Positions 1-64,000 of a stretch of DNA of 64,000 nucleotides are shown in pieces. This DNA comes from Marilutibacter penaei (lineage in GTDB: Bacteria > Pseudomonadota > Gammaproteobacteria > Xanthomonadales > Xanthomonadaceae). Under the pieces are notes generated by a model. It searched no databases. It worked only from the letters and a program-made list of their open reading frames with translations, and was not told the origin of the DNA. The stretch covers positions 29,075-93,074 of the forward strand of contig NZ_JACHTE010000009.1 in assembly GCF_014145395.1 (NCBI RefSeq), read 5' to 3'. Positions within the stretch are counted from its first letter, which is position 1. Each line of letters opens with the position of its first letter. Position numbers and translations under genes: made by a program.

Positions 1-316
1 GCAGGCCACCGAACACGATGATCCGCGGCTGCCGGAGGCTTGCGAGCAGGTGGACCTCGCGATCCCCGGCATCGACCACCGACGGGCCATTCAGTCCAAT
101 GGGCGACGGCACCCGCGTCGATGGCGGCAGGCCATGCTCCCGGGCATGCGACTCCAGGAAGCGACGCGTCGCTTCCTCGATCGCGTCGATCGCATCCTGC
201 TCGTCCCAGCCCTGCTCCACCAGCGGTCCGAGCACGGCCTCGGGCGGATGCCCTGCGCGCACCTGCTCGAGGATCCATTGCTCAAGGCCGGGACTGAGTT
301 CTGTTGCCACGTTCAT
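1..316 (-). CDS. 2OG-Fe(II) oxygenase (prolyl 4-hydroxylase-like), N-terminal part
   Basis: An open frame of about 105 codons starts at the ATG complementary to 314-316 and runs off the left edge. The visible protein begins MNVATELSPGLEQWILEQV, continues with an acidic helical segment, and reaches QPRIIVFGGL at the edge. That short motif just before the catalytic domain resembles the start of xanthomonad 2-oxoglutarate/Fe(II) dioxygenases annotated as prolyl 4-hydroxylase alpha-like. The His/Asp metal ligands would lie outside the window, so catalysis cannot be checked. It is divergent from the lipoprotein gene, and a Pho-box-like repeat points towards it. The family call rests on resemblance of the N-terminus only. 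Confidence 0.5.
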   Translation of the reverse strand, partial: MNVATELSPGLEQWILEQVRAGHPPEAVLGPLVEQGWDEQDAIDAIEEATRRFLESHAREHGLPPSTRVPSPIGLNGPSVVDAGDREVHLLASLRQPRIIVFGGL

Positions 317-404
317 GCGCACCACGCATCCGGAAGGGAATCGATCGCGAGCGATAAGCGCCCACTTTCCGTCATCCGGATGACATTTCGATGTCGGTTT
401 TCAC

Positions 405-422
405 ATGACGTTCCGGTGACAC
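405..422 (-). promoter_or_regulatory. Pho-box-like direct repeat facing the oxygenase gene
   Basis: On the minus strand this reads GTGTCAC, a 4-base spacer CGGA, then ACGTCAT: two 7-mers with the 11-base period of PhoB boxes (consensus CTGTCAT-n4-CTGTCAT). It lies about 90 bases upstream of the oxygenase start. No good -10 hexamer is seen 10 bases downstream, which lowers confidence. Confidence 0.4.
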
Positions 423-448
423 CGTCGCGCATGAAACAAACGTGATCG

Positions 449-482
449 GTGAAACCCGGTTGTCACAACACAAATCTATAAC
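449..482 (+). promoter_or_regulatory. Candidate PhoB-dependent promoter of the lipoprotein-TonB receptor pair
   Basis: A repeat GTGAAAC-CCGG-TTGTCAC (449-466) is followed after exactly 10 bases by a -10-like TATAAC (477-482). In PhoB promoters the box takes the place of the -35 and ends about 10 bases before the -10, so the geometry fits. The second half-site is strong and the first is weak. Transcription would start near 489, leaving a 5' leader of about 195 bases. Confidence 0.5.
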
Positions 483-684
483 TTCTCGCCGAATCGCTGG
501 CGCCACGGCGTACTCGCCGCGCCCAAAGGAACGGCCGCGACGAACCGGCGCCTTTCGCCCCGGGGTCCGGGCATCGCACTTCGCAGGCGGCGCGATGGAT
601 CCCAAGTGGAACGGATGCCACCCACGCGGTTCCCCCTTGCCGGGGACGTGATTGAACCAACCCACTCGATCGGAGATACAGCGA
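483..684 (+). other. 5' leader of the lipoprotein gene
   Basis: About 200 bases lie between the proposed -10 and the chosen start codon. A GGAG Shine-Dalgarno (672-675) stands 9 bases before the ATG at 685. I see no protein frame of its own, no recognised riboswitch and no terminator hairpin with a T-tract here. Confidence 0.4.
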
Positions 685-2124
685 ATGACTTCCCGCAATA
701 ACTGCAAGACGCTGCTGATGACCTTCGGCGCGGTCCTTGCGCTGAGCGCCTGTGGTGGCGGAGCCGACCGCGTCGCCTCGCCGGGCGAAGGCTCTTTCCC
801 GCCGGCGCCGCCGCCGGTGACGCCGCCGCCCGTGACTCCGCCTCCGGTCACCCCGCCGCCGACCGGCGCCTCCTGCCCGAGCGGCACCACCGACGTGGGC
901 GAGGTCGCAGGCCTCAAGAACTGCGAGCTGCCGGCCCGCATCATCGGCGATTTCACGCTCGAGAACCTCGAAGGCGTCGTCTACTCGCTCAACGGACGCA
1001 CCGATGTGGGCGAGGACATGGGCGGCGACGTCGCCAATCCCTACCCGCAGGCCCGCCAGGGCATCCTGCGCATCGAGCCGGGCGTGACGCTGTTCGGTTC
1101 CGCCGGCGCCGACTTCCTGATGGTCAACCGCGGCTCGCAGATCTTCGCCGAAGGCACGGCCGCTGAGCCCATCGTGATGACCAGCCGCGAGAGCGTCGAG
1201 GGCACCACCGACGTCAATTCGATCGGGCAGTGGGGCGGCCTGGTCCTGCTGGGCCGTGCCGCGATCAGCACCTGCCCGGGCACCGCGCAGCCGGGCAGCG
1301 CGACCTGCGAGGCGCAGGTCGAGGGCGCCAACGGCTTCTTCGGCGGCAACGACGATGCCGACAACACCGGCGTGCTGCGCTACGTCCGCGTGATGCACTC
1401 CGGCTTCGAAGTGCTGCCCGACGTGGAGCTCAACGGCATCACCATGGCCGGCCTCGGCAGCGGCACCACCGTTGAGTACGTGCAGGTCCACAACAGTTCG
1501 GACGACGGCATCGAGTGGTTCGGCGGCAAGGTCAACTCCAAGTACCTCGTGATGACCGGCATCGACGACGACAGCTTCGATACCGACTCGGGCTTCCGCG
1601 GCGCGATCCAGTTCGGCCTGATCGTGCAGCGCGATGGCGGCGGCGACCGCGTCAACGAGATGAGCTCGCAGGACCTGCCCTACCGCTCGAACCCGGTCAT
1701 TGCCAACGTCACCTTCGTCAGCAAGGGCCACGACAACGTGGTCGTGCTGAACCAGGGGACCTTGGTCAACTACTACAACGCCGTGTTCACCGGCGGCAAC
1801 CCGGCCTGCATCGAGTTCCAGTCGGCCACGACCGAGGGCACCTTCGACTCCACCTATGCCTCCTGCGACACGCCGTTCGCGGGCGGTGCGGGTGGTGCCG
1901 AGGAAGCCGCGTTCAACGCCGGCACCAACAACTCGACCGGTGCATCGTCGCTGACCGACGGCTTCGTCAATGGCGCCAACGAGTCGGCGGTGCCGGCCTT
2001 CACCGGACTGTCCTCGGTCAACGCCTTCTTCGAGGACGTCGACTACATCGGTGCCGTCAAGGACGCCGGCGACACCTGGTGGGAAGGCTGGACCTGCGGC
2101 CTGACCGCGGCCGATCCCTGCTGA
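685..2124 (+). CDS. Surface/secreted beta-helix-like lipoprotein (possible ElpS-like type II substrate)
   Basis: This 479-residue protein has a lipoprotein signal peptide with lipobox LSAC (lipidated Cys at residue 23, followed by Gly, so not an inner-membrane retention signal). A proline-rich linker of TPPPV repeats (about 38-62) leads to a large domain rich in short Gly/Asn beta-turn motifs, including [12 protein letters not shown], typical of right-handed beta-helix proteins found beside TonB receptors. I chose ATG 685 over an upstream in-frame TTG at 652 because of the GGAG site and the lipobox position. Its place upstream of a TonB receptor and a type II secretion operon, behind a Pho-like promoter, recalls the phosphate-starvation lipoprotein ElpS of Caulobacter. 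That link is inference. No enzymatic motif was recognised. Confidence 0.7.
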
Positions 2125-2131
2125 CCGCGAT

Positions 2132-2222
2132 GCCCGCGACCGCTCTGGGGGTCGCGGGCAGGAAGCGGGGCCGTCTGTCCGTGGCCCCGCTCCACACGAT
2201 GCCGCGGTCCGCCCGCGGCATC
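2132..2222 (+). repeat. Three consecutive hairpins between lipoprotein and receptor genes
   Basis: Three perfect inverted repeats stand in a row: 2132-2141 with 2150-2159 (10 bp), 2165-2172 with 2183-2190 (8 bp), and 2198-2207 with 2213-2222 (10 bp). None is followed by a T-tract. They could act as an intercistronic processing or stability element, giving more lipoprotein than receptor message, or as a weak terminator. Confidence 0.55.
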
Positions 2223-2263
2223 GGTCCATCGGACGCTCCGGACTCCATCAAAGGCAGCCAGTC

Positions 2264-4942
2264 ATGAATCTCAACCTTGCCCACACGGGCCTGTTCCTCG
2301 CCATCGCCGCGCTGCTTGCACCCGCTCCGGTGCGCGCGCAGGACGCCAGCACGGCCGACGCCGTCCCGCCGCAACCGCAGGCACAGGAACCCGCCACCGA
2401 ACTCGACGCCGTGCAGGTGCGCGGCGCCTACATCCCGCAGCCCATGCTGACCAGCTCCGCGGTGATGACCCACGTCTCGCGCGAGGACCTGGACCGCCAG
2501 GGCGACAGCACTGCCGCCGATGCACTGGTACGCGTCGCCGGCCTGGCCGTGGACCAGGGCAAGTACGTGTACGTGCGCGGCCTCAACGAGCGTTACTCCT
2601 CCGCCCTCCTGAACAACTCGCCGCTGCCCAGCCCCGAGCCGCTGAAGCGCGTGGTCCCGCTGGACCTGTTCCCGACCAACGTCCTCGACACCGTGGAGGT
2701 GGTCAAGACCTACTCCGCGCGCTACCCGGGCGAGTTCGGCGGCGGCACGATCAACCTGACCAGCGCCGTGGTGCCCGACCAGCCGTTCCTGAAGCTCAAG
2801 ATCGGCATGGGCGGCAACAGCGAGACGACCGGCCAGCCCGGCCTGAGCCACTACGGCGGTGGCGCCTCAGACTTCTTCGGTTTCGATGACGGCACCCGCA
2901 AGATGCCGGGCGAACTGCAGGACGCCCTGGCCACCGGAAACCGCGTCACACCCGGCCCCGACTTCACCGACGCGGAGGTGAAGCGGATCGCGATGAGTTT
3001 CACCAACGCACCGCTGAACCTGCTGCAGACCACCGACCACGTCGATCCTGACTACGAGTACGAGATCACCGCCGGCAACGCCTTCGACGTGGGCGAGACG
3101 TCGCGCCTCGGCCTGGTGGCCACGGCCTCGCTGAAGAACCGCTGGCGCACCCAGGTGGGCGTGCAGCAGGACGGCGCGGTCGAAGCCGGCTCGATGGCGG
3201 TCCAGAGCGACTACGACTTCCTGTCGACGACCAACAACGCCACGGTGAACGGCCTCGTCGGCGCGACGCTGCAGACCGAGAACCATACGATCGGCCTGAT
3301 GACCATGTACGTGCACGACACGGACAAGGAAACGCGCAGCACGGAGGGCTACAGCCTGCTGACCGGCGACAACATCCGGGACGACGTGACCCGCTGGTAC
3401 GAGCGCGAGCTCATCAACACGCAGGCGACCGGCAAGCATGTGTTCGGCGAGTTCCGCGACCTGACCATCGACTGGCGCGCGGGCCATTCGCGCGCGAGCC
3501 TGGACGCCCCCTACGACAAGGGCTTCCGTTGGCGCGAGGACGCCTACGGGAACTGGTTCCACGATGCGTCCCAGGCCCAGAACTACACCCGTTTCAGCCA
3601 GGTCGACGAGCGCGTGGACTCGGCCGGCGTCGACGCGGCCTGGCGCCTCCCGGTGGAAATGGACCTGTACCTGAACTTCGGCGGCGCCTGGTCGGACACC
3701 GAGCGCAACGCGCTCTCGCGCGAGTTCCGCCTGCTCTCGCTGGGCAACCTGCCCTTCCAGTACCGCTACCTGCGACCGGACTTCCTGCTGTCCGATTACG
3801 TGATCAGCCAGGGCTACCTGACGCTGCGCGAGACCACCGGCGGCACCGGTGCCGCGGCCTACGACGGCCGCCTGGAGACAAGCGCGCTGTACGTCGAAGC
3901 CGAGTCCCAGCTCAACGACTACCTGCGTGCCACCCTCGGCGTCCGCTACGAGGACGCGACCCAGTCGGTGGACCCGATCGACCTGTTCGACCAGGGCCAG
4001 CCCCTGCCGACCGCCGCGCCGCTGGAGAACGACTACTTCCTGCCGGCGGCGACGCTGACCTGGAACTTCGCCGACAACCAGCAACTGCGCTTCGGCGCGT
4101 CCAAGACCATCGCCCGCCCGCAGTTCCGCGAGCTGGCGCCGCAGCAGTACCTCGACCTCGACAGCGATCGCCTGGTGATCGGCAACCCGTTCCTGGTCGA
4201 CAGCGAACTGGTCAACCTGGACGCACGCTACGAGTGGTACTTCGATCGTGGCGAATACTTCAGCGCCGGCGTGTTCTACAAGGACATCGACAAGCCGGTC
4301 GAGACCGTCCTGAACGGCCGTACCGGTTCCAGCTGGCAACAGAGCTTCATCAACGCGCCCGGTGCGGTGGTGTATGGCCTGGAGCTGGACTTCCGCCAGT
4401 ACTACGGCAGCCCGTTCGAATGGACCGGCGACAGCCGCTTCTTCGTGGCCGCCAACTACACCTGGTCGGACTCGGAAGTGCAGGTCGACGACGACGACGT
4501 GGCCTATACGCTGGCCGGCAACGGCAACCCGCAGCCGGCGTCCGAACTGGTGATGGACGGCAGTCGCCTGCAGGGCCAATCGGAGCACCTGGCCAACCTC
4601 CAGCTTGGCATCGAGAGCCTGTCCACGGGCAGCCAGGCGACCCTGCTGGTGGGCTATGCGAGCGAGCGCATCAACGCCCGCGGCATCAACGGCTTCGACC
4701 CCGCCACCGGCCAGATCACCGTGGTCCAGCCGGACTACGTGCAGGAACCGGGCACGACGGTCGACCTCGTCCTGAACAAGTTCTTCAACCTGTGGGACGT
4801 GGACATGGAGATCTCGTTCGAGGCCCGCAACATCCTCGGCGCCGAGTACCAGGAGGTCCAGAGCTACGGCGGCGGCACGGCCGACGTGATGCGCTATGAC
4901 CTCGGCACCAGCTACATGCTGAGCCTGTCCGCCTCCTTCTGA
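2264..4942 (+). CDS. TonB-dependent outer-membrane receptor
   Basis: This 892-residue receptor has a Sec signal peptide (about 1-25, ending VRAQD), a TonB-box-like stretch near residues 45-52 (LDAVQVRG), a plug domain (about 55-170) containing the motifs YVRGLNERYSS and GEFGGGTINLTS, and a long beta-barrel that ends in the terminal aromatic signature SLSASF. There is no N-terminal STN signalling domain, so it probably transports rather than signals through an ECF factor. It follows the lipoprotein after 139 bases and precedes a strong terminator, suggesting a two-gene unit. The substrate cannot be read from the sequence. Context suggests phosphate or a phosphorylated compound, but siderophore or glycan uptake remain possible. 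Confidence 0.85.
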   Translation: MNLNLAHTGLFLAIAALLAPAPVRAQDASTADAVPPQPQAQEPATELDAVQVRGAYIPQPMLTSSAVMTHVSREDLDRQGDSTAADALVRVAGLAVDQGKYVYVRGLNERYSSALLNNSPLPSPEPLKRVVPLDLFPTNVLDTVEVVKTYSARYPGEFGGGTINLTSAVVPDQPFLKLKIGMGGNSETTGQPGLSHYGGGASDFFGFDDGTRKMPGELQDALATGNRVTPGPDFTDAEVKRIAMSFTNAPLNLLQTTDHVDPDYEYEITAGNAFDVGETSRLGLVATASLKNRWRTQVGVQQDGAVEAGSMAVQSDYDFLSTTNNATVNGLVGATLQTENHTIGLMTMYVHDTDKETRSTEGYSLLTGDNIRDDVTRWYERELINTQATGKHVFGEFRDLTIDWRAGHSRASLDAPYDKGFRWREDAYGNWFHDASQAQNYTRFSQVDERVDSAGVDAAWRLPVEMDLYLNFGGAWSDTERNALSREFRLLSLGNLPFQYRYLRPDFLLSDYVISQGYLTLRETTGGTGAAAYDGRLETSALYVEAESQLNDYLRATLGVRYEDATQSVDPIDLFDQGQPLPTAAPLENDYFLPAATLTWNFADNQQLRFGASKTIARPQFRELAPQQYLDLDSDRLVIGNPFLVDSELVNLDARYEWYFDRGEYFSAGVFYKDIDKPVETVLNGRTGSSWQQSFINAPGAVVYGLELDFRQYYGSPFEWTGDSRFFVAANYTWSDSEVQVDDDDVAYTLAGNGNPQPASELVMDGSRLQGQSEHLANLQLGIESLSTGSQATLLVGYASERINARGINGFDPATGQITVVQPDYVQEPGTTVDLVLNKFFNLWDVDMEISFEARNILGAEYQEVQSYGGGTADVMRYDLGTSYMLSLSASF

Positions 4943-4967
4943 GTCCGGACAGGGGGTTGACCACGCG

Positions 4968-4998
4968 AAAGGCCCGGGCCCATCCCGGGCCTTTCTGC
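4968..4998 (+). terminator. Rho-independent terminator after the TonB receptor
   Basis: An 11-bp perfect stem (4968-4978 with 4984-4994) with a 5-base loop ends in TTTC. It separates the receptor gene from gspC, so the secretion operon probably has its own promoter or depends on read-through. Confidence 0.75.
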
Positions 4999-5092
4999 AT
5001 TTCATGTGTCAGATGAAGTCAAACGGTCACGAATCCGTCTCATCCTGTTCGCGGCGCTGAAATGTCGCGCCCGACGCCCACCGGATGCCCTC

Positions 5093-5899
5093 GTGCCGCT
5101 TGCCGCCCACTTCGACCGCGAACGCCTCGCCGCCGCCATGCCCTCCTGGCTGGCGGTCGCCCTGGTGCTCATGCTCGCCTGGCAGGTCGCGCGCCTGTTC
5201 TGGATGCTCGCGGTGCCGCCGGCGCCGTGGGGCACGCCTTCCGCGCCTCCGGAGACCGGCGCGCTGCGCGCGGACGCCTTCCATCCCACCGCCGGCGCGG
5301 CGGATGGGACGCCCCCCCAGGCCTCGGCAGGCGGGTATCGGCTGCTCGGGGTACGGGCGGCGATCGATGGCCGGCCCGACAGCGCGTCGGCGATCCTGGC
5401 CGGGCCGGGGGGCACACAGGCCGCGTACCGCATCGGCGACGCCCTGGATGGCGGCGCACGGCTGCTGGAGGTCGGTCGCGACTATGTGCGGCTCCAGGTC
5501 GGCGGTCGCGCACAGCGCCTCGACATGGCGCGCCCTTCGGACGCCGCCCCGCCGCGAAGCACGCCCGCCGCGCCCGCACCGGCCGCGCGCGTGGCCGCGC
5601 CAACCGCACCGCCCCCGGCAGGCACCTCCAACGTCGCACCGGCGGACCTCCTGTCCGCCGCCGGCCTTCGGGCCGACCTCGAAGGCGGCTATGCGCTGAC
5701 CCCACGGGGCGACGGCGGCATGTTCCGCAAGGCGGGACTGCAGCCTGGCGACGTCCTGGTCGCGATCGACGGCCAGCCCCTGGACCTGGAACGACTGCGC
5801 GGCCTGGAGTCCGAACTCGGGGCCCGACAGAACGCCGAACTCACCATCCGACGCGGCGACCAGACCCGCACCCTCATCCTGCAGGCCGACCCACCTTGA
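5093..5899 (+). CDS. gspC: Type II secretion inner-membrane protein GspC
   Basis: GspC links the inner-membrane platform to the secretin. From GTG 5093 it has 268 residues: a short cytoplasmic N-terminus, one membrane helix (WLAVALVLMLAWQVARLFWM), the periplasmic homology region (around YRLLGVRAAIDGRP), a Pro/Ala-rich linker and a C-terminal PDZ domain (GMFRKAGLQPGDVLVAIDG). The start is uncertain. An in-frame GTG at 5006 would overlap the promoter region and add a poorly typical N-terminus, while ATG 5138 is a shorter alternative. It is the first gene of the gspC-N operon, the gene order of the xanthomonad xcs cluster. Confidence 0.85.
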   Translation: MPLAAHFDRERLAAAMPSWLAVALVLMLAWQVARLFWMLAVPPAPWGTPSAPPETGALRADAFHPTAGAADGTPPQASAGGYRLLGVRAAIDGRPDSASAILAGPGGTQAAYRIGDALDGGARLLEVGRDYVRLQVGGRAQRLDMARPSDAAPPRSTPAAPAPAARVAAPTAPPPAGTSNVAPADLLSAAGLRADLEGGYALTPRGDGGMFRKAGLQPGDVLVAIDGQPLDLERLRGLESELGARQNAELTIRRGDQTRTLILQADPP

Positions 5900-7953
5900 A
5901 CCGACGCATCATCACCGCCTGCCTGATCGGCGCCCTGCTCCTCCAGCCCATGGGGACGCTGCCCGCACAGGACCGGGGCACGGCGAACGAAGCCCTGAAT
6001 GTCCAGAATGCCGACATCCGGGCGTTCATCCAGGACGTCGCCCGCGCCACCGGCACCACCTTCATCGTCGATCCGCAGGTGCAGGGGACGGTGAACGTCA
6101 GCCGCGAGCAGCCGATGTCCGAACAGGAACTGCTCGGCGTGTTGCTGGCGGTCCTTCGCGCGAACGGCCTGGTGGCGATCCCCGCCGGCGGTGGCGCCTA
6201 CCGGGTGGTGCCCGACGACACCGCCGCCCAGCAACCCGGCTCCGCGGGCGGATCGTCGCTGGGTTTCGCCACCCAGGTGATCCCGTTGCGTACGGTGGAC
6301 GCCCGCATCGCCGCGGAGACGCTGAAGCCGCTCGTCGGCCGCGGTGGCGTGGTGCTGCCCATGCCGCAGAGCAACAGCCTGCTCGTGGCGGACTACGCCG
6401 ACAACCTGCGTCGCATCCGCCAATTGATCGCCCAGGTCGACAGCGACCGCGCCTCGATCGACACGGTCACCCTGCGCAACAGCTCGGCCCGGGAGATCGC
6501 CGCGACCGTGGGGCAGCTGTTCGGGGTGGGTGGCGAAGGTGGCAATCCCGCGCTTTCGATCCTGCCGGTGGAAAGCAGCAACTCCGTCGTCATCCGGGGC
6601 GACAACGCACTGATCCAGCGCGTGGCCCAGATGGTCATGGAACTGGACCGTCGCGCGGAGAGCAGCGGCGACGTGCGCGTGGTGAAGCTGCGCCATGCCA
6701 ATGCCGAGGAGCTCCTGCCGGTCCTCCAGCAATTGATCGGCCAATCGAACGGCGACGCGCCACGCGGCGACCAGCCCGTCGACACGGCGGTATCCACCGC
6801 CGACGCCCAGATCATCAGCGGCACGTCCGGGAAGCGGCCCACCATCGTCCGCTACCCGGGTTCCAACTCGCTCATCATCAACGCGGACCCGGAAACCCAG
6901 CGCACCCTGATGGCGGTCATCGAGCAGCTCGATACGCGCCGGGAACAGGTGCTGGTGGAAGCCATCGTGGTGGAGATCTCCGACGAGGCCGCCAAGGAAC
7001 TCGGCGTGCAGTTCCTGCTGGCCGGCAAGGATGGCAACCTGCCCTTCGCCGCCACCCAGTACCCGAGCTCGGACGTCGGCATCATGAACCTCGCGGCGGG
7101 CGTGGCCGCGCAGCAGAAGGACGATGACAGCGCGATCGGCGAACTGGCCAAGCGTGCCGCGGTGCAGTCGCTGCTGGGCCTGACCGGGGGCCTCGCCGGC
7201 CTCGCCGGCAGCAGCGGTGATGCGGTCTTCGGCATGATCATCAACGCGGTGAAATCCGATACCGGATCGAACCTGCTCTCCACGCCGTCGATCCTCACCC
7301 TCGACAACGAGGAGGCCCGCATCCTGGTGGGCCAGGAAGTGCCGATCACCACCGGCGAAGTGCTCGGCAACGACAACAGCAACCCGTTCCGCACCATCCA
7401 GCGACAGGACGTCGGCATCCAGCTGGAGGTCAAGCCGCAGGTCAACAGCGGCGGCGGCATCACCCTGTTCCTGCGACAGGAGGTGTCGTCCATCGCGGGT
7501 CCGGTGAGCGCCGATTTCAGCGAGCTGGTGCTCAACAAGCGCGAGATCGAAACCCGGGTGCAGGTGGACGATGGCGCCATCGTCGTGCTCGGGGGCCTGC
7601 TCGACCAGGCCGATCGCCTGACCGTGGACAAGATCCCGGGGCTGGGCGACATCCCGGTGATCGGCGGGTTGTTCCGCAGCACCTCCCGGCAGAACACCCA
7701 GCGCAACCTCGTGGTCTTCATACGCCCGAGCATCATCCGCGATGGCGTGGATGCGCAGCGCGCCACCGCCCAGCGCTACGACTACATACGGAACGTGCAG
7801 CTCCAGTCGCAGGATGCGGAAGGACAGCGCGCGGCGCTCGACGCGCTGGTCGAGGAATACCTGCGGGCCAGCCCGCCGGTGCAGCCGCCCAGCCCGGTGC
7901 CCAGCCTGCCCCCCGCATCCGAAGTCGCGCCCCGGGAGGCGTCGCGACCGTGA
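5896..7953 (+). CDS. gspD: Type II secretion outer-membrane secretin GspD
   Basis: This 685-residue secretin forms the outer-membrane channel. It begins at TTG 5896, which overlaps the gspC stop (TTGA), and has a signal peptide (RRIITACLIGALLLQPMG...AQ). The N0 domain (about 30-105) and repeated N1-N3 domains precede the secretin core, with LDNEEARILVGQEVPI near 468-483 and DIPVIGGLFRS near 585. The C-terminus is a proline-rich tail without an obvious pilotin-binding S domain, and no pilotin gene is nearby. Start choice rests on the signal peptide beginning immediately after the overlap. Confidence 0.93.
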   Translation: MNRRIITACLIGALLLQPMGTLPAQDRGTANEALNVQNADIRAFIQDVARATGTTFIVDPQVQGTVNVSREQPMSEQELLGVLLAVLRANGLVAIPAGGGAYRVVPDDTAAQQPGSAGGSSLGFATQVIPLRTVDARIAAETLKPLVGRGGVVLPMPQSNSLLVADYADNLRRIRQLIAQVDSDRASIDTVTLRNSSAREIAATVGQLFGVGGEGGNPALSILPVESSNSVVIRGDNALIQRVAQMVMELDRRAESSGDVRVVKLRHANAEELLPVLQQLIGQSNGDAPRGDQPVDTAVSTADAQIISGTSGKRPTIVRYPGSNSLIINADPETQRTLMAVIEQLDTRREQVLVEAIVVEISDEAAKELGVQFLLAGKDGNLPFAATQYPSSDVGIMNLAAGVAAQQKDDDSAIGELAKRAAVQSLLGLTGGLAGLAGSSGDAVFGMIINAVKSDTGSNLLSTPSILTLDNEEARILVGQEVPITTGEVLGNDNSNPFRTIQRQDVGIQLEVKPQVNSGGGITLFLRQEVSSIAGPVSADFSELVLNKREIETRVQVDDGAIVVLGGLLDQADRLTVDKIPGLGDIPVIGGLFRSTSRQNTQRNLVVFIRPSIIRDGVDAQRATAQRYDYIRNVQLQSQDAEGQRAALDALVEEYLRASPPVQPPSPVPSLPPASEVAPREASRP

Positions 7954-9449
7954 ACGCGTCCTTGCCCGCCCCGGCCTGGCCGTACGGCTTCGCGCATGCG
8001 CGCGGGGTGGTGGTACTGCGGGAGTCGCCCGAAGGCTTTCATCTCGGCCTGCGCGCCGATGCCGACCCCGCGGTGCTGCTGGAAGCCCGCAGGGTACTGG
8101 GACGGCCCGTCAGCTTCGATCGCATCGATGCGACCCGCTTCGACCGACACCTGTCGGAACTCTACGCCGATGCCGACCTCGGACGCACCGCGGAAGGCGA
8201 ACTGGCGGACGCCCACGCGGACCTCGACGCACTGGCGGGCGACATCCCCGCCACCGCCGACCTGCTCGACAGCCAGGACGACGCGCCGGTGATCCGCCTC
8301 ATCAACGGCCTGCTCGCCGAAGCCGCGCGCCTCGGCGCCTCGGACGTCCACGTGGAGCCGTCCGAACGCCAGCTCCGGATCCGCTTCCGGATCGACGGGG
8401 TGATGCGCCAGGTGCTTGAGCTGCCGACCCGGATGTCGCCGCTGCTGGTATCGCGCGTGAAGGTGATGGCCCGCCTGGACATCGCGGAGAAGCGCGTGCC
8501 GCAGGATGGACGCATCTCCGTGTCCATGGGCTCGCGCGCGCTCGACGTGCGCGTCTCCACCCTGCCCGCGCGCGGGGGCGAACGGGTGGTGATGCGACTG
8601 CTCGACAAGGAGCAGGGTGCGGTCCCGTTGCCGGCGCTGGGCATGGCCGCGCCGGTGCTCCGTGCCTACGAACACGCACTGGGCCTGCCGAACGGCATCG
8701 TGCTGGTGTGCGGACCCACCGGCTCGGGCAAGACCACCACCCTGTACGCGGGCCTCTCGCACCTCAACGATGGCCACCGCACCCTGCTCACGGTCGAAGA
8801 CCCGGTGGAATACGCGATCGACGGAGTCGGCCAGACCCAGGTGCACGCCAAGGTCGGCATGACGTTCGCGGCCGGACTGCGCGCGATCCTGCGCCAGGAC
8901 CCCGACATCGTCATGGTCGGCGAGATCCGCGATCCCGAAACCGCACGCATCGCCGTGCAGGCCAGCCTGACCGGCCATCTCGTGCTCTCGACCGTGCACA
9001 CCAACGATGCCGCGGGCGCGGTGACCCGCCTCCGCGACATGGGCATCGAGCCCTTCCTGCTGGCCTCCACGTTGCGGCTGGTGGTGGCGCAGCGCCTGGT
9101 CCGGCGGCTATGTCCGCATTGCCGCGCACCACGCCCCGTGGACGGGCTGGCGCGGCCGCTGATGGGCGAGGCATTCGAAGGCGTCCTGTTCCAGGCCGTG
9201 GGCTGCGATCACTGCAGGCACACCGGATACGCGGGCCGCGTCGGCATCCACGAGGCCATGGCGGTCGACGAGCGCATGCGCGGACTCATCGGAGCCGACG
9301 CCAGCGAAGACGCGATCGCCGCGCACGCGTTCGCGCAGGCACCCCGGCTTGCCGACGCCATCCGCGCCCGGGTCGCCGCGGGCGACACCACGATCGAAGA
9401 AGCCTTGCGCGTCACCCGCCAGGAACTGGCCCCCGATGCCGGCATTTGA
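7950..9449 (+). CDS. gspE: Type II secretion ATPase GspE
   Basis: This cytoplasmic hexameric ATPase (499 residues) powers pseudopilus assembly. It carries Walker A GPTGSGKT (255-262), the Asp/Walker B region LRQDPDIVMVGEIRD (about 314-328), a His box (LVLSTVHTNDA) and the four zinc-binding cysteines C388, C391, C419 and C422 typical of GspE rather than of PilT-type retraction ATPases. The GTG start overlaps the gspD stop (GTGA). The N-terminal N1E domain would dock to GspL. Confidence 0.95.
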   Translation: MNASLPAPAWPYGFAHARGVVVLRESPEGFHLGLRADADPAVLLEARRVLGRPVSFDRIDATRFDRHLSELYADADLGRTAEGELADAHADLDALAGDIPATADLLDSQDDAPVIRLINGLLAEAARLGASDVHVEPSERQLRIRFRIDGVMRQVLELPTRMSPLLVSRVKVMARLDIAEKRVPQDGRISVSMGSRALDVRVSTLPARGGERVVMRLLDKEQGAVPLPALGMAAPVLRAYEHALGLPNGIVLVCGPTGSGKTTTLYAGLSHLNDGHRTLLTVEDPVEYAIDGVGQTQVHAKVGMTFAAGLRAILRQDPDIVMVGEIRDPETARIAVQASLTGHLVLSTVHTNDAAGAVTRLRDMGIEPFLLASTLRLVVAQRLVRRLCPHCRAPRPVDGLARPLMGEAFEGVLFQAVGCDHCRHTGYAGRVGIHEAMAVDERMRGLIGADASEDAIAAHAFAQAPRLADAIRARVAAGDTTIEEALRVTRQELAPDAGI

Positions 9450-10644
9450 CTACTCTGCTCTCGACCTGGACGGCCGCCCGTGCAGCGGCCGGCTCGACGC
9501 GTCCAGCGCCGACGCGGCACGGTCGCGCCTGCTGCAGCGGCGCCTGCATCCGCTGTCGGTCGCGCCGGCCGGACGTTCGGAGCCGGCCACCCAACGGCGC
9601 CTGTTCGACCGCTTCGATACCAAGGCCCTGACGCTGTTCACTCGACAGCTGGCCACGCTGGTCGCCACGTCGCCGCTGGAAGAGGCCTTGCGTGTCATCG
9701 GCCAACAGGCGGAGAAAGCGTCCACCCGAAGCGTGGTGATGGCCACCCATGCGGCCGTCCTGGAGGGGTTCCGGCTGTCCGATGCGATGGCACGGCAGGG
9801 GCGCGCCTTCCCCGCGCTGTACCGCGCGATGGTGGCGGCCGGCGAGGGCGCGGGCGCGCTTCCGGACATCCTGGAGCGCCTGGCGGAACTGCTCGAGCGG
9901 GAACAGCAGTTGCGCGGCCGGCTGCTTGCCGCGCTGGTCTACCCGGCCGTCCTCGCGGCGACCGCGCTTGCGGTCGTGATCGCACTGATGACCTTCGTGG
10001 TCCCGAAGGTCGTCGACCAGTTCGACTCCATGGGGCGCACCCTGCCCGCCCTCACCCGTGCGGTCATCGCCACCTCGGACCTGATGACGCACTGGGGCCC
10101 CGCCCTGCTGGTACTGGGGGTCGCCCTGGGCGTGGCCCTGCGTTTCGCGCTGGCGCGCCCCGGCTTTCGCCTGCGCTTCGACGAGGGCATGTTGCGGCTT
10201 CCCCTGCTGGGTCGCCTGCTGCGGGACCTGCACGCCGCGCGGATGGCGCGCACCCTGGCCATCATGGTCGGCAGCGGACTGCCGGTCATGGAGGGCCTGT
10301 CGGTGACCGCGCAAACGGTGCGCAATGCGGCCCTGCGCGAGGCCACGGTCTCGATGGCGACCTCGATCCGCGAGGGCGGGAGCCTTTCCTCGGCGATGAA
10401 ACGCGCCGGGGTGTTTCCGCCCACCCTGCTCTACATGGCCTCCAGCGGCGAAAACAGCGGTCGTGTCGGACCGATGCTGGAACGTGCCGCGGACTACCTC
10501 GAGCGGGAGTTCAACACCTTCACCAGCACCGCGATGAGCCTGCTCGAGCCGGCGATCATCGTCGCGCTCGGCGGGATCGTGGCCGTCATCGTGCTGTCGA
10601 TCCTGCTGCCCATCCTCCAGTTCAACACGCTCGCCCTCGGCTGA
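9436..10644 (+). CDS. gspF: Type II secretion platform protein GspF
   Basis: GspF is the polytopic inner-membrane platform protein, 402 residues from ATG 9436 (MPAFDYSALDLDGR), overlapping gspE by 14 bases. It shows the two repeated T2SSF domains (about 70-190 and 270-395), each ending in membrane helices (LVYPAVLAATALAVVIALMT; IIVALGGIVAVIVLSILLPI). The length is normal for the family. It contacts GspE and GspL and is thought to couple ATP hydrolysis to pseudopilin addition. Confidence 0.94.
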   Translation: MPAFDYSALDLDGRPCSGRLDASSADAARSRLLQRRLHPLSVAPAGRSEPATQRRLFDRFDTKALTLFTRQLATLVATSPLEEALRVIGQQAEKASTRSVVMATHAAVLEGFRLSDAMARQGRAFPALYRAMVAAGEGAGALPDILERLAELLEREQQLRGRLLAALVYPAVLAATALAVVIALMTFVVPKVVDQFDSMGRTLPALTRAVIATSDLMTHWGPALLVLGVALGVALRFALARPGFRLRFDEGMLRLPLLGRLLRDLHAARMARTLAIMVGSGLPVMEGLSVTAQTVRNAALREATVSMATSIREGGSLSSAMKRAGVFPPTLLYMASSGENSGRVGPMLERAADYLEREFNTFTSTAMSLLEPAIIVALGGIVAVIVLSILLPILQFNTLALG

Positions 10645-10679
10645 GGGTCCACCCCCTGCCCCTGTCACAGGAACCTGCC

Positions 10680-11129
10680 ATGCCCCGCCTTCCCGCCCGC
10701 CGGTCCGCGCCACGCACGCTCCGCGGCTTCACCCTGGTCGAACTGATGGTCGTGATCGTCATCATCGGTTTGCTGTCCACGGTGGTGATGATCAATGTCA
10801 TGCCCAGCCAGGACCGCGCGATGGTCGACAAGGCGCGTGCCGATGTCGCGGTGCTGGAGCAGGCGCTGGACACGTACCGCCTCGACAACCTGGCCTATCC
10901 CCGCAACGACCAGGGGCTGCAGGCATTGCTGGCACCGCCCGCTGGGCTCGCCCGGCCGGAGCGCTACCGGACTGGCGGGTACATCCGTCGCCTCCCCGAG
11001 GACCCATGGGGGAACGCCTACCAGTACCGGGCGCCCGGCCGCTCGGGCGCGTTCGACGTGTACTCGCTGGGTGCCGACGGCGCCGAGGGCGGGGACGGCG
11101 AAGGCGCCGACATCGGCAACTGGCAGTAA
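10680..11129 (+). CDS. gspG: Major pseudopilin GspG
   Basis: This is a 149-residue type IV pilin-like protein. A 15-residue basic leader ends in Gly before FTLVELMVVIVIIGLL, the prepilin peptidase site with the conserved Glu at +5. The globular part has the GspG signature PRNDQGLQALL and the C-terminal calcium-loop region DPWGNAYQYRAPG...DVYSLGADG. An AGGA site (10669-10672) precedes ATG 10680, and a 35-base gap separates it from gspF. No prepilin peptidase (gspO/pilD) is present in the window, so processing depends on a gene elsewhere. Confidence 0.95.
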   Translation: MPRLPARRSAPRTLRGFTLVELMVVIVIIGLLSTVVMINVMPSQDRAMVDKARADVAVLEQALDTYRLDNLAYPRNDQGLQALLAPPAGLARPERYRTGGYIRRLPEDPWGNAYQYRAPGRSGAFDVYSLGADGAEGGDGEGADIGNWQ

Positions 11130-11148
11130 TCCCCGCGTCGACGGCCGC

Positions 11149-11631
11149 ATGCATCCCGAACGCCCGCCCGTGGATCGACGGTGTCCGCCTCCGCGGGGTT
11201 TCACGCTGGTCGAGCTGATGGTGGCGCTGGTCGTGCTCGGCCTGGCCGGGGCGACCGTGGCCATGACCCTGCCCCATCGTGATCCCGCACTGTCCCAGGC
11301 GGAACGCTTCGCGACCGGTCTTGCGCGTGCGCGCGAGGAAGCGCTGCTCGGCATGCATGCCGTGGACGTGACGGTCAGCGCGGAAGGGTACGGGTATGCG
11401 CGGGAACGCCTGGAAGGCTGGGAGCCGCTGCGCCACGCCCCGTTCGGGAACGTCACCTGGGAAACCGGCGTTGAACCGCGGCTGCCGCGCGACGTCGCCC
11501 AGCTCGCGTTCCGTTTCGAGCCCAGCGGACTCGCGAGTGGCGGTCCGCTCGTACTGGAGAGCCCACGAGGGGTCGTCCGGGTCACCGTGCGGCCGACCGG
11601 CGAGGTCCAGGTCGATGCGCCCGGCCGTTGA
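11149..11631 (+). CDS. gspH: Minor pseudopilin GspH
   Basis: This 160-residue protein has a prepilin cleavage site (PPRG before FTLVELMVALVVLGL) and a beta-rich C-terminus, as in GspH. The ATG at 11149 lies 19 bases after gspG. The leader is about 19 residues, slightly long, and a GTG at 11170 would shorten it. Assignment to H rather than another minor pseudopilin follows from its position between G and I and from its size. Confidence 0.88.
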   Translation: MHPERPPVDRRCPPPRGFTLVELMVALVVLGLAGATVAMTLPHRDPALSQAERFATGLARAREEALLGMHAVDVTVSAEGYGYARERLEGWEPLRHAPFGNVTWETGVEPRLPRDVAQLAFRFEPSGLASGGPLVLESPRGVVRVTVRPTGEVQVDAPGR

Positions 11632-11998
11632 TGCCCCGCCGCGGGGGTTCTCGCTGCTCGAGGTCCTGGTGGCGCTGGCCGTGTTCGGGCTGGTGGTGCT
11701 GGGACTGCTGAACCTGGGCGGCGAAAGTTCGCGCGCGGCATTGATCGCGGAAGAGCGCGTGCTTGCCGGCATCGTCGCGGAGAACCGCGCCATCGAAGCG
11801 TTGCTGGCAGACGCCACGGAATTGCAGGCCATGGCGGCCGCGACCACGGGCGTGGAACGCATGGGCGATCGCGACTGGCACTGGCGCCGACGACTGGGCC
11901 CGGCCGAGGGCGGTCTGCTGCGCGTCGACGTCGACGTGACGTCGCCGGGATCGGGCCAGGTGATCGCGGAGCGCCATCTGCTGAGGCCCGCCCCATGA
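11615..11998 (+). CDS. gspI: Minor pseudopilin GspI
   Basis: GspI is 127 residues and starts at ATG 11615 inside the end of gspH (17-base overlap). A very short leader (MRPAVDAPPRG) precedes FSLLEVLVALAVFGLVVLGL, with the characteristic GspI sequence LLEVLVALAVF. GspI starts the pseudopilus tip complex with GspJ and GspK, the next two genes. Confidence 0.9.
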   Translation: MRPAVDAPPRGFSLLEVLVALAVFGLVVLGLLNLGGESSRAALIAEERVLAGIVAENRAIEALLADATELQAMAAATTGVERMGDRDWHWRRRLGPAEGGLLRVDVDVTSPGSGQVIAERHLLRPAP

Positions 11999-12594
11999 TG
12001 CGCGCGAACGGGTTCACCCTGATCGAGATGCTGGTGGCGCTGTTCGTGTTCGGCCTGATGGCCAGCGCCGGCGTGCTGGTGCTCGCGCAGGCGGTGGACC
12101 ACCAGGACGTGGTGCACGCGCACTTCGGCGCATTGGGCAAACTGCAGGCATCGCGCGCGTTGCTGCGGTCGGACCTCGGCCAGGTCGCCACCCGTCGGGT
12201 GCGCAACGCGGGCGGCCAGCCGGCGCGGCGTGCCTTCAACATGGTCGCCATGCCCGGGACCGGGACGCCGCTGGCCCTGGACTTCGTGCGCCGGGGGTGG
12301 CGCAACCCGGACGGCCATCCGCGCGCGTCGATGCAGCGGGTCGAATACCGCATCAGCGGGGGGCGCCTGGAACGTACCACCCATGCCGCCCTCGACGGCA
12401 GCGTCCCCGGCGAGCCGGAAACGCTGCTGGAAGGCATCCGTGGCGCATCGATCCGCTTCCGGCACCGTCAGGCATGGAGCAGCGGCTGGCCCGGCGGTGC
12501 GGAGGAAGTGCCCGAAGCCATCGCGCTGACACTCGATATCGACGGGCTCGGAACGGTCGAACAGGTCTTCCTGCTGCCGGGGAGTGCGCGATGA
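11995..12594 (+). CDS. gspJ: Minor pseudopilin GspJ
   Basis: GspJ is 199 residues, starting at the ATG that overlaps the gspI stop (ATGA). A minimal leader (MMRANG) precedes FTLIEMLVALFVFGLMAS, as is usual for GspJ. The long beta-rich domain contains the typical ALDFVRRGWRNP segment. It is a component of the I-J-K tip complex. Confidence 0.92.
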   Translation: MMRANGFTLIEMLVALFVFGLMASAGVLVLAQAVDHQDVVHAHFGALGKLQASRALLRSDLGQVATRRVRNAGGQPARRAFNMVAMPGTGTPLALDFVRRGWRNPDGHPRASMQRVEYRISGGRLERTTHAALDGSVPGEPETLLEGIRGASIRFRHRQAWSSGWPGGAEEVPEAIALTLDIDGLGTVEQVFLLPGSAR

Positions 12595-13586
12595 CCCGCA
12601 CGCCATCGCGCCAACGCGGCGTCGCCCTGTTGACCGTCCTGCTGCTGGTCGCCGTGATGGGCGTGCTGGTCATGGCGACGCTCGACGACGTCCGCTTCGG
12701 CCTGCGCCGGGCGGGCAACGTGCAGGCGCTGGAACAGGCGCAATGGCATGCACGCGGCGTCGCGGCGCTTGCGCGAAGCCAGGTGGAGGCCATGCAGCGC
12801 CGGGATCCGGGCGTCACCCTGTTGGACGGAAACTGGGAGGACGTGCCCCGTCCGCTGCCCCTTCCCGGCGAGGAAGGCGGCCTGGCCGTCGTGCGCGTGA
12901 CCGATGGCGGCAACTGCTTCAACCTCAACAGCGTGGTCGAAGGCGCTCCCGGGCAATGGCAGTACAACGCGACGGGCGCCCGCCAGTACCAGGCGCTGCT
13001 CGAAGCCCTCGGCGTGGATGACGCGCGCGCGCGGTCGTTGGCGGACGCCCTCGTGGACTGGATCGACAGCGATGCCTCGCCACGCCCGATGGGCGCGGAG
13101 GACAGCGCATACCAGGCGGCCGATCCGGCACGCCGCACGTCCGGGACGCTGCTCGCGGAACCCAGTGAACTGCGCGCGATCGCCGGTTATGACGCCGCGC
13201 TTTACGCACGCCTGCGCCCCTGGGCCTGCGCCCTGCCGGATGACCGGCTCTCTCCGCTCAACGTGAACACCCTGCGCCCGGACGATGCGCCCCTGTTGAC
13301 CATGCTGACGCTCGGCGCGCTGCCGCCGGCGCACGCACGCAGCGTGATCAGCGCGCGTCCCCCGGGGGGCTGGCGCGACAACGCCGTGTTCTGGTCGCTT
13401 CCGGCGCTGGCCGCCGCCAACGCGCCCGCACCGGTGATCGGCCAGACGGCCCTGAGGACCCGCTACTTCGGCCTCGACGTGCGCGTCAGCCTCGGGGAGG
13501 CGGAGGCGGTGCTGACGGAAACCTTTGAAGTCGCCGATGACGGCCGGACCCACCTCCTTGCACATCGCTGGACCCTCGAAGAATGA
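12591..13586 (+). CDS. gspK: Tip pseudopilin GspK
   Basis: GspK is 331 residues and starts at ATG 12591 overlapping gspJ. Its cleavage motif RQRGVALLTVLLLVAVMGVL has Val after Gly and lacks the +5 Glu, the usual GspK exception. It includes the large alpha-domain insertion (ALVDWIDSDASPRPMGAEDS) that caps the pseudopilus and a Cys-containing segment (DGGNCFNLNSV) found in the family. Confidence 0.94.
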   Translation: MTRTPSRQRGVALLTVLLLVAVMGVLVMATLDDVRFGLRRAGNVQALEQAQWHARGVAALARSQVEAMQRRDPGVTLLDGNWEDVPRPLPLPGEEGGLAVVRVTDGGNCFNLNSVVEGAPGQWQYNATGARQYQALLEALGVDDARARSLADALVDWIDSDASPRPMGAEDSAYQAADPARRTSGTLLAEPSELRAIAGYDAALYARLRPWACALPDDRLSPLNVNTLRPDDAPLLTMLTLGALPPAHARSVISARPPGGWRDNAVFWSLPALAAANAPAPVIGQTALRTRYFGLDVRVSLGEAEAVLTETFEVADDGRTHLLAHRWTLEE

Positions 13587-14677
13587 GCCCTGACGCCCTC
13601 CCCTGCCCCCGCCTGCTGTTCGTCCAGCTGGAAGCCGGAACGCTCGAATGGTGGTGCTCCGCTCCCGGGACCGGGACCGGGATACCGGAGACGGGCCGCA
13701 CCGAACGCGGCGAGCGTGTCCCGCCCCTCCCTTCGGTGACCGACGTGCTGGTCCTCCCGGGCGAGCACGTGGCATCGCATTGGCTGGAGCTACCCGCACG
13801 CAGCGCAGCCCAGGCCCTGGCCGTGGCCCGTCACCAGTTGCAGGCCACGCTGGCCTCTGCACCGGCCGATATCCACCTGGCCCTCGTGCCGCCCGCCGGC
13901 ACCGGCGATCGACGCCAGGTGCTGTTGGTCGACCGCGAACTGCTCGCGCAGCACCTGGCGCTCGCCCGCGAGGCCGGCGCGGTGCCGCGCATCGCCCTGC
14001 CGGACTACATGTTGTTGCCGCCCGGTGAACCCGGCCGGACGCACCGTATGGCACTGGATGACCGGTGGCTGGTGCGCGGCGACACGATCGCGTTCAGCGC
14101 CGACGCCGCCCTCGCCGACGCGGTGCTCGATGGCCAGCCCGGCATCCAGCCCGACAACGTGCCCGTGGCGAACGTGGCGTCCGCCCTGCTGGCGGGCGCC
14201 GCGGCAGCATCGGCCAACCTGCTGCAGGGCGAGTTCGCTCCCGAAGGCACACCCCCAGCCCGAAGCACCGCCTGGCGCCGCGTGGCGGCCCTGGCCGTGG
14301 CCGTGCTGGCCTCGTTCCCCGTACTCACCGCGGCCGACGCCGCACGCCACGCCTGGGCCGCGCGCAGCCTTGAAGCAGAGGCCCAGGCACTGACGACCCG
14401 GCTGGCCGCCTCTCCTGGCGCGGCCTACACCGCGAATACCGCGCTGGCCGTGACCCTGGTCGAAGTCACGTCCATGCAGCCGGGCATGCGCGTCGAATCC
14501 CTGGAATGGGACGCGCCCGGCACCCTGCAGGCCACGCTCCGCCATGACGCACCCAACGCGCCGGGTACGGTTCTGGAGACCCTCCGCGCGCGCGGCATCG
14601 ACGCCACCACGGCGGCGGGACAGTCGGAAGGTGCGTCCTACGTTTCCACCCTCCGCCTGGGACACCCGCAGCCATGA
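13583..14677 (+). CDS. gspL: Type II secretion assembly protein GspL
   Basis: GspL is 364 residues, a bitopic inner-membrane protein. The N-terminal actin-like cytoplasmic domain (about 1-215) binds GspE, one membrane helix (VAALAVAVLASFPVLTAAD, about 235-253) follows, and a periplasmic ferredoxin-like domain pairs with GspM. The ATG overlaps the gspK stop. Primary sequence conservation is low, so the call rests on length, layout and position. Confidence 0.87.
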   Translation: MSPDALPCPRLLFVQLEAGTLEWWCSAPGTGTGIPETGRTERGERVPPLPSVTDVLVLPGEHVASHWLELPARSAAQALAVARHQLQATLASAPADIHLALVPPAGTGDRRQVLLVDRELLAQHLALAREAGAVPRIALPDYMLLPPGEPGRTHRMALDDRWLVRGDTIAFSADAALADAVLDGQPGIQPDNVPVANVASALLAGAAAASANLLQGEFAPEGTPPARSTAWRRVAALAVAVLASFPVLTAADAARHAWAARSLEAEAQALTTRLAASPGAAYTANTALAVTLVEVTSMQPGMRVESLEWDAPGTLQATLRHDAPNAPGTVLETLRARGIDATTAAGQSEGASYVSTLRLGHPQP

Positions 14678-15156
14678 ACACGCTTAACCCCGCAAGGACC
14701 TGGTGGGACGCCCGGGCGCCGCGCGAGCGCTGGATGGTCGGCACCATGTTGGCCTGCGTCGCCGTGTTCGCCTTCCACTACGCGTTGATGCAGCCCCTGT
14801 CCCGACTCGACCGGGACCAGACACTCCGTTACCAGCGGGCCGCCGGGGCGCTCGCCGCCCTCCAGGCCGCGCACGCCGCGCGCACGGAGGCCCTGACCGC
14901 CGCCTCCCTTCCGGCGCACGCGCACGCCGCCGGGATCCCGCAGGTGCGCATTCGACCGGTCTCGGCCAGTGAAGTGGAAGTGGACATCGATGCGGCCCCG
15001 GCCGCGTCGCTGATCGGCTGGCTCGACCGGTTGGACCGGACCCAGGGGCTGGCGCCTTCACAGGTGTCGATCACGCGCGAAGAGGCCGGGGTCACCGCTC
15101 GCCTTCGTCTTCCGCTGGCCCGCCCAGCGGGGCAACCCGGCACCGACCTGCCATGA
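14674..15156 (+). CDS. gspM: Type II secretion protein GspM
   Basis: GspM is 160 residues with one N-terminal membrane helix (WMVGTMLACVAVFAFHYALM) followed by a coiled segment and a small periplasmic ferredoxin-like domain (VEVDIDAAPAASLIGWLDRL). It overlaps gspL by four bases. It is the structural partner of GspL in the inner-membrane platform. Confidence 0.88.
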   Translation: MNTLNPARTWWDARAPRERWMVGTMLACVAVFAFHYALMQPLSRLDRDQTLRYQRAAGALAALQAAHAARTEALTAASLPAHAHAAGIPQVRIRPVSASEVEVDIDAAPAASLIGWLDRLDRTQGLAPSQVSITREEAGVTARLRLPLARPAGQPGTDLP

Positions 15157-15791
15157 GCCGCCGGTCTCTCCTGCAGGCATTCGGCGTCGGCCTGGTCATC
15201 GCGCTTGTGGCGGGCCTGCCCCTGCGCCTCCTGCTCGCATCCACGCCGGGCGCGACGCCCGGATTCTGGGCCGCCGACATCCAGGGCACGCCGTGGAAAG
15301 GCCAGGTGCGCGAACTGCACTGGCAGGGCATACCCTTGGGCACGGTGTCACTGGCGCTGGCGCCCTCCGCGTGGCTGGACGGAAGCCTGGCCTGGCACGC
15401 CGAGGCGCCCACCTGGTCGGGCCGGCTGCGCGTCGCCCCGCTGCATGGTGTCGAGGACGTGTCGGGGCACCTCGCGCTTCCGGACGCCGGCGATGTCCGC
15501 CTTGGCCTGCACAGCGTGCACCTGCTGTTCGACGACGATGCCTGCGTCGAGGCCTCGGGGTTGCTGGAGCTCGAGCATCACGCGGAGCCGGCGCCGGGAC
15601 AACGACTGGAAGCACGGCTGCAATGCGAGGGTCCGGGCGCGATCGCCCGCTTCGCCCCCGCGGGTCCCGCGTCTGCCGGGTCCGGGAACGCCGCGATCGA
15701 ATTGCGGATCGATGGCCAGGGGCACATGACCCTGTCGGGTTCCGCGTGGGCCGCTGCCCTTGGGCAAGATGCAGGCCCGGCGGTCCGCTGA
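15153..15791 (+). CDS. gspN: Type II secretion protein GspN
   Basis: GspN is 212 residues, somewhat shorter than the usual 240-260. An N-terminal membrane helix (LLQAFGVGLVIALVAGLPLRLL) precedes a beta-rich periplasmic domain with GspN-like ADIQGTPWKGQVRELHWQG. It is the last gene of the operon, with the start overlapping the gspM stop. GspN is accessory and absent from many systems, and its function is not settled. Confidence 0.85.
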   Translation: MSRRSLLQAFGVGLVIALVAGLPLRLLLASTPGATPGFWAADIQGTPWKGQVRELHWQGIPLGTVSLALAPSAWLDGSLAWHAEAPTWSGRLRVAPLHGVEDVSGHLALPDAGDVRLGLHSVHLLFDDDACVEASGLLELEHHAEPAPGQRLEARLQCEGPGAIARFAPAGPASAGSGNAAIELRIDGQGHMTLSGSAWAAALGQDAGPAVR

Positions 15792-15982
15792 TATCGCTCT
15801 CCCAGCGGCATGCGCCCCCTCGAAGCGCCACCCGCTCCATAAATTGCAAGTGAATGACACGTGCCAGGCGGGAGGATGAAGGCGGCGCTCTCGCGCCCAC
15901 CCTGTAAACCCCTGCAGTAGCGGGAATTTCACTGGCATCGTTCGATGACAGGTTGTCACATGACAGTCTGCTGGCAGGAATA

Positions 15983-16024
15983 TGTCATTCCTGTCATCTG
16001 GCCGTCATCAATGCGCCATAGGCT
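15983..16024 (+). promoter_or_regulatory. Pho box and -10 of the phosphate porin gene
   Basis: CTGTCAT-CTGG-CCGTCAT (15991-16008) matches the PhoB repeat in sequence and 11-base period. A third TGTCAT (15983-15988) lies upstream out of phase. Exactly 10 bases after the box is TAGGCT (16019-16024), a plausible -10. The rest of the 266-base gap after gspN holds a further TTGTCAC half-site (15953-15959) and no gene. Confidence 0.75.
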
Positions 16025-16057
16025 GCGCACAATCTTTCACCGCCGCGACCCCCCGCC

Positions 16058-17218
16058 ATGAAAACCCCACGCTCTCCCCTTGCCCTCGCCCTGGTGGCGC
16101 TGCTCGCGCCGGCCGCGCATGCCGGGGTCGTCGTCGACGACTTCGGCGGCAGCGAGATCAGCTTCGAAGGCCTGCTCCAGACCGACGGCGCCTGGTACGA
16201 CAGCGACGGCTTCGACCTGGATGCCGACCCGAACGACGGCACCGACACCGACTTCGAACTGCGCCGCGCCGAGCTGGTCCTCAAGGGCAAGGGCCCGGGC
16301 AACTTCGACTGGGTGCTCGGCTACGACGCCGCCAACGACGGCAAGTGGCTGGACGCGAACATCGCCTACAGGATCGGAGGCGACAAGCGCCACTTCGTCC
16401 GGGTCGGCCAGTTCAAGCAGTTCAATTCCATGGAAGAACTGTCGTCGACCAAGAACAACGATTTCATCTCGAAGGCCATCATCACCGGGCTCTATGCCGT
16501 CGGCCGCCGCCAGGGCGTCGCTTACGGCTACGGCACCGACCAGTGGAACATCAGCAGTGGCTGGTATGGCCGCGAACTGACCGAAGGCCGTGGTCGCGGC
16601 TCCGGTTATGGCATCCGCGGCAACTGGGCGCCGATGACCGGAGACGGCGACATCTTCAACGTCGGCCTGTCCTATGTCACGAACGACACCTACCAGGACA
16701 CGATCCGCGTACGGAGCCGGCCGGCGGCCGAACTGTCCAACCGCCTCGTCGACACCAACATCCGCAATGCCGACAGCACCTCGACACTGGGCCTGGAGAG
16801 CTTCTGGGTACGCGGACCGTTCAAGCTGCAGGCCGAGTACATGGTCAACACGATCGACCGCTACGAGACGGGCTTCGCCGACCAGCCCGGCGGCGATTAC
16901 ACCACCCAGGGCGGCTACCTCAGCGGCATGTGGAACATCACCGGCGAGACCTGGTCCTACAAGGACGGAACGCCGGGGACCGCCAAGCCGGCCAATGCCA
17001 ATGTCGGCATGTGGCAGCTCGGCCTGCGCTACGACACCCTGGACCTGAACGACGGCGACACGCGCCCGGGCACGCTCGACACCTGGACGGTTGGCGTCAA
17101 TTACTACTGGCGCAGCAACTTCAAGTTCGCCGTCGACTATGTGAAGGCGGACGCCGAACGCAACGGCATCGACGAGAGCCCCAGCCTGATCGCGGCGCGC
17201 GCCCAGTTCTACTGGTAA
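16058..17218 (+). CDS. Phosphate-selective porin, OprO/OprP family
   Basis: This 386-residue outer-membrane protein has a signal peptide (about 1-22, ending AAHA). The mature part shows the OprO/P pattern: FELRRAELVLKGKGPGNFDWVLGYD, VGQFKQFNSMEELSS, alternating amphipathic strands, and a C-terminal aromatic residue (AQFYW). OprP-type trimers have an arginine/lysine-lined channel for phosphate or polyphosphate under starvation. The strong Pho box upstream and the pst operon downstream agree. Whether it prefers phosphate (OprP) or polyphosphate (OprO) cannot be decided from sequence alone. Confidence 0.88.
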   Translation: MKTPRSPLALALVALLAPAAHAGVVVDDFGGSEISFEGLLQTDGAWYDSDGFDLDADPNDGTDTDFELRRAELVLKGKGPGNFDWVLGYDAANDGKWLDANIAYRIGGDKRHFVRVGQFKQFNSMEELSSTKNNDFISKAIITGLYAVGRRQGVAYGYGTDQWNISSGWYGRELTEGRGRGSGYGIRGNWAPMTGDGDIFNVGLSYVTNDTYQDTIRVRSRPAAELSNRLVDTNIRNADSTSTLGLESFWVRGPFKLQAEYMVNTIDRYETGFADQPGGDYTTQGGYLSGMWNITGETWSYKDGTPGTAKPANANVGMWQLGLRYDTLDLNDGDTRPGTLDTWTVGVNYYWRSNFKFAVDYVKADAERNGIDESPSLIAARAQFYW

Positions 17219-17241
17219 GCCCCGCCCCGGGCATGCCAAAG

Positions 17242-17270
17242 GCGCGGCCCCCCGTGGCCGCGCTTTTTTT
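17242..17270 (+). terminator. Rho-independent terminator after the porin gene
   Basis: An 8-bp GC stem (17242-17249 with 17256-17263) is followed by seven T residues (17264-17270). Confidence 0.9.
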
Positions 17271-17331
17271 CGCCCCGCCGCCCGACCAGGAACCGGATAA
17301 ATTCCAGCAAAAACATGTATTTATCCATTTC

Positions 17332-17378
17332 CTTACATCCTGTAACAGGCGTGTAACAAAAACATCATTTCATAGCGT
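17332..17378 (+). promoter_or_regulatory. Pho-box array upstream of pstS
   Basis: Three 7-mers follow each other at 11-base intervals: CTGTAAC (17340-17346), GTGTAAC (17351-17357) and ACATCAT (17362-17368). CTTACAT (17332-17338) precedes them, the unit also seen in the E. coli pstS promoter. A weak -10 (CATAGC, 17371-17376) follows. The AT-rich tract stands out in this GC-rich sequence. Confidence 0.65.
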
Positions 17379-17421
17379 CATCCGCTGGCCGTCCGGTCGG
17401 CACCTCGTCATGGAGCCTCCA

Positions 17422-18516
17422 ATGAAATCGTCCCCGGCCCGTATCGCCGTCCTCGCCGTTGCCACCAGCCTGGCCCTGGCGGCCTGCAGCCTCTCGACCG
17501 ATGCCCCCGCCACGCAGCAGGGCGCCGATGCGCCGGCCGCGGGTGAAGCGGGCAGCGGCGACCGGATCGCGGCCGAAATCACCGGCGCCGGCGCCACCTT
17601 CATCTTCCCGCTGATCTCCAAATGGTCGGCGGACTACAACGCCCAGACCGGCGCGAAGGTGAACTACCAGTCGATCGGTTCGGGCGGCGGCATCGCCCAG
17701 ATCAAGGGCGGCACCGTGGACTTCGGTTCTTCCGACGCGCCGCTGAGCCCCGAAGAGCTCGCCGAAGCGGGCCTCGGCCAGTTCCCCTCGGCCATCGGCG
17801 GCGTCGTGCCGGTGGTGAACGTCGAGGGTATCCCCGCCGGGGAGCTGCGCCTCACGGGCGCCCTCCTGGCGGACATCTACCTCGGCAAGGTCAAGACCTG
17901 GAACGATCCGGCCATCGCCGCGATCAACCCGTCGCTGGCGTTGCCGGACACCAAGATCACCCTGATCCACCGCTCCGATGGTTCGGGCACCACCTTCAAC
18001 TTCACCAACTACCTGAGCAAGGTCAGCAACGACTGGAAGGACCAGGTCGGCGAAGGCAAGTCGGTCAAGTGGGTGGACGGCGTCGGCGGCAAGGGCAACG
18101 AGGGCGTCGCGTCGTACGTGCAGCAGATCAAGGGTTCGGTCGGCTACGTGGAACTCGCATACGCCATCCAGAACAACATGGCCTACGCCTCGCTGCAGAA
18201 CGCCGCCGGCAACTGGGTGACCCCGAGCGCCGAGAGCTTCCAGGCCGCTGCCGCGACCGCCGACTGGGCCAATACGAAAGACTTCCACCTGGTGATCACC
18301 AACGCCCCGGGCGCCGATGCCTGGCCGATCACCGCCACCAACTTCATCCTGATGTACAAGCAGCCCAAGGACGCCAAGCGCAGCGCCGATGCGATGGCGT
18401 TCTTCAAGTGGGCCTTCGAGAACGGCCAGCAGCAGGCCTCGGACCTGCATTACGTCCCGCTGCCCGACGCACTGGTGCAGCAGATCGAAGGCTACTGGGC
18501 GGCCGAGTTCAAGTAA
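17422..18516 (+). CDS. pstS: Phosphate-binding periplasmic lipoprotein PstS
   Basis: PstS delivers phosphate to the PstCAB permease. It has 364 residues with lipobox LAAC (Cys22) and hallmark motifs ITGAGATFIFPLISKW, SIGSGGGIAQIKGGTVDFGSSDAPL and HRSDGSGTTFNFTNYLS, which hold the phosphate-contacting Ser, Asp, Arg and Thr residues. GGAG (17412-17415) six bases before ATG 17422 selects this start over an in-frame ATG at 17410. It is the first gene of pstSCAB-phoU, behind a Pho-box array. Confidence 0.96.
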   Translation: MKSSPARIAVLAVATSLALAACSLSTDAPATQQGADAPAAGEAGSGDRIAAEITGAGATFIFPLISKWSADYNAQTGAKVNYQSIGSGGGIAQIKGGTVDFGSSDAPLSPEELAEAGLGQFPSAIGGVVPVVNVEGIPAGELRLTGALLADIYLGKVKTWNDPAIAAINPSLALPDTKITLIHRSDGSGTTFNFTNYLSKVSNDWKDQVGEGKSVKWVDGVGGKGNEGVASYVQQIKGSVGYVELAYAIQNNMAYASLQNAAGNWVTPSAESFQAAAATADWANTKDFHLVITNAPGADAWPITATNFILMYKQPKDAKRSADAMAFFKWAFENGQQQASDLHYVPLPDALVQQIEGYWAAEFK

Positions 18517-18522
18517 TGCCCG

Positions 18523-18633
18523 GCATGCCCGCGCGACGGCGCGGGCATGCATACACTGGCCATAGCGCTACCCGCGCAGCGGGGCGCCTCCTGGACCTGC
18601 CGCGCCCGGACCTCTCTCCCCCGGCGCGGCAGG
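18523..18633 (+). repeat. Two intercistronic hairpins between pstS and pstC
   Basis: A perfect 12-bp stem with a 4-base loop (18523-18534 with 18539-18550) starts 6 bases after the pstS stop. A second perfect 11-bp stem (18596-18606 with 18623-18633) follows. Neither has a T-tract. Such structures commonly protect the abundant binding-protein message and reduce permease expression. Confidence 0.65.
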
Positions 18634-18682
18634 GCCATGATCGCCCCCGCCGTCGCGGCCCCCACAGGACGCCGATGCTCCG

Positions 18683-19651
18683 ATGAATGCCATTGCCTCC
18701 GCTCCGACGGCCCCGACCGGGCGCGACGTCAAGGATGCACGCCACGACCGCTGGTTCCGCCTGGCGCTGGCGGGTACCGTGGTCCTGGTACTGGTCGCCC
18801 TGGCCGGCGCGGCGCTGTCGATGCTGTGGGGCGGCCGCGACGTCCTGGCTTCTTCCGGCCTCGAGTTCTTCACCACCACCGAGTGGAACCCCGTCGAGGA
18901 CAAGTACGGTGCGCTGGTGCCGATCTACGGCACCATCGTCACGGCCCTCATCGCCATGCTGATCGCCGTTCCCGTCAGCTTCGGCATCGCGTTCTTCCTG
19001 ACCGAGATCGCACCGCGCTGGGCGCGCGGGCCCATCGGCACGGCGATCGAGCTGCTCGCGGGCATCCCGTCCATCATCTACGGCATGTGGGGACTGTTCG
19101 TCCTGGTACCGGTGATGACCGAGCACGTCACGCCCTGGCTCAACGAGCACCTGGGCACGTTGCCGGTGGTGGGCGCGGTCTTCCAGGGCCCACCGCTCGG
19201 CATCGGCATGCTGACGGCCGGCATCGTGCTGTCGATCATGGTCATCCCGTTCATCTCCTCGGTGATGCGCGAGGTCTTCCTCACCGTCCCGACGCGGCTT
19301 AAAGAGTCGGCATACGCGCTGGGGGCCACCCGCTGGGAAGTGAGCTGGGACATCGTCCTGCCCTACACCCGCTCGGCGGTCATCGGCGGTGTCTTCCTCG
19401 GGCTTGGACGAGCCCTCGGCGAAACCATGGCGGTGGCCTTCGTGGTCGGCAACAGCGTGCGCTTCTCGCCGTCGCTGCTCGAGCCCGGCACCACCATCGC
19501 GGCATTGATCGCCAACGACTTCGGCGAGGCGACCGAGACCTATCGCTCGGCGCTGCTGCTGCTTGGCTTCGTGCTGTTCCTGGTCACCTTCGCCGTGCTG
19601 GCGATCGCACGGCTGATGCTGCGCCAGCTCGCCCGCAAGGAGGGCAACTGA
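18683..19651 (+). CDS. pstC: Phosphate ABC transporter permease PstC
   Basis: PstC is 322 residues with six predicted membrane helices and the ABC permease EAA-type loop (KESAYALGATRWEVSWDIVLP, near residue 210). The LLAGIPSIIYGMWGLF segment is characteristic of PstC/PstA. It pairs with PstA to form the transmembrane channel. It follows pstS after 166 bases that contain two hairpins. Confidence 0.95.
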   Translation: MNAIASAPTAPTGRDVKDARHDRWFRLALAGTVVLVLVALAGAALSMLWGGRDVLASSGLEFFTTTEWNPVEDKYGALVPIYGTIVTALIAMLIAVPVSFGIAFFLTEIAPRWARGPIGTAIELLAGIPSIIYGMWGLFVLVPVMTEHVTPWLNEHLGTLPVVGAVFQGPPLGIGMLTAGIVLSIMVIPFISSVMREVFLTVPTRLKESAYALGATRWEVSWDIVLPYTRSAVIGGVFLGLGRALGETMAVAFVVGNSVRFSPSLLEPGTTIAALIANDFGEATETYRSALLLLGFVLFLVTFAVLAIARLMLRQLARKEGN

Positions 19652-20538
19652 TGGCCATCGCCTCGTTCGATACGCGCGACCGCGCGGCCGATGCGCTGTA
19701 CCGCCGCCGCAAGCTGGTCAACGCGGGCGCCATCGTCCTCGCGACCGGTGCCGCGCTGTTCGGCCTGTTCTTCCTCGGGTGGATCCTCTGGACGCTCTTC
19801 AGCAAGGCCATGGTCGGGATCGACTGGGCGCTGTTCACCCAGGACACGCCGCCGCCCATGCAGGAAGGCGGCCTGCGCAATGCGTTCTTCGGCAGCGCGG
19901 TGATGTGCGTGCTCGCCATCGCGATCGGCACCCCGCTGGGGATCGCCGCGGGCACGTGGCTGGCCGAATACGGCGCCGGGCGCAAGCTCGGTACCGTGGT
20001 GAGGTTCGTGAACGACATCCTGCTGTCGGCGCCGTCCATCGTGCTGGGCCTGTTCGTCTATACCCTGATCGTCGCGCAGAGCGGGGGCAACTTCTCCGCG
20101 TTCGCCGGCGCGATCTCGCTCGCCTTCATCGTGCTGCCGGTGGTGGTCCGCACCACCGACGAGATGCTGCGGCTGGTCCCTGCACAGATGCGCGAGGCGG
20201 CGCTTTCGCTGGGCGTGCCGCAGTGGAAGGTCATCGTCCAGGTGCTGTACCGCAGCGCGTCCGCGGGCATCATCACCGGCGTGCTGCTGGCGCTCGCGCG
20301 GATCTCGGGCGAAACCGCGCCCCTGCTGTTCACCGCGTTCGGCAACCAGTACTGGAGCACGGATATCTTCCAGCCCATGGCCAGCGTGCCGGTGGTGATG
20401 TACCAGTTCGCCGGCAGCCCCTACGAGTCCTGGCAGAACATCGCCTGGGCCGGCGCCCTGGTCCTGGCGCTGTTCGTGCTCTTCGTCAGTCTGGTCGCGC
20501 GCGCGCTGCTGCTTCGCAAAAGGATCACCCATGACTGA
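19651..20538 (+). CDS. pstA: Phosphate ABC transporter permease PstA
   Basis: PstA is 295 residues with six membrane helices and the permease motif [20 protein letters not shown]. The conserved helix segment [19 protein letters not shown] corresponds to the phosphate-permease signature. The ATG shares one base with the pstC stop (TGATG), so the two subunits are translationally coupled. Confidence 0.95.
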
Positions 20539-21382
20539 CCTTTCCACCCCCTTCGAACCCCGGACACCGGTCATGAACGAAGCCCGCATTGCCCTTGCCA
20601 CGCCCCGACGCGAAGCCGCCGCGGACGCGCCGGTCAAGCTGTCCGTACGTGGCCTGGACTTCCATTACGGCGACTTCCATGCCCTGAAGTCGATCGACCT
20701 GGACATTCCTGAAAAGCGCGTCACCGCGCTGATCGGGCCTTCGGGCTGCGGCAAGTCCACCCTCCTTCGCATCTTCAACCGGATCTATGCGCTCTATCCG
20801 AAGCTGACCGCCACCGGCCAGGTGCTGCTGGACGGCGAGAACATCCTGTCGCCGAAGTACCCGATGAACCGCCTGCGGTCCAAGGTGGGCATGGTGTTCC
20901 AGAAGCCGGTGCCGTTCCCGATGACCATCTTCGAGAACGTCGCCTACGCGATCCGCCACCACGAGAAGCTCTCGAAGTCGGAAATGAACGACCGTGTCGA
21001 AGAGGCGCTGCGCCAGGGCGCGCTGTGGGACGAGGTCAAGGACAAGCTTGGCCAGAGCGCGCTTGGCCTCTCGGGTGGCCAGCAGCAGCGCCTGTGCATC
21101 GCCCGCGCTGTGGCGCTGCGGCCGGACGTCCTGCTGCTCGACGAACCCACCTCCGCGCTCGACCCGATCTCGACTTCGCGCATCGAACAGCTGGTGGAAG
21201 AGCTCAAGGTCAACTACACGATCGCCATCGTCACCCACAACATGCAGCAGGCGGCCCGCGTCTCGGATTTCACCGGCTTCATGTACCTGGGCGACCTGAT
21301 CGAGCACGGGGCCACCGACCAGATTTTTTCTGCGCCGACCAAACAGCAGACCGAGGACTACATCACCGGACGCTTCGGGTGA
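20531..21382 (+). CDS. pstB: Phosphate ABC transporter ATPase PstB
   Basis: PstB is 283 residues with Walker A GPSGCGKS (69-76), the PstB-typical [17 protein letters not shown], signature LSGGQQQR (180-187) and Walker [13 protein letters not shown]. About 30 residues precede the conserved core, so translation might instead begin at the internal ATG 20573 ([11 protein letters not shown]). From ATG 20531 it overlaps pstA by 8 bases. It energises phosphate import and, with PhoU, signals phosphate sufficiency to PhoR. Confidence 0.96.
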
Positions 21383-21390
21383 GGAACGAC

Positions 21391-22101
21391 ATGAGCAACC
21401 AACCGCACGACCACATCGTCAAGAGCTACGACGACGAACAGAAACGCCTGCTCGACGAAACCCTGCGCATGGGCGAAATGGCCGCCTCCCAGCTCGAGGC
21501 CGCGCTGGACGTGGTGGAGCGCCGGGACGACAAGGCCGCCGAACGCATCATCGCCAACGACGAGGCCATCGACGCGCTCGAGCAGGAAGTGAGCCACGAC
21601 GTGATGAAGCTCGCCCTGCGCGGCCCGATGGCACGCGACCTGCGCGAGATCCTGGCCGCGATCCGCATCGCCTCCGACATCGAGCGCATCGGCGACTACG
21701 CCGCCAACGTGGCGAAGCGTTCGACCGCGCTGAACCTGATGCCGGCGCTGCCGCATGTCTCGGGCCTGCACGCGATCGGCACGCTGGCGGTCCGGCAGGT
21801 CCGCGACGTCCTGGCCGCGTATCGCGACAACGACATCGAGGCGGCCCGGTCGATCCGGAGCCGCGATGCCGAGATCGACACGGCGTACACGGGCCTGTTC
21901 CGCGAGCTGCTGACCTACATGATGGAGGATCCGCGCAGCATCACGGCCTGTACCCACCTGCTGTTCATGGCCAAGAACATCGAGCGCATCGGCGATCACG
22001 CCACCAACATCGCGGAAAACATCTGGTTCCTCGTCAAGGGTGACGACGAGTTGCCGCCGCGGGAAAAGCGCGACGAGTCCAACACCACGGTAACGCCCTG
22101 A
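21391..22101 (+). CDS. phoU: Phosphate signalling regulator PhoU
   Basis: PhoU is 236 residues made of two repeated three-helix bundles. Each carries the metal-binding E/DxxxD pattern, seen as ASDIERIGDYAANVAK and AKNIERIGDHATNIAE. It represses the Pho regulon when phosphate is plentiful by linking PstSCAB to PhoR. A GAGGA site precedes ATG 21391, 8 bases after pstB. It is the last gene of the operon, before a terminator. Confidence 0.96.
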   Translation: MSNQPHDHIVKSYDDEQKRLLDETLRMGEMAASQLEAALDVVERRDDKAAERIIANDEAIDALEQEVSHDVMKLALRGPMARDLREILAAIRIASDIERIGDYAANVAKRSTALNLMPALPHVSGLHAIGTLAVRQVRDVLAAYRDNDIEAARSIRSRDAEIDTAYTGLFRELLTYMMEDPRSITACTHLLFMAKNIERIGDHATNIAENIWFLVKGDDELPPREKRDESNTTVTP

Positions 22102-22140
22102 CGCGCGGCACCGGCGCCGTCTCCCTCGCTGTTCCCCGAC

Positions 22141-22168
22141 AGGCGGGCCGTGTGCCCGCCTTTCTCTT
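22141..22168 (+). terminator. Rho-independent terminator after phoU
   Basis: An 8-bp stem (22141-22148 with 22154-22161) with a 5-base loop and a pyrimidine tail TTTCTCTT ends the pst-phoU operon. Confidence 0.7.
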
Positions 22169-22251
22169 GCCCGCCCGCCGGCCCGCCTCGGCGGCTTGAA
22201 TGCGGGCTGAATGGCCACCTCCACGCGGCGCGAACATCCCCCCTTGCAGGG

Positions 22252-22278
22252 TGTAACCCTGCGCGCTCCCCGGGCGTA
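22252..22278 (+). promoter_or_regulatory. Candidate ECF-sigma promoter of the RiPP metallophore locus
   Basis: TGTAACC (22252-22258) and CGTA (22275-22278) are separated by exactly 16 bases. This resembles ECF promoters with a GTAAC-type -35 and a CG-rich -10, such as those reported for MNIO/bufferin operons in Caulobacter. The predicted transcript would have a leader of about 85 bases. No sigma or anti-sigma gene is in the window. Confidence 0.5.
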
Positions 22279-22370
22279 AGCAGTACCGTGTGGCGAGGCC
22301 GGACCCTGGCCTGCGCGCACCCACCCACGGACTTGCGGGCCGCGTGCCCACCAACAAGAGAGGACGCACC

Positions 22371-22775
22371 ATGAGCAGCAACCGGAAACCCATCGCCCTG
22401 GCCGTCGGCGCCACCCTTCTCGGCAGCGTGGCCCTGGCGGGCCCCGCGTTCGCGATGACCGATCTCGCCAGCGGTTACATGCAGGGCGCTGTCCTGGCGG
22501 AGGGCAACTGCGGCGCCGACAAGGCCGCCGAGGGCAAGTGCGGCGAAGGCAAGTGCGGCGTCGAGACGATGGATACCGACGGCAACGGCGCGGTGTCGCA
22601 AGCTGAGTTCGCCGCTGCCCATGACGGCGACGCGTCGCGCTTCGCGGGCTACGATGCCAACAACGACGGCCAGCTCAGCGCGGACGAGATCAAGGCCCGC
22701 CACGAGGGTACCTGCGGGGCCGACAAGGGTGGCGAAGGCAAGTGTGGCGAGGGCAAGTGCGGCGGCATGGCCTGA
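22371..22775 (+). CDS. Secreted EF-hand, EGKCG-repeat RiPP metallophore precursor (HvfA/bufferin type)
   Basis: This small protein (134 residues) has a Sec signal peptide (about 1-28, ending AFA). The mature part is a symmetric sandwich: a Cys block [18 protein letters not shown] (45-63), two EF-hand loops ([12 protein letters not shown] 68-79 and [12 protein letters not shown] 95-106), then a second block [18 protein letters not shown] (112-131). All six cysteines (47, 57, 62, 115, 125, 130) sit in EGxCG motifs. EGKC cysteines are the substrate of MNIO enzymes that build oxazolone/thioamide copper-binding groups in HvfA-type peptides. The maturase and partner genes follow directly. A GAGAGGA Shine-Dalgarno supports the start. 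Modification and metal identity are inferred. Confidence 0.85.
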
Positions 22776-22836
22776 CCATGGCGCACCCAGGGAGCCCGCG
22801 TACCGTCGCGCGGGCTTCGCTGGCAGGCCGCATCGC

Positions 22837-23697
22837 ATGACCCCCACCATCCGGCCCCGGCACGACGCGGTTGGCCTCGGGCTCCGCCGCGCGCTGATGG
22901 ACCCGCTGCGCGCGGCCCCCACGGGCGCGTTCGACTTCCTGGAATGCGCACCCGAGAACTGGATCGGCGTCGGCGGCCGGCTCGGGGACGCGTTCAACGA
23001 ACTGGTCTCGCGCCATGCCCTGACCTGCCATGGGTTGTCGCTGTCCCTGGGGGGTTGCGCACCGTTGGACCGTACGTTCCTGGCGCGCATACGGCAGTTC
23101 CTGGACCGCCACCAGGTCGCGCTCTACAGCGAGCACCTCAGTTACTGCAGCGACGACGGCCAGCTGTACGACCTGCTTCCGATCCCGTTCACCGAGGAAG
23201 CCGTGCACCACGTCGCGGGCCGCATCCGCCAGGCGCAGGACGCACTCGGCCGCCGCATCGCAGTGGAGAACGTCTCCTACTACGCGGCGCCGCACCAGGC
23301 GATGGACGAGGCCAGCTTCGTGAACGCCGTGCTGGACGAGGCCGACTGCGACCTGCTGCTGGACGTCAACAACATCCACGTCAACGCCATCAACCATGGG
23401 TACGACGCTGCCGCCTTCCTGGCGGCGATGCCCGCCGAACGCGTCGTTTGCCTGCATGTCGCCGGGCACCACGACGAAGCGCCGGACCTCAAGATCGACA
23501 CGCACGGCGCGCCGGTAGAGCCACCGGTGTTCCGCCTGCTGGACGAAGCCTACGGGCTGCTGGGACCCCGGCCGGTGCTGCTCGAGCGGGACTTCAACTT
23601 CCCTCCCTTCGCCGAACTGCTGGGCGAGCTCGACGCGATCCGGCGGATCCGCGATACCCGGTTCCCGGCAGGCGGGATGGCAGCCGGCGATGCCTGA
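22837..23697 (+). CDS. hvfB: MNIO (DUF692) RiPP maturase, HvfB/BufB-like
   Basis: This is a 286-residue TIM-barrel enzyme of the multinuclear non-heme iron oxidase family. Candidate metal ligands sit in conserved strings: H65 (TCHGLSLS), H100 (SEHLSY), E144 and N145 (VENVSYY), D176 ([11 protein letters not shown]), H207 (CLHVAGH), D221 and H223 (KIDTHG) and E250 (LLERDFNFP). It would install post-translational groups on the cysteines of the precursor encoded 61 bases upstream, working with the next gene product as recognition partner. The start at ATG 22837 is followed directly by the family's N-terminal GLGLRR motif. Confidence 0.92.
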
Positions 23698-24451
23698 TAC
23701 CGCCCCGGCGCGCCTGCGCGAGCAGCAGTGGGCGTTGACCCGCCATCTGCGCGACCCGGACGGCCAACCGGCACCGGCGGACATCGAAGACCGGCGCCTG
23801 CAGGTCTATCGCGAGCTGCTGTTCAACAATGTCGAGAACCTGCTTTCCGGCAACTTCCCGGTCATCCGCCGAATTCTGGGCCCTGCCGCATGGAAGGGGC
23901 TGGTGCGTGCGTTCTTCCGGGACCATCGCAGCCGGACGCCGTTGTTCCCGGAGTTGCCACGCGAGTTCCTGCGCTTCCTCGAATCCGACCCTCGCGCGCA
24001 CCCGCCGTGGATGCCCGAGCTCGCCCATTACGAGTGGGTCGAACTCGCCCTGCAGATCAGCGACGCCGAGCTTCCCGTCGACATCGATCCCGCAGGCGAC
24101 CTCCTGGCCGGCCAGCCTCGCCTGTCGCCGCTCGCGTGGCCGCTGGCCTATGCCTGGCCGGTCCATCGGCTGGGGCCCGGCCGGCTGCCTGAGGCCCCGC
24201 CCGAAGCCCCCACCCTGCTGCTGCTGCGCCGCGAGCCGGATGGCCGCGTCCGCTTCTCGGAACTCAGCCCGCTGGCATGGCGGCTGCTGGCCCGGCTCGA
24301 TGCAGCGGAGGCGACGACCGGTCGCGAACTCCTCGGCGCGCTGGCAGGGGAAGCCGGCGTCCCCAGGGATGCGGCATTCGAATCCGCCGGCGTCGCCCTG
24401 CTGGAACAGATGCGCGCCTCGGGGGTGGTCCTGGGCACGACCGTCCGCTGA
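23690..24451 (+). CDS. hvfC: DUF2063 MNIO partner protein, HvfC/BufC-like
   Basis: This 253-residue protein has the DUF2063 N-terminal domain (about 8-100), seen as [30 protein letters not shown] and [20 protein letters not shown], and a C-terminal domain that resembles RiPP recognition elements. It starts inside the end of the maturase gene (8-base overlap), implying coupled translation and a complex of the two proteins. Older annotations call this family a putative DNA-binding protein, but the operon context favours a precursor-binding role. Confidence 0.88.
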
Positions 24452-24506
24452 ACCGGCCCCACCCGGCGACAACCGGGCGGAAGCACCATTCTGCTAGGCT
24501 TTCCCG

Positions 24507-25166
24507 ATGCAGATCCCCCGTGAAATCGCCGCCGCGGTGCGCCCGACCGGCGCGCGGGCCGCCTCGCTGTCGCCCCTCGCCACCCGTTTCCGCGGCTACC
24601 TGCCGGTCATCGTGGACGTCGAGACCGGCGGCTTCGACTGGAACCGCCACGCCCTGCTGGAGATCGCAGTTGCCCCGGTGGACGTCGACGAAGACGGACG
24701 ACTGGTCGTCGGCGAGGTCACCGGCAGCCACGTGGAGCCGGCGCCGGGCACCGAGATCGACCCCAAGTCGCTGGAGGTCACCGGCATCGATATCGACCAT
24801 CCGTTCCGCGATGCGCTGCCGGAGCGGCCCGCACTCGAACGGGTGTTCGCGCCGGTACGGGCGGCGGTGAAGAAGCACGGCTGCCAGCGCGCGATCCTCG
24901 TCGGACACAATGCGCACTTCGACCTCAATTTCCTGAATGCCGCGGTCGCGCGCAGCAACCACAAGCGCAACCCGTTCCACCCCTTCAGCGTGTTCGACAC
25001 GGTCACGCTCGCGGGCGTCGCGTTCGGCCAGACCGTGCTCGCGCGCGCGGTGCAGGCCGCCGGACTGGAGTGGAACGGGGAAGAGGCGCACTCGGCGGTC
25101 TACGACACCGAGCGCACCGCGCAGCTGTTCTGCAGGATCGTCAACAGTTGGCCCAAAGCCGCCTGA
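24507..25166 (+). CDS. rnt: Ribonuclease T
   Basis: RNase T is a DEDDh 3'-5' exoribonuclease that trims the 3' ends of tRNAs and other stable RNAs. The 219-residue protein contains all five catalytic residues: D37 and E39 ([10 protein letters not shown]), D139 ([10 protein letters not shown]), H195 and D200 (HSAVYDTE). The basic/aromatic segment [16 protein letters not shown] is specific to RNase T rather than to DnaQ. A weak TAGGCT-like -10 lies about 15 bases upstream. It is convergent with the gdx gene. Confidence 0.94.
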
Positions 25167-25187
25167 GAGCCACTTGGGAGCTGCCCG

Positions 25188-25505
25188 TCAGGGCGTCGCC
25201 AGCTTCAGGCCGACAAGTCCCGCGATGATCAACAGCAGGCTGATGCCGCGCAAGGCATTCAGCGGCTCGTTGAACAGGACGATGCCGCAGATCACCGTAC
25301 CGACCGCACCGATGCCGACCCAGATCGCGTAGGCGGTACCCACGGGCAGGGACTTCATGGCCAGGCCGAGCAGGCCGACACTGACCACCATCGCCGCGGC
25401 GGTGCCCACTGAGGGCCACAGGCGGGTGAAGCCTTCGGTGTACTTCAGGCCAATGGCCCACACGACCTCGAGCAGGCCGGCAAGAATCAGGATGAACCAG
25501 GACAT
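25188..25505 (-). CDS. gdx: Guanidinium exporter Gdx (SugE, SMR family)
   Basis: This is a 105-residue small multidrug resistance-type protein with four membrane helices. It has the essential E13 in [13 protein letters not shown] and the SugE/Gdx-specific motifs GFTRLWPS and [19 protein letters not shown]. Members of this subgroup export guanidinium in exchange for protons as a dual-topology dimer. The start at 25505 has an AAGGAG site (complement of 25514-25519). A guanidine-II riboswitch lies immediately upstream, which confirms the subgroup. Confidence 0.95.
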
Positions 25506-25513
25506 GGCACGCG

Positions 25514-25566
25514 CTCCTTGGGAGGGGCCGTCCCCGGATGTCGTCGAGTGGCAGGGTCGTCCCCGC
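25514..25566 (-). promoter_or_regulatory. Guanidine-II (mini-ykkC) riboswitch controlling gdx
   Basis: On the minus strand two small hairpins with ACGR loops follow one another. P1 (25566-25551) has a 6-bp stem around ACGA, and P2 (25535-25524) has GGGG-ACGG-CCCC. The AAGGAG ribosome site follows 4 bases later (25519-25514). Two such hairpins next to the ribosome site are the defining pattern of the guanidine-II class, in which ligand-induced loop-loop dimerisation frees the ribosome site. Confidence 0.88.
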
Positions 25567-25654
25567 TTCGTTCCACCGCCCTCACCGGAGGTGGACGCCA
25601 TCAGTCTCCCACACGGGGTGCACGAAAGACCGACCCGGAAATGAACGCAGGCCC

Positions 25655-26416
25655 TCAGCCGGCGCGCTGGCGGACCGCCTCGAACAGGCTGACGCCCGTC
25701 GCGACCGACACGTTCAGGCTTTCCACGCCGGCCGCGGCGTCGCCGCCCGGCATCGGGATCGTGACCAGCTGGTCGCAGGTCTCCCGGGTGAGGCGTCGCA
25801 GGCCGTCGCCCTCACCGCCCAGCACCAGCGCGACATTGCCGCGCAGGTCGATCCCATAGAGCGAAGTGCCGGCGTCACCCGCCAGGCCGTAGATCCACAC
25901 GCCGAGCTTCTGCAGGTCGCGCAGGCTGCGCGCGAGGTTGGTGACCGGCACCACCGGGATGCGGTCCGCCGCGCCCGCCGAGGTCTTGCGCACGGTGGCG
26001 TTGACCTGCACCGCCTTGTCCTTCGGGAACAGCACCGCGGTCGCACCGGCCGCCGCTGCGCTGCGCAGGCAGGCGCCGAGGTTGTGCGGGTCCTGCACAC
26101 CATCGAGCACCAGCACGAGCGCGCGGCCCCCAGCCGCTTCCACCAGGCCCTGCAGCTCGCTCTCATCCCAGGTGCGGGCCGCCGCGTAGCGCGCGCACGC
26201 GCCCTGGTGGCGCAGGCCGCCCGCCACGCCATCGAGGGCCTGCTGGGCGACGCGCCGCACGTCGATGCCTCGGCGGCGCGCGTTCGACTCGATCTCGGCG
26301 ATGCGCGGATTCTTCGCGCCCGCTTCGAGCAGCACTTCGCGCACGTTGTCGGCGTCGTGCTCCACCGCGGCCGACACTGCGTTGATGCCGGCGATCCACT
26401 GGTTCTGTCTGCTCAT
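25655..26416 (-). CDS. rlmB: 23S rRNA 2'-O-methyltransferase RlmB
   Basis: RlmB is a 253-residue SPOUT methyltransferase that methylates G2251 of 23S rRNA in E. coli. It has an N-terminal substrate-binding domain (about 1-75) and the SpoU core with motif 1 [20 protein letters not shown], motif 2 [14 protein letters not shown] and motif 3 [20 protein letters not shown], which form the trefoil knot. ATG 26416 lies one base after the rnr stop. Upstream in-frame codons were rejected because they extend into rnr. Co-transcribed with rnr, as in many gammaproteobacteria. Confidence 0.95.
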
Positions 26417-26417
26417 C

Positions 26418-28850
26418 TCAATACTTCTGCTTGCTGCGCCGGGCCGGCTGGCCACGCGGCGGCGGTGCCTTGACCCCGCGCGACTCGGCCAGCTTGAAAT
26501 CGATCTTGCGGTCCTCGACGCTGGCCTTCATCACGATGATGTCGACACGGTCGCCGAGCCTGAACTCGCGGCCGCTGCGTTCGCCGGTCAGCGTCTTCCG
26601 GATCGGGTCGAAATGATAGTAGTCGTGGGGCAGCTGGGTCACGTGGACCAGCCCATTGACCATCGAGTCGTCCAGCTCGACGAACAGGCCGAAGCTGGTG
26701 ACCCCGCTGATCACGCCGCTGAACTCGCCGCCAACGTGCTGCTCCATCCACGCGGCCCGGTAGCGCTCGTCGACTTCGCGCTGGGCCTCGTCGGCGCGCC
26801 GCGAGCGCTCCGAGCACTGCAGCGACAGGTGGGCCATCTCGCTGGGCGAGTAGGTGAACTTCTCCGGCGACCGGCCCGAGAGCACGTGCTTGATCGCCCG
26901 GTGCACCATCAGGTCCGGGTAGCGGCGGATCGGCGAGGTGAAATGCGCGTAGGCATCCAGCGCCAGGCCGAAATGGCCGCTGTTGTCCGGGGCGTACACC
27001 GCCAGCGACTGGCTGCGCAGCAGCACCGACTCGATCAGGGCCGCGTCCGGGCGTTCGCGGATCCGCTTGAGCAGCTGGGTGAAGTCGCGCGGCTGCACCT
27101 TCGGCCACGGTGGCATGCGCAGCTTGAACTCCTTCAGGAACTCCTGCAGGTCCGCGTACTTCTGCTCCGGCGGACGTTCATGGATGCGATACGGCGCGGG
27201 CACGTGGTGCGCCATCAGGAAGCGCGCAGCCTCCACGTTGGCCGCGATCATGCACTCCTCGATCAGCTTGTGCGCATCGTTGCGCTGGAGCATGCCGGCC
27301 TGCACCACCTCGCCGGTGTTGTCGAGGACGAAGCGCACTTCACTGCTTTCGAACTCGATCGCACCGCGACGTTCGCGCGCCTTCACGAGGATCTGGAACA
27401 GCTGGTGCAGATGCTGGACCTGCGGAAGCAGGTCGCCGACCACGGCAAGCGCGGCGGCATGGTCCTCTTCCGGGATGCCCTCGCCGATCGCATTCCAGAC
27501 CTGGGTGTAGGTCAGGCGCGCATGCGAATGCATGACCGCCTCATGGAACTCCGAACGGGTCACCTCGCCCTGGCGGTCGACCTGCATGTCGCAGACGAAG
27601 CACAGGCGGTCGACCTTCGGCTTCAGCGAGCAGATGCCGTTGGACAGCGTCTCCGGCAGCATCGGCACGACGAAGCCCGGGAAATACACCGAGGTCGCGC
27701 GCAGCTGTGCCTCGTCGTCCAGCGGCGTCCCGGGCCGGACATAGTGGGAGACATCGGCGATCGCGACGACCAGGCGGAACCCGTCGCGATTGGGCTCGCA
27801 CCACACCGCGTCGTCGAAGTCCTTGGCGTCCTCGCCATCGATGGTCACCAGGGGCAGCGCGCGCAGGTCGAGCCGCTTCGCCGCGGTCGCCGCATCCACC
27901 TCCAACGGGACCGCCGCAGCCTCGTCGAGCACCGCCTGCGGGAACTCGTGCGGGATCTCATGGGCATGCAGTGCCGCCTGCACCGCCAGCGACGCGGTCA
28001 GGCGTTCGCCGAGGACGGTCAGGATGCGGCCGATTGGCGGCCGGCGCGTATCCGCGGCCTGGGTGATCTCGGCGACCACCAGCTGGCCGGGACGGGCGTC
28101 GCCGCGGGCATCGGCCGGGATCATCACGTTGCGCTGGATGCGCGGATCGTCGGGTACGACGTAGGTGATGCCGACTTCCTCGGTGAAACGGCCGATCAGG
28201 CGATTGAGTCGCCGCTCCAGCACCTCGACGATCGCGCCCTCGTAGCGGCCGCGCCGGTCCATCCCGGTCAGGCTGGCGAGCACGCGGTCGCCGTGCATCG
28301 CCTTGCGCATCTCGAAAGGTGGCAGGAACAGGTCGTCGCCGCCGCCATCCGGGCGCAGGAAGCCGAAACCATCCGGATTCGCGATCACCACGCCCGGCAC
28401 CAGGTCCATCTGCTCGGCCGGCGCGAAGCCGCCCCGGCGGTTCTGCAGCAACTGGCCGTCGCGCACCATCGCACGCAGGCGGGCCGTCAGCGCATCGAAG
28501 CGCTCGGGCTCCGTCAACGACAGGCGTCCGGCCAGTTCCTCGGCGGTCAACGGCCCGTCGGCCGCAACCAGCAGGCCGAGGATCATCTCGCGGCTGGCAA
28601 TCGGGTTGGCGTAGCGGGCCGCCTCGCGCTCGGCATGCGGATCGCGTCCGTCCGCACGTGCGGGTGCCAGGCCGGATCGCTTGCGAGGACCCGGGCGCGG
28701 GCCGCGGGTCTCGGGTTCGGGCATCCAGGCGGGCAGGCGCTTGCCGCCTTTCTTCTGCTGGCCGGTGGCCTTCGCGGGACGGGCCTTGGAGGCTGGGGGA
28801 CTGGCTGCCTTGCGGCCGGCCTTGCCGCGCTTCGTTGTTTTCTTGGACAT
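26418..28850 (-). CDS. rnr: Ribonuclease R
   Basis: This is an 810-residue processive 3'-5' exoribonuclease able to degrade structured RNA. In order it has a Lys-rich N-terminal extension (MSKKTTKRGKAGRKAA), a winged-helix domain, two cold-shock domains, the RNB catalytic domain with the metal-binding Asp cluster (TIDGEDAKDFDDAVW) and HFTSPIRRYPDLMVHR, and a C-terminal S1 domain followed by a basic tail (PARRSKQKY). Start 28850 is chosen because it gives the canonical MSKK N-terminus. A longer frame would read through the tRNA terminator. Confidence 0.95.
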   Translation of the reverse strand: MSKKTTKRGKAGRKAASPPASKARPAKATGQQKKGGKRLPAWMPEPETRGPRPGPRKRSGLAPARADGRDPHAEREAARYANPIASREMILGLLVAADGPLTAEELAGRLSLTEPERFDALTARLRAMVRDGQLLQNRRGGFAPAEQMDLVPGVVIANPDGFGFLRPDGGGDDLFLPPFEMRKAMHGDRVLASLTGMDRRGRYEGAIVEVLERRLNRLIGRFTEEVGITYVVPDDPRIQRNVMIPADARGDARPGQLVVAEITQAADTRRPPIGRILTVLGERLTASLAVQAALHAHEIPHEFPQAVLDEAAAVPLEVDAATAAKRLDLRALPLVTIDGEDAKDFDDAVWCEPNRDGFRLVVAIADVSHYVRPGTPLDDEAQLRATSVYFPGFVVPMLPETLSNGICSLKPKVDRLCFVCDMQVDRQGEVTRSEFHEAVMHSHARLTYTQVWNAIGEGIPEEDHAAALAVVGDLLPQVQHLHQLFQILVKARERRGAIEFESSEVRFVLDNTGEVVQAGMLQRNDAHKLIEECMIAANVEAARFLMAHHVPAPYRIHERPPEQKYADLQEFLKEFKLRMPPWPKVQPRDFTQLLKRIRERPDAALIESVLLRSQSLAVYAPDNSGHFGLALDAYAHFTSPIRRYPDLMVHRAIKHVLSGRSPEKFTYSPSEMAHLSLQCSERSRRADEAQREVDERYRAAWMEQHVGGEFSGVISGVTSFGLFVELDDSMVNGLVHVTQLPHDYYHFDPIRKTLTGERSGREFRLGDRVDIIVMKASVEDRKIDFKLAESRGVKAPPPRGQPARRSKQKY

Positions 28851-28946
28851 GGGGGGATGATGACAGAGCGGCAGCATGCCGGCCGTGAGGACCGCGACGG
28901 CGATCGCGTCGCAGAACGCGCCATGCCGCATCCGCCGTCCGGACGC

Positions 28947-28970
28947 AAAAAACCCCGCACGGGGCGGGGT
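28947..28970 (-). terminator. Rho-independent terminator of tRNA-Leu
   Basis: Read on the minus strand, a 7-bp stem (28970-28964 with 28958-28952) is followed by a run of T residues (to 28947). It lies 37 bases beyond the tRNA 3' end and before rnr, so rnr needs its own promoter in 28851-28946, where I see no clear hexamers. Confidence 0.8.
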
Positions 28971-29007
28971 CTTTGTTGCATCGGCTGGTAGTCCGATGCG
29001 GAATGCG

Positions 29008-29094
29008 TGGTGCCCAGGAGAGGACTCGAACCTCCACGGAGTTGCCCCCGCTAGCACCTGAAGCTAGTGCGTCTACCAATTCCGCCACCTGGGC
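29008..29094 (-). tRNA. tRNA-Leu (anticodon CAG)
   Basis: The 87-base gene has a 7-bp acceptor stem GCCCAGG/CCTGGGC, an encoded CCA end, a D-arm GGCGGAATTGGTAGACGC, an anticodon loop TTCAGGT with CAG reading CUG leucine codons, a long variable arm (class II) and the T-arm GGTTCGAGTCC. Confidence 0.96.
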
Positions 29095-29126
29095 ATTTCG
29101 CGCTGCAGCAGCAGTGCGAGCCGCGT

Positions 29127-29155
29127 ATGTTGCGTGGCGCCGGTGCGCTTGTCAA
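29127..29155 (-). promoter_or_regulatory. Sigma-70 promoter of tRNA-Leu
   Basis: A perfect -35 TTGACA (29155-29150, minus strand) is followed after 17 bases by a weak -10 CAACAT (29132-29127). The distance to the mature tRNA 5' end (29094) suits a short processed leader. Confidence 0.55.
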
Positions 29156-29281
29156 TGCCTCTTCGGAAAAATATTCAGGGCGTGTCCCTTGCCGCCCACT
29201 CCCGCACGCTCCAGCGGCGCCGCGACGGCGGGAAGTTGCCCGCCCACGGGGGCAGCGCTATGGTCGGCAGACACCCACCCG

Positions 29282-29312
29282 CGGGCGGCCCAATCGATGG
29301 GCCGCCCGTTTT
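29282..29312 (+). terminator. Strong hairpin with T-tract just upstream of rnk
   Basis: A 10-bp perfect stem (29282-29291 with 29299-29308), a 7-base loop and TTTTG follow each other 15 bases before the rnk start. No plus-strand gene lies upstream until rnt, so it either terminates an unannotated short transcript from 29095-29281 or attenuates rnk. That stretch of about 190 bases contains no protein gene I can support. Confidence 0.6.
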
Positions 29313-29327
29313 GTCACTGGAGCCACC

Positions 29328-29744
29328 ATGACCCGCCCGATCCCCCCGCCCCTCGTGCTGTCCCGCATCGATGTCCAGCGCATCGAGGCCCTGCTCGAAT
29401 CCCCTGCCGCACGCGACATCGACACCCGCGGCCTCGAGGCCGAACTGGAGCGTGCCGAGGTCGTGGAGCCCGCCGACCTGCCGGCCGACGTGGTCAGCAT
29501 GAATTCCACCGCCCGGGTCCGCGACCTCGACAGCGGCGAGACCCGCGAGGTCACCCTCGTCTATCCCCGCGACGCCGACGGTACGCCCGGCCGCGTATCG
29601 ATCCTCGCGCCGATCGGCAGCGCCCTGCTCGGGCTGCGCGTCGGCGAGACCATCGACTGGCCCCTGCCGGGCGGCCGCATGAGCCACCTGGAGCTGCTGG
29701 CGATCCACTACCAGCCCGAACACGCGGGCGACCTGCACCGCTGA
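29328..29744 (+). CDS. rnk: Rnk, nucleoside diphosphate kinase regulator (GreA/GreB family)
   Basis: This 138-residue protein has a short N-terminal coiled segment (LVLSRIDVQRIEALLES) and the GreA/GreB C-terminal domain: VSMNSTARVRDLDSGETREVTLVYP, ISILAPIGSALLGLRVGETIDW-type core and a GGRMSHLELLAIHYQPE end. The coiled coil is too short for transcript cleavage, which is typical of Rnk. It binds RNA polymerase and influences nucleoside diphosphate kinase levels. ATG 29328 gives the family-length product. A strong hairpin immediately upstream could modulate expression. Confidence 0.88.
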   Translation: MTRPIPPPLVLSRIDVQRIEALLESPAARDIDTRGLEAELERAEVVEPADLPADVVSMNSTARVRDLDSGETREVTLVYPRDADGTPGRVSILAPIGSALLGLRVGETIDWPLPGGRMSHLELLAIHYQPEHAGDLHR

Positions 29745-29792
29745 CGCGGATATTCGCCCCGGGCCGTCGCCGCTCCTGCGACGGCCTGCCGA

Positions 29793-29798
29793 TACAAT
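29793..29798 (+). promoter_or_regulatory. Candidate -10 element of parC
   Basis: TACAAT lies 30 bases before parC. No convincing -35 is present; a 9-bp hairpin (29762-29770 with 29778-29786) occupies that position and may end rnk transcription. Confidence 0.35.
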
Positions 29799-29828
29799 GC
29801 CCACATCCCCGGACGCACCGCACCGCCG

Positions 29829-32072
29829 ATGACTGAAACCGTACGACCCGCGTTCCACGGCTTCGAGCAGATCCCGCTGAAGGAATACGCCGAGCGCGCC
29901 TACCTCGACTACTCGATGTACGTGGTGCTCGACCGCGCCCTGCCCTTCCTGGGCGACGGCCTCAAGCCGGTGCAGCGCCGGATCGTCTACGCGATGAGCG
30001 AGCTCGGCCTGAACGCGGCCGCGAAGCCGAAGAAGTCCGCGCGCACCGTCGGCGACGTCATCGGCAAGTACCACCCGCACGGCGACAGCGCCTGTTACGA
30101 GGCGATGGTGCTGATGGCCCAGCCGTTCTCGTACCGCTATCCGCTGATCGAGGGCCAGGGCAACTTCGGCTCCAGCGATGATCCCAAGTCGTTCGCGGCA
30201 ATGCGCTACACCGAAGCCAAGCTGACACCGATCGCGGAGGTCCTGCTGGGCGAGCTCGGCCAGGGCACGGTGGACTGGACCCCCAATTTCGACGGCACGC
30301 TCGAGGAGCCGACCTGGCTGCCGGCGCGCCTGCCGCACCTGCTGCTCAACGGCACGACCGGCATCGCGGTCGGCATGGCCACCGACGTCCCGCCGCACAA
30401 CCTCAACGAGGTCGTCAGTGCGGCGATCCGCCTGATCGAGGATCCCGACGCCAGCACCCGCGATCTCTGCGAGCACGTGCTCGGGCCGGACTACCCGACC
30501 GAGGCGGAGATCATCACGCCCCGCGCCGACCTGCTGGCCATGTATGACACCGGCCTGGGCAGCGTCCGCGCCCGCGCCGTGTACGTGAAAGAAGGGACCC
30601 ACATCGTCGTCACCGCCCTGCCCTACCAGGCCTCGCCCGGCAAGGTGATCGAGCAGATCGCCAGCCAGATGCGCGCCAAGAAGCTGCCCTGGCTCGAAGA
30701 CCTGCGCGACGAGTCCGACCACGCCACGCCCACGCGCATCGTGCTGGTGCCGCGCAGCAACCGGGTCGACATCGACCAGTTGATGGGCCACCTGTTCGCG
30801 ACCACCGACCTGGAGAAGAGCTACCGGGTCAACTTCAACGTGATCGGCCTCGACGGTCGCCCGCAGGTGAAGGGCCTGAAGGCCTTCCTGGGTGAATGGC
30901 TGGGCTTCCGCCTGGACACCGTCACCCGCCGCCTCAAGCATCGCCTGGAGAAGGTCGAGCGCCGCCTGCACCTGTTGGAAGGCCTGCTCATCGCCTTCCT
31001 GAACCTCGACGAGGTGATCCGCATCATCCGCAGCGAGGACGAGCCCAGGCCGGTGCTGATGGCGCGCTTCGGCCTGAGCGATGACCAGACCGACTACATC
31101 CTCGAGACAAAGCTGCGCCAGCTGGCACGCCTGGAGGAGATGAAGATCCGCGGCGAGGAGTCCGAGCTGGATGCGGAACGCGACCGCCTCATCGCTACGC
31201 TCGGAAGCAAGGCCAAGCTGCGCAAGCTGGTCAAGGACGAGCTGCTGGCCGATGCGAAGAAGTTCGGCGATGCGCGCCGTTCGCCGCTGGTCGCGCGCGA
31301 TGCGGCACAGGCGATGTCCGAATCGGACCTCGTCCCCAGCGAGCCGATGACCATCGTCGTCAGCGAGAAGGGCTGGGTGCGCGCGGCGAAGGGGCATGAC
31401 ATCGACCCCGCCGGCTTGAGTTACCGCGAAGGCGACGGCCTGCTGGTCGCGGCGCGCGGTCGCAGTACGCAGCAGGTGGCCTTCCTCGACTCGACCGGCC
31501 GCGCCTACTCCACCATCGTTCATTCACTGCCATCGGCGCGCGGCAACGGCGAACCCCTCACGGGTCGTTTTTCGCCGTCCGCAGGCGCGTCGTTCCAAGC
31601 CGTTGCCAGTGGCGAGAACGACCAGCGGCTCGTCATCGCATCCAGCCACGGCTATGGCTTCGTCACCCGCTTCGAGAACCTCACCGGCCGCAACAAGGCC
31701 GGCAAGGCGATGCTGTCGCTGACCCCGGGCGCGAGCGTGCTGCAACCGGCGCCCGTCAACGACATGGGCCAGGACCGGATCGTGGTCGCCACCACCGCTG
31801 GCCACCTGCTGGCGTTCCCCGTGTCGGAGCTGCCCGAACTGGACAAGGGCAAGGGCAACAAGCTGATCGACATTCCGAAGGCCAAGCTCGGCACCGAGCG
31901 CGTCGTCGCGATCGCGGTGGTGCCGTCGGGCGGCACCCTTTCGGTCAAGTCCGGCGCGCGCACCATGTCCCTGTCGTGGAAGGACCTCGACGGCTACCTC
32001 GGCTCGCGCGCCGCGCGTGGCGGCCTGCTGCCGCGCGGCTGGCAGAAGGTCGAGGGCCTGGCGGTCGAGTAG
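29829..32072 (+). CDS. parC: DNA topoisomerase IV subunit A
   Basis: ParC is the DNA-cleaving subunit that decatenates chromosomes, 747 residues, close to E. coli ParC. The catalytic tyrosine is Y127 ([10 protein letters not shown]). The quinolone-determining region [12 protein letters not shown] keeps Ser at position 87 and Glu at 91 (E. coli S80 and E84), so no classic resistance change is present. The C-terminal beta-pinwheel (about 500-747) is shorter and lacks the GyrA-box, which separates it from GyrA. parE is not in the window. It is convergent with asnB. Confidence 0.95.
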
Positions 32073-32102
32073 CCGCGCCGCCGGCGCACGCACGCTCCAG
32101 CA

Positions 32103-32130
32103 CTGGAGGCGGCCGGGAACCCGCCTCCAG
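32103..32130. terminator. Possible bidirectional terminator between parC and asnB
   Basis: A 10-bp perfect stem (32103-32112 with 32121-32130) sits between two convergent genes. There is no T-tract in either direction, so function as a terminator is uncertain. An alternative hairpin uses the preceding CTCCAG. Confidence 0.45.
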
Positions 32131-32143
32131 CGACTCGTCGGCC

Positions 32144-33841
32144 TCAGGCCACCGCGGCCTCGTGCACCCCCGCGACCGCACGGCCTGAAGGGTCGGCGGC
32201 ATGGGCGAACGCCGCGTCCCAGGCAATTGCCGCGGGCGAGGAGCAGGCGATCGACTTGCCGCCGGGCACCGTCGCGGCGCATGCGGGGCCCGGGAAGAAC
32301 TGCTCGAACAGGTGGCGGTACAGGTAGGCCTCCTTGCTCTGCGGGGGGTTCACCGGGAAGCGACTCGCCGCCGCCGCGAACACGCGGTCGCTGACGGTCG
32401 CTTCGGCATGCGCCTTGAGGCCGTCGATCCAGCCGTAACCCACGCCATCGCTGAACTGCTCTTTCTGGCGCCACAGGATCGACTCGGGCAGGTAACCCTC
32501 GAAGGCCTCGCGCAGGACCGCCTTCTCGATCCGCCGGCGCCCGTCCGCGCCGACCATCTTGTGCGATGCATCCATCGACATCGCCACGTCCAGGAAGTCC
32601 ACGTCAAGGAAGGGCACCCGCGGCTCGACGCCCCAGGCCATCATCGACTTGTTCGCACGCAGGCAGTCGTAGTTGTGCAGGGCATCGAGCTTGCGGATGG
32701 TCTCGTCGTGGAACTCTCGGGCATCCGGCGCCTTGTGGAAATAGAGGTACCCGCCGAACACTTCGTCGCTGCCCTCGCCGGACAGCACCATCTTGACGCC
32801 CATCGCCTTGATCCGCCGCGCCAGCAGGAACATCGGCGTCGACGCGCGGATGGTGGTGACGTCATAGGTTTCGATGTGCCGGATCACCTCGGGCAACGCA
32901 TCCAGGCCCTCCTCGAAGGTGTAGGTGAAGCCGTGGTGCACGGTGCCCAGCGCCTCCGCCGCCACCGCCGCGGCCTTCAGGTCGGGCGAGCCCTCCAGGC
33001 CGATCGCGAAGGAGTGCAGGCGTGGCCACCAGGCCTCGGATGCGTCGTTTTCCTCGATGCGGCGGCGGGCGAAACGCGCGGCGACTGCCGCCACCAGCGA
33101 CGAGTCCAGCCCGCCCGACAACAGCACGCCGTACGGCACGTCGCACATCAGCTGCCGGTGCACGGCGGCTTCGAAGGCCTCGCGCAGGGCCTTCGGGCTG
33201 ACCGCCACGTCGCGGGTCGCTTCGTGGTCGCGCCACGGGCGATCGTAGTAACGCTGCAGCTCGCCAGTGGCGCTGTCGTACACGTGGCCGGGCGGGAACG
33301 GCGCGACATCCGCGCAGGTGGGCGCAATCGCTTTCATCTCGGACGCCACGCACAGCCGACCCGCGTCGTCGTGGCCCCAGTAGAGCGGACAGACGCCAAT
33401 GGGATCGCGGGCGATCAGGTAGCGCTGGCGTTCCCGGTCCCACAGGGCGAATGCGAAGATGCCGTTGAGGCGATCCAGCCACGCCCCCGTTCGGCCCGTT
33501 TCCGCCGCCTGCCGATAGAGGGCATTGATGACCTCGCAGTCGGAACCGGTCTGGAAGTCGTAGGGCTGCTCGAGCGACTGCTCCAGTGCGCGGTGGTTGT
33601 AGATCTCGCCATTGACGGCCAGGACCAGGCGTCCGTCGGCGGATCGCAGCGGCTGCGCGCCGCCCGCCGGATCCACGATCGCCAGCCGCTCATGGACGAG
33701 GATCGCGCCCTCGTCGACGAACACGCCACTCCAGTCGGGCCCGCGATGGCGCTGGCGCTGGGACTGCTCCAGGGCCTGCCGACGAAGGGCGACGACGTCG
33801 TCGCCTGGCTGCAGGCCGAAAATTCCGAGGATCGAGCACAT
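32144..33841 (-). CDS. asnB: Asparagine synthetase B, glutamine-hydrolysing
   Basis: AsnB makes asparagine from aspartate, ATP and glutamine. The 565-residue protein has the N-terminal nucleophile Cys2 (MCSILGIFG) of the class II glutaminase domain, RHRGPDWSGVF and LAVNGEIYNH, then the synthetase domain with the PP-loop LLSGGLDSSLVAA (about 237-249) and VLSGEGSDEVFGGYLYFHKAP. An AAGGAG site (complement of 33849-33854) precedes ATG 33841. A transcription terminator and an Asn-rich leader reading frame lie upstream, pointing to control by charged tRNA-Asn. It is the E. coli AsnB type (554 residues). Confidence 0.96.
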   Translation of the reverse strand: MCSILGIFGLQPGDDVVALRRQALEQSQRQRHRGPDWSGVFVDEGAILVHERLAIVDPAGGAQPLRSADGRLVLAVNGEIYNHRALEQSLEQPYDFQTGSDCEVINALYRQAAETGRTGAWLDRLNGIFAFALWDRERQRYLIARDPIGVCPLYWGHDDAGRLCVASEMKAIAPTCADVAPFPPGHVYDSATGELQRYYDRPWRDHEATRDVAVSPKALREAFEAAVHRQLMCDVPYGVLLSGGLDSSLVAAVAARFARRRIEENDASEAWWPRLHSFAIGLEGSPDLKAAAVAAEALGTVHHGFTYTFEEGLDALPEVIRHIETYDVTTIRASTPMFLLARRIKAMGVKMVLSGEGSDEVFGGYLYFHKAPDAREFHDETIRKLDALHNYDCLRANKSMMAWGVEPRVPFLDVDFLDVAMSMDASHKMVGADGRRRIEKAVLREAFEGYLPESILWRQKEQFSDGVGYGWIDGLKAHAEATVSDRVFAAAASRFPVNPPQSKEAYLYRHLFEQFFPGPACAATVPGGKSIACSSPAAIAWDAAFAHAADPSGRAVAGVHEAAVA

Positions 33842-33903
33842 GGGTCCACTCCTTTGTCTGTTTTCGGCGGGGCCCCTCCCGGGGCGCCGTTGTGCCGATC
33901 AAT

Positions 33904-33930
33904 AAAAAAGCCCGCACTTTCGGTGCGGGC
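33904..33930 (-). terminator. Attenuator terminator upstream of asnB
   Basis: Read on the minus strand, GCCCGCAC (33930-33923), loop CGAAA, GTGCGGGC (33917-33910) and six T residues (33909-33904) form a textbook intrinsic terminator 62 bases before asnB. It lies inside the asnB transcript and after a short leader frame, so it is an attenuator rather than the end of another gene. Confidence 0.9.
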
Positions 33931-33983
33931 CGGGGAGAGCGACGTTTGTATTGCCTACGCGCTAATCACCGGCCCCAGCGGGG
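33927..33983 (-). promoter_or_regulatory. Antiterminator and protector pairings of the asnB attenuator
   Basis: On the minus strand three segments compete. Segment 1 is CCCC (33983-33980), segment 2 is GGGGCCGG (33976-33969, within the last leader codons) and segment 3 is CCGGCCC (33933-33927, including the base of the terminator stem). 1:2 forms a protector hairpin and leaves the terminator free. 2:3 forms a 7-bp antiterminator that removes the start of the terminator stem. A ribosome stalled at the Asn codons would cover segment 1 and favour 2:3. Confidence 0.75.
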
Positions 33984-34075
33984 CGGGTGTTGGTATTCAC
34001 GTTGTGGTTGCGCAGCGCCGCGACCACGCCAGGGGCGCAGGCGATGAGGTCGGCATTGGCATGGATACGGGGCAT
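33962..34075 (-). CDS. Asparagine-rich leader peptide of asnB
   Basis: This is a 37-codon frame from ATG (complement of 34073-34075) to TAG, with an AGGA site (complement of 34083-34086) 7 bases upstream. Residues 23-30 read NHNVNTNT: Asn at 23, 25, 27 and 29, plus Asn7. Four Asn codons in seven, just before alternative RNA pairings and an intrinsic terminator upstream of asparagine synthetase, is the layout of trp/his/leu-type leader peptides but for asparagine. The peptide itself probably has no other function. Ribosome stalling when charged tRNA-Asn is scarce would allow asnB transcription. Confidence 0.82.
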   Translation of the reverse strand: MPRIHANADLIACAPGVVAALRNHNVNTNTRPAGAGD

Positions 34076-34163
34076 GCGGCGATCCTGCCCGAGCCCCCGC
34101 CGCGACGCAAGCGGCGCTTTCATCTGAAACGTATGCGGCGCCAACGTGGCACCATCGTGGGCC

Positions 34164-36590
34164 ATGGGGACGGCAGGGGCTGAACGGGTGCACGCAACAA
34201 CGACGGGGAGATGGAGACGCCGACTGGCATGGACGGCAGCGGCACTGGTCGCGCTCGTGCTGTTGCTCGCCCTGGCCGGCACGGCCCTGGTGCGGGGCAG
34301 CCTGCCCCGGCTCGAGGGCGAGGCGTCGCTCCCCGGCCTGGCGGCTCCGGCACGGCTCGACCGCGACGCGCTGGGCGTGGCGACCATCGAGGCCCGCTCG
34401 CCGGCCGATGCGATGCGGGCGCTGGGATATGTCCACGCGCAGGAGCGCTATTTCGAGATGGACCTGATGCGCCGCGCGGCCGCCGGCGAGCTGGCGGCGC
34501 TCTTCGGCCCGGCCGCGATCGACACCGACAAACGCCTGCGCGTGCATCGCATGCGTGATCGTGCGCGGACTTACGTGGCGCAGTTCAGCGCCGGCCACCA
34601 CGACCTGCTGGAGGCCTATGTCGAAGGCGTGAACGCCGGCCTCGACGGCCTCGACGTGCGCCCGTGGCCGTACCTGGTGCTGCGCCAGGTGCCGGAGCAG
34701 TGGCGGATCGAGGACAGCGCACTGGTCGGGTACGCCATGTACTTCGACCTCCAGGACGCGGCCAACGCGCGCGAGCTCGCATTGTGGGAGATGCAGCCCC
34801 ATCTGCCCCCGGCGCTTTGGGACCTCCTCACGCATGCGGGCAGCCGCTGGGACGCACCCCTTACAGGCGAGGCCGTGGGCGATGCCGTGCTGCCCGCCGC
34901 CACGGCGCTGGACCTCCGCCTGCTGGCGAAGCCGCCCGCTCCAGCACCGCATCGGCTGGCCCCGCTGCAGGCGCCCGGCAGCAACAACTTCGCCGTGTCG
35001 GGAGATCACACAGCGCATGGGGGCGCCATCGTGGCCGACGACATGCACCTCGGGCTGCGCGCGCCCAACCTGTGGTTCCGGGCCCGCCTGCTCTACCCGG
35101 ACGCGGCGGCGCCGGACGGGCGGGTCGATGCGAGCGGCTTTACCTTGCCGGGCTTGCCGGCCGTGGTCGTCGGCAGCAACGGCCGGGTGGCCTGGGCCTT
35201 TACCAACAGCTATGGCGACTGGCTCGACTGGCAGCAGGTACCGTCGTGCCCAGACCCTGCCGCCCCCGGATGCGACGCCCGCCAGTGGCACGAAGAGCGC
35301 ATCGACGTGGCGGGAGGCGACCCGGTCCTGCTTGAGGTGGAGGAAACGGCGTGGGGGCCCGTGATCCATCGCGATCCGGACGGCAGCGCACTGGCGCTGC
35401 GCTGGGTCGCGCACCAGCCGGGCGCCCTGAGCGTGGGCCTGATGGACTTCCTGCATGCCCGCACGGTGGACGACGTGCTGGAGACCGCCAATCGTGCAGC
35501 CATCCCGGCCCAGAACCTGCTGGTGGGCGACCGCGATGGCCGGATCGCCTGGCGACTGCTCGGCCCCCTGCCTGAGCGCGCGGCCACCTGCGACGCGACG
35601 CCCCCGGAACGGGGTACCGTCCTCAACCCCGCGTCAGCCTGTCCTCCCTGGCCCCTGCAATCCTCGACCGGCATCAGCCTCGCTGATCCGGCAGAGGGCC
35701 GGCTATGGACAGCCAACAGCCGGGTCGTGGACGGTGCGATGCTGTCCGCCGTGGGCGATGGCGGTTACGCGCTCGGCGCTCGCGCACTGCAGATCCGGGA
35801 CGCCCTGCATTCGCGCGACCGGTTCGACGAGGCGGACCTGCTGGCGATCCAGTTGGACGACCGCGCGCTGTTCCTGGAACGTTGGTGGCGACTCCTGCAG
35901 GACGAAGCCGCGCGCGCCGGCACGCCGGCGCTGGGGGCCGTCGCCGTCGCCGCGCACGAATGGACCGGTCGGGCAGCGGTGGATGCCGTCGACTATCGCC
36001 TGGTCCGCGACTGGCGCAATGAAGTCCACGCGCGCATCGCCGAAGGCCTCACCGCGCCGGCGCAGGTGGCACTCGGCGACCGGTTCCACATGCCCAAGCT
36101 GCCCCAACTGGAGGGCGTGGCCTGGCCGCTCGTCGAACAACAGCCGGCCCACCTGCTGCCCGCGCGCTTCGACTCATGGCAGGCCCTGTTCGAGGACGCG
36201 GCACGGGCCCTCCGGGCGGAGGCGGAGGCGGCCGGCGTCCCGCTCGGCCAGCGCCGCTGGGGCGAGCGCAATACCGCCGACATCTGCCATCCCCTCCAGC
36301 GCGCGCTGCCGGCCCTGACCCGCCGCTGGCTGTGCATGCCCGCGGACCCGCTGCCCGGCGACACCGACATGCCCCGCGTGCAGGCGCCGGACTTCGGTGC
36401 ATCCGAGCGCATGGTGGTGGCACCCGGGCGGGAGGACGAGGGGATCGCGCACATGCCGGGCGGCCAGAGCGGCCATCCGCTCTCCCCGTACTGGGGTGCG
36501 GGCCACGACGACTGGGTGCACGGCCGCCCGTCGCCGTTCCTGCCGGGTGATGCCCGGCATTCCCTGCAACTGCTACCCACGACACCCTGA
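34164..36590 (+). CDS. Penicillin acylase family N-terminal-nucleophile hydrolase
   Basis: This 808-residue S45-family protein has an N-terminal membrane anchor or signal helix (LAWTAAALVALVLLLALAGT), an alpha-subunit-like region with ALGYVHAQERYFEMDLMRR, and the nucleophile Ser273 after Gly272 in GSNNFAVSG, where autocatalytic cleavage would produce the beta subunit. Later motifs include IVADDMHLGLRAPNLWF and FTNSYGDWLDWQ. Family members cleave amides such as penicillins or acyl-homoserine lactones, and the substrate cannot be read here. In-frame GTG codons at 34146 and 34188 are alternative starts. It is divergent from the asnB leader. Confidence 0.88.
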   Translation: MGTAGAERVHATTTGRWRRRLAWTAAALVALVLLLALAGTALVRGSLPRLEGEASLPGLAAPARLDRDALGVATIEARSPADAMRALGYVHAQERYFEMDLMRRAAAGELAALFGPAAIDTDKRLRVHRMRDRARTYVAQFSAGHHDLLEAYVEGVNAGLDGLDVRPWPYLVLRQVPEQWRIEDSALVGYAMYFDLQDAANARELALWEMQPHLPPALWDLLTHAGSRWDAPLTGEAVGDAVLPAATALDLRLLAKPPAPAPHRLAPLQAPGSNNFAVSGDHTAHGGAIVADDMHLGLRAPNLWFRARLLYPDAAAPDGRVDASGFTLPGLPAVVVGSNGRVAWAFTNSYGDWLDWQQVPSCPDPAAPGCDARQWHEERIDVAGGDPVLLEVEETAWGPVIHRDPDGSALALRWVAHQPGALSVGLMDFLHARTVDDVLETANRAAIPAQNLLVGDRDGRIAWRLLGPLPERAATCDATPPERGTVLNPASACPPWPLQSSTGISLADPAEGRLWTANSRVVDGAMLSAVGDGGYALGARALQIRDALHSRDRFDEADLLAIQLDDRALFLERWWRLLQDEAARAGTPALGAVAVAAHEWTGRAAVDAVDYRLVRDWRNEVHARIAEGLTAPAQVALGDRFHMPKLPQLEGVAWPLVEQQPAHLLPARFDSWQALFEDAARALRAEAEAAGVPLGQRRWGERNTADICHPLQRALPALTRRWLCMPADPLPGDTDMPRVQAPDFGASERMVVAPGREDEGIAHMPGGQSGHPLSPYWGAGHDDWVHGRPSPFLPGDARHSLQLLPTTP

Positions 36591-36624
36591 ATCCGGACGC
36601 CTGTATCCGGAAAGCGAAGACCCC

Positions 36625-36867
36625 ATGGACATCGAACGCCTGATCCCTTTCCTCGCCTGGTGCCTGGCGATCAACTACGCGGTGCTGGCCATCTGGATGC
36701 TGATGCTCGTCTGCGCGCGCGACTGGATGTACCGGACGCACGGCCGCTGGTTCACATTGTCCGGAAGCGCCTTCGATGCGATGCATTACGGCGCGATGTC
36801 CGTCTACAAGATCGGCATCCTGCTGTTCAACCTGGTGCCGCTGCTCGCCCTGCTGGCGAGCCGTTGA
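36625..36867 (+). CDS. Small membrane protein, DUF6868-like
   Basis: This 80-residue protein has two predicted membrane helices (LIPFLAWCLAINYAVLAIWMLM and KIGILLFNLVPLLALLA) flanking a conserved central segment MYRTHGRWFTLSGSAFDAMHY. It resembles a family of small proteobacterial proteins of unknown function. It follows the penicillin acylase gene by 34 bases and may be co-transcribed. No function is proposed. Confidence 0.75.
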   Translation: MDIERLIPFLAWCLAINYAVLAIWMLMLVCARDWMYRTHGRWFTLSGSAFDAMHYGAMSVYKIGILLFNLVPLLALLASR

Positions 36868-36910
36868 AGGCCTCGCCGCCGCGCGCGGTGTCGCCGGAGG
36901 TCATGGGCCG

Positions 36911-38041
36911 TCAGGCCAGCAGCTTCTCCAGCAGCGCCAGATAAAGGTCAGGCAAGGCCTCGAGGTCGGCGACACGGACGTGTTCGTCGACCTGGTGGAT
37001 GCTCGCATTCACCGGTCCCACCTCGATGCACTGCGCCCCCAGCGGCGCGATGAAGCGCGCATCCGAGGTGCCGCCGCCGGTGCTCTCCTCGGGCGTGCCA
37101 CCGCTGAACCGGGCCAGCACGTCGCGCGCGGCATCGCGCAGTTCGCCTGGCGGGGTGTAGAACGGTTCGCCGCTGCGGTGCCAGCGGATGTCGAAGTCCA
37201 CGCCGTGGTCCCGCAGGATCTCCTCGCAGGCGGCCACCAGCCGGTCGGCGTCCCAGTGGGGGTTGTAACGGAGGTTGAACAACACCTCCATTTCGCCCGG
37301 GATCACGTTGTTGGCACCGGTCCCTGCGTGGATGTTGCTGATCTGCAGGCTGGTCGGGGGGAATGACTCGTAGCCCTCGTCCCACCGCCGCGAAGCCAGC
37401 GCGTCCAGTGCGCCGAGGGCGAGATGGATGGGGTTGCGTGCCTTGTCCGGATAGGCGACATGGCCTTGCACGCCATGCACGCTCAATCGCGCCGACAGGC
37501 TGCCACGTCGTCCGACGCGCAGCAGGTCGCCGAGCACATCCTTCGACGAGGGCTCGCCGGTCACGCACCAGTCGAGGCGTTCGCCCCGCTCGCGGAAGGT
37601 GTCGGCCACGCGGCGCACGCCGTCGATCGCGTCGCCTTCCTCGTCCGAAGTCAGCAGCACGGCGACGCGTCCACGATGCGCAGGATGGGCCGCGACGAAG
37701 CGCTCGACCGCGACGACGAACGCCGCGACGCTGCCCTTCATGTCCGCGGCACCACGCCCGTACAGCACGCCGTCACGGATCTCGGGCGCGAACGGGTCGC
37801 TCGACCAGGCCTCGACGGGACCGGGCGGCACCACATCGGTATGGCCGAGCAGCACCAGCGTCGGCCCCTCGCCGTCGCCATGCGTGGCCCAGAGATTGTC
37901 CACGTCACCGTAGCGCAAGTGCTCGCAGGTGAAGCCCGCCGCTTCCAGCCGGGCCGCCAGCAGGGCCTGGCAGCCGGCATCCTCCGGCGTCACCGAAGGC
38001 CGGGCGATCAGGTCGCGGGTCAGGTCAAGCACGTCACTCAC
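36911..38041 (-). CDS. dapE: Succinyl-diaminopimelate desuccinylase
   Basis: DapE is a di-zinc M20 metallohydrolase that releases LL-diaminopimelate in the succinylase branch of lysine and peptidoglycan synthesis. The 376-residue protein shows ligands in [12 protein letters not shown] (His), [11 protein letters not shown] (bridging Asp), TSDEEGDA (Glu-Glu) and the C-terminal [10 protein letters not shown]. It starts at GTG 38041 with a GAGGA site upstream. dapD, which supplies an earlier step, is transcribed on the same strand upstream, separated by a palindromic repeat and the ArsC-like gene. Confidence 0.95.
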
Positions 38042-38111
38042 AGCCAGTTCCTCAAGAATTCTCCCGGCAGCACCACGGAAGGTGTTTCACGCCTGCCAAC
38101 GAAGCGTGCTG

Positions 38112-38219
38112 GCCGTGGAGGGGTAGCCCCCTGCAGGACTTTCCGCAACATGGATGTTGCGGAAAAGCCCCCATGGATGGGTTCACGGCGTGTCCTGCAG
38201 GGGGCTACCCCTTCACGGC
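38112..38219 (+). repeat. Palindromic repeat element, copy 1
   Basis: A 28-bp outer stem (38112-38139 with 38192-38219, one G.T pair) encloses 52 bases: a 12-bp perfect hairpin with loop GG (38140-38151 with 38154-38165), then a 26-base core (38166-38191) containing CATGGATG and TTCACGGCGT. The architecture is the same as in copy 2 at 45971-46076 although the stems differ in sequence. It lies between dapE and the ArsC-like gene. It contains no protein frame. Confidence 0.85.
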
Positions 38220-38263
38220 ACACTGCGAACGCCAAACGCCAACGCTCACACGTCAGCCTCTCG

Positions 38264-38617
38264 TCAAACCCCGAACCGCTTCTTGAACCCATTGTCGCTG
38301 AACCCCTGCGACATCATGCCATCGTCCGTCACCACCACCGGGCGCCGGATCAACTGGGGATGCTCGCGCAACAGCAGCTTCCACTCCGCATCGCTGCCGG
38401 GCGACTTCCGGTTCGCCGGCAGGTTGCGCCAGGTGGTGGACGATTTGTTCACCATCGCATCCCAACCACCCAGTGCCGCCTGCCACGCCAGCAGCGTCTC
38501 AGGCGTGCGCGGCTCGTCCCGGTAATCGACGAACGCATGCTCGACGCCGAAGCGCTCCAGCCACTTGCGCGCCTTCCGGCAGGTATCGCAGTTCTTCAGG
38601 CCATACAGCGTGACCAC
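38264..38617 (-). CDS. ArsC/Spx-family protein (YffB-like)
   Basis: This 117-residue thioredoxin-fold protein has an N-terminal CxxC (C10-DT-C13 in GLKNCDTCRKA) and the family string IRRPVVVTDDG. YffB-like members are not proven arsenate reductases; they lack the ArsC arginine triad and are often encoded beside dapE, as here. A GTG start at 38617 lies 3 bases after dapD, implying an operon dapD-yffB. Function is unknown, and a redox or glutathione-linked role is only suggested by the fold. Confidence 0.88.
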   Translation of the reverse strand: MVTLYGLKNCDTCRKARKWLERFGVEHAFVDYRDEPRTPETLLAWQAALGGWDAMVNKSSTTWRNLPANRKSPGSDAEWKLLLREHPQLIRRPVVVTDDGMMSQGFSDNGFKKRFGV

Positions 38618-38620
38618 GGA

Positions 38621-39478
38621 TCAGTCCGCCAGGCCGCGCAGCAGGTCGTTGATGCTGGTCTTGCTGCGGGTCTTCGCGTCGACCTGCTTCACGATCACCG
38701 CGCAGTACAGTGAATGCGAACCATCGGCCGCCGGCAACTGGCCCGACACGACCACGCTGTAGGGCGGGACCGACCCGTAGCTGATCTCGCCGGTGGCGCG
38801 GTTGTAGACGCGCGTGCTCTGGCCGAGGAACACGCCCATGCCGATCACGCTGTGGTGGCCGACCACGAAGCCCTCGACCACCTCCGAACGTGCGCCGATG
38901 AAGCAGTGGTCCTCGATGATCGTCGGCGTCGCCTGCAGCGGCTCCAGCACGCCACCGATGCCGGCACCGCCGGACAGGTGGCAGTGCGCACCGACCTGCG
39001 CGCAGGAACCGACCGTGGCCCAGGTGTCGACCATCGTCCCCTCGCCCACGTGGGCGCCGATGTTGACGAAGCTCGGCATCAGCACCACGTCCTTGCCGAT
39101 GTGCGCGCCGCGGCGGGCGATCGCGCCGGGCACCACGCGCGCGCCGGTGGCGCGGAACGCGGTCTCGTCATAGCCCTCGAAACGGGCCGGGATCTTGTCC
39201 CAGAACGGTGCGGGGCAACCGTCGACCACCTCCATTTCCTGCGTGCGGAAGTACAGCAGGACCGCCTTCTTCAGCCACTCGTTGACCCGCCAGCCGCCGG
39301 CGCCGTCCGGTTCCGCGACGCGGAACGTGCCCTCTTCCAGCCCGTCGATGACCCGCTCCACGGCCGGACGGGTCGACCCGTCGATCTCGTCCACGGTGAG
39401 GGTTGCACGACGCTCGAACGCGCTCTCGATCACCGCCTGCAGTTCGTCCGTGGCGGTGGCCGGGGTCTTGGGGCTCAT
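38621..39478 (-). CDS. dapD: Tetrahydrodipicolinate N-succinyltransferase
   Basis: DapD transfers succinate from succinyl-CoA to tetrahydrodipicolinate, committing flux to the succinylase route. The 285-residue trimeric enzyme has an N-terminal helical domain (about 1-100), left-handed beta-helix hexapeptide repeats ([54 protein letters not shown]) and the substrate-binding C-terminus. ATG 39478 lies 4 bases after the glnD stop. The downstream genes yffB and dapE point to a lysine/diaminopimelate unit. Confidence 0.95.
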
Positions 39479-39481
39479 CTT

Positions 39482-42109
39482 CTACTCTCCTTCGATACAG
39501 GCCAGCAGCGCCTGGCGCAACGCCTGCCGCTGGGGTTCATCAAGTGGACGGTCGTTGCCCTCGGCATCGACCCGGGAAACCTGGAACAGGTCCTCGGCGC
39601 GCGCACCGAACGTCGCGATGCGGGCTTCGTGCACCCGCAAGGCCTGGGTCCTGAAGGTGCGCGTCACCTCGGCCAGCAGGCCCGGACGATCGGTACAGAC
39701 CAGGCTGATCTGGGTCAGGCGAGGGCGCGTTTCGTCGAAGTCGATCTGCGGCGCGGTGCGGAAATGCCGCAGATGGCTCGGCTGGGTACGCCGAGGCGGG
39801 CGTACGTCGTCGATGGTGCCGGTCAGCGTGGACTCCAGCCGCTGCTCCACCTCCTGCTCGGCCGGCACATGGCGCGGATCCGAGGGCAGGACCTCGAAGC
39901 TGTCGAAGATGGTGCCATCGGGGCCGTCGTGCACGCGTGCCTGCTGGATGGCGAGGCCGAGCCTGTCCAGGGTGGCCACGATGGCATCGAACAGGCCATC
40001 GCGATCGGGTGAGTGAACGAACACCTCGAGCGCACTGGCATGGGCCGCGACCGGGCGCACGCGCACCCGGACATCCCCGCTCCGGATGCCACGCAACGAC
40101 AGTGCCTGCCAGGCCAGGTGGTCGGGGCGCCCGCGCTGGAAGCCGATTTCAGGCATGCGCTCGAACAGCGCCTCGATCTCCTCGTCGCCCGTTCCGAAGG
40201 CCGCCAGCATCGCGCGCGCCGCCTCCCGGTTCTCCGCCGCGCGCTCGGTCGCAGCGAGCGGATGCTCGAGGCCACGACGCAGGGCCAAGCGGGTGGCCGT
40301 GTAGAGGTCGGCGAGCAGCCGGTCCTTCCAGGCGTTCCACAGTTTCGGCGAGGTGCCCGCGATGTCCGCGCAGGTCAGCAGGTAGAGATGGTCGAGCCGG
40401 TCACGATCCGCGACCTCCGTGGCGAACCGGTGGATGACCCCCGGATCGGTGATGTCCTGCTTCTGCGCGGTGGTGGACATCAACAGGTGACGCCGCACCA
40501 GCCACTCGACCAGTCCCGACTCCGCCCCGCTCAGGCCGATGGTGTCGCAGAACACCCGCGCGTCTTCCGCGCCGAGTTCCGAGTGGTCGCCGCCCCGTCC
40601 CTTGCCGATGTCGTGGAACAGGCCGGCGAGCAGCAGCAGTTCGGGCTTCCTCAGCCGTGGCCAGACTTCGCTGGCGAGGGTGAAGCGTTCGTCGTGCGAG
40701 CCCGAGGCGAATATCGCGAGGTTCTTCAGCACCGCCAGGGTGTGCTGGTCGACCGTGTACACGTGGAAGAGGTCGAACTGCATGCGGCCTGAAACGCGCG
40801 CGAACGCGGGAATCCAGCGCCCCAGGACGCCCAGTCGCGCCATCCGGGTCAGGGTGGCGACGGGTTCGGGCCCGCGCAGCAGGCCCATGAAGGCCTGGTG
40901 CATGGCGGTGCCGGCCGAGGCGTAGTCGGGGAATTCCGGCAACGCTTCCGCCAACGCCCGAGCCGTCTGCGAATGCAGGCCGCGCACCGCATCATGCCCC
41001 GCCCAGGTGGCGAACAGCGCGAACACGTCCTCCGCCGCCCGTGGCCAGGCATCGTCGCGCGCGGCCAGGTAGCCGCGCCGGAGTTCGAAGGCCTCGTCCA
41101 GGGGCTGCGGGATCGCCTCGCCCTCGATCTGTTCCTCGAACCGCTGCAGCAGGCGTTCGCTGATCCGCTGCACCAGCGAAGCGCTGCGGTAGAAGCCCTG
41201 CATCATTTTCTCGACCGCGAGCGTCCCGTCGCTGTCGGTGTAGCCCAGGCGCTCGGCCAGCCGCTTCTGGTAATCGAAACGCAGACGTTCCTCGTGCTTG
41301 CGCGCCAGCAGGTGGAGGCCGAAACGCAGGCGCGACAGCGACTTGCGCTCGCGCTCCAGCGATGCGACTTCGTCCGCGCCCAGTTGTCCCACCGCCACCA
41401 GCGACTCCAGGTCCGAGGTGCCGATGATCCGGAGCGCCATCCAGTGCAGCGTCTGCACGTCACGCAGGCCACCGGGGCCGTCCTTCAGGTTGGGCTCCAG
41501 GTTATCCGAGGTGTCGCCGTGGCGGGCATGGCGCTCGCGCAGCTCCTGGCGCTTCGCTTCGAAGAAGGCGTTCGCGGGCCATGCCCGGGTGGGGGCGACC
41601 GCCTCCTGCAGCGCGCGCCGGTCGGCCGCGCCCGCGGCCAGTGGACGCGATTCCAGGATCGCGGTCATCACGGTGATGTCCTGCGCCGCGGCTTCGGTGC
41701 ACTGGGCAGCGGAACGCACCGCATGCCCAACCGGCAGGCCCGCGTCCCACAGGCGCGTGAAGAAGCGTGACAGCGCATCTTCGTGGCGCGTGTCACCGGT
41801 CGCGCCGAGGTCCTCGCCGCTCAGGACCAGCAGATCGATGTCGGAGTGCGGGAAGAGTTCCCCGCGGCCGTAGCCCCCCACCGCGAACAGCGCCAGCGGG
41901 GCGTCGACGGGAATGCAGGCCTGCCATGCCTCGAGCACGTGGCGGTCGACCACGCGACTGCGCTCGGCGACCAGCCGGTCGACGTCCACCGCCGCGTCGA
42001 AGCGCTCCGCCAGGGCCTTCGCATGCTCCGCCAGTGCGCTGCGCGCACGCGCCGCCCACTCCGCGTCGGAGCCCGCTGCACCGGCATCGCCAGCGGCAGG
42101 CGCGCTCAC
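39482..42109 (-). CDS. glnD: Bifunctional uridylyltransferase/uridylyl-removing enzyme GlnD
   Basis: GlnD senses glutamine and modifies PII proteins. The 875-residue protein carries the nucleotidyltransferase motif GGYGRGELFPHSDID (78-92), a GlnE-like linker, the HD phosphohydrolase domain with GLFHDIGKGRGGDHS (about 498-512) and two C-terminal ACT domains (about 700-870), including LTQISLVCTDRPGLLAEVTR. GTG 42109 overlaps the map stop (GTGA), and longer in-frame starts lie inside map. Adjacent map-glnD-dapD order is common in this family. Confidence 0.94.
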   Translation of the reverse strand: MSAPAAGDAGAAGSDAEWAARARSALAEHAKALAERFDAAVDVDRLVAERSRVVDRHVLEAWQACIPVDAPLALFAVGGYGRGELFPHSDIDLLVLSGEDLGATGDTRHEDALSRFFTRLWDAGLPVGHAVRSAAQCTEAAAQDITVMTAILESRPLAAGAADRRALQEAVAPTRAWPANAFFEAKRQELRERHARHGDTSDNLEPNLKDGPGGLRDVQTLHWMALRIIGTSDLESLVAVGQLGADEVASLERERKSLSRLRFGLHLLARKHEERLRFDYQKRLAERLGYTDSDGTLAVEKMMQGFYRSASLVQRISERLLQRFEEQIEGEAIPQPLDEAFELRRGYLAARDDAWPRAAEDVFALFATWAGHDAVRGLHSQTARALAEALPEFPDYASAGTAMHQAFMGLLRGPEPVATLTRMARLGVLGRWIPAFARVSGRMQFDLFHVYTVDQHTLAVLKNLAIFASGSHDERFTLASEVWPRLRKPELLLLAGLFHDIGKGRGGDHSELGAEDARVFCDTIGLSGAESGLVEWLVRRHLLMSTTAQKQDITDPGVIHRFATEVADRDRLDHLYLLTCADIAGTSPKLWNAWKDRLLADLYTATRLALRRGLEHPLAATERAAENREAARAMLAAFGTGDEEIEALFERMPEIGFQRGRPDHLAWQALSLRGIRSGDVRVRVRPVAAHASALEVFVHSPDRDGLFDAIVATLDRLGLAIQQARVHDGPDGTIFDSFEVLPSDPRHVPAEQEVEQRLESTLTGTIDDVRPPRRTQPSHLRHFRTAPQIDFDETRPRLTQISLVCTDRPGLLAEVTRTFRTQALRVHEARIATFGARAEDLFQVSRVDAEGNDRPLDEPQRQALRQALLACIEGE

Positions 42110-42882
42110 AGATCGTTGTCGTCGCCCGGCAGGCGGGTGAGGATCTCGACACCGTCGTCCGTCACCAGCACGGTGTGCTCCCACTGGGCCGACAACTTGC
42201 GGTCCTTGGTCACCACGGTCCAGCCGTCGGGAAGCAGGCGCGTGTGCCGGCCACCCTCGTTGATCATGGGCTCGATGGTGAAGGTCATGCCCGGCTTGAG
42301 CACCACGCCTGCACCGGGACGGCCGTAATGCAGCACCTGCGGCTCGTCGTGGTAGACCTTGCCGATACCGTGGCCGCAGTACTCCCGAACCACGGAGAAG
42401 CGTTCGGATTCGGCATAGCTCTGGATCGCGTGGCCGACGTCGCCGAGCGTCGCTCCCGGCCGGACCGCCCGGATCCCGCGGAACATCGCCTCCCGGGTCA
42501 CGTCGACCAGGCGCTGCGCCATCACCGAGGGCTTGCCGGCCACGTACATCCGGCTGGTGTCGCCGTGCCAGCCGTCCTTGATCACCGTGACATCGATGTT
42601 GATGATGTCCCCGTCCTTCAGCACCTTGGCCTCGCTCGGGATGCCATGGCAGATGACGTTGTTGACGGAGGTGCAGACGGTCTTGGGGAACCCCTTGTAC
42701 CCGACGTTGGCCGGAATCGCGCCCTGAACATTGACGATATGGTCGTGGCAGATGCGGTCCAGTTCCTCGGTGCTCACCCCGGGCCTGACGTGCGGGGCGA
42801 CGACCTGCAGCACCTCGGCGGCCAGCCGGCCGGCGACGCGCATCTTCTCGATCTCTTCCGGGGTCTTCAGGGAAATGCTCAT
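42106..42882 (-). CDS. map: Type I methionine aminopeptidase
   Basis: Map removes the initiator methionine from new proteins. The 258-residue enzyme contains the pita-bread metal ligands D97, D108, H171, E204 and E235 and the substrate histidine H79 in NNVICHGIP. There is no zinc-finger extension, as in bacterial type Ia. ATG 42882 follows GGCGGG and gives the typical MSISLKTPEEIEKMR start. Divergent from rpsB, the usual arrangement. Confidence 0.96.
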   Translation of the reverse strand: MSISLKTPEEIEKMRVAGRLAAEVLQVVAPHVRPGVSTEELDRICHDHIVNVQGAIPANVGYKGFPKTVCTSVNNVICHGIPSEAKVLKDGDIINIDVTVIKDGWHGDTSRMYVAGKPSVMAQRLVDVTREAMFRGIRAVRPGATLGDVGHAIQSYAESERFSVVREYCGHGIGKVYHDEPQVLHYGRPGAGVVLKPGMTFTIEPMINEGGRHTRLLPDGWTVVTKDRKLSAQWEHTVLVTDDGVEILTRLPGDDNDL

Positions 42883-42923
42883 CCCGCCATTATGGACCAC
42901 TTGGCCGCCGTCGCGGCATCAAC

Positions 42924-42952
42924 TTGTCCACAGGCCAGGAGCCCGCTATACT
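42924..42952 (+). promoter_or_regulatory. Sigma-70 promoter of rpsB
   Basis: TTGTCC (42924-42929) and TATACT (42947-42952) are separated by 17 bases, a strong promoter about 270 bases upstream of rpsB. Confidence 0.75.
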
Positions 42953-42959
42953 TGATCGG

Positions 42960-43222
42960 CTGACCCTTGGCACATCCGCCGCCGGTCGCGCGCCCACGCC
43001 GGGCGCTGAGCTTCCGGGATCGCCCCGGTCGCAGGCGAATACACACCCGCTGCCACGCACCGTGCCGGGGTGCCGACGTCCCAGGGGATGCCCCCGAGGG
43101 AGGCCGGTTCGGCCACGGAAGCAGCGGGGAGGCCCAACCCCGGAATCCTGCCCTGGCCCTTGGCCACGGCAGCCGCCACCCATTGAACCGGCGGCCGGAT
43201 TCCACTGCCTGGAGTTCCACCC
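42960..43222 (+). other. Long 5' leader of rpsB
   Basis: About 260 bases separate the promoter from rpsB. The leader is GC-rich with several short self-complementary stretches and no convincing protein frame. In other gammaproteobacteria the rpsB leader binds ribosomal protein S2 to repress rpsB-tsf. A similar role here is plausible, but no specific binding motif was identified. Confidence 0.5.
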
Positions 43223-44035
43223 ATGCCCCAGATCACCATGCGCCAGATGCTGGAAGCCGGCGTCCATTTCGGCCACCAGACCCGTTACTGGGATCCCAAG
43301 ATGGGCCCGTACATCTTCGGTGCCCGCGGCAAGATCCACATCATCAACCTCGAGAAGACCGTTCCGCTGTTCAACGACGCGATGAACTTCATCTCGGGCG
43401 TCGCCCAGAAGCGCGGCATGATCCTGTTCCTCGGCACCAAGCGCTCCGCGCGCGAAGCCATCAAGGAAGAGGCCGAGCGTTGCGGCATGCCGTACATGAA
43501 CCAGCGCTGGCTGGGCGGCACGCTGACCAACTTCCGCACCGTCAAGCAGTCGGTCGCCCGCCTGAAGGAGCTGGAAGCCGCCGAGACCGACGGCACCTTC
43601 GAGAAGCTGGTCAAGCACGAAGTGCTGGGCCTGCGCCGCGAGCGCGAGAAGCTGGAAGCCTCGCTGGGCGGCATCAAGGACATGAACCGCCTGCCCGACG
43701 CGATCTTCGTGATCGACATCGGCCACGAGGACATCGCGATCAAGGAAGCCAAGAAGCTCGGCATCCCGGTCATCGCCGTCGTCGACACCAACTACAACCC
43801 GGAGCTGGTCGACTACGCCATCCCCGGCAATGACGACGCCATCCGCGCCGTCCAGCTGTACGCCCGTGCCGCCGCCGACGCCGTGCTCGAGGGCAAGGCC
43901 GCCGCGCCGACCCCGGCTTCGGTCCGCGAGGAAGACTTCGCCGACGCCGCCGAAGGCGAGGACAAGAAGCCGGTGCGCAAGGCGAAGAAGGCCCCCGCCA
44001 AGACGGGCGACGCCGAGGCCCCCGCCGCCGAGTAA
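43223..44035 (+). CDS. rpsB: 30S ribosomal protein S2
   Basis: S2 is 270 residues with [42 protein letters not shown] and [12 protein letters not shown], all conserved. The C-terminus carries an Ala/Lys-rich tail ([20 protein letters not shown]) beyond the E. coli length, as in other xanthomonads. S2 binds late in 30S assembly near the mRNA exit. It is followed by tsf. Confidence 0.97.
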
Positions 44036-44046
44036 GGCGCCGGTCA

Positions 44047-44074
44047 CGCAGCCGCGCGATCATGCGCGGCTGCG
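44047..44074 (+). repeat. Hairpin between rpsB and tsf
   Basis: An 11-bp perfect stem (44047-44057 with 44064-44074) and 6-base loop lie 11 bases after rpsB. There is no T-tract. It probably attenuates or protects the message so that rpsB and tsf levels differ. Confidence 0.6.
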
Positions 44075-44177
44075 ACCCCTCCCGCGTCGCGGGACCCACC
44101 CCTGGGGGCGTGCCCGGCTTCATGGCCACGCGCGCCCGCACGTCGCTCCGGCGACCCCCACCATCTGAGGTACCCCC

Positions 44178-45050
44178 ATGGCTGAAATCACCGCTTCCCT
44201 CGTCAAGGAACTGCGCGAGCGCACCGGCGCCGGCATGATGGAGTGCAAGAAGGCGCTGACCGAGACCAACGGCGACATCGACGCCGCGGCCGAGAACCTG
44301 CGCAAGTCCGGCCTGGCCAAGGCCGACAAGAAGGCCGGCCGCGTGGCCGCCGAGGGCCGCGTCGCGGCCGCCCAGGACGGCGGCAAGGCCGTGCTGGTCG
44401 AGATCAACTCCGAGACCGACTTCGTCGCCAAGGACGAGAACTTCGTCGCCTTCACCGAGGCCGTCGCCCAGGCCGCGCTCGGCGTGTCCGACATCGAGGC
44501 GCTGAAGGGCGCCGCCATCGGCGGACAGACCGTCGAGGAAACCCGTGCCGAGCTGATCGCCAAGGTCGGCGAGAACGTGCAGCTGCGCCGCATGGTCCGC
44601 GTGGACACCGACGGCACCGTCGCCGCGTACGTGCACGGTGGCCGCATCGGCGTGCTGGTCGAGCTCAAGGGCGGCGACCCCGAGCTGGCCCGCGGCCTGG
44701 CGATGCACGTCGCGGCGATGAACCCGCCCTACGTCAAGGCGGCCGACGTGCCGGCCGACTTCGTGGAGAAGGAAAAGGAAATCGAGCTGGCCAAGATGTC
44801 CGACAAGGACAAGGCGAAGCCGGCCGACATCCTCGAGAAGATCATCGGCGGCAAGATCAACAAGATCGTCAACGAGGTCACCCTGTACGGCCAGCCCTAC
44901 GTGCTGGACACCAACCAGAGCGTCGAGGCCGTGCTGAAGGCCGCCGGCGCCGAGGTGGTGAAGTTCGAGCGCCTCGCCGTCGGCGAAGGCATCGAGAAGG
45001 TGGTCGAGGACTACGCCGCCGAAGTGATGAAGCAGGCCGGCCTGGCCTGA
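44178..45050 (+). CDS. tsf: Elongation factor Ts
   Basis: EF-Ts recycles EF-Tu-GDP by nucleotide exchange. The 290-residue protein has the N-terminal UBA-like domain with [19 protein letters not shown], the core motif [16 protein letters not shown] with the TDF sequence that contacts EF-Tu, and [13 protein letters not shown]. The length and order match gammaproteobacterial EF-Ts. It forms an operon with rpsB and ends at a terminator. Confidence 0.97.
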
Positions 45051-45075
45051 TCGCCACTGCCGTGCAGCACGAAGG

Positions 45076-45101
45076 AGGCCGCGGACATCCGCGGCCTTTT
45101 T
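45076..45101 (+). terminator. Rho-independent terminator after tsf
   Basis: A 9-bp stem (45076-45084 with 45089-45097) with a 4-base loop runs into five T residues. Confidence 0.92.
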
Positions 45102-45157
45102 CGTTCGTGGATGCGTTCGGGAAACGCCCGCCCCTACCTCGCCCCGGGCCCCTCGGC

Positions 45158-45163
45158 TAGAAT
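45158..45163 (+). promoter_or_regulatory. Candidate -10 of pyrH
   Basis: TAGAAT lies 28 bases before pyrH, between the tsf terminator and the gene. No good -35 is visible. Confidence 0.35.
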
Positions 45164-45191
45164 CACCGCGTCCCCCTGCCGGCCCGCCCCC

Positions 45192-45914
45192 ATGCCCGAA
45201 CTCGCCTATCGCCGCGTCCTGCTGAAACTGTCCGGCGAGGCCCTGATGGGCGACGAGGACTACGGCATCGACCCGAAGATGATCGGGCGACTGGCCCGGG
45301 AGGTGATCGAAGCCCAGCAGGCCGGGGCCGAGGTCGCCCTGGTGATTGGCGGCGGCAACATCTTCCGCGGCGCGGGCCTCGCCGCCTCCGGGATGGAGCG
45401 TGTCACCGGCGACCACATGGGCATGCTGGCCACGGTCATCAACGCGCTGGCGATGCAGGACGCGCTGGAGAAACTCGGTGGCAAGGCGCGGGTGATGAGT
45501 GCGCTGAAGATCAACGACGTCTGCGAGGACTACATCCGCCGCCGTGCGATCCGCCACCTCGAGAAGGGCCGGCTGGTCATCTTCGCCGCCGGTACCGGCA
45601 ACCCGTTCTTCACCACCGATTCGGGCGCGGCGCTGCGCGCGATCGAGATCGGCGCGGACCTGCTGCTGAAGGCGACCAAGGTCGACGGCGTGTACGACAA
45701 GGACCCGAAGAAGCACGCCGACGCGGTCCGTTACGACACGCTGACCTACGACGAGGTGATCCAGCGCAACCTGCAGGTCATGGATACCGCCGCGTTCGCG
45801 CTGTGCCGCGACAGCGGCCTGCCGCTGCGCATCTTCGACATGGGCCAGCCCGGCGTGCTGCTGCGCGTCCTGCAGGGCGAGGACATCGGCACCCTGGTCT
45901 CGGGCCGCAGCTAG
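45192..45914 (+). CDS. pyrH: Uridylate kinase
   Basis: PyrH phosphorylates UMP to UDP. The 240-residue amino-acid-kinase-fold protein starts [20 protein letters not shown] and carries [24 protein letters not shown] and [20 protein letters not shown], diagnostic of bacterial UMP kinase. ATG 45192 gives the usual length; an upstream in-frame extension would overlap the promoter. It is separated from frr by a palindromic repeat and a CDF transporter gene, unlike the common pyrH-frr pair. Confidence 0.96.
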
Positions 45915-45970
45915 GCCTTCGGCAAGCCGCCAGCGACCGTAGACCACGGAACATCCGCAATCCATCTAGG

Positions 45971-46076
45971 CTGTAGCCGGGCCTGCCTGTGCCGGACCGT
46001 ATGCAGCATGGATGCTGCATACGAGCCTACATGGACGTATTCACGGCGTGTCCGGCACAGGCAGGCCTGGCTGCGG
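45971..46076 (+). repeat. Palindromic repeat element, copy 2
   Basis: The outer stem 45971-45997 with 46050-46076 pairs with a few G.T wobbles (18 bp perfect at 45980-45997 with 46050-46067). It encloses 52 bases: a 12-bp perfect hairpin with loop GG (45998-46009 with 46012-46023), then a 26-base core (46024-46049). The core differs from copy 1 at only five positions. It lies between pyrH and the CDF transporter gene, overlapping no gene. Confidence 0.85.
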
Positions 46077-46137
46077 CCCACCGACGACCTGCCACGCCGT
46101 AATAGTGTCCGCTGCCACCGCGTGCCAGATTCGGCCC

Positions 46138-47058
46138 ATGCACGGACACCATCACCACCACGACGGCACCCGCGCGTTCGCCGCGGTGACGCTGATCAAC
46201 CTCGCCTACACGGTGCTCGAGGCCGGGTACGGCTTTGCCATCAACTCCCTGGCGCTGTTGTCGGACGCCCTCCACAACCTCGGCGACGTACTGGGGCTGG
46301 GCCTGGCCTGGGGCGCCGCGGTGCTGGCACGACGCGCCCCCACGGCACGCCACACCTATGGATGGCGGCGCGCCACCCTGCTTTCGCCACTGGCGAACTC
46401 GCTGCTGTTGGCGGCGTTCTCGGGCGCGCTGGCGTGGGAGGCCGTCCGTCGCTTCAGCGCTCCGCCGGAGATCCCGGCGATGACGGTCGTGGTCGTCGCC
46501 GCGATCGGCATCGCGGTCAACCTGGGCGGCGCCTGGCTGGTACGCGACGGGCATGACCACGACCTCAACCGGCGTGGCGCCTTCCTGCACCTGGTGGCCG
46601 ATGCCGCGGTATCACTGGCGGCCGTGCTCGCCGGCCTCGGCATGCAGGCGCTGGGCTGGGCATGGCTGGACCCGGCGACGGCGCTGCTGATCGGCGTGGT
46701 CATCGCGATCGGCGCCTTCGGCCTGCTGCGCGAAAGCTTCAACGCCGCGATGGACGCGGTGCCCGCGAGCATCGACCAGGCCGAAGTCCAGGCCTTCCTG
46801 CAGTCGCGGGACGCCGTCACTGCCGTGCACCACCTGCACATCTGGTCGCTGGGCGCCGGCGAAGTCGCGATGACGGCCCACATCGTCCGCCCCGCCCGCG
46901 ATGACCACGATGCCTTCATCGACGCGCTGAACCGCGAACTGAACGCCCGCTTCGGCATCAACCACCCCACCCTGCAGGTGGAACATGGCCGCGGATGCGA
47001 GCACGACCGGCACGTCCTCGCGCCGCACGGCGCCCCCGGGGAGGGCCATCGCCACTAG
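46138..47058 (+). CDS. Cation diffusion facilitator metal transporter (CzcD/ZitB-like)
   Basis: This 306-residue CDF exporter has six membrane helices and the paired HxxxD-type Zn-binding motifs LLSDALHNLGD and LHLVADAAVS in helices II and V, plus a cytoplasmic domain of about 80 residues. Both ends are His-rich (MHGHHHHHDG; EHDRHVLAPHGAPGEGHRH), suggesting metal capture. It probably exports Zn, and possibly Co or Cd. I chose ATG 46138 because a longer frame would use the upstream palindromic repeat as coding sequence. It separates pyrH from frr, so it looks inserted. Confidence 0.9.
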   Translation: MHGHHHHHDGTRAFAAVTLINLAYTVLEAGYGFAINSLALLSDALHNLGDVLGLGLAWGAAVLARRAPTARHTYGWRRATLLSPLANSLLLAAFSGALAWEAVRRFSAPPEIPAMTVVVVAAIGIAVNLGGAWLVRDGHDHDLNRRGAFLHLVADAAVSLAAVLAGLGMQALGWAWLDPATALLIGVVIAIGAFGLLRESFNAAMDAVPASIDQAEVQAFLQSRDAVTAVHHLHIWSLGAGEVAMTAHIVRPARDDHDAFIDALNRELNARFGINHPTLQVEHGRGCEHDRHVLAPHGAPGEGHRH

Positions 47059-47076
47059 GTCGGGCCCGGCATCGCA

Positions 47077-47082
47077 TATAAT
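47077..47082 (+). promoter_or_regulatory. -10 element upstream of frr
   Basis: A perfect TATAAT lies 34 bases before frr. The -35 position is poor. It suggests that the frr-to-rnhB operon has its own promoter after the inserted transporter gene. Confidence 0.5.
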
Positions 47083-47115
47083 CCGGCGGTTACCGACACA
47101 GGACCGGAGCCGGCG

Positions 47116-47673
47116 ATGCTCAACGAGATCAAACAAGATGCCAAGACCCGCATGGGCAAGAGCGTGGATGCGCTCCGCCACGACCTGACCAAGGTGCGCA
47201 CCGGTCGCGCGTCGACGGCCCTGGTGGATGGCCTCAAGGTGAACTACTACGGCTCCGACATGCCGCTGACCCAGGTCGCCAGCGTGGCCGTGACCGACGC
47301 CCGCTCGCTGACCATCACGCCGTGGGAGAAGCAGATGGTCTCGGCGGTCGAGAAGGCCATCATCAATTCCGACCTCGGCCTGACCCCGAATACCGCGGGC
47401 ACGGTGATCCGCATCAACATGCCGGCCCTCACCGAAGAGCGTCGCCGCGAGCTGACCAAGGTGGTCCACGCGGAAGGCGAGAACGCCAAGGTCGCCATCC
47501 GCAACATCCGCCGTGATGCCAACCACCAGGTCAAGGAGCTGCTGAAGGAAAAGGAAGTCACCGAGGACGACGTGCGCCGGAGCGAGGACGAGATCCAGAA
47601 GCTGACCGACAGCGCCATCAAGGACGTGGACGACGTGGTCAAGGCGAAGGAACAGGAACTGATGGCGGTTTGA
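47116..47673 (+). CDS. frr: Ribosome recycling factor
   Basis: RRF splits post-termination ribosomes with EF-G. At 185 residues it is the exact family length, with RTGRASTALVDGLKVNYYG, the hinge region and the C-terminal VRRSEDEIQKLTDSAIKDVD helix. It is the first gene of the envelope operon, followed by uppS after 20 bases. Confidence 0.97.
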   Translation: MLNEIKQDAKTRMGKSVDALRHDLTKVRTGRASTALVDGLKVNYYGSDMPLTQVASVAVTDARSLTITPWEKQMVSAVEKAIINSDLGLTPNTAGTVIRINMPALTEERRRELTKVVHAEGENAKVAIRNIRRDANHQVKELLKEKEVTEDDVRRSEDEIQKLTDSAIKDVDDVVKAKEQELMAV

Positions 47674-47693
47674 CGGGTCGTACCGTCGACACC

Positions 47694-48467
47694 ATGACAT
47701 CGGACCCTGCCATCGCGCCGGTCGCCCCGACCGGCATCCCGCGCCACCTCGCCGTCATCATGGACGGCAACGGGCGCTGGGCGGAAAGGCGGCGCCGACC
47801 GCGCATGATCGGCCACCGGGCGGGCGCGCGCGCGGTGAACGCCTGCATCGACTTCTGCCTGGAACGCGGCGTCGAAGCACTGACCCTGTTCGCGTTCTCA
47901 AGCGAGAACTGGGGGCGCCCGGAGGACGAAGTCGGCGCGCTGATGAAGCTGTTCCTGAACGCGCTCGAGCGCGAGGTGGAGGAGCTGCATCGGCGCGGGG
48001 TGCGCATCCGCTTCATCGGCGAACGCGAGCGCTTCAGCGACGCGATCCGCCAGCGCATGGCCCACGCCGAGTCCGTGACCGCCGGGAACCATCGCCTGCA
48101 CCTGACGATCGCCGCAAGCTACGGCGGGCGCTGGGACCTTGCGCAGGCCGCCCGGGCACTCGCGGAGGACGTCGCCGCGGGGCGCCTCGCGCCGGAACAG
48201 ATCGACGAAGCGGCCCTGCACGCGCGCACCTGCCTGTCCGACCTGCCGGCACCGGACCTGTTCATCCGCACCGGCGGCGATCTTCGCATCAGCAATTTCC
48301 TGCTGTGGCAGTTGGCCTACACCGAGCTGTGGTTCACCGAAACCCTGTGGCCCGAGCTCGATGCGGCGCTGCTGCAACGTGCGCTGGACGACTTCGGGCG
48401 GCGCCAGCGCCGCTTCGGCCTGACCGGCGCCCAGGTGGCCCCGGCACACGACGAGACTTCCGCATGA
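47694..48467 (+). CDS. uppS: Isoprenyl transferase (undecaprenyl diphosphate synthase)
   Basis: UppS makes the C55 lipid carrier for cell-wall and O-antigen synthesis. The 257-residue cis-prenyltransferase has HLAVIMDGNGRWAERR (catalytic Asp and diphosphate-binding Arg), FAFSSENWGRP and DLFIRTGGDLRISNFLLWQLAYTE. ATG 47694 fits the family N-terminus; an in-frame TTG at 47670 overlapping the frr stop would add eight residues. Confidence 0.95.
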   Translation: MTSDPAIAPVAPTGIPRHLAVIMDGNGRWAERRRRPRMIGHRAGARAVNACIDFCLERGVEALTLFAFSSENWGRPEDEVGALMKLFLNALEREVEELHRRGVRIRFIGERERFSDAIRQRMAHAESVTAGNHRLHLTIAASYGGRWDLAQAARALAEDVAAGRLAPEQIDEAALHARTCLSDLPAPDLFIRTGGDLRISNFLLWQLAYTELWFTETLWPELDAALLQRALDDFGRRQRRFGLTGAQVAPAHDETSA

Positions 48468-49306
48468 CCCGTACCCGCCTGCTCGCCGCGCTGGTGATGG
48501 CGCCCCTGGCGATCGCCGCCATCCTCTTCCTGCCGACGCCCTGGTTCATGGCGCTGGCCGCCGTCGTGTTCCTGGCCGGGCTTTGGGAATGGTTCGACCT
48601 GGCCGACGTACGTGACAGCCTGGCGCGCTCGGTCCTGCTGGCCGCCAACCTGACGCTGATGGTCGCGATGGTCTGGGCCTCGCGCTCGGCCAGCGGATTC
48701 AGTTACGTCCTGCTGCAACTGGTATCGATCGTCGGCGTCGCCTGGTGGCTGCTGGTCCTGCTGTGGCTGCGCAATTTCAACTTCGCCAGCGACCACGACA
48801 CCCATGCGCGCGCGATCAAGCTCGCCGCCGGCACGATGAGCCTGGTGCCGGCGTGGTGCGCGCTCGCCTGGATCCACGGCGGTGGCGACGCGGCCAGCAG
48901 CCACCGTTGGCTTTTCGCCGCGCTCGGGATCGTCTGGGCCGCCGACAGCGGTGCCTACTTCGCCGGCCGCAAACTGGGCCGCCGCAAGCTCGCGCCGCGC
49001 ATCAGCCCCAACAAGACCATCGAGGGCCTGATCGGGGGGCTCGTGGCCGGTGTCGTCACCGGTGTCGCGCTGGGGCTGTTCGCCGGCGCCAGCGTTGCGC
49101 AGCTGCCCTGGGTGGCGCTGGCCGCCGCCATCGCCGTGCTGTTCTCGGTGGTCGGCGACCTGTTCGAGAGCCTGCTCAAGCGGCATGCCGGCGTGAAGGA
49201 CTCGAGCAACCTGATCCCGGGCCACGGTGGCGTGCTGGATCGCCTCGACGGCGTGCTTGCCGCCCTGCCCGCCTTCGCCGTCGCCAAGGCGGTGCTGGGG
49301 TTCTGA
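48464..49306 (+). CDS. cdsA: Phosphatidate cytidylyltransferase
   Basis: CdsA makes CDP-diacylglycerol, the precursor of all phospholipids. The 280-residue polytopic membrane protein has about eight helices and the CTP-transferase signature at the C-terminal side: [36 protein letters not shown] and [13 protein letters not shown]. The start overlaps the uppS stop by four bases. Confidence 0.95.
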
Positions 49307-49307
49307 G

Positions 49308-50483
49308 ATGACGACGGCGCGCGATATCGCGGTCCTCGGGGCCACCGGTTCGATCGGCACCTCCGCGCTGGACGTGATCGCGCGGCACCCCGACCGGCTG
49401 CGCGCGACCGTGCTCGCGGCGGGGCGCAACGTCGACGCCCTGCTCGACCTGTGCCGCCGCCACCGTCCGCGCCACGCCGTGATTGCCGACCGCAGCCTCT
49501 ATCCGGCGCTGCGCGATGGCCTCCGCGCATCCGGGCTGGACACGCATGCCCACACCGGGGAAGCCCTGGACGACCTGGTCGCGGGCGACGCGTGCGACAC
49601 GGTGGTCGCCGCCATCGTCGGAGCAGCCGGCCTGCCTTCCACATTGGCCGCGGCCCGGGCGGGCAAGCGCCTGCTGCTCGCCAACAAGGAGTCGCTGGTC
49701 CTCGCCGGCGAGCTGCTGATGCGCGAGGCCGAGGCAGGCGGCGCGACCATCGTGCCGGTCGACAGCGAGCACAATGCGATCTTCCAGTGCCTGCCGGATG
49801 CGGCCGCCCATGCCGGCCTGCAGCGCCTCATCCTGACCGCCTCCGGCGGGCCGTTCCGCGGGCGTGACCGGGCGTCGCTGCAGGCGGTCACCGTCGAGCA
49901 GGCCGTAGCCCACCCGCGCTGGTCGATGGGCCCCAAGATCTCGGTGGACTCGGCGACGCTGATGAACAAGGGCCTGGAGGTCATCGAGGCCCATCACCTG
50001 TTCAGGGTTCCCGGGGAGCGCATCGACGTGCTGGTGCACCCGCAGAGCCTCGTGCACTCCTTGGTCGAATTCGTCGACGGCTCCACCCTCGCCCAGCTCG
50101 GCCTGCCCGACATGCGCACCGCGTTGGCGGTCGGTTTCGGCTGGCCGGAACGGATCCGCTCCGGCGTATCCGGTCTGGACCTGCTGGCCCAGGGCGGACG
50201 GCTGGACTTCGAGCCACCCGACCTGCAGGCCTTCCCCTGCCTGCGTCTGGCGTTCGAGGCGCTGGCCGGCGGCGGGACCGGTCCCGCGCTGCTGAATGCG
50301 GCCAATGAGACGGCGGTTTCAGCCTTTCTTCAGCGCCGCACGGGTTTCCTGAACATTCCGGCCCTGATCGAAGACACGATGACCGCATTGCCCGCGATGC
50401 CCGCCGACACCCTGGACACCCTGGCCGATGCCGATGCCCGGGCCCGGCGCCACGTGGAAGCCCTGCTGGCGCGCGCCGCATGA
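49308..50483 (+). CDS. dxr: 1-deoxy-D-xylulose 5-phosphate reductoisomerase
   Basis: Dxr (IspC) is the first committed enzyme of the MEP isoprenoid pathway. The 391-residue protein has the NADPH-binding [15 protein letters not shown], the metal and substrate site [21 protein letters not shown]-type loop ([11 protein letters not shown]), [23 protein letters not shown] and a C-terminal helical domain. ATG 49308 follows the cdsA stop by one base. It feeds the isoprenoid units that UppS uses. Confidence 0.96.
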
Positions 50484-50579
50484 CCCGCCCCCAAGGCCCG
50501 TGGCGTGACGGTAAACTGGAGGTCGCCTGCCGCCGTCCAGCCCCGATGACTCCACTTCCCGCCCCGACAGGAACCCGCC

Positions 50580-51941
50580 ATGGGTGAGCTCATCGGCTCC
50601 TTGTGGTGGCTGGTGGTCAGCCTCGGCGTCCTGGTCAGCATCCACGAATACGGGCACTTCTGGGTGGCACGCCGCTGTGGCGTGCGCGTGCTGCGCTTCT
50701 CGATCGGATTCGGAAAGCCGCTGTGGATGAAACGCGGCGCTGACGGCACCGAATACGCCGTGGCGGCGATCCCGCTGGGCGGCTACGTGAAGATGCTGGA
50801 CGAGCGCGAGGGCGACGTTCCGGACGCCCAACTCGACCAGGCATTCAACCGGAAGCCGGTCTGGCGGCGCATCGCCATCGTCGCCGCCGGCCCGGTCGCC
50901 AACCTGCTGCTGTGCGTGGCCCTCTTCTGGGGGATGTTCGTCATCGGGCGCCCGGACTACGCCCCGGTGGTGGGCGGTGCCGAGCGCATCGCAGCCGAGG
51001 CTGGCCTTCGCGCCGGCGACACCGTCCGGGCGGTGGGCACGCGCGCCACGCCGACCTGGAGCGAAGTGCAGATGGCGCTGCTGCCCGCCGCGCTCGACCA
51101 CGAAGACGTCCCCGTCCGGGTGACCGGCGACGACGGCTCCGAACGCACCCTGCAACTGCCCCTGTCGCAACTGCCCGAGCACTTCGACGAGCGGAACGCA
51201 ATCGGCGTGATCGGCCTGTCGCCGCGCCATGCCGTCGTACCTGCCGTGGTGGGTCGAGTCTCTCCGGACACGGCGGCCTGGGGCGTGCTTGCCGAAGGGG
51301 ACCGGATCACCGCGATCGATGGCAACCCGGTCGCCGACTGGCGCGGCATCGGCCCGCAGGTGCAGGCGTTGGGTGCGCAGGGCGGCCTCGCGATGATCGA
51401 AGTCGAACGCGACGGAGAACGCCTGGCACTTGAGATCCAGCCCCGCGAGGCGACGGACGAGGACGGTACGCAACGCTGGGTGCTGGGCATCGAGCCGGCC
51501 CGCGGGGTGCGCCCGGAGTTCGACGCGATGCGCCGCTACGGCCCATTGCAGGCGATCCCAGCCGCCTTCGCCGAGACCGCGCACCAGGCCCGCGAGCTGT
51601 TCGCGATGATCGGCCGCGCCTTCACCGGGAAGGTCTCGGTGCAGAACACCGTGGCCGGTCCCGTCACCATCGCCCGGGCGACGAACGCCTTCGCCGGCCA
51701 GGGCGCGGCCTGGTACCTCTCCATCCTGGCCCTGCTGTCGCTGAGCCTGGGCATCCTGAACCTGCTGCCCATTCCGATCTTGGACGGCGGACACCTGCTG
51801 TATTACCTTATCGAGTTGGTCAAGGGCAGCCCGGTGAGCGAGCGCGTCATGGCTGCCGGGCAATACGTCGGCCTTGCCCTGATCGCCGGCCTGATGGGCC
51901 TGGCGTTCTACAACGACATCGTGAACAACCTGGTGCACTGA
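50580..51941 (+). CDS. rseP: Site-2 membrane metalloprotease RseP
   Basis: RseP cleaves RseA-type anti-sigma factors and signal-peptide remnants in the inner membrane. The 453-residue protein has HEYGH (H22, E23, H26) in the first helix, two periplasmic PDZ domains (about 115-300) and the third-ligand motif ILDGGHLLYY (near 402). A gap of 96 bases separates it from dxr, with an AGGA-type site at the start. Confidence 0.95.
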   Translation: MGELIGSLWWLVVSLGVLVSIHEYGHFWVARRCGVRVLRFSIGFGKPLWMKRGADGTEYAVAAIPLGGYVKMLDEREGDVPDAQLDQAFNRKPVWRRIAIVAAGPVANLLLCVALFWGMFVIGRPDYAPVVGGAERIAAEAGLRAGDTVRAVGTRATPTWSEVQMALLPAALDHEDVPVRVTGDDGSERTLQLPLSQLPEHFDERNAIGVIGLSPRHAVVPAVVGRVSPDTAAWGVLAEGDRITAIDGNPVADWRGIGPQVQALGAQGGLAMIEVERDGERLALEIQPREATDEDGTQRWVLGIEPARGVRPEFDAMRRYGPLQAIPAAFAETAHQARELFAMIGRAFTGKVSVQNTVAGPVTIARATNAFAGQGAAWYLSILALLSLSLGILNLLPIPILDGGHLLYYLIELVKGSPVSERVMAAGQYVGLALIAGLMGLAFYNDIVNNLVH

Positions 51942-52010
51942 TGCCGGTTGCCACCCTTGACTTCAAGCGCCCGCCCGCGGGTGCGCAGTGAATCCCAACC
52001 GGACGTGATG

Positions 52011-54521
52011 ATGACGCGAACACCCAATCGCCGCCTGCTGGCCCTTGCCCTGACCACCGCCCTGTATCCCGCCGTGGTGCTCCCCGCAATGGCGCAGGCG
52101 ACGGACCCGGCCCCGGCCACCAGCCCGCTCGCGTCCGCCCCCGCCGGCAGCTTCACCGTCAGCGACATCCGTGTCGACGGCCTGCAGCGCATCGCGGCGG
52201 GCACCGTGTTCACCTATCTGCCGGTGGAACGGGGGGACACCCTCGACTCCGCCCGCGCGGGCGAGGCGATCCGCGCCCTGTATGGCACCGGCTTCTTCGA
52301 GGACGTGAGCCTGTACCGCCAGGGCAGCATCCTGGTGGTCCAGGTCCGCGAGCGTCCGGCCATCAACCGGCTGACCCTGGAAGGCAACAAGGACATCGAG
52401 ACCGAGCAGCTGCTGGTGGGCCTGAACGACATCGGCCTGTCGGAAGGCAACACCTTCGACCGCCTCGCGCTCGACCGCGTCACCCAGGAGCTGACCCGGC
52501 AGTACAACAACCGCGGCAAGTACAACGTCGAGATCACCCCGGAGGTGACCGAGCTGGATCGCAACCGCGTCGACCTGAAGATCAACGTCAAGGAAGGCAA
52601 GGCCGCGAAGATCCGCCACGTCAACATCGTGGGCAACGACAGTTTCGAGGAGAAGGACATCCTGGCGGGCTGGGAGTCGCGCGAGAGCAACTGGCTGAGC
52701 TGGTACCGCCGCGACGACCAGTATTCCCGCGAGAAGTTCTCCGGCGACCTGGAGAAGCTCAACTCGTATTACCTCGACCGTGGCTATGTCGACGTCAGCA
52801 TCGATTCGCCGCAGGTGTCCATCAGCCCCGACCGCCAGGACATGTACATCACCGCCGGCATCACCGAGGGCGAGAAGTACACGGTCTCCAGCGTCGAGGT
52901 CACCGGCGACACGGTCCTGCCCAAGGAACAGGTCGAGCGGCTGGTGCTCGTGCAGCCCGAGCAGACCTTCTCCCGGCGCCTGCTGGAAGTGAGCTCCGAC
53001 GCGATCACCGCGACCCTGGGCAACGTCGGCTACGCGTTCGCGCAGGTCAACACGATCCCGGACATCGACCGCGAGAACAAGACCGTCGGCATCAACCTGC
53101 AGGTCGTGCCGGGCCCGCGCGTCAACGTCCGGCACGTCGTGTTCAAGGGCAACACCCGTACCGGCGACGAGGTCCTCCGCCGCGAAATGCGCCAGTTCGA
53201 GGGTGCGTGGTATTCGCAGGCCGCGATCGACCGCTCCAAGATCCGCCTCCAGGGACTGGGGTACTTCGAGGAAGTCGAGGTCGACACCCAGCCGGTACCC
53301 GGCAGCAACGACGAAGTCGACGTGGTCTACAACCTGAAGGAAACCACGTCCGGCAGCTTCGTGTTCGGCCTCGGCTACTCGCAGCTCGGCGGCCTGAGCG
53401 CGCAGGTGCAGCTGTCGCAGGAGAACTTCCTCGGCACCGGCAACCGGATGTCGGTGCAGGCGCAGCGCAGCGACTACTACAACAGCTACAACTTCTCGTA
53501 CGTCAACCCGTACTTCACCGACAACGGCATGTCGCTGGGCTACAACCTGTGGTTCCGCGACTACGACTACGGCGAGTTCAACACCGCGCAATACAACAGC
53601 GAGAACGGCGCGGCGCAGGCCGTGTTCGGGATCCCAATCACCGAGACCGGATCGATCACCGGCCTGTTCGGCATCGACAAGAACACCATCACCGCCTTCC
53701 GTGGGCAGACGCCGGAGTCGATCGTCGACTACATCGACGCGATCGGCCAGCGCACGTTCCATGCCTGGCGCGGCGAGATCGGCTGGGCACGCAACACGCT
53801 CAACAATGCGCTGACGCCGACCCGCGGCACTTCGCAGCGCCTGTGGCTGGAGGCGACCCTGCCGGGCTCGACGGTCGAGTACTACAAGATCCAGTACAAC
53901 ATCTCGAAGTACTGGCCGCTGTCGCGCTGGCTGGTGCTGAACACCCGCGGCGAACTCGGCTACGGCGATGCCTACCAGGATCCGGTGGTCCGCAACGTCT
54001 GCTACACCGCGGGCACCTATGAGGACACCAATGGCGACGGCATCCTCGATACCTACGTGCCCGGCCCGGACCCCACCGAACCGTGCGAGACCGGGTCGCC
54101 CGACTACGTGGAGACGCTGACCGCCGACGGCCTGCCGTTCTTCGAGAACTTCTACGCCGGTGGCGTGCGCTCGGTGCGTGGCTTCCGCGACAACACCCTG
54201 GGACCGCGCGAGGCCCCCTTCGCCGGCAGCACCTACCTGCAGCCGGTCGGTGGCGCCTTCAAGACGATCGGCTCGCTGGAGATGATCTTCCCGACGCTGT
54301 TCGACAGCCCGGGGGCCCGCGTGTCGGCCTTCGTCGACTTCGGCAACGTGTACCGCGACGTCGATGCGTTCGATGCGAGCGAATTCCGGGCATCGACCGG
54401 CGTCGCCCTGCTGTGGCGCTCGCCGATGGGTCCGATCTCGATCAGCTACGCCTACCCCTTCCAGAAGGAAGACGGCGACGAGATCGAGCGCCTGCAGTTC
54501 ACCTTCGGCGGCGCGTTCTGA
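52011..54521 (+). CDS. bamA: Outer-membrane protein assembly factor BamA
   Basis: BamA inserts beta-barrel proteins into the outer membrane. From ATG 52011 it has 836 residues: signal peptide (ending AMAQA), five POTRA domains (about 45-440) and the 16-strand barrel with VRGFRDNTLGPRE, the lid-lock VRGF/Y motif, and a C-terminal FTFGGAF. Two adjacent ATGs (52008 and 52011) are possible; spacing from CCGGA favours the second. skp, which follows bamA in enterobacteria, is absent here. Confidence 0.96.
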   Translation: MTRTPNRRLLALALTTALYPAVVLPAMAQATDPAPATSPLASAPAGSFTVSDIRVDGLQRIAAGTVFTYLPVERGDTLDSARAGEAIRALYGTGFFEDVSLYRQGSILVVQVRERPAINRLTLEGNKDIETEQLLVGLNDIGLSEGNTFDRLALDRVTQELTRQYNNRGKYNVEITPEVTELDRNRVDLKINVKEGKAAKIRHVNIVGNDSFEEKDILAGWESRESNWLSWYRRDDQYSREKFSGDLEKLNSYYLDRGYVDVSIDSPQVSISPDRQDMYITAGITEGEKYTVSSVEVTGDTVLPKEQVERLVLVQPEQTFSRRLLEVSSDAITATLGNVGYAFAQVNTIPDIDRENKTVGINLQVVPGPRVNVRHVVFKGNTRTGDEVLRREMRQFEGAWYSQAAIDRSKIRLQGLGYFEEVEVDTQPVPGSNDEVDVVYNLKETTSGSFVFGLGYSQLGGLSAQVQLSQENFLGTGNRMSVQAQRSDYYNSYNFSYVNPYFTDNGMSLGYNLWFRDYDYGEFNTAQYNSENGAAQAVFGIPITETGSITGLFGIDKNTITAFRGQTPESIVDYIDAIGQRTFHAWRGEIGWARNTLNNALTPTRGTSQRLWLEATLPGSTVEYYKIQYNISKYWPLSRWLVLNTRGELGYGDAYQDPVVRNVCYTAGTYEDTNGDGILDTYVPGPDPTEPCETGSPDYVETLTADGLPFFENFYAGGVRSVRGFRDNTLGPREAPFAGSTYLQPVGGAFKTIGSLEMIFPTLFDSPGARVSAFVDFGNVYRDVDAFDASEFRASTGVALLWRSPMGPISISYAYPFQKEDGDEIERLQFTFGGAF

Positions 54522-54547
54522 CGCCCGCGAACGCCGGTCCTTCCTGC

Positions 54548-55561
54548 ATGAGCGCCCCTTCGCATTCCGCCGCCGAGCTGGCGGAACGCTTCGGGCTCGA
54601 GGTCCGCGGCGATGCCGGGGCGCGCATCGAAGGCGTGGGCACGCTGGCAGGCGCGGGCCCGCGGCAACTCGCGTTCCTCGCCAATCCGAAGTACCGCGGG
54701 CAGCTCGCTGCGTGCGATGCCGGGGTGGTGGTGATGCGCGAGGCGGATGCCGCGGGATTCCCCGGCACGGCGCTGGTCGCCCGCGACCCCTATGCGACCT
54801 TCGCGCGGATCGCCGCCCTGTTCGCGCCCCGTCCGGAATGGCCCGCGGGCCTGCACCCCTCCGCCGACGTCCATCCCGATGCAAGCGTCTCGCCGGATGC
54901 GCAGGTCGGCGCGTTCGTCAGCATTGGCGCACGCAGCCGGGTGGACGCCGGTGCCCGGATCGGCCCGGGCTGCGTGATCGGCGAGGATTGCGTGGTCGGC
55001 GAAGGCTGCGAGCTGGTGGCGCGCGTCACCCTGGTGGTACGCGTCCGGCTGGGCCAACGCGTGCGCATCCATCCCGGCGCGGTACTGGGCGCCGATGGCT
55101 TCGGCCTGGCGATGAACGAGGGCCGCTGGCTCAACGTGCCGCAGCTGGGCGGCGTGGTGGTCGGTGACGACTGCGAGATCGGCGCCAATACCTGCATCGA
55201 CCGCGGCGCGATCGAGGACACCGTGCTCGGCGACGACGTGCGCCTCGACAACCAGATCCAGATCGGCCACAACGTGGTCGTCGGCGCCCATACGGCGATG
55301 GCGGGCTGCGTGGCGGTGGCCGGCAGTGCACGCATCGGCCGTTACTGCCTGATTGGCGGCGGGGCCGGCGTGGTGGGCCACATCGAGATCTGCGATCGGG
55401 TGACGGTCACCGCGATGAGCCTGGTCACCTCTTCGATACGCGAACCCGGTGAGTATTCCTCGGGCACGCCATTGATGGACAATCGCAGCTGGCGCCGCAA
55501 TGCCGCACGGTTCCGCCAGCTCGATGCCCTCGCCCGCCGCCTGCCCCGCGGCGATGCCTGA
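54548..55561 (+). CDS. lpxD: UDP-3-O-(3-hydroxyacyl)glucosamine N-acyltransferase
   Basis: LpxD adds the second N-linked acyl chain in lipid A synthesis. The 337-residue protein has an N-terminal uridine-binding domain (about 1-100), then left-handed beta-helix hexapeptides and the active-site region IQIGHNVVVGAHTAMAGC with the catalytic His. A C-terminal helix (RRNAARFRQLDALARRL) binds acyl carrier protein. It lies 26 bases after bamA. Confidence 0.96.
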   Translation: MSAPSHSAAELAERFGLEVRGDAGARIEGVGTLAGAGPRQLAFLANPKYRGQLAACDAGVVVMREADAAGFPGTALVARDPYATFARIAALFAPRPEWPAGLHPSADVHPDASVSPDAQVGAFVSIGARSRVDAGARIGPGCVIGEDCVVGEGCELVARVTLVVRVRLGQRVRIHPGAVLGADGFGLAMNEGRWLNVPQLGGVVVGDDCEIGANTCIDRGAIEDTVLGDDVRLDNQIQIGHNVVVGAHTAMAGCVAVAGSARIGRYCLIGGGAGVVGHIEICDRVTVTAMSLVTSSIREPGEYSSGTPLMDNRSWRRNAARFRQLDALARRLPRGDA

Positions 55562-55615
55562 CGGCACCACGGCCGCGCCGACGCGCGCCCGCCCTCCACG
55601 CAAGGACACATCCGC

Positions 55616-56071
55616 ATGAGTTCCACCGTACAGCTCCCGGTCGACGTCACGACCATCCAGACGCTGATCCCGCACCGCTACCCGTTCCTTCTCGTCGACC
55701 GGGTGGTCGAGCTGACGCCGAACGAGCGCGTGCTCGCCTACAAGAACGTGAGCATCAACGAACCCTTCTTCAATGGGCATTTCCCGGGCCACCCGGTGAT
55801 GCCGGGCGTGCTGGTCGTGGAAGCGCTCGCCCAGGCCGGCGGCCTGCTGACGCAGCTGTCGTCGGGCGGCTCGGCCGATGGCCGGCTGTTCTACCTGGTG
55901 AAGATCGACAATGCGAAGTTCTCCCGCATGGTCGTGCCGGGCGACAGGCTGGAGCTGGAGGTCACGCTGAAGCGCACCATCCGCAACATGGCCCTCTACA
56001 ACGGCGTCGCACGCGTGGACGGCGAGCAGGCGGCCTGCGCCGACATCCTGTGCGCCGAGGTGAAGGCCTGA
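55616..56071 (+). CDS. fabZ: 3-hydroxyacyl-ACP dehydratase FabZ
   Basis: FabZ dehydrates 3-hydroxyacyl-ACP in fatty acid elongation and competes with LpxA and LpxD for 3-hydroxyacyl-ACP, which explains its position between them. The 151-residue hotdog-fold protein has [14 protein letters not shown], the catalytic His in [13 protein letters not shown] and the Glu in [12 protein letters not shown]. An AAGGA site lies upstream of ATG 55616. Confidence 0.97.
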
Positions 56072-56072
56072 C

Positions 56073-56855
56073 ATGAGCGCCATCGTCCACCCGTCCGCGG
56101 TCGTCGAGAAGGGCGCCAGCCTCGGCAACGAAGTCCGCGTCGGTGCGTTCTGCCACATCGGCAACGACGTGGTGGTGGGCGACGGCTGCGAGTTCGGCCC
56201 GCATTGCTCGGTCGCCGGACCGACCACGATCGGACGCGACAACCGGTTCATCGGCCATTGCGCGATCGGCGGCGAGCCGCAGGACAAGAAGTTCGCCGGC
56301 GAACGCGTCGAGCTGGTGATCGGCGACCGCAACACCTTCCGGGAGTTCGTGACGGTCAACCGGGGTACCGGCACCGGCGGTGGCATCACCCGCGTCGGCG
56401 ACGACAACTGGCTGTTGGCCTACACCCACGTCGCCCACGACTGCGTCGTCGGCAACCAGTGCGTTTTCTCGAACAATGCGACGCTGGCCGGCCACGTCAC
56501 CGTCGGCGACCATGTCATCCTCAGCGGCTTCGCCGGGGTGCACCAGTTCTGCCGGATCGGCGCGCACGCCTTCATCGGGATGGGGGCCTTCGTCAACGGC
56601 GATGTCCCACCCTTCGTGATGGTCGCCCAGGACGGTTACGGGCGGCCACGCGGCATCAACAGCGAAGGCCTGAAGCGACGGGGTTTCGACGCCACGCGCA
56701 TCGCCGCCATCAAGCGCGCCTATCGGGCGCTTTACATGGGCGGTGCTTCGCTGGACGAGGCCCGCGCGAAGCTTGCCGAACTGGCCGCCGACAGCGATGA
56801 CGTGCGCGCACTGCTTGAGTTCATCGACAACGGCGAACGCCCGCTCCTGCGCTGA
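56073..56855 (+). CDS. lpxA: UDP-N-acetylglucosamine acyltransferase
   Basis: LpxA carries out the first, reversible step of lipid A synthesis. The 260-residue trimeric beta-helix protein has hexapeptide repeats, the catalytic His in [15 protein letters not shown], the acyl-ruler region [18 protein letters not shown] and a C-terminal helical domain. It starts one base after the fabZ stop, so translation is coupled. Confidence 0.96.
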
Positions 56856-56894
56856 AGGCGCCACGCCGTGCCACCCGGCTATCATGCCGGCGAC

Positions 56895-58088
56895 ATGCCG
56901 ACCGACCCGACCGCCCTGCACCCGCCCCTCCACGCCCGTCCGCGGCGCATCGCGCTGGTCGCGGGCGAAGCCTCCGGCGACCTGCTGGGCGCGGGACTCG
57001 TCGACGCACTGCGCGAACGCTATCCCGACGCGATATTCGCCGGCGTCGCCGGCCCGCGCATGCAGGCGGCGGGCGTCGATACATGGTATCCGTCCGATGC
57101 GCTGGCGGTCATGGGCCTGGCCGAGGTGCTCCGCCACCTGCCCCGCCTGCTCCGCCTGCGTCGCGAGTTGCGCCAGCGACTGCTCGAGTGGCAGCCGGAT
57201 GTGTTCATCGGCATCGATGCGCCCGACTTCAACCTGCCCGTCGAGCGCTGGCTCAGGCAGCGCGGCCTGCGGACGGTTCATTACGTCAGCCCGTCGGTCT
57301 GGGCATGGCGTGAGAAGCGCGCCGCGAGGATCGGCGAGTCGGCGGAACTCGTGCTGTGTCTCTTCCCCATGGAACCGCCGATCTATGCACGCCATGGGGT
57401 GAACGCCCGCTTCGTCGGCCATCCGCTGGCGGACGAGATGCCGATGGACCCGGACCGAAGCGCCGCCCGCAAGGCACTCGGGCTTGACGAGGAGGCGCCG
57501 GTACTGGCCCTGCTACCCGGATCCCGGCTCGGCGAGATCGAGCGCCTGGCGCCTACGTTCCTCGACGCGGCACGCTGGATCGTCGCGGGGATGCCCGGCC
57601 TGCAGGTGGTCGTGCCGGCCGCCAATGCAGGTTGCCGCGCTGCACTCGAGCCGCTGGTGGACGGCATCGAGGGGCTGCACCTGATCGACGGCCAGGCCCG
57701 GCAGGCAATGATCGCCAGCGATGCGATCCTGCTGGCCTCCGGCACGGCGACCCTGGAGGCCATGCTGGCGAAGCGGCCGATGGTGGTGGGCTACAAGGTC
57801 GCCCCCCTCACCTATCGCATCGTCAAGGGCCTGGGCATGCTGAAGGTCGACCACTACGCATTGCCGAACGTGCTGGCCGGCGAGGCCATCGTGCCGGAGC
57901 TGATGCAGGACCGGTTCACCACCGACCGGCTGGTCGAGGCGACGCTCGCGGCGCTGGCGAGTGCGCGTGCGCCGGCGTTTGCCGACGGGCCGTCGCAGCG
58001 GTTCCGCGAACTGCACGAAGCCCTGCGTCGCGACGCCTCCCACGAAGCAGCGCGCGCGATCAGCGAACTGCTCGAGGCGTCGCCTTGA
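56895..58088 (+). CDS. lpxB: Lipid-A-disaccharide synthase
   Basis: LpxB joins UDP-diacylglucosamine and lipid X. The 397-residue GT-B glycosyltransferase has [53 protein letters not shown] and [12 protein letters not shown], all characteristic. ATG 56895 gives the usual short N-terminus; an in-frame GTG at 56868 is an alternative. lpxA-lpxB-rnhB order is standard. Confidence 0.95.
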
Positions 58089-58708
58089 GCAGCACGGCCG
58101 ACCTGTTCGAGGCGCCGGATGCGGCCCGGGCGCGGATCGCGGGCGTCGACGAGGCCGGGCGTGGCCCACTTGCCGGCCCGGTCGCAGTCGCGGCCGTGAT
58201 CCTGGACCCGGCACGTCCGATCGATGGCCTCGACGATTCGAAGCGCCTGAGCGGGAAGCGCCGCGAGGCCTTGTTTCCGCTCATACAGGAACGCGCCCTC
58301 GCCTGGCACGTCGAACTCGTCCCGGCGCTGGAGATCGACCGGCTGAACATCCTGCAGGCGACCCTGCAGGGCATGACTCGTGCCGTGGAGGCCCTGAGCC
58401 CTGCCGCGACCTTCGTGCGCGTCGACGGGAATCGACTCCCGCCCCGCCTGCCCTGCGCCGCCGAGGCGCTCGTGGGCGGCGACGCACTCGACCCGGCGAT
58501 CATGGCGGCCTCGATCCTCGCCAAGGTCGCGCGCGACCGCGCGATGGTCGCGCTGCATGTCGACTGGCCGCGGTACGGCTTCGACGTGCACAAGGGTTAT
58601 CCGACGCCCGCGCACCTCGCGGCACTGGCCGCGCATGGGCCCTGCCCGGCGCACCGCAGGAGCTTCGCGCCGGTGCGCCGGGCGGTCGATCGGCTCAACG
58701 GAGCCTGA
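58085..58708 (+). CDS. rnhB: Ribonuclease HII
   Basis: RNase HII removes ribonucleotides from DNA. From a TTG start overlapping the lpxB stop (TTGA) it has 207 residues, with catalytic D22 and E23 in [13 protein letters not shown], the [11 protein letters not shown] string, a further Asp in [10 protein letters not shown] and the C-terminal [10 protein letters not shown]-type motif ([13 protein letters not shown]). The last 14 bases overlap the end of the convergent lipoprotein gene. Confidence 0.94.
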
Positions 58709-59186
58709 TGATGATCACGGGATCGACGGTGTGTCCGTTCGCGCGGATGTTGTAGGGGTAGTTGCCGGGGTTGGCATCCGCTTCGAGCAGCAGGGCCTGT
58801 CGGTTGACCCCCGCCTGGGACCCTTCCCAAACGCCGGGCGTTCCCGGGCTTGGATTGCGGGCGTCGGCGGCGACCAGCGACGTGCCGGCCTGCTTGAACT
58901 GGATCGCGAACGGCACGTTCACGCCTTCGTCCGTCACGAGGTAGACGTCGGTGCCGCGGGTCACGTAGCAGCTTGCCGGCGACGTGGACGGTGGCCCCCC
59001 CGGCGCGGGAAACGTCACCCGTACATGGACCTTGCTGCTGGCGACGGACGGGGATGCGGGACAGGCGTCGCCGTAGGGAGACGCGGCCGGTGCGGGAGAC
59101 GGGGTGGTCGCGCAGCCGGAGCAGCCGGCAAGCGACGTGCACAGGCCGAGCGCGACCAGCCGGGTCGCGTGGGTGGCGGTGGACAT
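58695..59186 (-). CDS. Small lipoprotein of unknown function
   Basis: This 163-residue predicted lipoprotein has lipobox LAGC (Cys22), then [16 protein letters not shown], a low-complexity linker, and a compact beta-rich domain (about 50-163) with [23 protein letters not shown] and [17 protein letters not shown] do not recognise the domain. It ends inside rnhB (14-base tail overlap) and starts 42 bases after the CadC-like regulator gene on the same strand, so the two may form a unit in which the lipoprotein is the regulator's target or sensor partner. Confidence 0.7.
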
Positions 59187-59228
59187 GGAACCTCCTCATG
59201 GGGCCCGGTACGGGCGGTGGGTGCGGCT

Positions 59229-61361
59229 TCAACCGCCTCCCTGCGACGCGATCTCCTGTCCCCCCGTGACCTGCCGCAGGACCGGCGCGGCCTGGAGCCG
59301 GGCTTCCGCCACGTCCAGCGCGCGCGCTTCCTGCATCGACTCGCGGGCGGCATCCCTGTCGCCCAGGCGGGCATGCACCATCGCACCCAGCAGCGCCACT
59401 TCGGCACGTGCGGTGCCCAGCCGGCGCGCATCCTCCAGCCAGCGCCGCGCCGCCGCCTCGTCGTCGAGGTTGGCGCGGTACCAGGCGAGCCATGCCTTCG
59501 CCTCCGCATCGTCAGAACGGATCGCGACGTAACGTCCGGCCATCTCCGCCGCGCGGCGGTAGGCGGCGTTCGCGCGCCCACGCCCGCCGGATGACGCCGC
59601 GAGGGCATCCGCGATGTTGCCGACCATCCGGTAATCGCCGGGATTGAGCTCGCTCGCGCGCGAGTAGAGGGCCGCCGCCTCGTCGTATTCACCCTGTTCG
59701 TACCGCAAGGTGCCCAGGTTGCTCAGCGCGGCGAAGCCGGGTTCTATCGAAAGCGAGCGTTCGAAGGCCGCTGCGGCAGGCTCGCGCTCGCCGTTCGCGA
59801 GGTGGAGCCCGCCCAGGCTGCTCCACAGGCCCGCGTCGTCGGGGGACAGCGTGGTGGCGACGCGGAACGACGCGATGGCATCGGCCAGGCGTCCTTTCAG
59901 GTAGTGCTGGTAGCCGATCTCGCGATGGATGGCAGCGGAACCGGGCTGCAGTTGCCGGGCACGCTCGAAATAGTCCATCGCGAGGGCATCCTCGTCGCGC
60001 GTGCCGGCCAGCCGGCCGAGGCCGATGTAGGCGGCCGGTCGAAGGGCGGTGTCGTGGAGCGTGTCCTCGTAGGCCTTGCGGGCCGCGTCCGCCTCCCCCC
60101 GCGAGGCATACAGGTCGCCCAGCGCCAGACTGACCTCGCCCAGCGCAGGATCCATCCGCGCGGCCTTCATGCAGGTGGCCTGCGCGGCGTCGTACAGCCC
60201 GACGTCGCGCTTCGCCTCGAACTCTCTGATGCCGACGCGGCACAGGCCGGCCTGCGCCCGCGCGAACCGCGGGTCGCGCTCCAGCGCCGCCTCGAAGGCG
60301 CGGCGTGCCTCGGCCAGTTCTGACAGGGACGCGGTGCCCCGCAGCAGGTTGAGACCATGCAGGTACGGCTCATAGGCGGCCAGGTCGGCGGTTGGGCGCA
60401 GGCGACGATCCAGCGCCGGCACGTCCGGGGGCAGCACGCCGAGCAGCGCCCGTACCACCTCGCGTGCGATCTCGCTCTGGGTCGCGAAGATGTCGCTGGC
60501 GTCGCGATCGTAGGTCTGGCTCCAGAGCACGAAACCATTCCGGGTGTCGCTCAATCGTGCGTCGATGCGCATGCGCTGGCCCTCGCGGCGGACACTGGCA
60601 TCGAGCACCGTCGCCACGCCCAGGCGACGTCCGAGCACGCGTACGTCCCCCTCGCGGCGGCCCTCGGCGGGCTGCAGCGCGGCGACCTTCAGGCCGGGCA
60701 CGCCGGCCAGCGCCCCGTGCATCTCGACGGCCAGACCCTCGGCGAAATAGGCATCCCCGGGCGCACCGCTGAGCGTGCTGAACGGGAGTACCGCAACCGA
60801 CGCCTCGGCCGGAGGGAGGCGTTCCGGTGAGCGCCAGTGCACCCACGCACCCGCACCGGCGAGCGCCCCCACGAGGACAAGCGCGGCGAGTCCCCAACGC
60901 CAGGCACGTGGGCGTGCAGGCGCGGTTACCGGCCCGGCGGGGTCCGGCATGGCCGCGGCGTCCTCCCTCGCGGGCAGGGCCGCGGCGCCACTCGCCGGCG
61001 CCGGCGCCTCGACCTCCAGCCCGGCGATGAAGCGGTAACCCAGCGCGTGATGGGTCTGGATGAACCGGGGATCGTGGGCGTCGTCGCCCAACGCGGATCG
61101 CAGCTGCGCGATCGCACGGGTCAGGACCCCGGGGGTGACATGCCGGTGCCCCCACACCGCATCGAGCAGATCGTCCTTGGCCACCATGTCCCCCGCGTGC
61201 CGCAGGAGCTCCAGCAGCACTGCAAACGCCTTGGGCTCGAGCGCGCAGTCCTCGCCGCCCCGGGTCACCGTATGGGCGGCGACATCGACGGTCACGTCGG
61301 CGAACCGGTAGCGCGACGGCGGCGCAGGGCCCATCGTGGCGGGGTTTCCGGGCTCCATCAT
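59229..61361 (-). CDS. CadC-like membrane-anchored winged-helix regulator with TPR domain
   Basis: This 710-residue protein begins with an OmpR/PhoB-type winged-helix DNA-binding domain (about 18-113, with LEPKAFAVLLELLRHAGDMV, VWGHRHVTPGVLTRAIAQLR and HALGYRF). A disordered linker and one membrane helix (about 156-175) follow, then a TolB/FlgO-like periplasmic domain (SVAVLPFSTLSGAPGDAYFAEGL, from about 187) and a long TPR array (about 330-690). No receiver domain is present, so signalling is direct across the membrane, as in CadC. The stimulus is unknown. A second Met codon (61358) is an alternative start. Confidence 0.9.
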   Translation of the reverse strand: MMEPGNPATMGPAPPSRYRFADVTVDVAAHTVTRGGEDCALEPKAFAVLLELLRHAGDMVAKDDLLDAVWGHRHVTPGVLTRAIAQLRSALGDDAHDPRFIQTHHALGYRFIAGLEVEAPAPASGAAALPAREDAAAMPDPAGPVTAPARPRAWRWGLAALVLVGALAGAGAWVHWRSPERLPPAEASVAVLPFSTLSGAPGDAYFAEGLAVEMHGALAGVPGLKVAALQPAEGRREGDVRVLGRRLGVATVLDASVRREGQRMRIDARLSDTRNGFVLWSQTYDRDASDIFATQSEIAREVVRALLGVLPPDVPALDRRLRPTADLAAYEPYLHGLNLLRGTASLSELAEARRAFEAALERDPRFARAQAGLCRVGIREFEAKRDVGLYDAAQATCMKAARMDPALGEVSLALGDLYASRGEADAARKAYEDTLHDTALRPAAYIGLGRLAGTRDEDALAMDYFERARQLQPGSAAIHREIGYQHYLKGRLADAIASFRVATTLSPDDAGLWSSLGGLHLANGEREPAAAAFERSLSIEPGFAALSNLGTLRYEQGEYDEAAALYSRASELNPGDYRMVGNIADALAASSGGRGRANAAYRRAAEMAGRYVAIRSDDAEAKAWLAWYRANLDDEAAARRWLEDARRLGTARAEVALLGAMVHARLGDRDAARESMQEARALDVAEARLQAAPVLRQVTGGQEIASQGGG

Positions 61362-61494
61362 GAAAACCTCATGACTGCATCACCACCCAATGAGAAAGGT
61401 GACGTAAGTCTCAATTGCCCATCATGACCGCAAAAACGTTAAGGCGGAATCTGGAGCCGCACCCGACTGGGGTGCATCTCCCCGGAGCAACGCC
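61362..61494. promoter_or_regulatory. Divergent promoter region of the CadC-like regulator
   Basis: This 133-base gap is much more AT-rich than its surroundings, as expected for two divergent promoters. An inverted TGAGA/TCTCA pair (61391-61413) is a possible operator. No clear -35/-10 pair was assigned. Confidence 0.35.
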
Positions 61495-62145
61495 ATGAAC
61501 GCCATCGTCCATTTCAATGACACGCTGCCCTTGCCGACCGTCCTGGACGGCCCGACCGCCTCTCCGCACCGTCGCCACCTGATCGACCGCTTCGACCTGG
61601 CCCCGGCTGCGCTGGCCCGCTTCAACGCTTACCTGAACAGCATCGACCCGGACGCGCAGGGCCTGGATGCCGACCGCATCGCCACCGCCGCGCGCGAGCT
61701 GAACGACCGGTCCACTGGAACCGCCGCACCGCGCTGCATCACCGAACAGATGCGCCGGGCCACCGCGCTGGTGTGCATGGAAGCCGATCGCGACTGGCGG
61801 GCCGCCAACGAGGCGGGAGAGACCGCGCGCAAGGTGATCGCCTATGTCCGCGGGAACGACGACCTGATCCCGGACGGCTTGCCCCGCGTCGGGCGGCTGG
61901 ACGACGCCATCGTCATCCGCACCGCGTGGCCTCTCCTGGCCGATGAAGTCGCGGACTACCTGGACTTCTGCCGGATCCGCCGCATCGAAGCACAGCTGCG
62001 CGGCCTGGCGCCGGCCTCCTTCCACATGGACCGGAATGACTGGGAATCCGCCGGACGTGCCGAAATGGCGCTTGTCCAGCACCACCGGCGCGTGCGCGAA
62101 TGCACCTACCTGCCCGAGCGCGCGCCGCTGTTCCGGGTGCACTGA
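61495..62145 (+). CDS. YkvA/DUF1232-like protein, paralogue 1
   Basis: This 216-residue soluble protein resembles the YkvA (DUF1232) family in its centre (about 112-142): KVIAYVRGNDDLIPD, GLPRVGRLDDAIVI. Domain of unknown function; typical YkvA proteins are membrane-associated, but no membrane helix is seen here. It shares layout and short motifs with the next gene (AWPLLADEVADYLDFC against TWPAFEAETEEYRDFC; RVREC against RVRDA near the C-terminus). CGGAG precedes ATG 61495. It is divergent from the CadC-like regulator. Confidence 0.7.
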   Translation: MNAIVHFNDTLPLPTVLDGPTASPHRRHLIDRFDLAPAALARFNAYLNSIDPDAQGLDADRIATAARELNDRSTGTAAPRCITEQMRRATALVCMEADRDWRAANEAGETARKVIAYVRGNDDLIPDGLPRVGRLDDAIVIRTAWPLLADEVADYLDFCRIRRIEAQLRGLAPASFHMDRNDWESAGRAEMALVQHHRRVRECTYLPERAPLFRVH

Positions 62146-62405
62146 GGCGTGCCGCGACGAAGATTCCGTGCGCGGGGCGCCGTCCGTCGGACAGGCGCGG
62201 CGGCCCCGTGGCGGAACCGGCCGATGGTCACCCTGCCTTGCTGCACTTGGGCGTAGGCTCGGGGTTCGGGAGGATGTCCATGCATCCCGATGCAAGGGCG
62301 GTCCGCCGCAGGCGGCGCCCTTCCCCGACTGCCGGGACGCGGCGCACCGCCGGCCCGCCCGTCCCGCCCTCCCCGCCCACGCCGTGCCGGCCATGGAGGT
62401 GCGTC
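62146..62405 (+). other. Intergenic gap between the two YkvA-like genes
   Basis: This 260-base stretch contains no gene or terminator I can support. GGAGG at 62395-62399 is the ribosome site of the next gene. Confidence 0.4.
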
Positions 62406-63038
62406 ATGAGAACTTCCCTGCTGAACCCCCTGGAGCCGCCGCTGCCCTTCGGCCCGGACGCGACGCCTCCGTCCGCCAACGACGCGGTGATGTCCTGGCA
62501 GCCCGCCCAGGTGGCCGCCTTCGACGCGCTGGTGCACGAAGTCAATCCGGATGCGCCGCGCGTGGACATCCCCCGCCTGCAGGCGCTGGCCGAATGGCTG
62601 GTGGCACAACCCCTGCCGGAGGCCCGCGGCCTCATGCAGACCCGGCTCGACCGGATCGAATGGGTGCGTGCGATGCTGGCCGATCCCGATTGGGAGACGC
62701 CGGCGGGCGCCCGCGCCCGCGCCGTCCGGATGCTTGCCTACCTCGACGACGACGCCGGCCTCATCCCCCACCGGACGCCGCTGCTGGGGTACCTCGACGA
62801 CGTCCTGCTGTTCGATCTCACGTGGCCCGCCTTCGAGGCCGAGACCGAAGAGTACCGGGACTTCTGCGACTATCGCCGCGAGACGCATCCGGAGGGCGAC
62901 GCCGCCAGCCAACAGGACGCCTGGTTGCGCGACCGCCTGGCCGAGCTGGCGCAGCTGCAGCACAACGCCCGCGTCCGCGACGCGCACTACATCGACACCC
63001 GCCCCGGCCCCGACGACCGCTTCCGCGTCGTCGCGTGA
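62406..63038 (+). CDS. YkvA/DUF1232-like protein, paralogue 2
   Basis: This 210-residue protein has a diverged YkvA core (about 107-140: MLAYLDDDAGLIPHRT, PLLGYLDDVLLFDLTW). The N-terminal half (FDALVHEVNPDAPRVDI) mirrors FNAYLNSIDPDAQGLDA of paralogue 1, indicating an old tandem duplication. A strong GGAGG site, 6 bases from ATG 62406, supports the start. Function unknown. The pair lies between rnhB and dnaE, which are adjacent in many relatives. Confidence 0.7.
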   Translation: MRTSLLNPLEPPLPFGPDATPPSANDAVMSWQPAQVAAFDALVHEVNPDAPRVDIPRLQALAEWLVAQPLPEARGLMQTRLDRIEWVRAMLADPDWETPAGARARAVRMLAYLDDDAGLIPHRTPLLGYLDDVLLFDLTWPAFEAETEEYRDFCDYRRETHPEGDAASQQDAWLRDRLAELAQLQHNARVRDAHYIDTRPGPDDRFRVVA

Positions 63039-63190
63039 CCGGCGAGCCTCCCGCGCCGGCCCCATCACGGCCGGACGCGGGACCGGCGGAGGGTGCGTCG
63101 TCAAGCCTTGTGCCGCCGCCCCGGGCTGCTAACCTGCGGTGACCGTTCCATCGCCCGCTCCCTGGGCACGTCACCACCGCCCAGGCAGGC

Positions 63191-64000
63191 ATGTCCGCAT
63201 CCCGATTCGTCCACCTCCACCTGCACAGCGAATACTCGCTGGCCGACTCCACCGTCCGCATCGGCGAGCTGGTCAAGCGCAGCGTCGAGCTGGACCAGCC
63301 GGCGGTGGCGATCACCGACATCAACAATGTCTTTGCCGCGGTGAAGTTCTACCGCAAGGCCGAAGGCGCGGGCATCAAGCCGATCATCGGCGCCGACATC
63401 GGCCTGGCGGACGGCAACGAAGAGGCCTCGCGCCTGACCCTGCTCTGCCGCGACCGCGACGGCTACCTGACCCTGTCGCGCCTGCTCACGCGCGTCTGGA
63501 TGGAGGGCCACCGCCATGACAGCGTGGCAATGCGCCCGGAGTGGCTGCGCGAGGACAACGCCGGGCTGTTCGTGCTGGCCGGGCGCCACAGCCTGGCCGG
63601 ACGCCTGACGGTCGCCAGCAAACACGAGCACGCGGAAGCCTGGCTGGCCGACTGGCAGGGCGTGTTCGGCGAGCGCCTGCACCTGGAGTTGACCCGCGCC
63701 GGCCGCGACGGCGAGGAAGCCTTCAACGCCTTCGCCCTGCACGCCGCGTCCAAGCGCGGGTTGCCGGTGGTCGCCAGCAACGACGTGCGGTTCCTCGACC
63801 GCGATGGCTTCGAAGCGCACGAGGCCCGCGTCTGCATCGCCTCCGGCCGCGTCCTCGACGACCCGCGGCGGCCCCGGGACTACACCGCCGAGCAGTACCT
63901 GAAGTCGACGGACGAGATGCGCGCGCTGTTCCACGACGCGCCCGACGCGATCGACAACGCGGTCGCGCTGGCGATGCGCTGCAACGTCGAGATGAAGCTC
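63191..64000 (+). CDS. dnaE: DNA polymerase III subunit alpha, N-terminal part
   Basis: The first 270 residues of the replicative polymerase are visible. The PHP domain begins FVHLHLHSEYSLADS and continues with VAITDINNVFAAVKFY and KPIIGADIGL. The frame runs off the right edge before the polymerase aspartates. dnaE downstream of rnhB is the usual order, although about 4.5 kb of other genes intervene here. ATG 63191 gives the family N-terminus MSASRFVHLHLHSEYS. Confidence 0.95.
   Translation, partial: MSASRFVHLHLHSEYSLADSTVRIGELVKRSVELDQPAVAITDINNVFAAVKFYRKAEGAGIKPIIGADIGLADGNEEASRLTLLCRDRDGYLTLSRLLTRVWMEGHRHDSVAMRPEWLREDNAGLFVLAGRHSLAGRLTVASKHEHAEAWLADWQGVFGERLHLELTRAGRDGEEAFNAFALHAASKRGLPVVASNDVRFLDRDGFEAHEARVCIASGRVLDDPRRPRDYTAEQYLKSTDEMRALFHDAPDAIDNAVALAMRCNVEMKL

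Follow-up and report, generated by a model that had tools for sequence, protein, structure and literature searches.

How is the expression of an asparagine synthetase gene set according to the asparagine supply of the cell, and does the short asparagine-rich reading frame that precedes asnB in Marilutibacter penaei take part in this? The asnB gene lies on the minus strand, at 32144..33841, of the 64,000-nucleotide stretch of DNA analysed here (the window), and its 565-residue product scored 855 bits against the NCBIfam equivalog for glutamine-hydrolysing asparagine synthase B (NF006949, cut-off 499), in agreement with the gene's naming in a preliminary description of the locus. The closest named AsnB was that of Lysobacter spongiae (89%). 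A single AsnB match was found in the 3.17 Mb genome, which gave no match for asnA or gatB and contains asnS, encoding asparaginyl-tRNA synthetase (matched in 178 of the 200 genomes drawn from the order), so that charging of tRNA-Asn should depend on free asparagine; AsnB looks like the sole asparagine maker of this genome. We consider it highly probable, from comparison of the upstream region with that of relatives, that a ribosome-mediated transcription attenuator sets asnB expression in response to tRNA-Asn charging. Further upstream on the same strand are genes with Pfam matches to M20 peptidase, ArsC-family and THDPS, the first and last of these fitting dapE and dapD respectively (names assigned from the Pfam matches), and a divergent penicillin amidase gene separates all three from asnB. 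The leader stands directly 3' of the apparent dapE end in some relatives (L006 and L035, by eye).

All elements of the locus described below are on the minus strand. The leader peptide frame (33962..34075) begins with an ATG at 34075, comprises 37 codons followed by TAG and translates as MPRIHANADLIACAPGVVAALRNHNVNTNTRPAGAGD. Its coordinates, and the asparagine codons at 23, 25, 27 and 29, had been given correctly in the preliminary description, and codon 7 is an additional asparagine codon. The clustered codons Asn23, Asn25, Asn27 and Asn29 (33989..34009) are the putative sensing codons, with three of them at least 15 nt before segment 2, and a run of four alternating asparagine codons was found in only two places in the genome, namely this leader and an AACGGC-type repeat. 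Segment 2, the candidate antiterminator strand (GGGGCCGG, 33969..33976), lies at the end of the leader, where its GGGCCGG (33975-33969) is complementary to CCGGCCC (33933-33927) within segment 3, the terminator 5' arm and its flank (33923..33933). Segment 4, comprising the terminator 3' arm and U run (33904..33917), was located by terminator scan, and the intrinsic terminator said to precede asnB was found at 33931-33909, with 9 pairs and then TTTTTATTGA. A putative protector, segment 1 (GCCCC, 33980..33984), can pair with GGGGC (33976-33972), as was predicted in the local fold. The asnB ribosome-binding site AAGGAG (33849..33854), assigned from the sequence, is outside the terminator, and a GC-rich inverted repeat was noted by eye between the two at about 33888-33865. 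Evidence from the window alone was modest (whole-leader fold, z -1.66; antiterminator pairing, p 0.053), and the leader was judged to exceed chance because of the evidence from relatives.

For the census of relatives, 200 genomes were drawn from the window's order, 127 of which had AsnB at E 1e-150 or better, and 126 upstream regions were read (450 nt in nearly all), with a partial match in genome G156 excluded. The frames counted lay entirely upstream of asnB and held 3 or more Asn within 9 codons. Such a frame was found in 33 of 34 regions from the window's family, in 28 of 29 from family f12, which would be Rhodanobacteraceae judging by likeness to named loci, and in 3 of 3 from family f2, giving 64 of 66 for the three families together, where dinucleotide shuffles would give 2.5. 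L165 and L169, which lack such a frame, carry divergent AsnB proteins with 64 and 66% identity to that of the window. The remaining families of the order reached the same mark in 3 of 60 regions (L151, L199 and L166), approximately the chance number (2.9 expected). The short frames of L151 and L199, with 3 Asn in 9 codons, were rejected as leaders, their number being about that of chance. The frame of L166 (family f7) is followed 21 nt after its stop by a strong terminator, with fair pairing of the antiterminator (p 0.04), and this attenuator looks real although the total for the other families is the chance number; the 28 other members of f7 were without such a frame, beyond the chance-like one of L199. 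Among the 43 named loci (L002-L044), the 40 taken forward all had frame and terminator, and no such frame was seen in the three left out (L008, L029 and L040, on contigs labelled Holophagales, Rhodococcus and Deltaproteobacteria). In a further set (L045-L081), read over 320 nt upstream and with a chance control only for the genome of L073, the count within 9 codons rises to 4 Asn at L073 and L057 and to 3 at L061, L065, L072 and L081.

The enrichment was by far the greatest for asparagine. At a mark of 4 in 9 codons, asparagine was found in 60 of the 66 regions compared to 0.1 in shuffles, the next largest counts being those of arginine (29 against 25.7) and alanine (27 against 18.4), with a small excess for glutamine (5 of 66 against 0.3). 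At 5 in 9 codons asparagine was found in 54 regions against 0, and the excess of alanine was smaller (13 of 66 against 3.3). These counts bear on the proposal that the attenuator senses translation in general, with any slow leader ribosome giving read-through. Codon usage might be taken to favour such a reading, as the leaders are rich in AAT, the asparagine codon that asnB itself uses less: it accounts for 331 of 709 asparagine codons in 105 leaders (taken as longest frames, with at least two genomes entered twice), and for 55 of 345 in asnB itself at 41 named loci. The pre-eminence of asparagine, and the identity of the controlled gene as an asparagine synthetase, make a general sensor extremely unlikely. 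The roughly threefold higher share of AAT in the leaders than in asnB genes may serve to slow the ribosome or to avoid unwanted GC pairing.

Alignment gaps before the stop codon preserve the reading frame. Internal gap runs upstream of the stop were multiples of three in 96 of 96 cases in one alignment (A1) and 44 of 48 in another (A2), compared to 57 of 257 and 14 of 169 downstream of it, with runs counted per sequence and shared events therefore counted repeatedly. Within this preserved frame the leaders range from 20 to 45 codons, and the number, spacing and neighbours of their asparagine codons are freely variable. Such variability is to be weighed against nascent-peptide arrest, by which free asparagine or another small molecule, not scarcity of charged tRNA, would make the asparagine-rich peptide stall the ribosome translating it, on the model of TnaC, whose arrest responds to tryptophan (a passage of PMC9045200). 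A ribosome stalled in this manner would use the same antiterminator, and the lengths of the leaders would suit it. Arrest peptides usually retain fixed residues, and with asparagine codons so free to vary in the asnB leaders we regard peptide arrest as very unlikely, and continue with charged tRNA-Asn as the probable signal.

A terminator was found to begin 16-32 nt after the stop codon in all 64 of 64 census leaders. The detector is lenient, reporting some hairpin for 24% of the shuffled stretches. The weakest score observed, however, was reached by only 0.8% of 1280 shuffles and the median score by none; in the other families 2 of 60 regions reached the weakest score. The tail of the leader can pair with the terminator 5' arm at p <= 0.05 by shuffling in 45 of 65 loci (about 0.01 or less in 33), and 20 of the 65, including the window itself, miss p 0.05 individually. 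Combining the loci gives a Fisher p of about 1e-49, calculated as though related genomes were independent. Less open to kinship is a swap test with one locus per genus, in which the partners of 23 loci (from genera that are still related) were permuted 5000 times. Cognate antiterminator pairings gave -24.1 kcal/mol against -20.5 kcal/mol when permuted, with 0 of 5000 permutations as good, and the terminator arms likewise gave 0 of 5000. The complementarity of the antiterminator, as claimed in the preliminary description for the window, is thus kept while the sequences diverge between genera; within families the helix varies mostly on one side.

The third stem fared differently. The preliminary description had a further segment sequestering segment 2, and the GCCCC/GGGGC pairing is visible in the window, but the swap test, in which 818 of 5000 permutations were as good, does not support the protector helix as a conserved third stem. 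Local folding gave it a weak signal (Fisher p 0.003, with p <= 0.05 reached by only 2 of the 24 genera). Many relatives from Xanthomonas and Stenotrophomonas show the protector clearly, as a 10-pair hairpin with its loop within two asparagine codons. The conservation upstream of asnB that had been anticipated across relatives was accordingly found for the asparagine run, the frame, the placement of the stop, the terminator and the antiterminator, and the swap test did not support it for the third stem.

As a short terminated RNA is predicted, and as such roles have been reported for the rhizobial trp leader, both its RNA and its peptide, we also considered that the terminated asnB leader might serve mainly as a trans-acting small RNA or functional peptide, with control in cis a minor matter. 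The sequence beyond the asparagine run and the pairing segments is variable in the alignments, and the frame stands before asnB in 64 of 66 regions, which together leave this reading a next to negligible probability.

The spacing of the elements agreed with the classic stall and stop geometry proposed for the window. At least one asparagine codon was placed 15 nt or more before segment 2 in 65 of 65 leaders (two such codons in 64), and the distance from the start of segment 2 to the end of the stop codon had a median of 20 nt (17-32), although this geometry is partly built in, segment 2 having been sought from 9 nt before the last asparagine codon onwards. With asparagine codons ahead of segment 2, a ribosome stalled at an early one would leave segment 2 free, and with segment 2 near the stop codon, a ribosome at the stop would hide it.

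The start of the leader appears to differ from what was first described. The AGGA taken to be its ribosome site is contained in CAGGAT (34082..34087), which is probably a -10 box by the promoter spacing of relatives. This putative -10 element, 6 nt before the leader ATG, begins 17 nt after a putative -35 element, TTGCGT (34105..34110), and relatives share a TTGC-type -35 with a spacer of 16-18 nt. In 98 of 105 leaders, 6-7 nt separate the end of the -10 from the start codon. The census leaders have a promoter-like pair at this distance of 6-7 nt in 60 of 65 cases, compared to 19% in shuffled upstream sequence, and a promoter score of at least 10 was reached by 63 of 65 compared to 14% in shuffles, the start being chosen in leaders and shuffled controls alike as the in-frame start with the best promoter score. 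Each of the window's two hexamers shares only 3 of 6 bases with the sigma-70 consensus; for this reason the pair was not reported by the promoter scan of the window, and the case for a promoter there comes from the conserved spacing. Such spacing would place the first transcribed base at the A of the AUG or about one base away, which suggests that translation of the leader may begin on an AUG at the 5' end of the RNA. Several relatives from Xanthomonas, Stenotrophomonas and Luteimonas (loci such as L025, L027, L038 and L100) show, by eye, a GCAAC-N-GTTGC palindrome some 40 nt upstream of the leader that overlaps the -35 and is possibly an operator; none was seen in the window or, by eye, in Rhodanobacter.

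From these elements the following course of regulation is proposed. RNA polymerase would start at, or within one or two bases of, the leader AUG, as the promoter spacing suggests, and a ribosome would load onto this 5'-terminal AUG. When Asn-tRNA is sufficient, the ribosome would proceed to the stop codon and cover segment 2, so that segments 3 and 4 would form the terminator and asnB would remain untranscribed. When asparagine is short, the ribosome would be expected to stall at the asparagine cluster, upstream of segment 2, which would then be free to pair with the terminator 5' arm, and polymerase would read into asnB. In some lineages the protector hairpin (segments 1 and 2) may cause termination when no ribosome is present. 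If this is correct, asparagine joins the amino acids sensed by leader-peptide attenuation, and the attenuator explains how a group that includes Xanthomonas, Stenotrophomonas, Lysobacter and Rhodanobacter may adjust asparagine synthetase. The leaderless leader, if real, would be a simple case in which to study the first coupling of ribosome and polymerase.

A second lineage with similar leaders was found in the Rhodothermales (Bacteroidota), the order of the Rubrivirga contig L073, where 14 of 80 genomes had AsnB at E 1e-150 or better. Six loci (L208, L210, L211, L212, L213 and L220) had a frame with 3 or more Asn within 9 codons, where shuffles would give 0.04, although these loci were picked after being seen. 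A strong terminator also precedes asnB in each of them. Five of the six represent every genome with AsnB at the cut-off among the 9 searched in their family, and the other eight AsnB genomes of the order had at most 2 Asn in 9 codons. The antiterminator was not significant in the six loci (p 0.09 to 0.86), and because of this the claim for Rhodothermales is limited to frame and terminator; the leader is apparently a separate asparagine attenuator. We put at about even the chances that asparagine attenuation arose at least twice, once in an ancestor of Xanthomonadaceae and Rhodanobacteraceae (Gammaproteobacteria) and once in Rhodothermales, and that in the former the leader peptide is leaderless, its AUG being the first codon transcribed, with regulation starting by ribosome loading at the 5' end.

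To place the leader among known RNA elements, all Rfam families were compared with the whole window. At gathering score only a tRNA and a guanidine-II riboswitch were reported, with no T-box and no attenuator family, and a relaxed search over the leader gave anti-hemB (20.8 bits) and Trp_leader (20.6 bits) as best matches, each well short of the gathering score of its family. The genome gave no match to the His_leader and Thr_leader models at E 0.001, and no short His-rich leader was recognisable at the hisG locus. The guanidine-II riboswitch (25568-25524, minus strand, 41 bits) sits just 5' of a small multidrug resistance family gene (25505-25188), a known arrangement for guanidinium exporters. 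In the open-access literature searched for asparagine, asnB and attenuation, we found no earlier report of an asparagine case of classic leader-peptide control. The strings 'asparag' and 'asnB' had 0 occurrences in the main text of PMC2965389 and PMC1262725, and no asparagine attenuator appeared in passages of PMC3771888, PMC6337780, PMC2311275, PMC5009743 and PMC9045200.

Of the defining features of attenuators that were tested, the asnB leader has the frame, the codon run, the terminator and the antiterminator, and the protector stem gave the weak signal described above. The textbook cases of leader-peptide attenuation are those of the trp, his, leu, ilv, thr and phe operons, and the asnB leader resembles them in its short frame, which contains a run of codons for the pathway product, in an antiterminator and terminator that share one arm, and in the position of its stop codon, at which a terminating ribosome would hide segment 2. 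It differs from them in its asparagine codons, in controlling asnB and in a start codon that probably forms the 5' end of the transcript. The likeness to the Trp leader (RF00513) is a weak match over the antiterminator-terminator part, below threshold at 20.6 bits against a gathering score of 41, and the asnB leader has no Trp run. T-box elements likewise read tRNA charging to control transcription termination, but do so by direct contact of RNA and tRNA and without a leader peptide. The leaderless trpL of rhizobia is alike in that its transcript begins with the first base of the attenuator leader; it differs in its Trp codons and in belonging to Alphaproteobacteria, and for the asnB leader it is the promoter spacing that points to the same kind of start.
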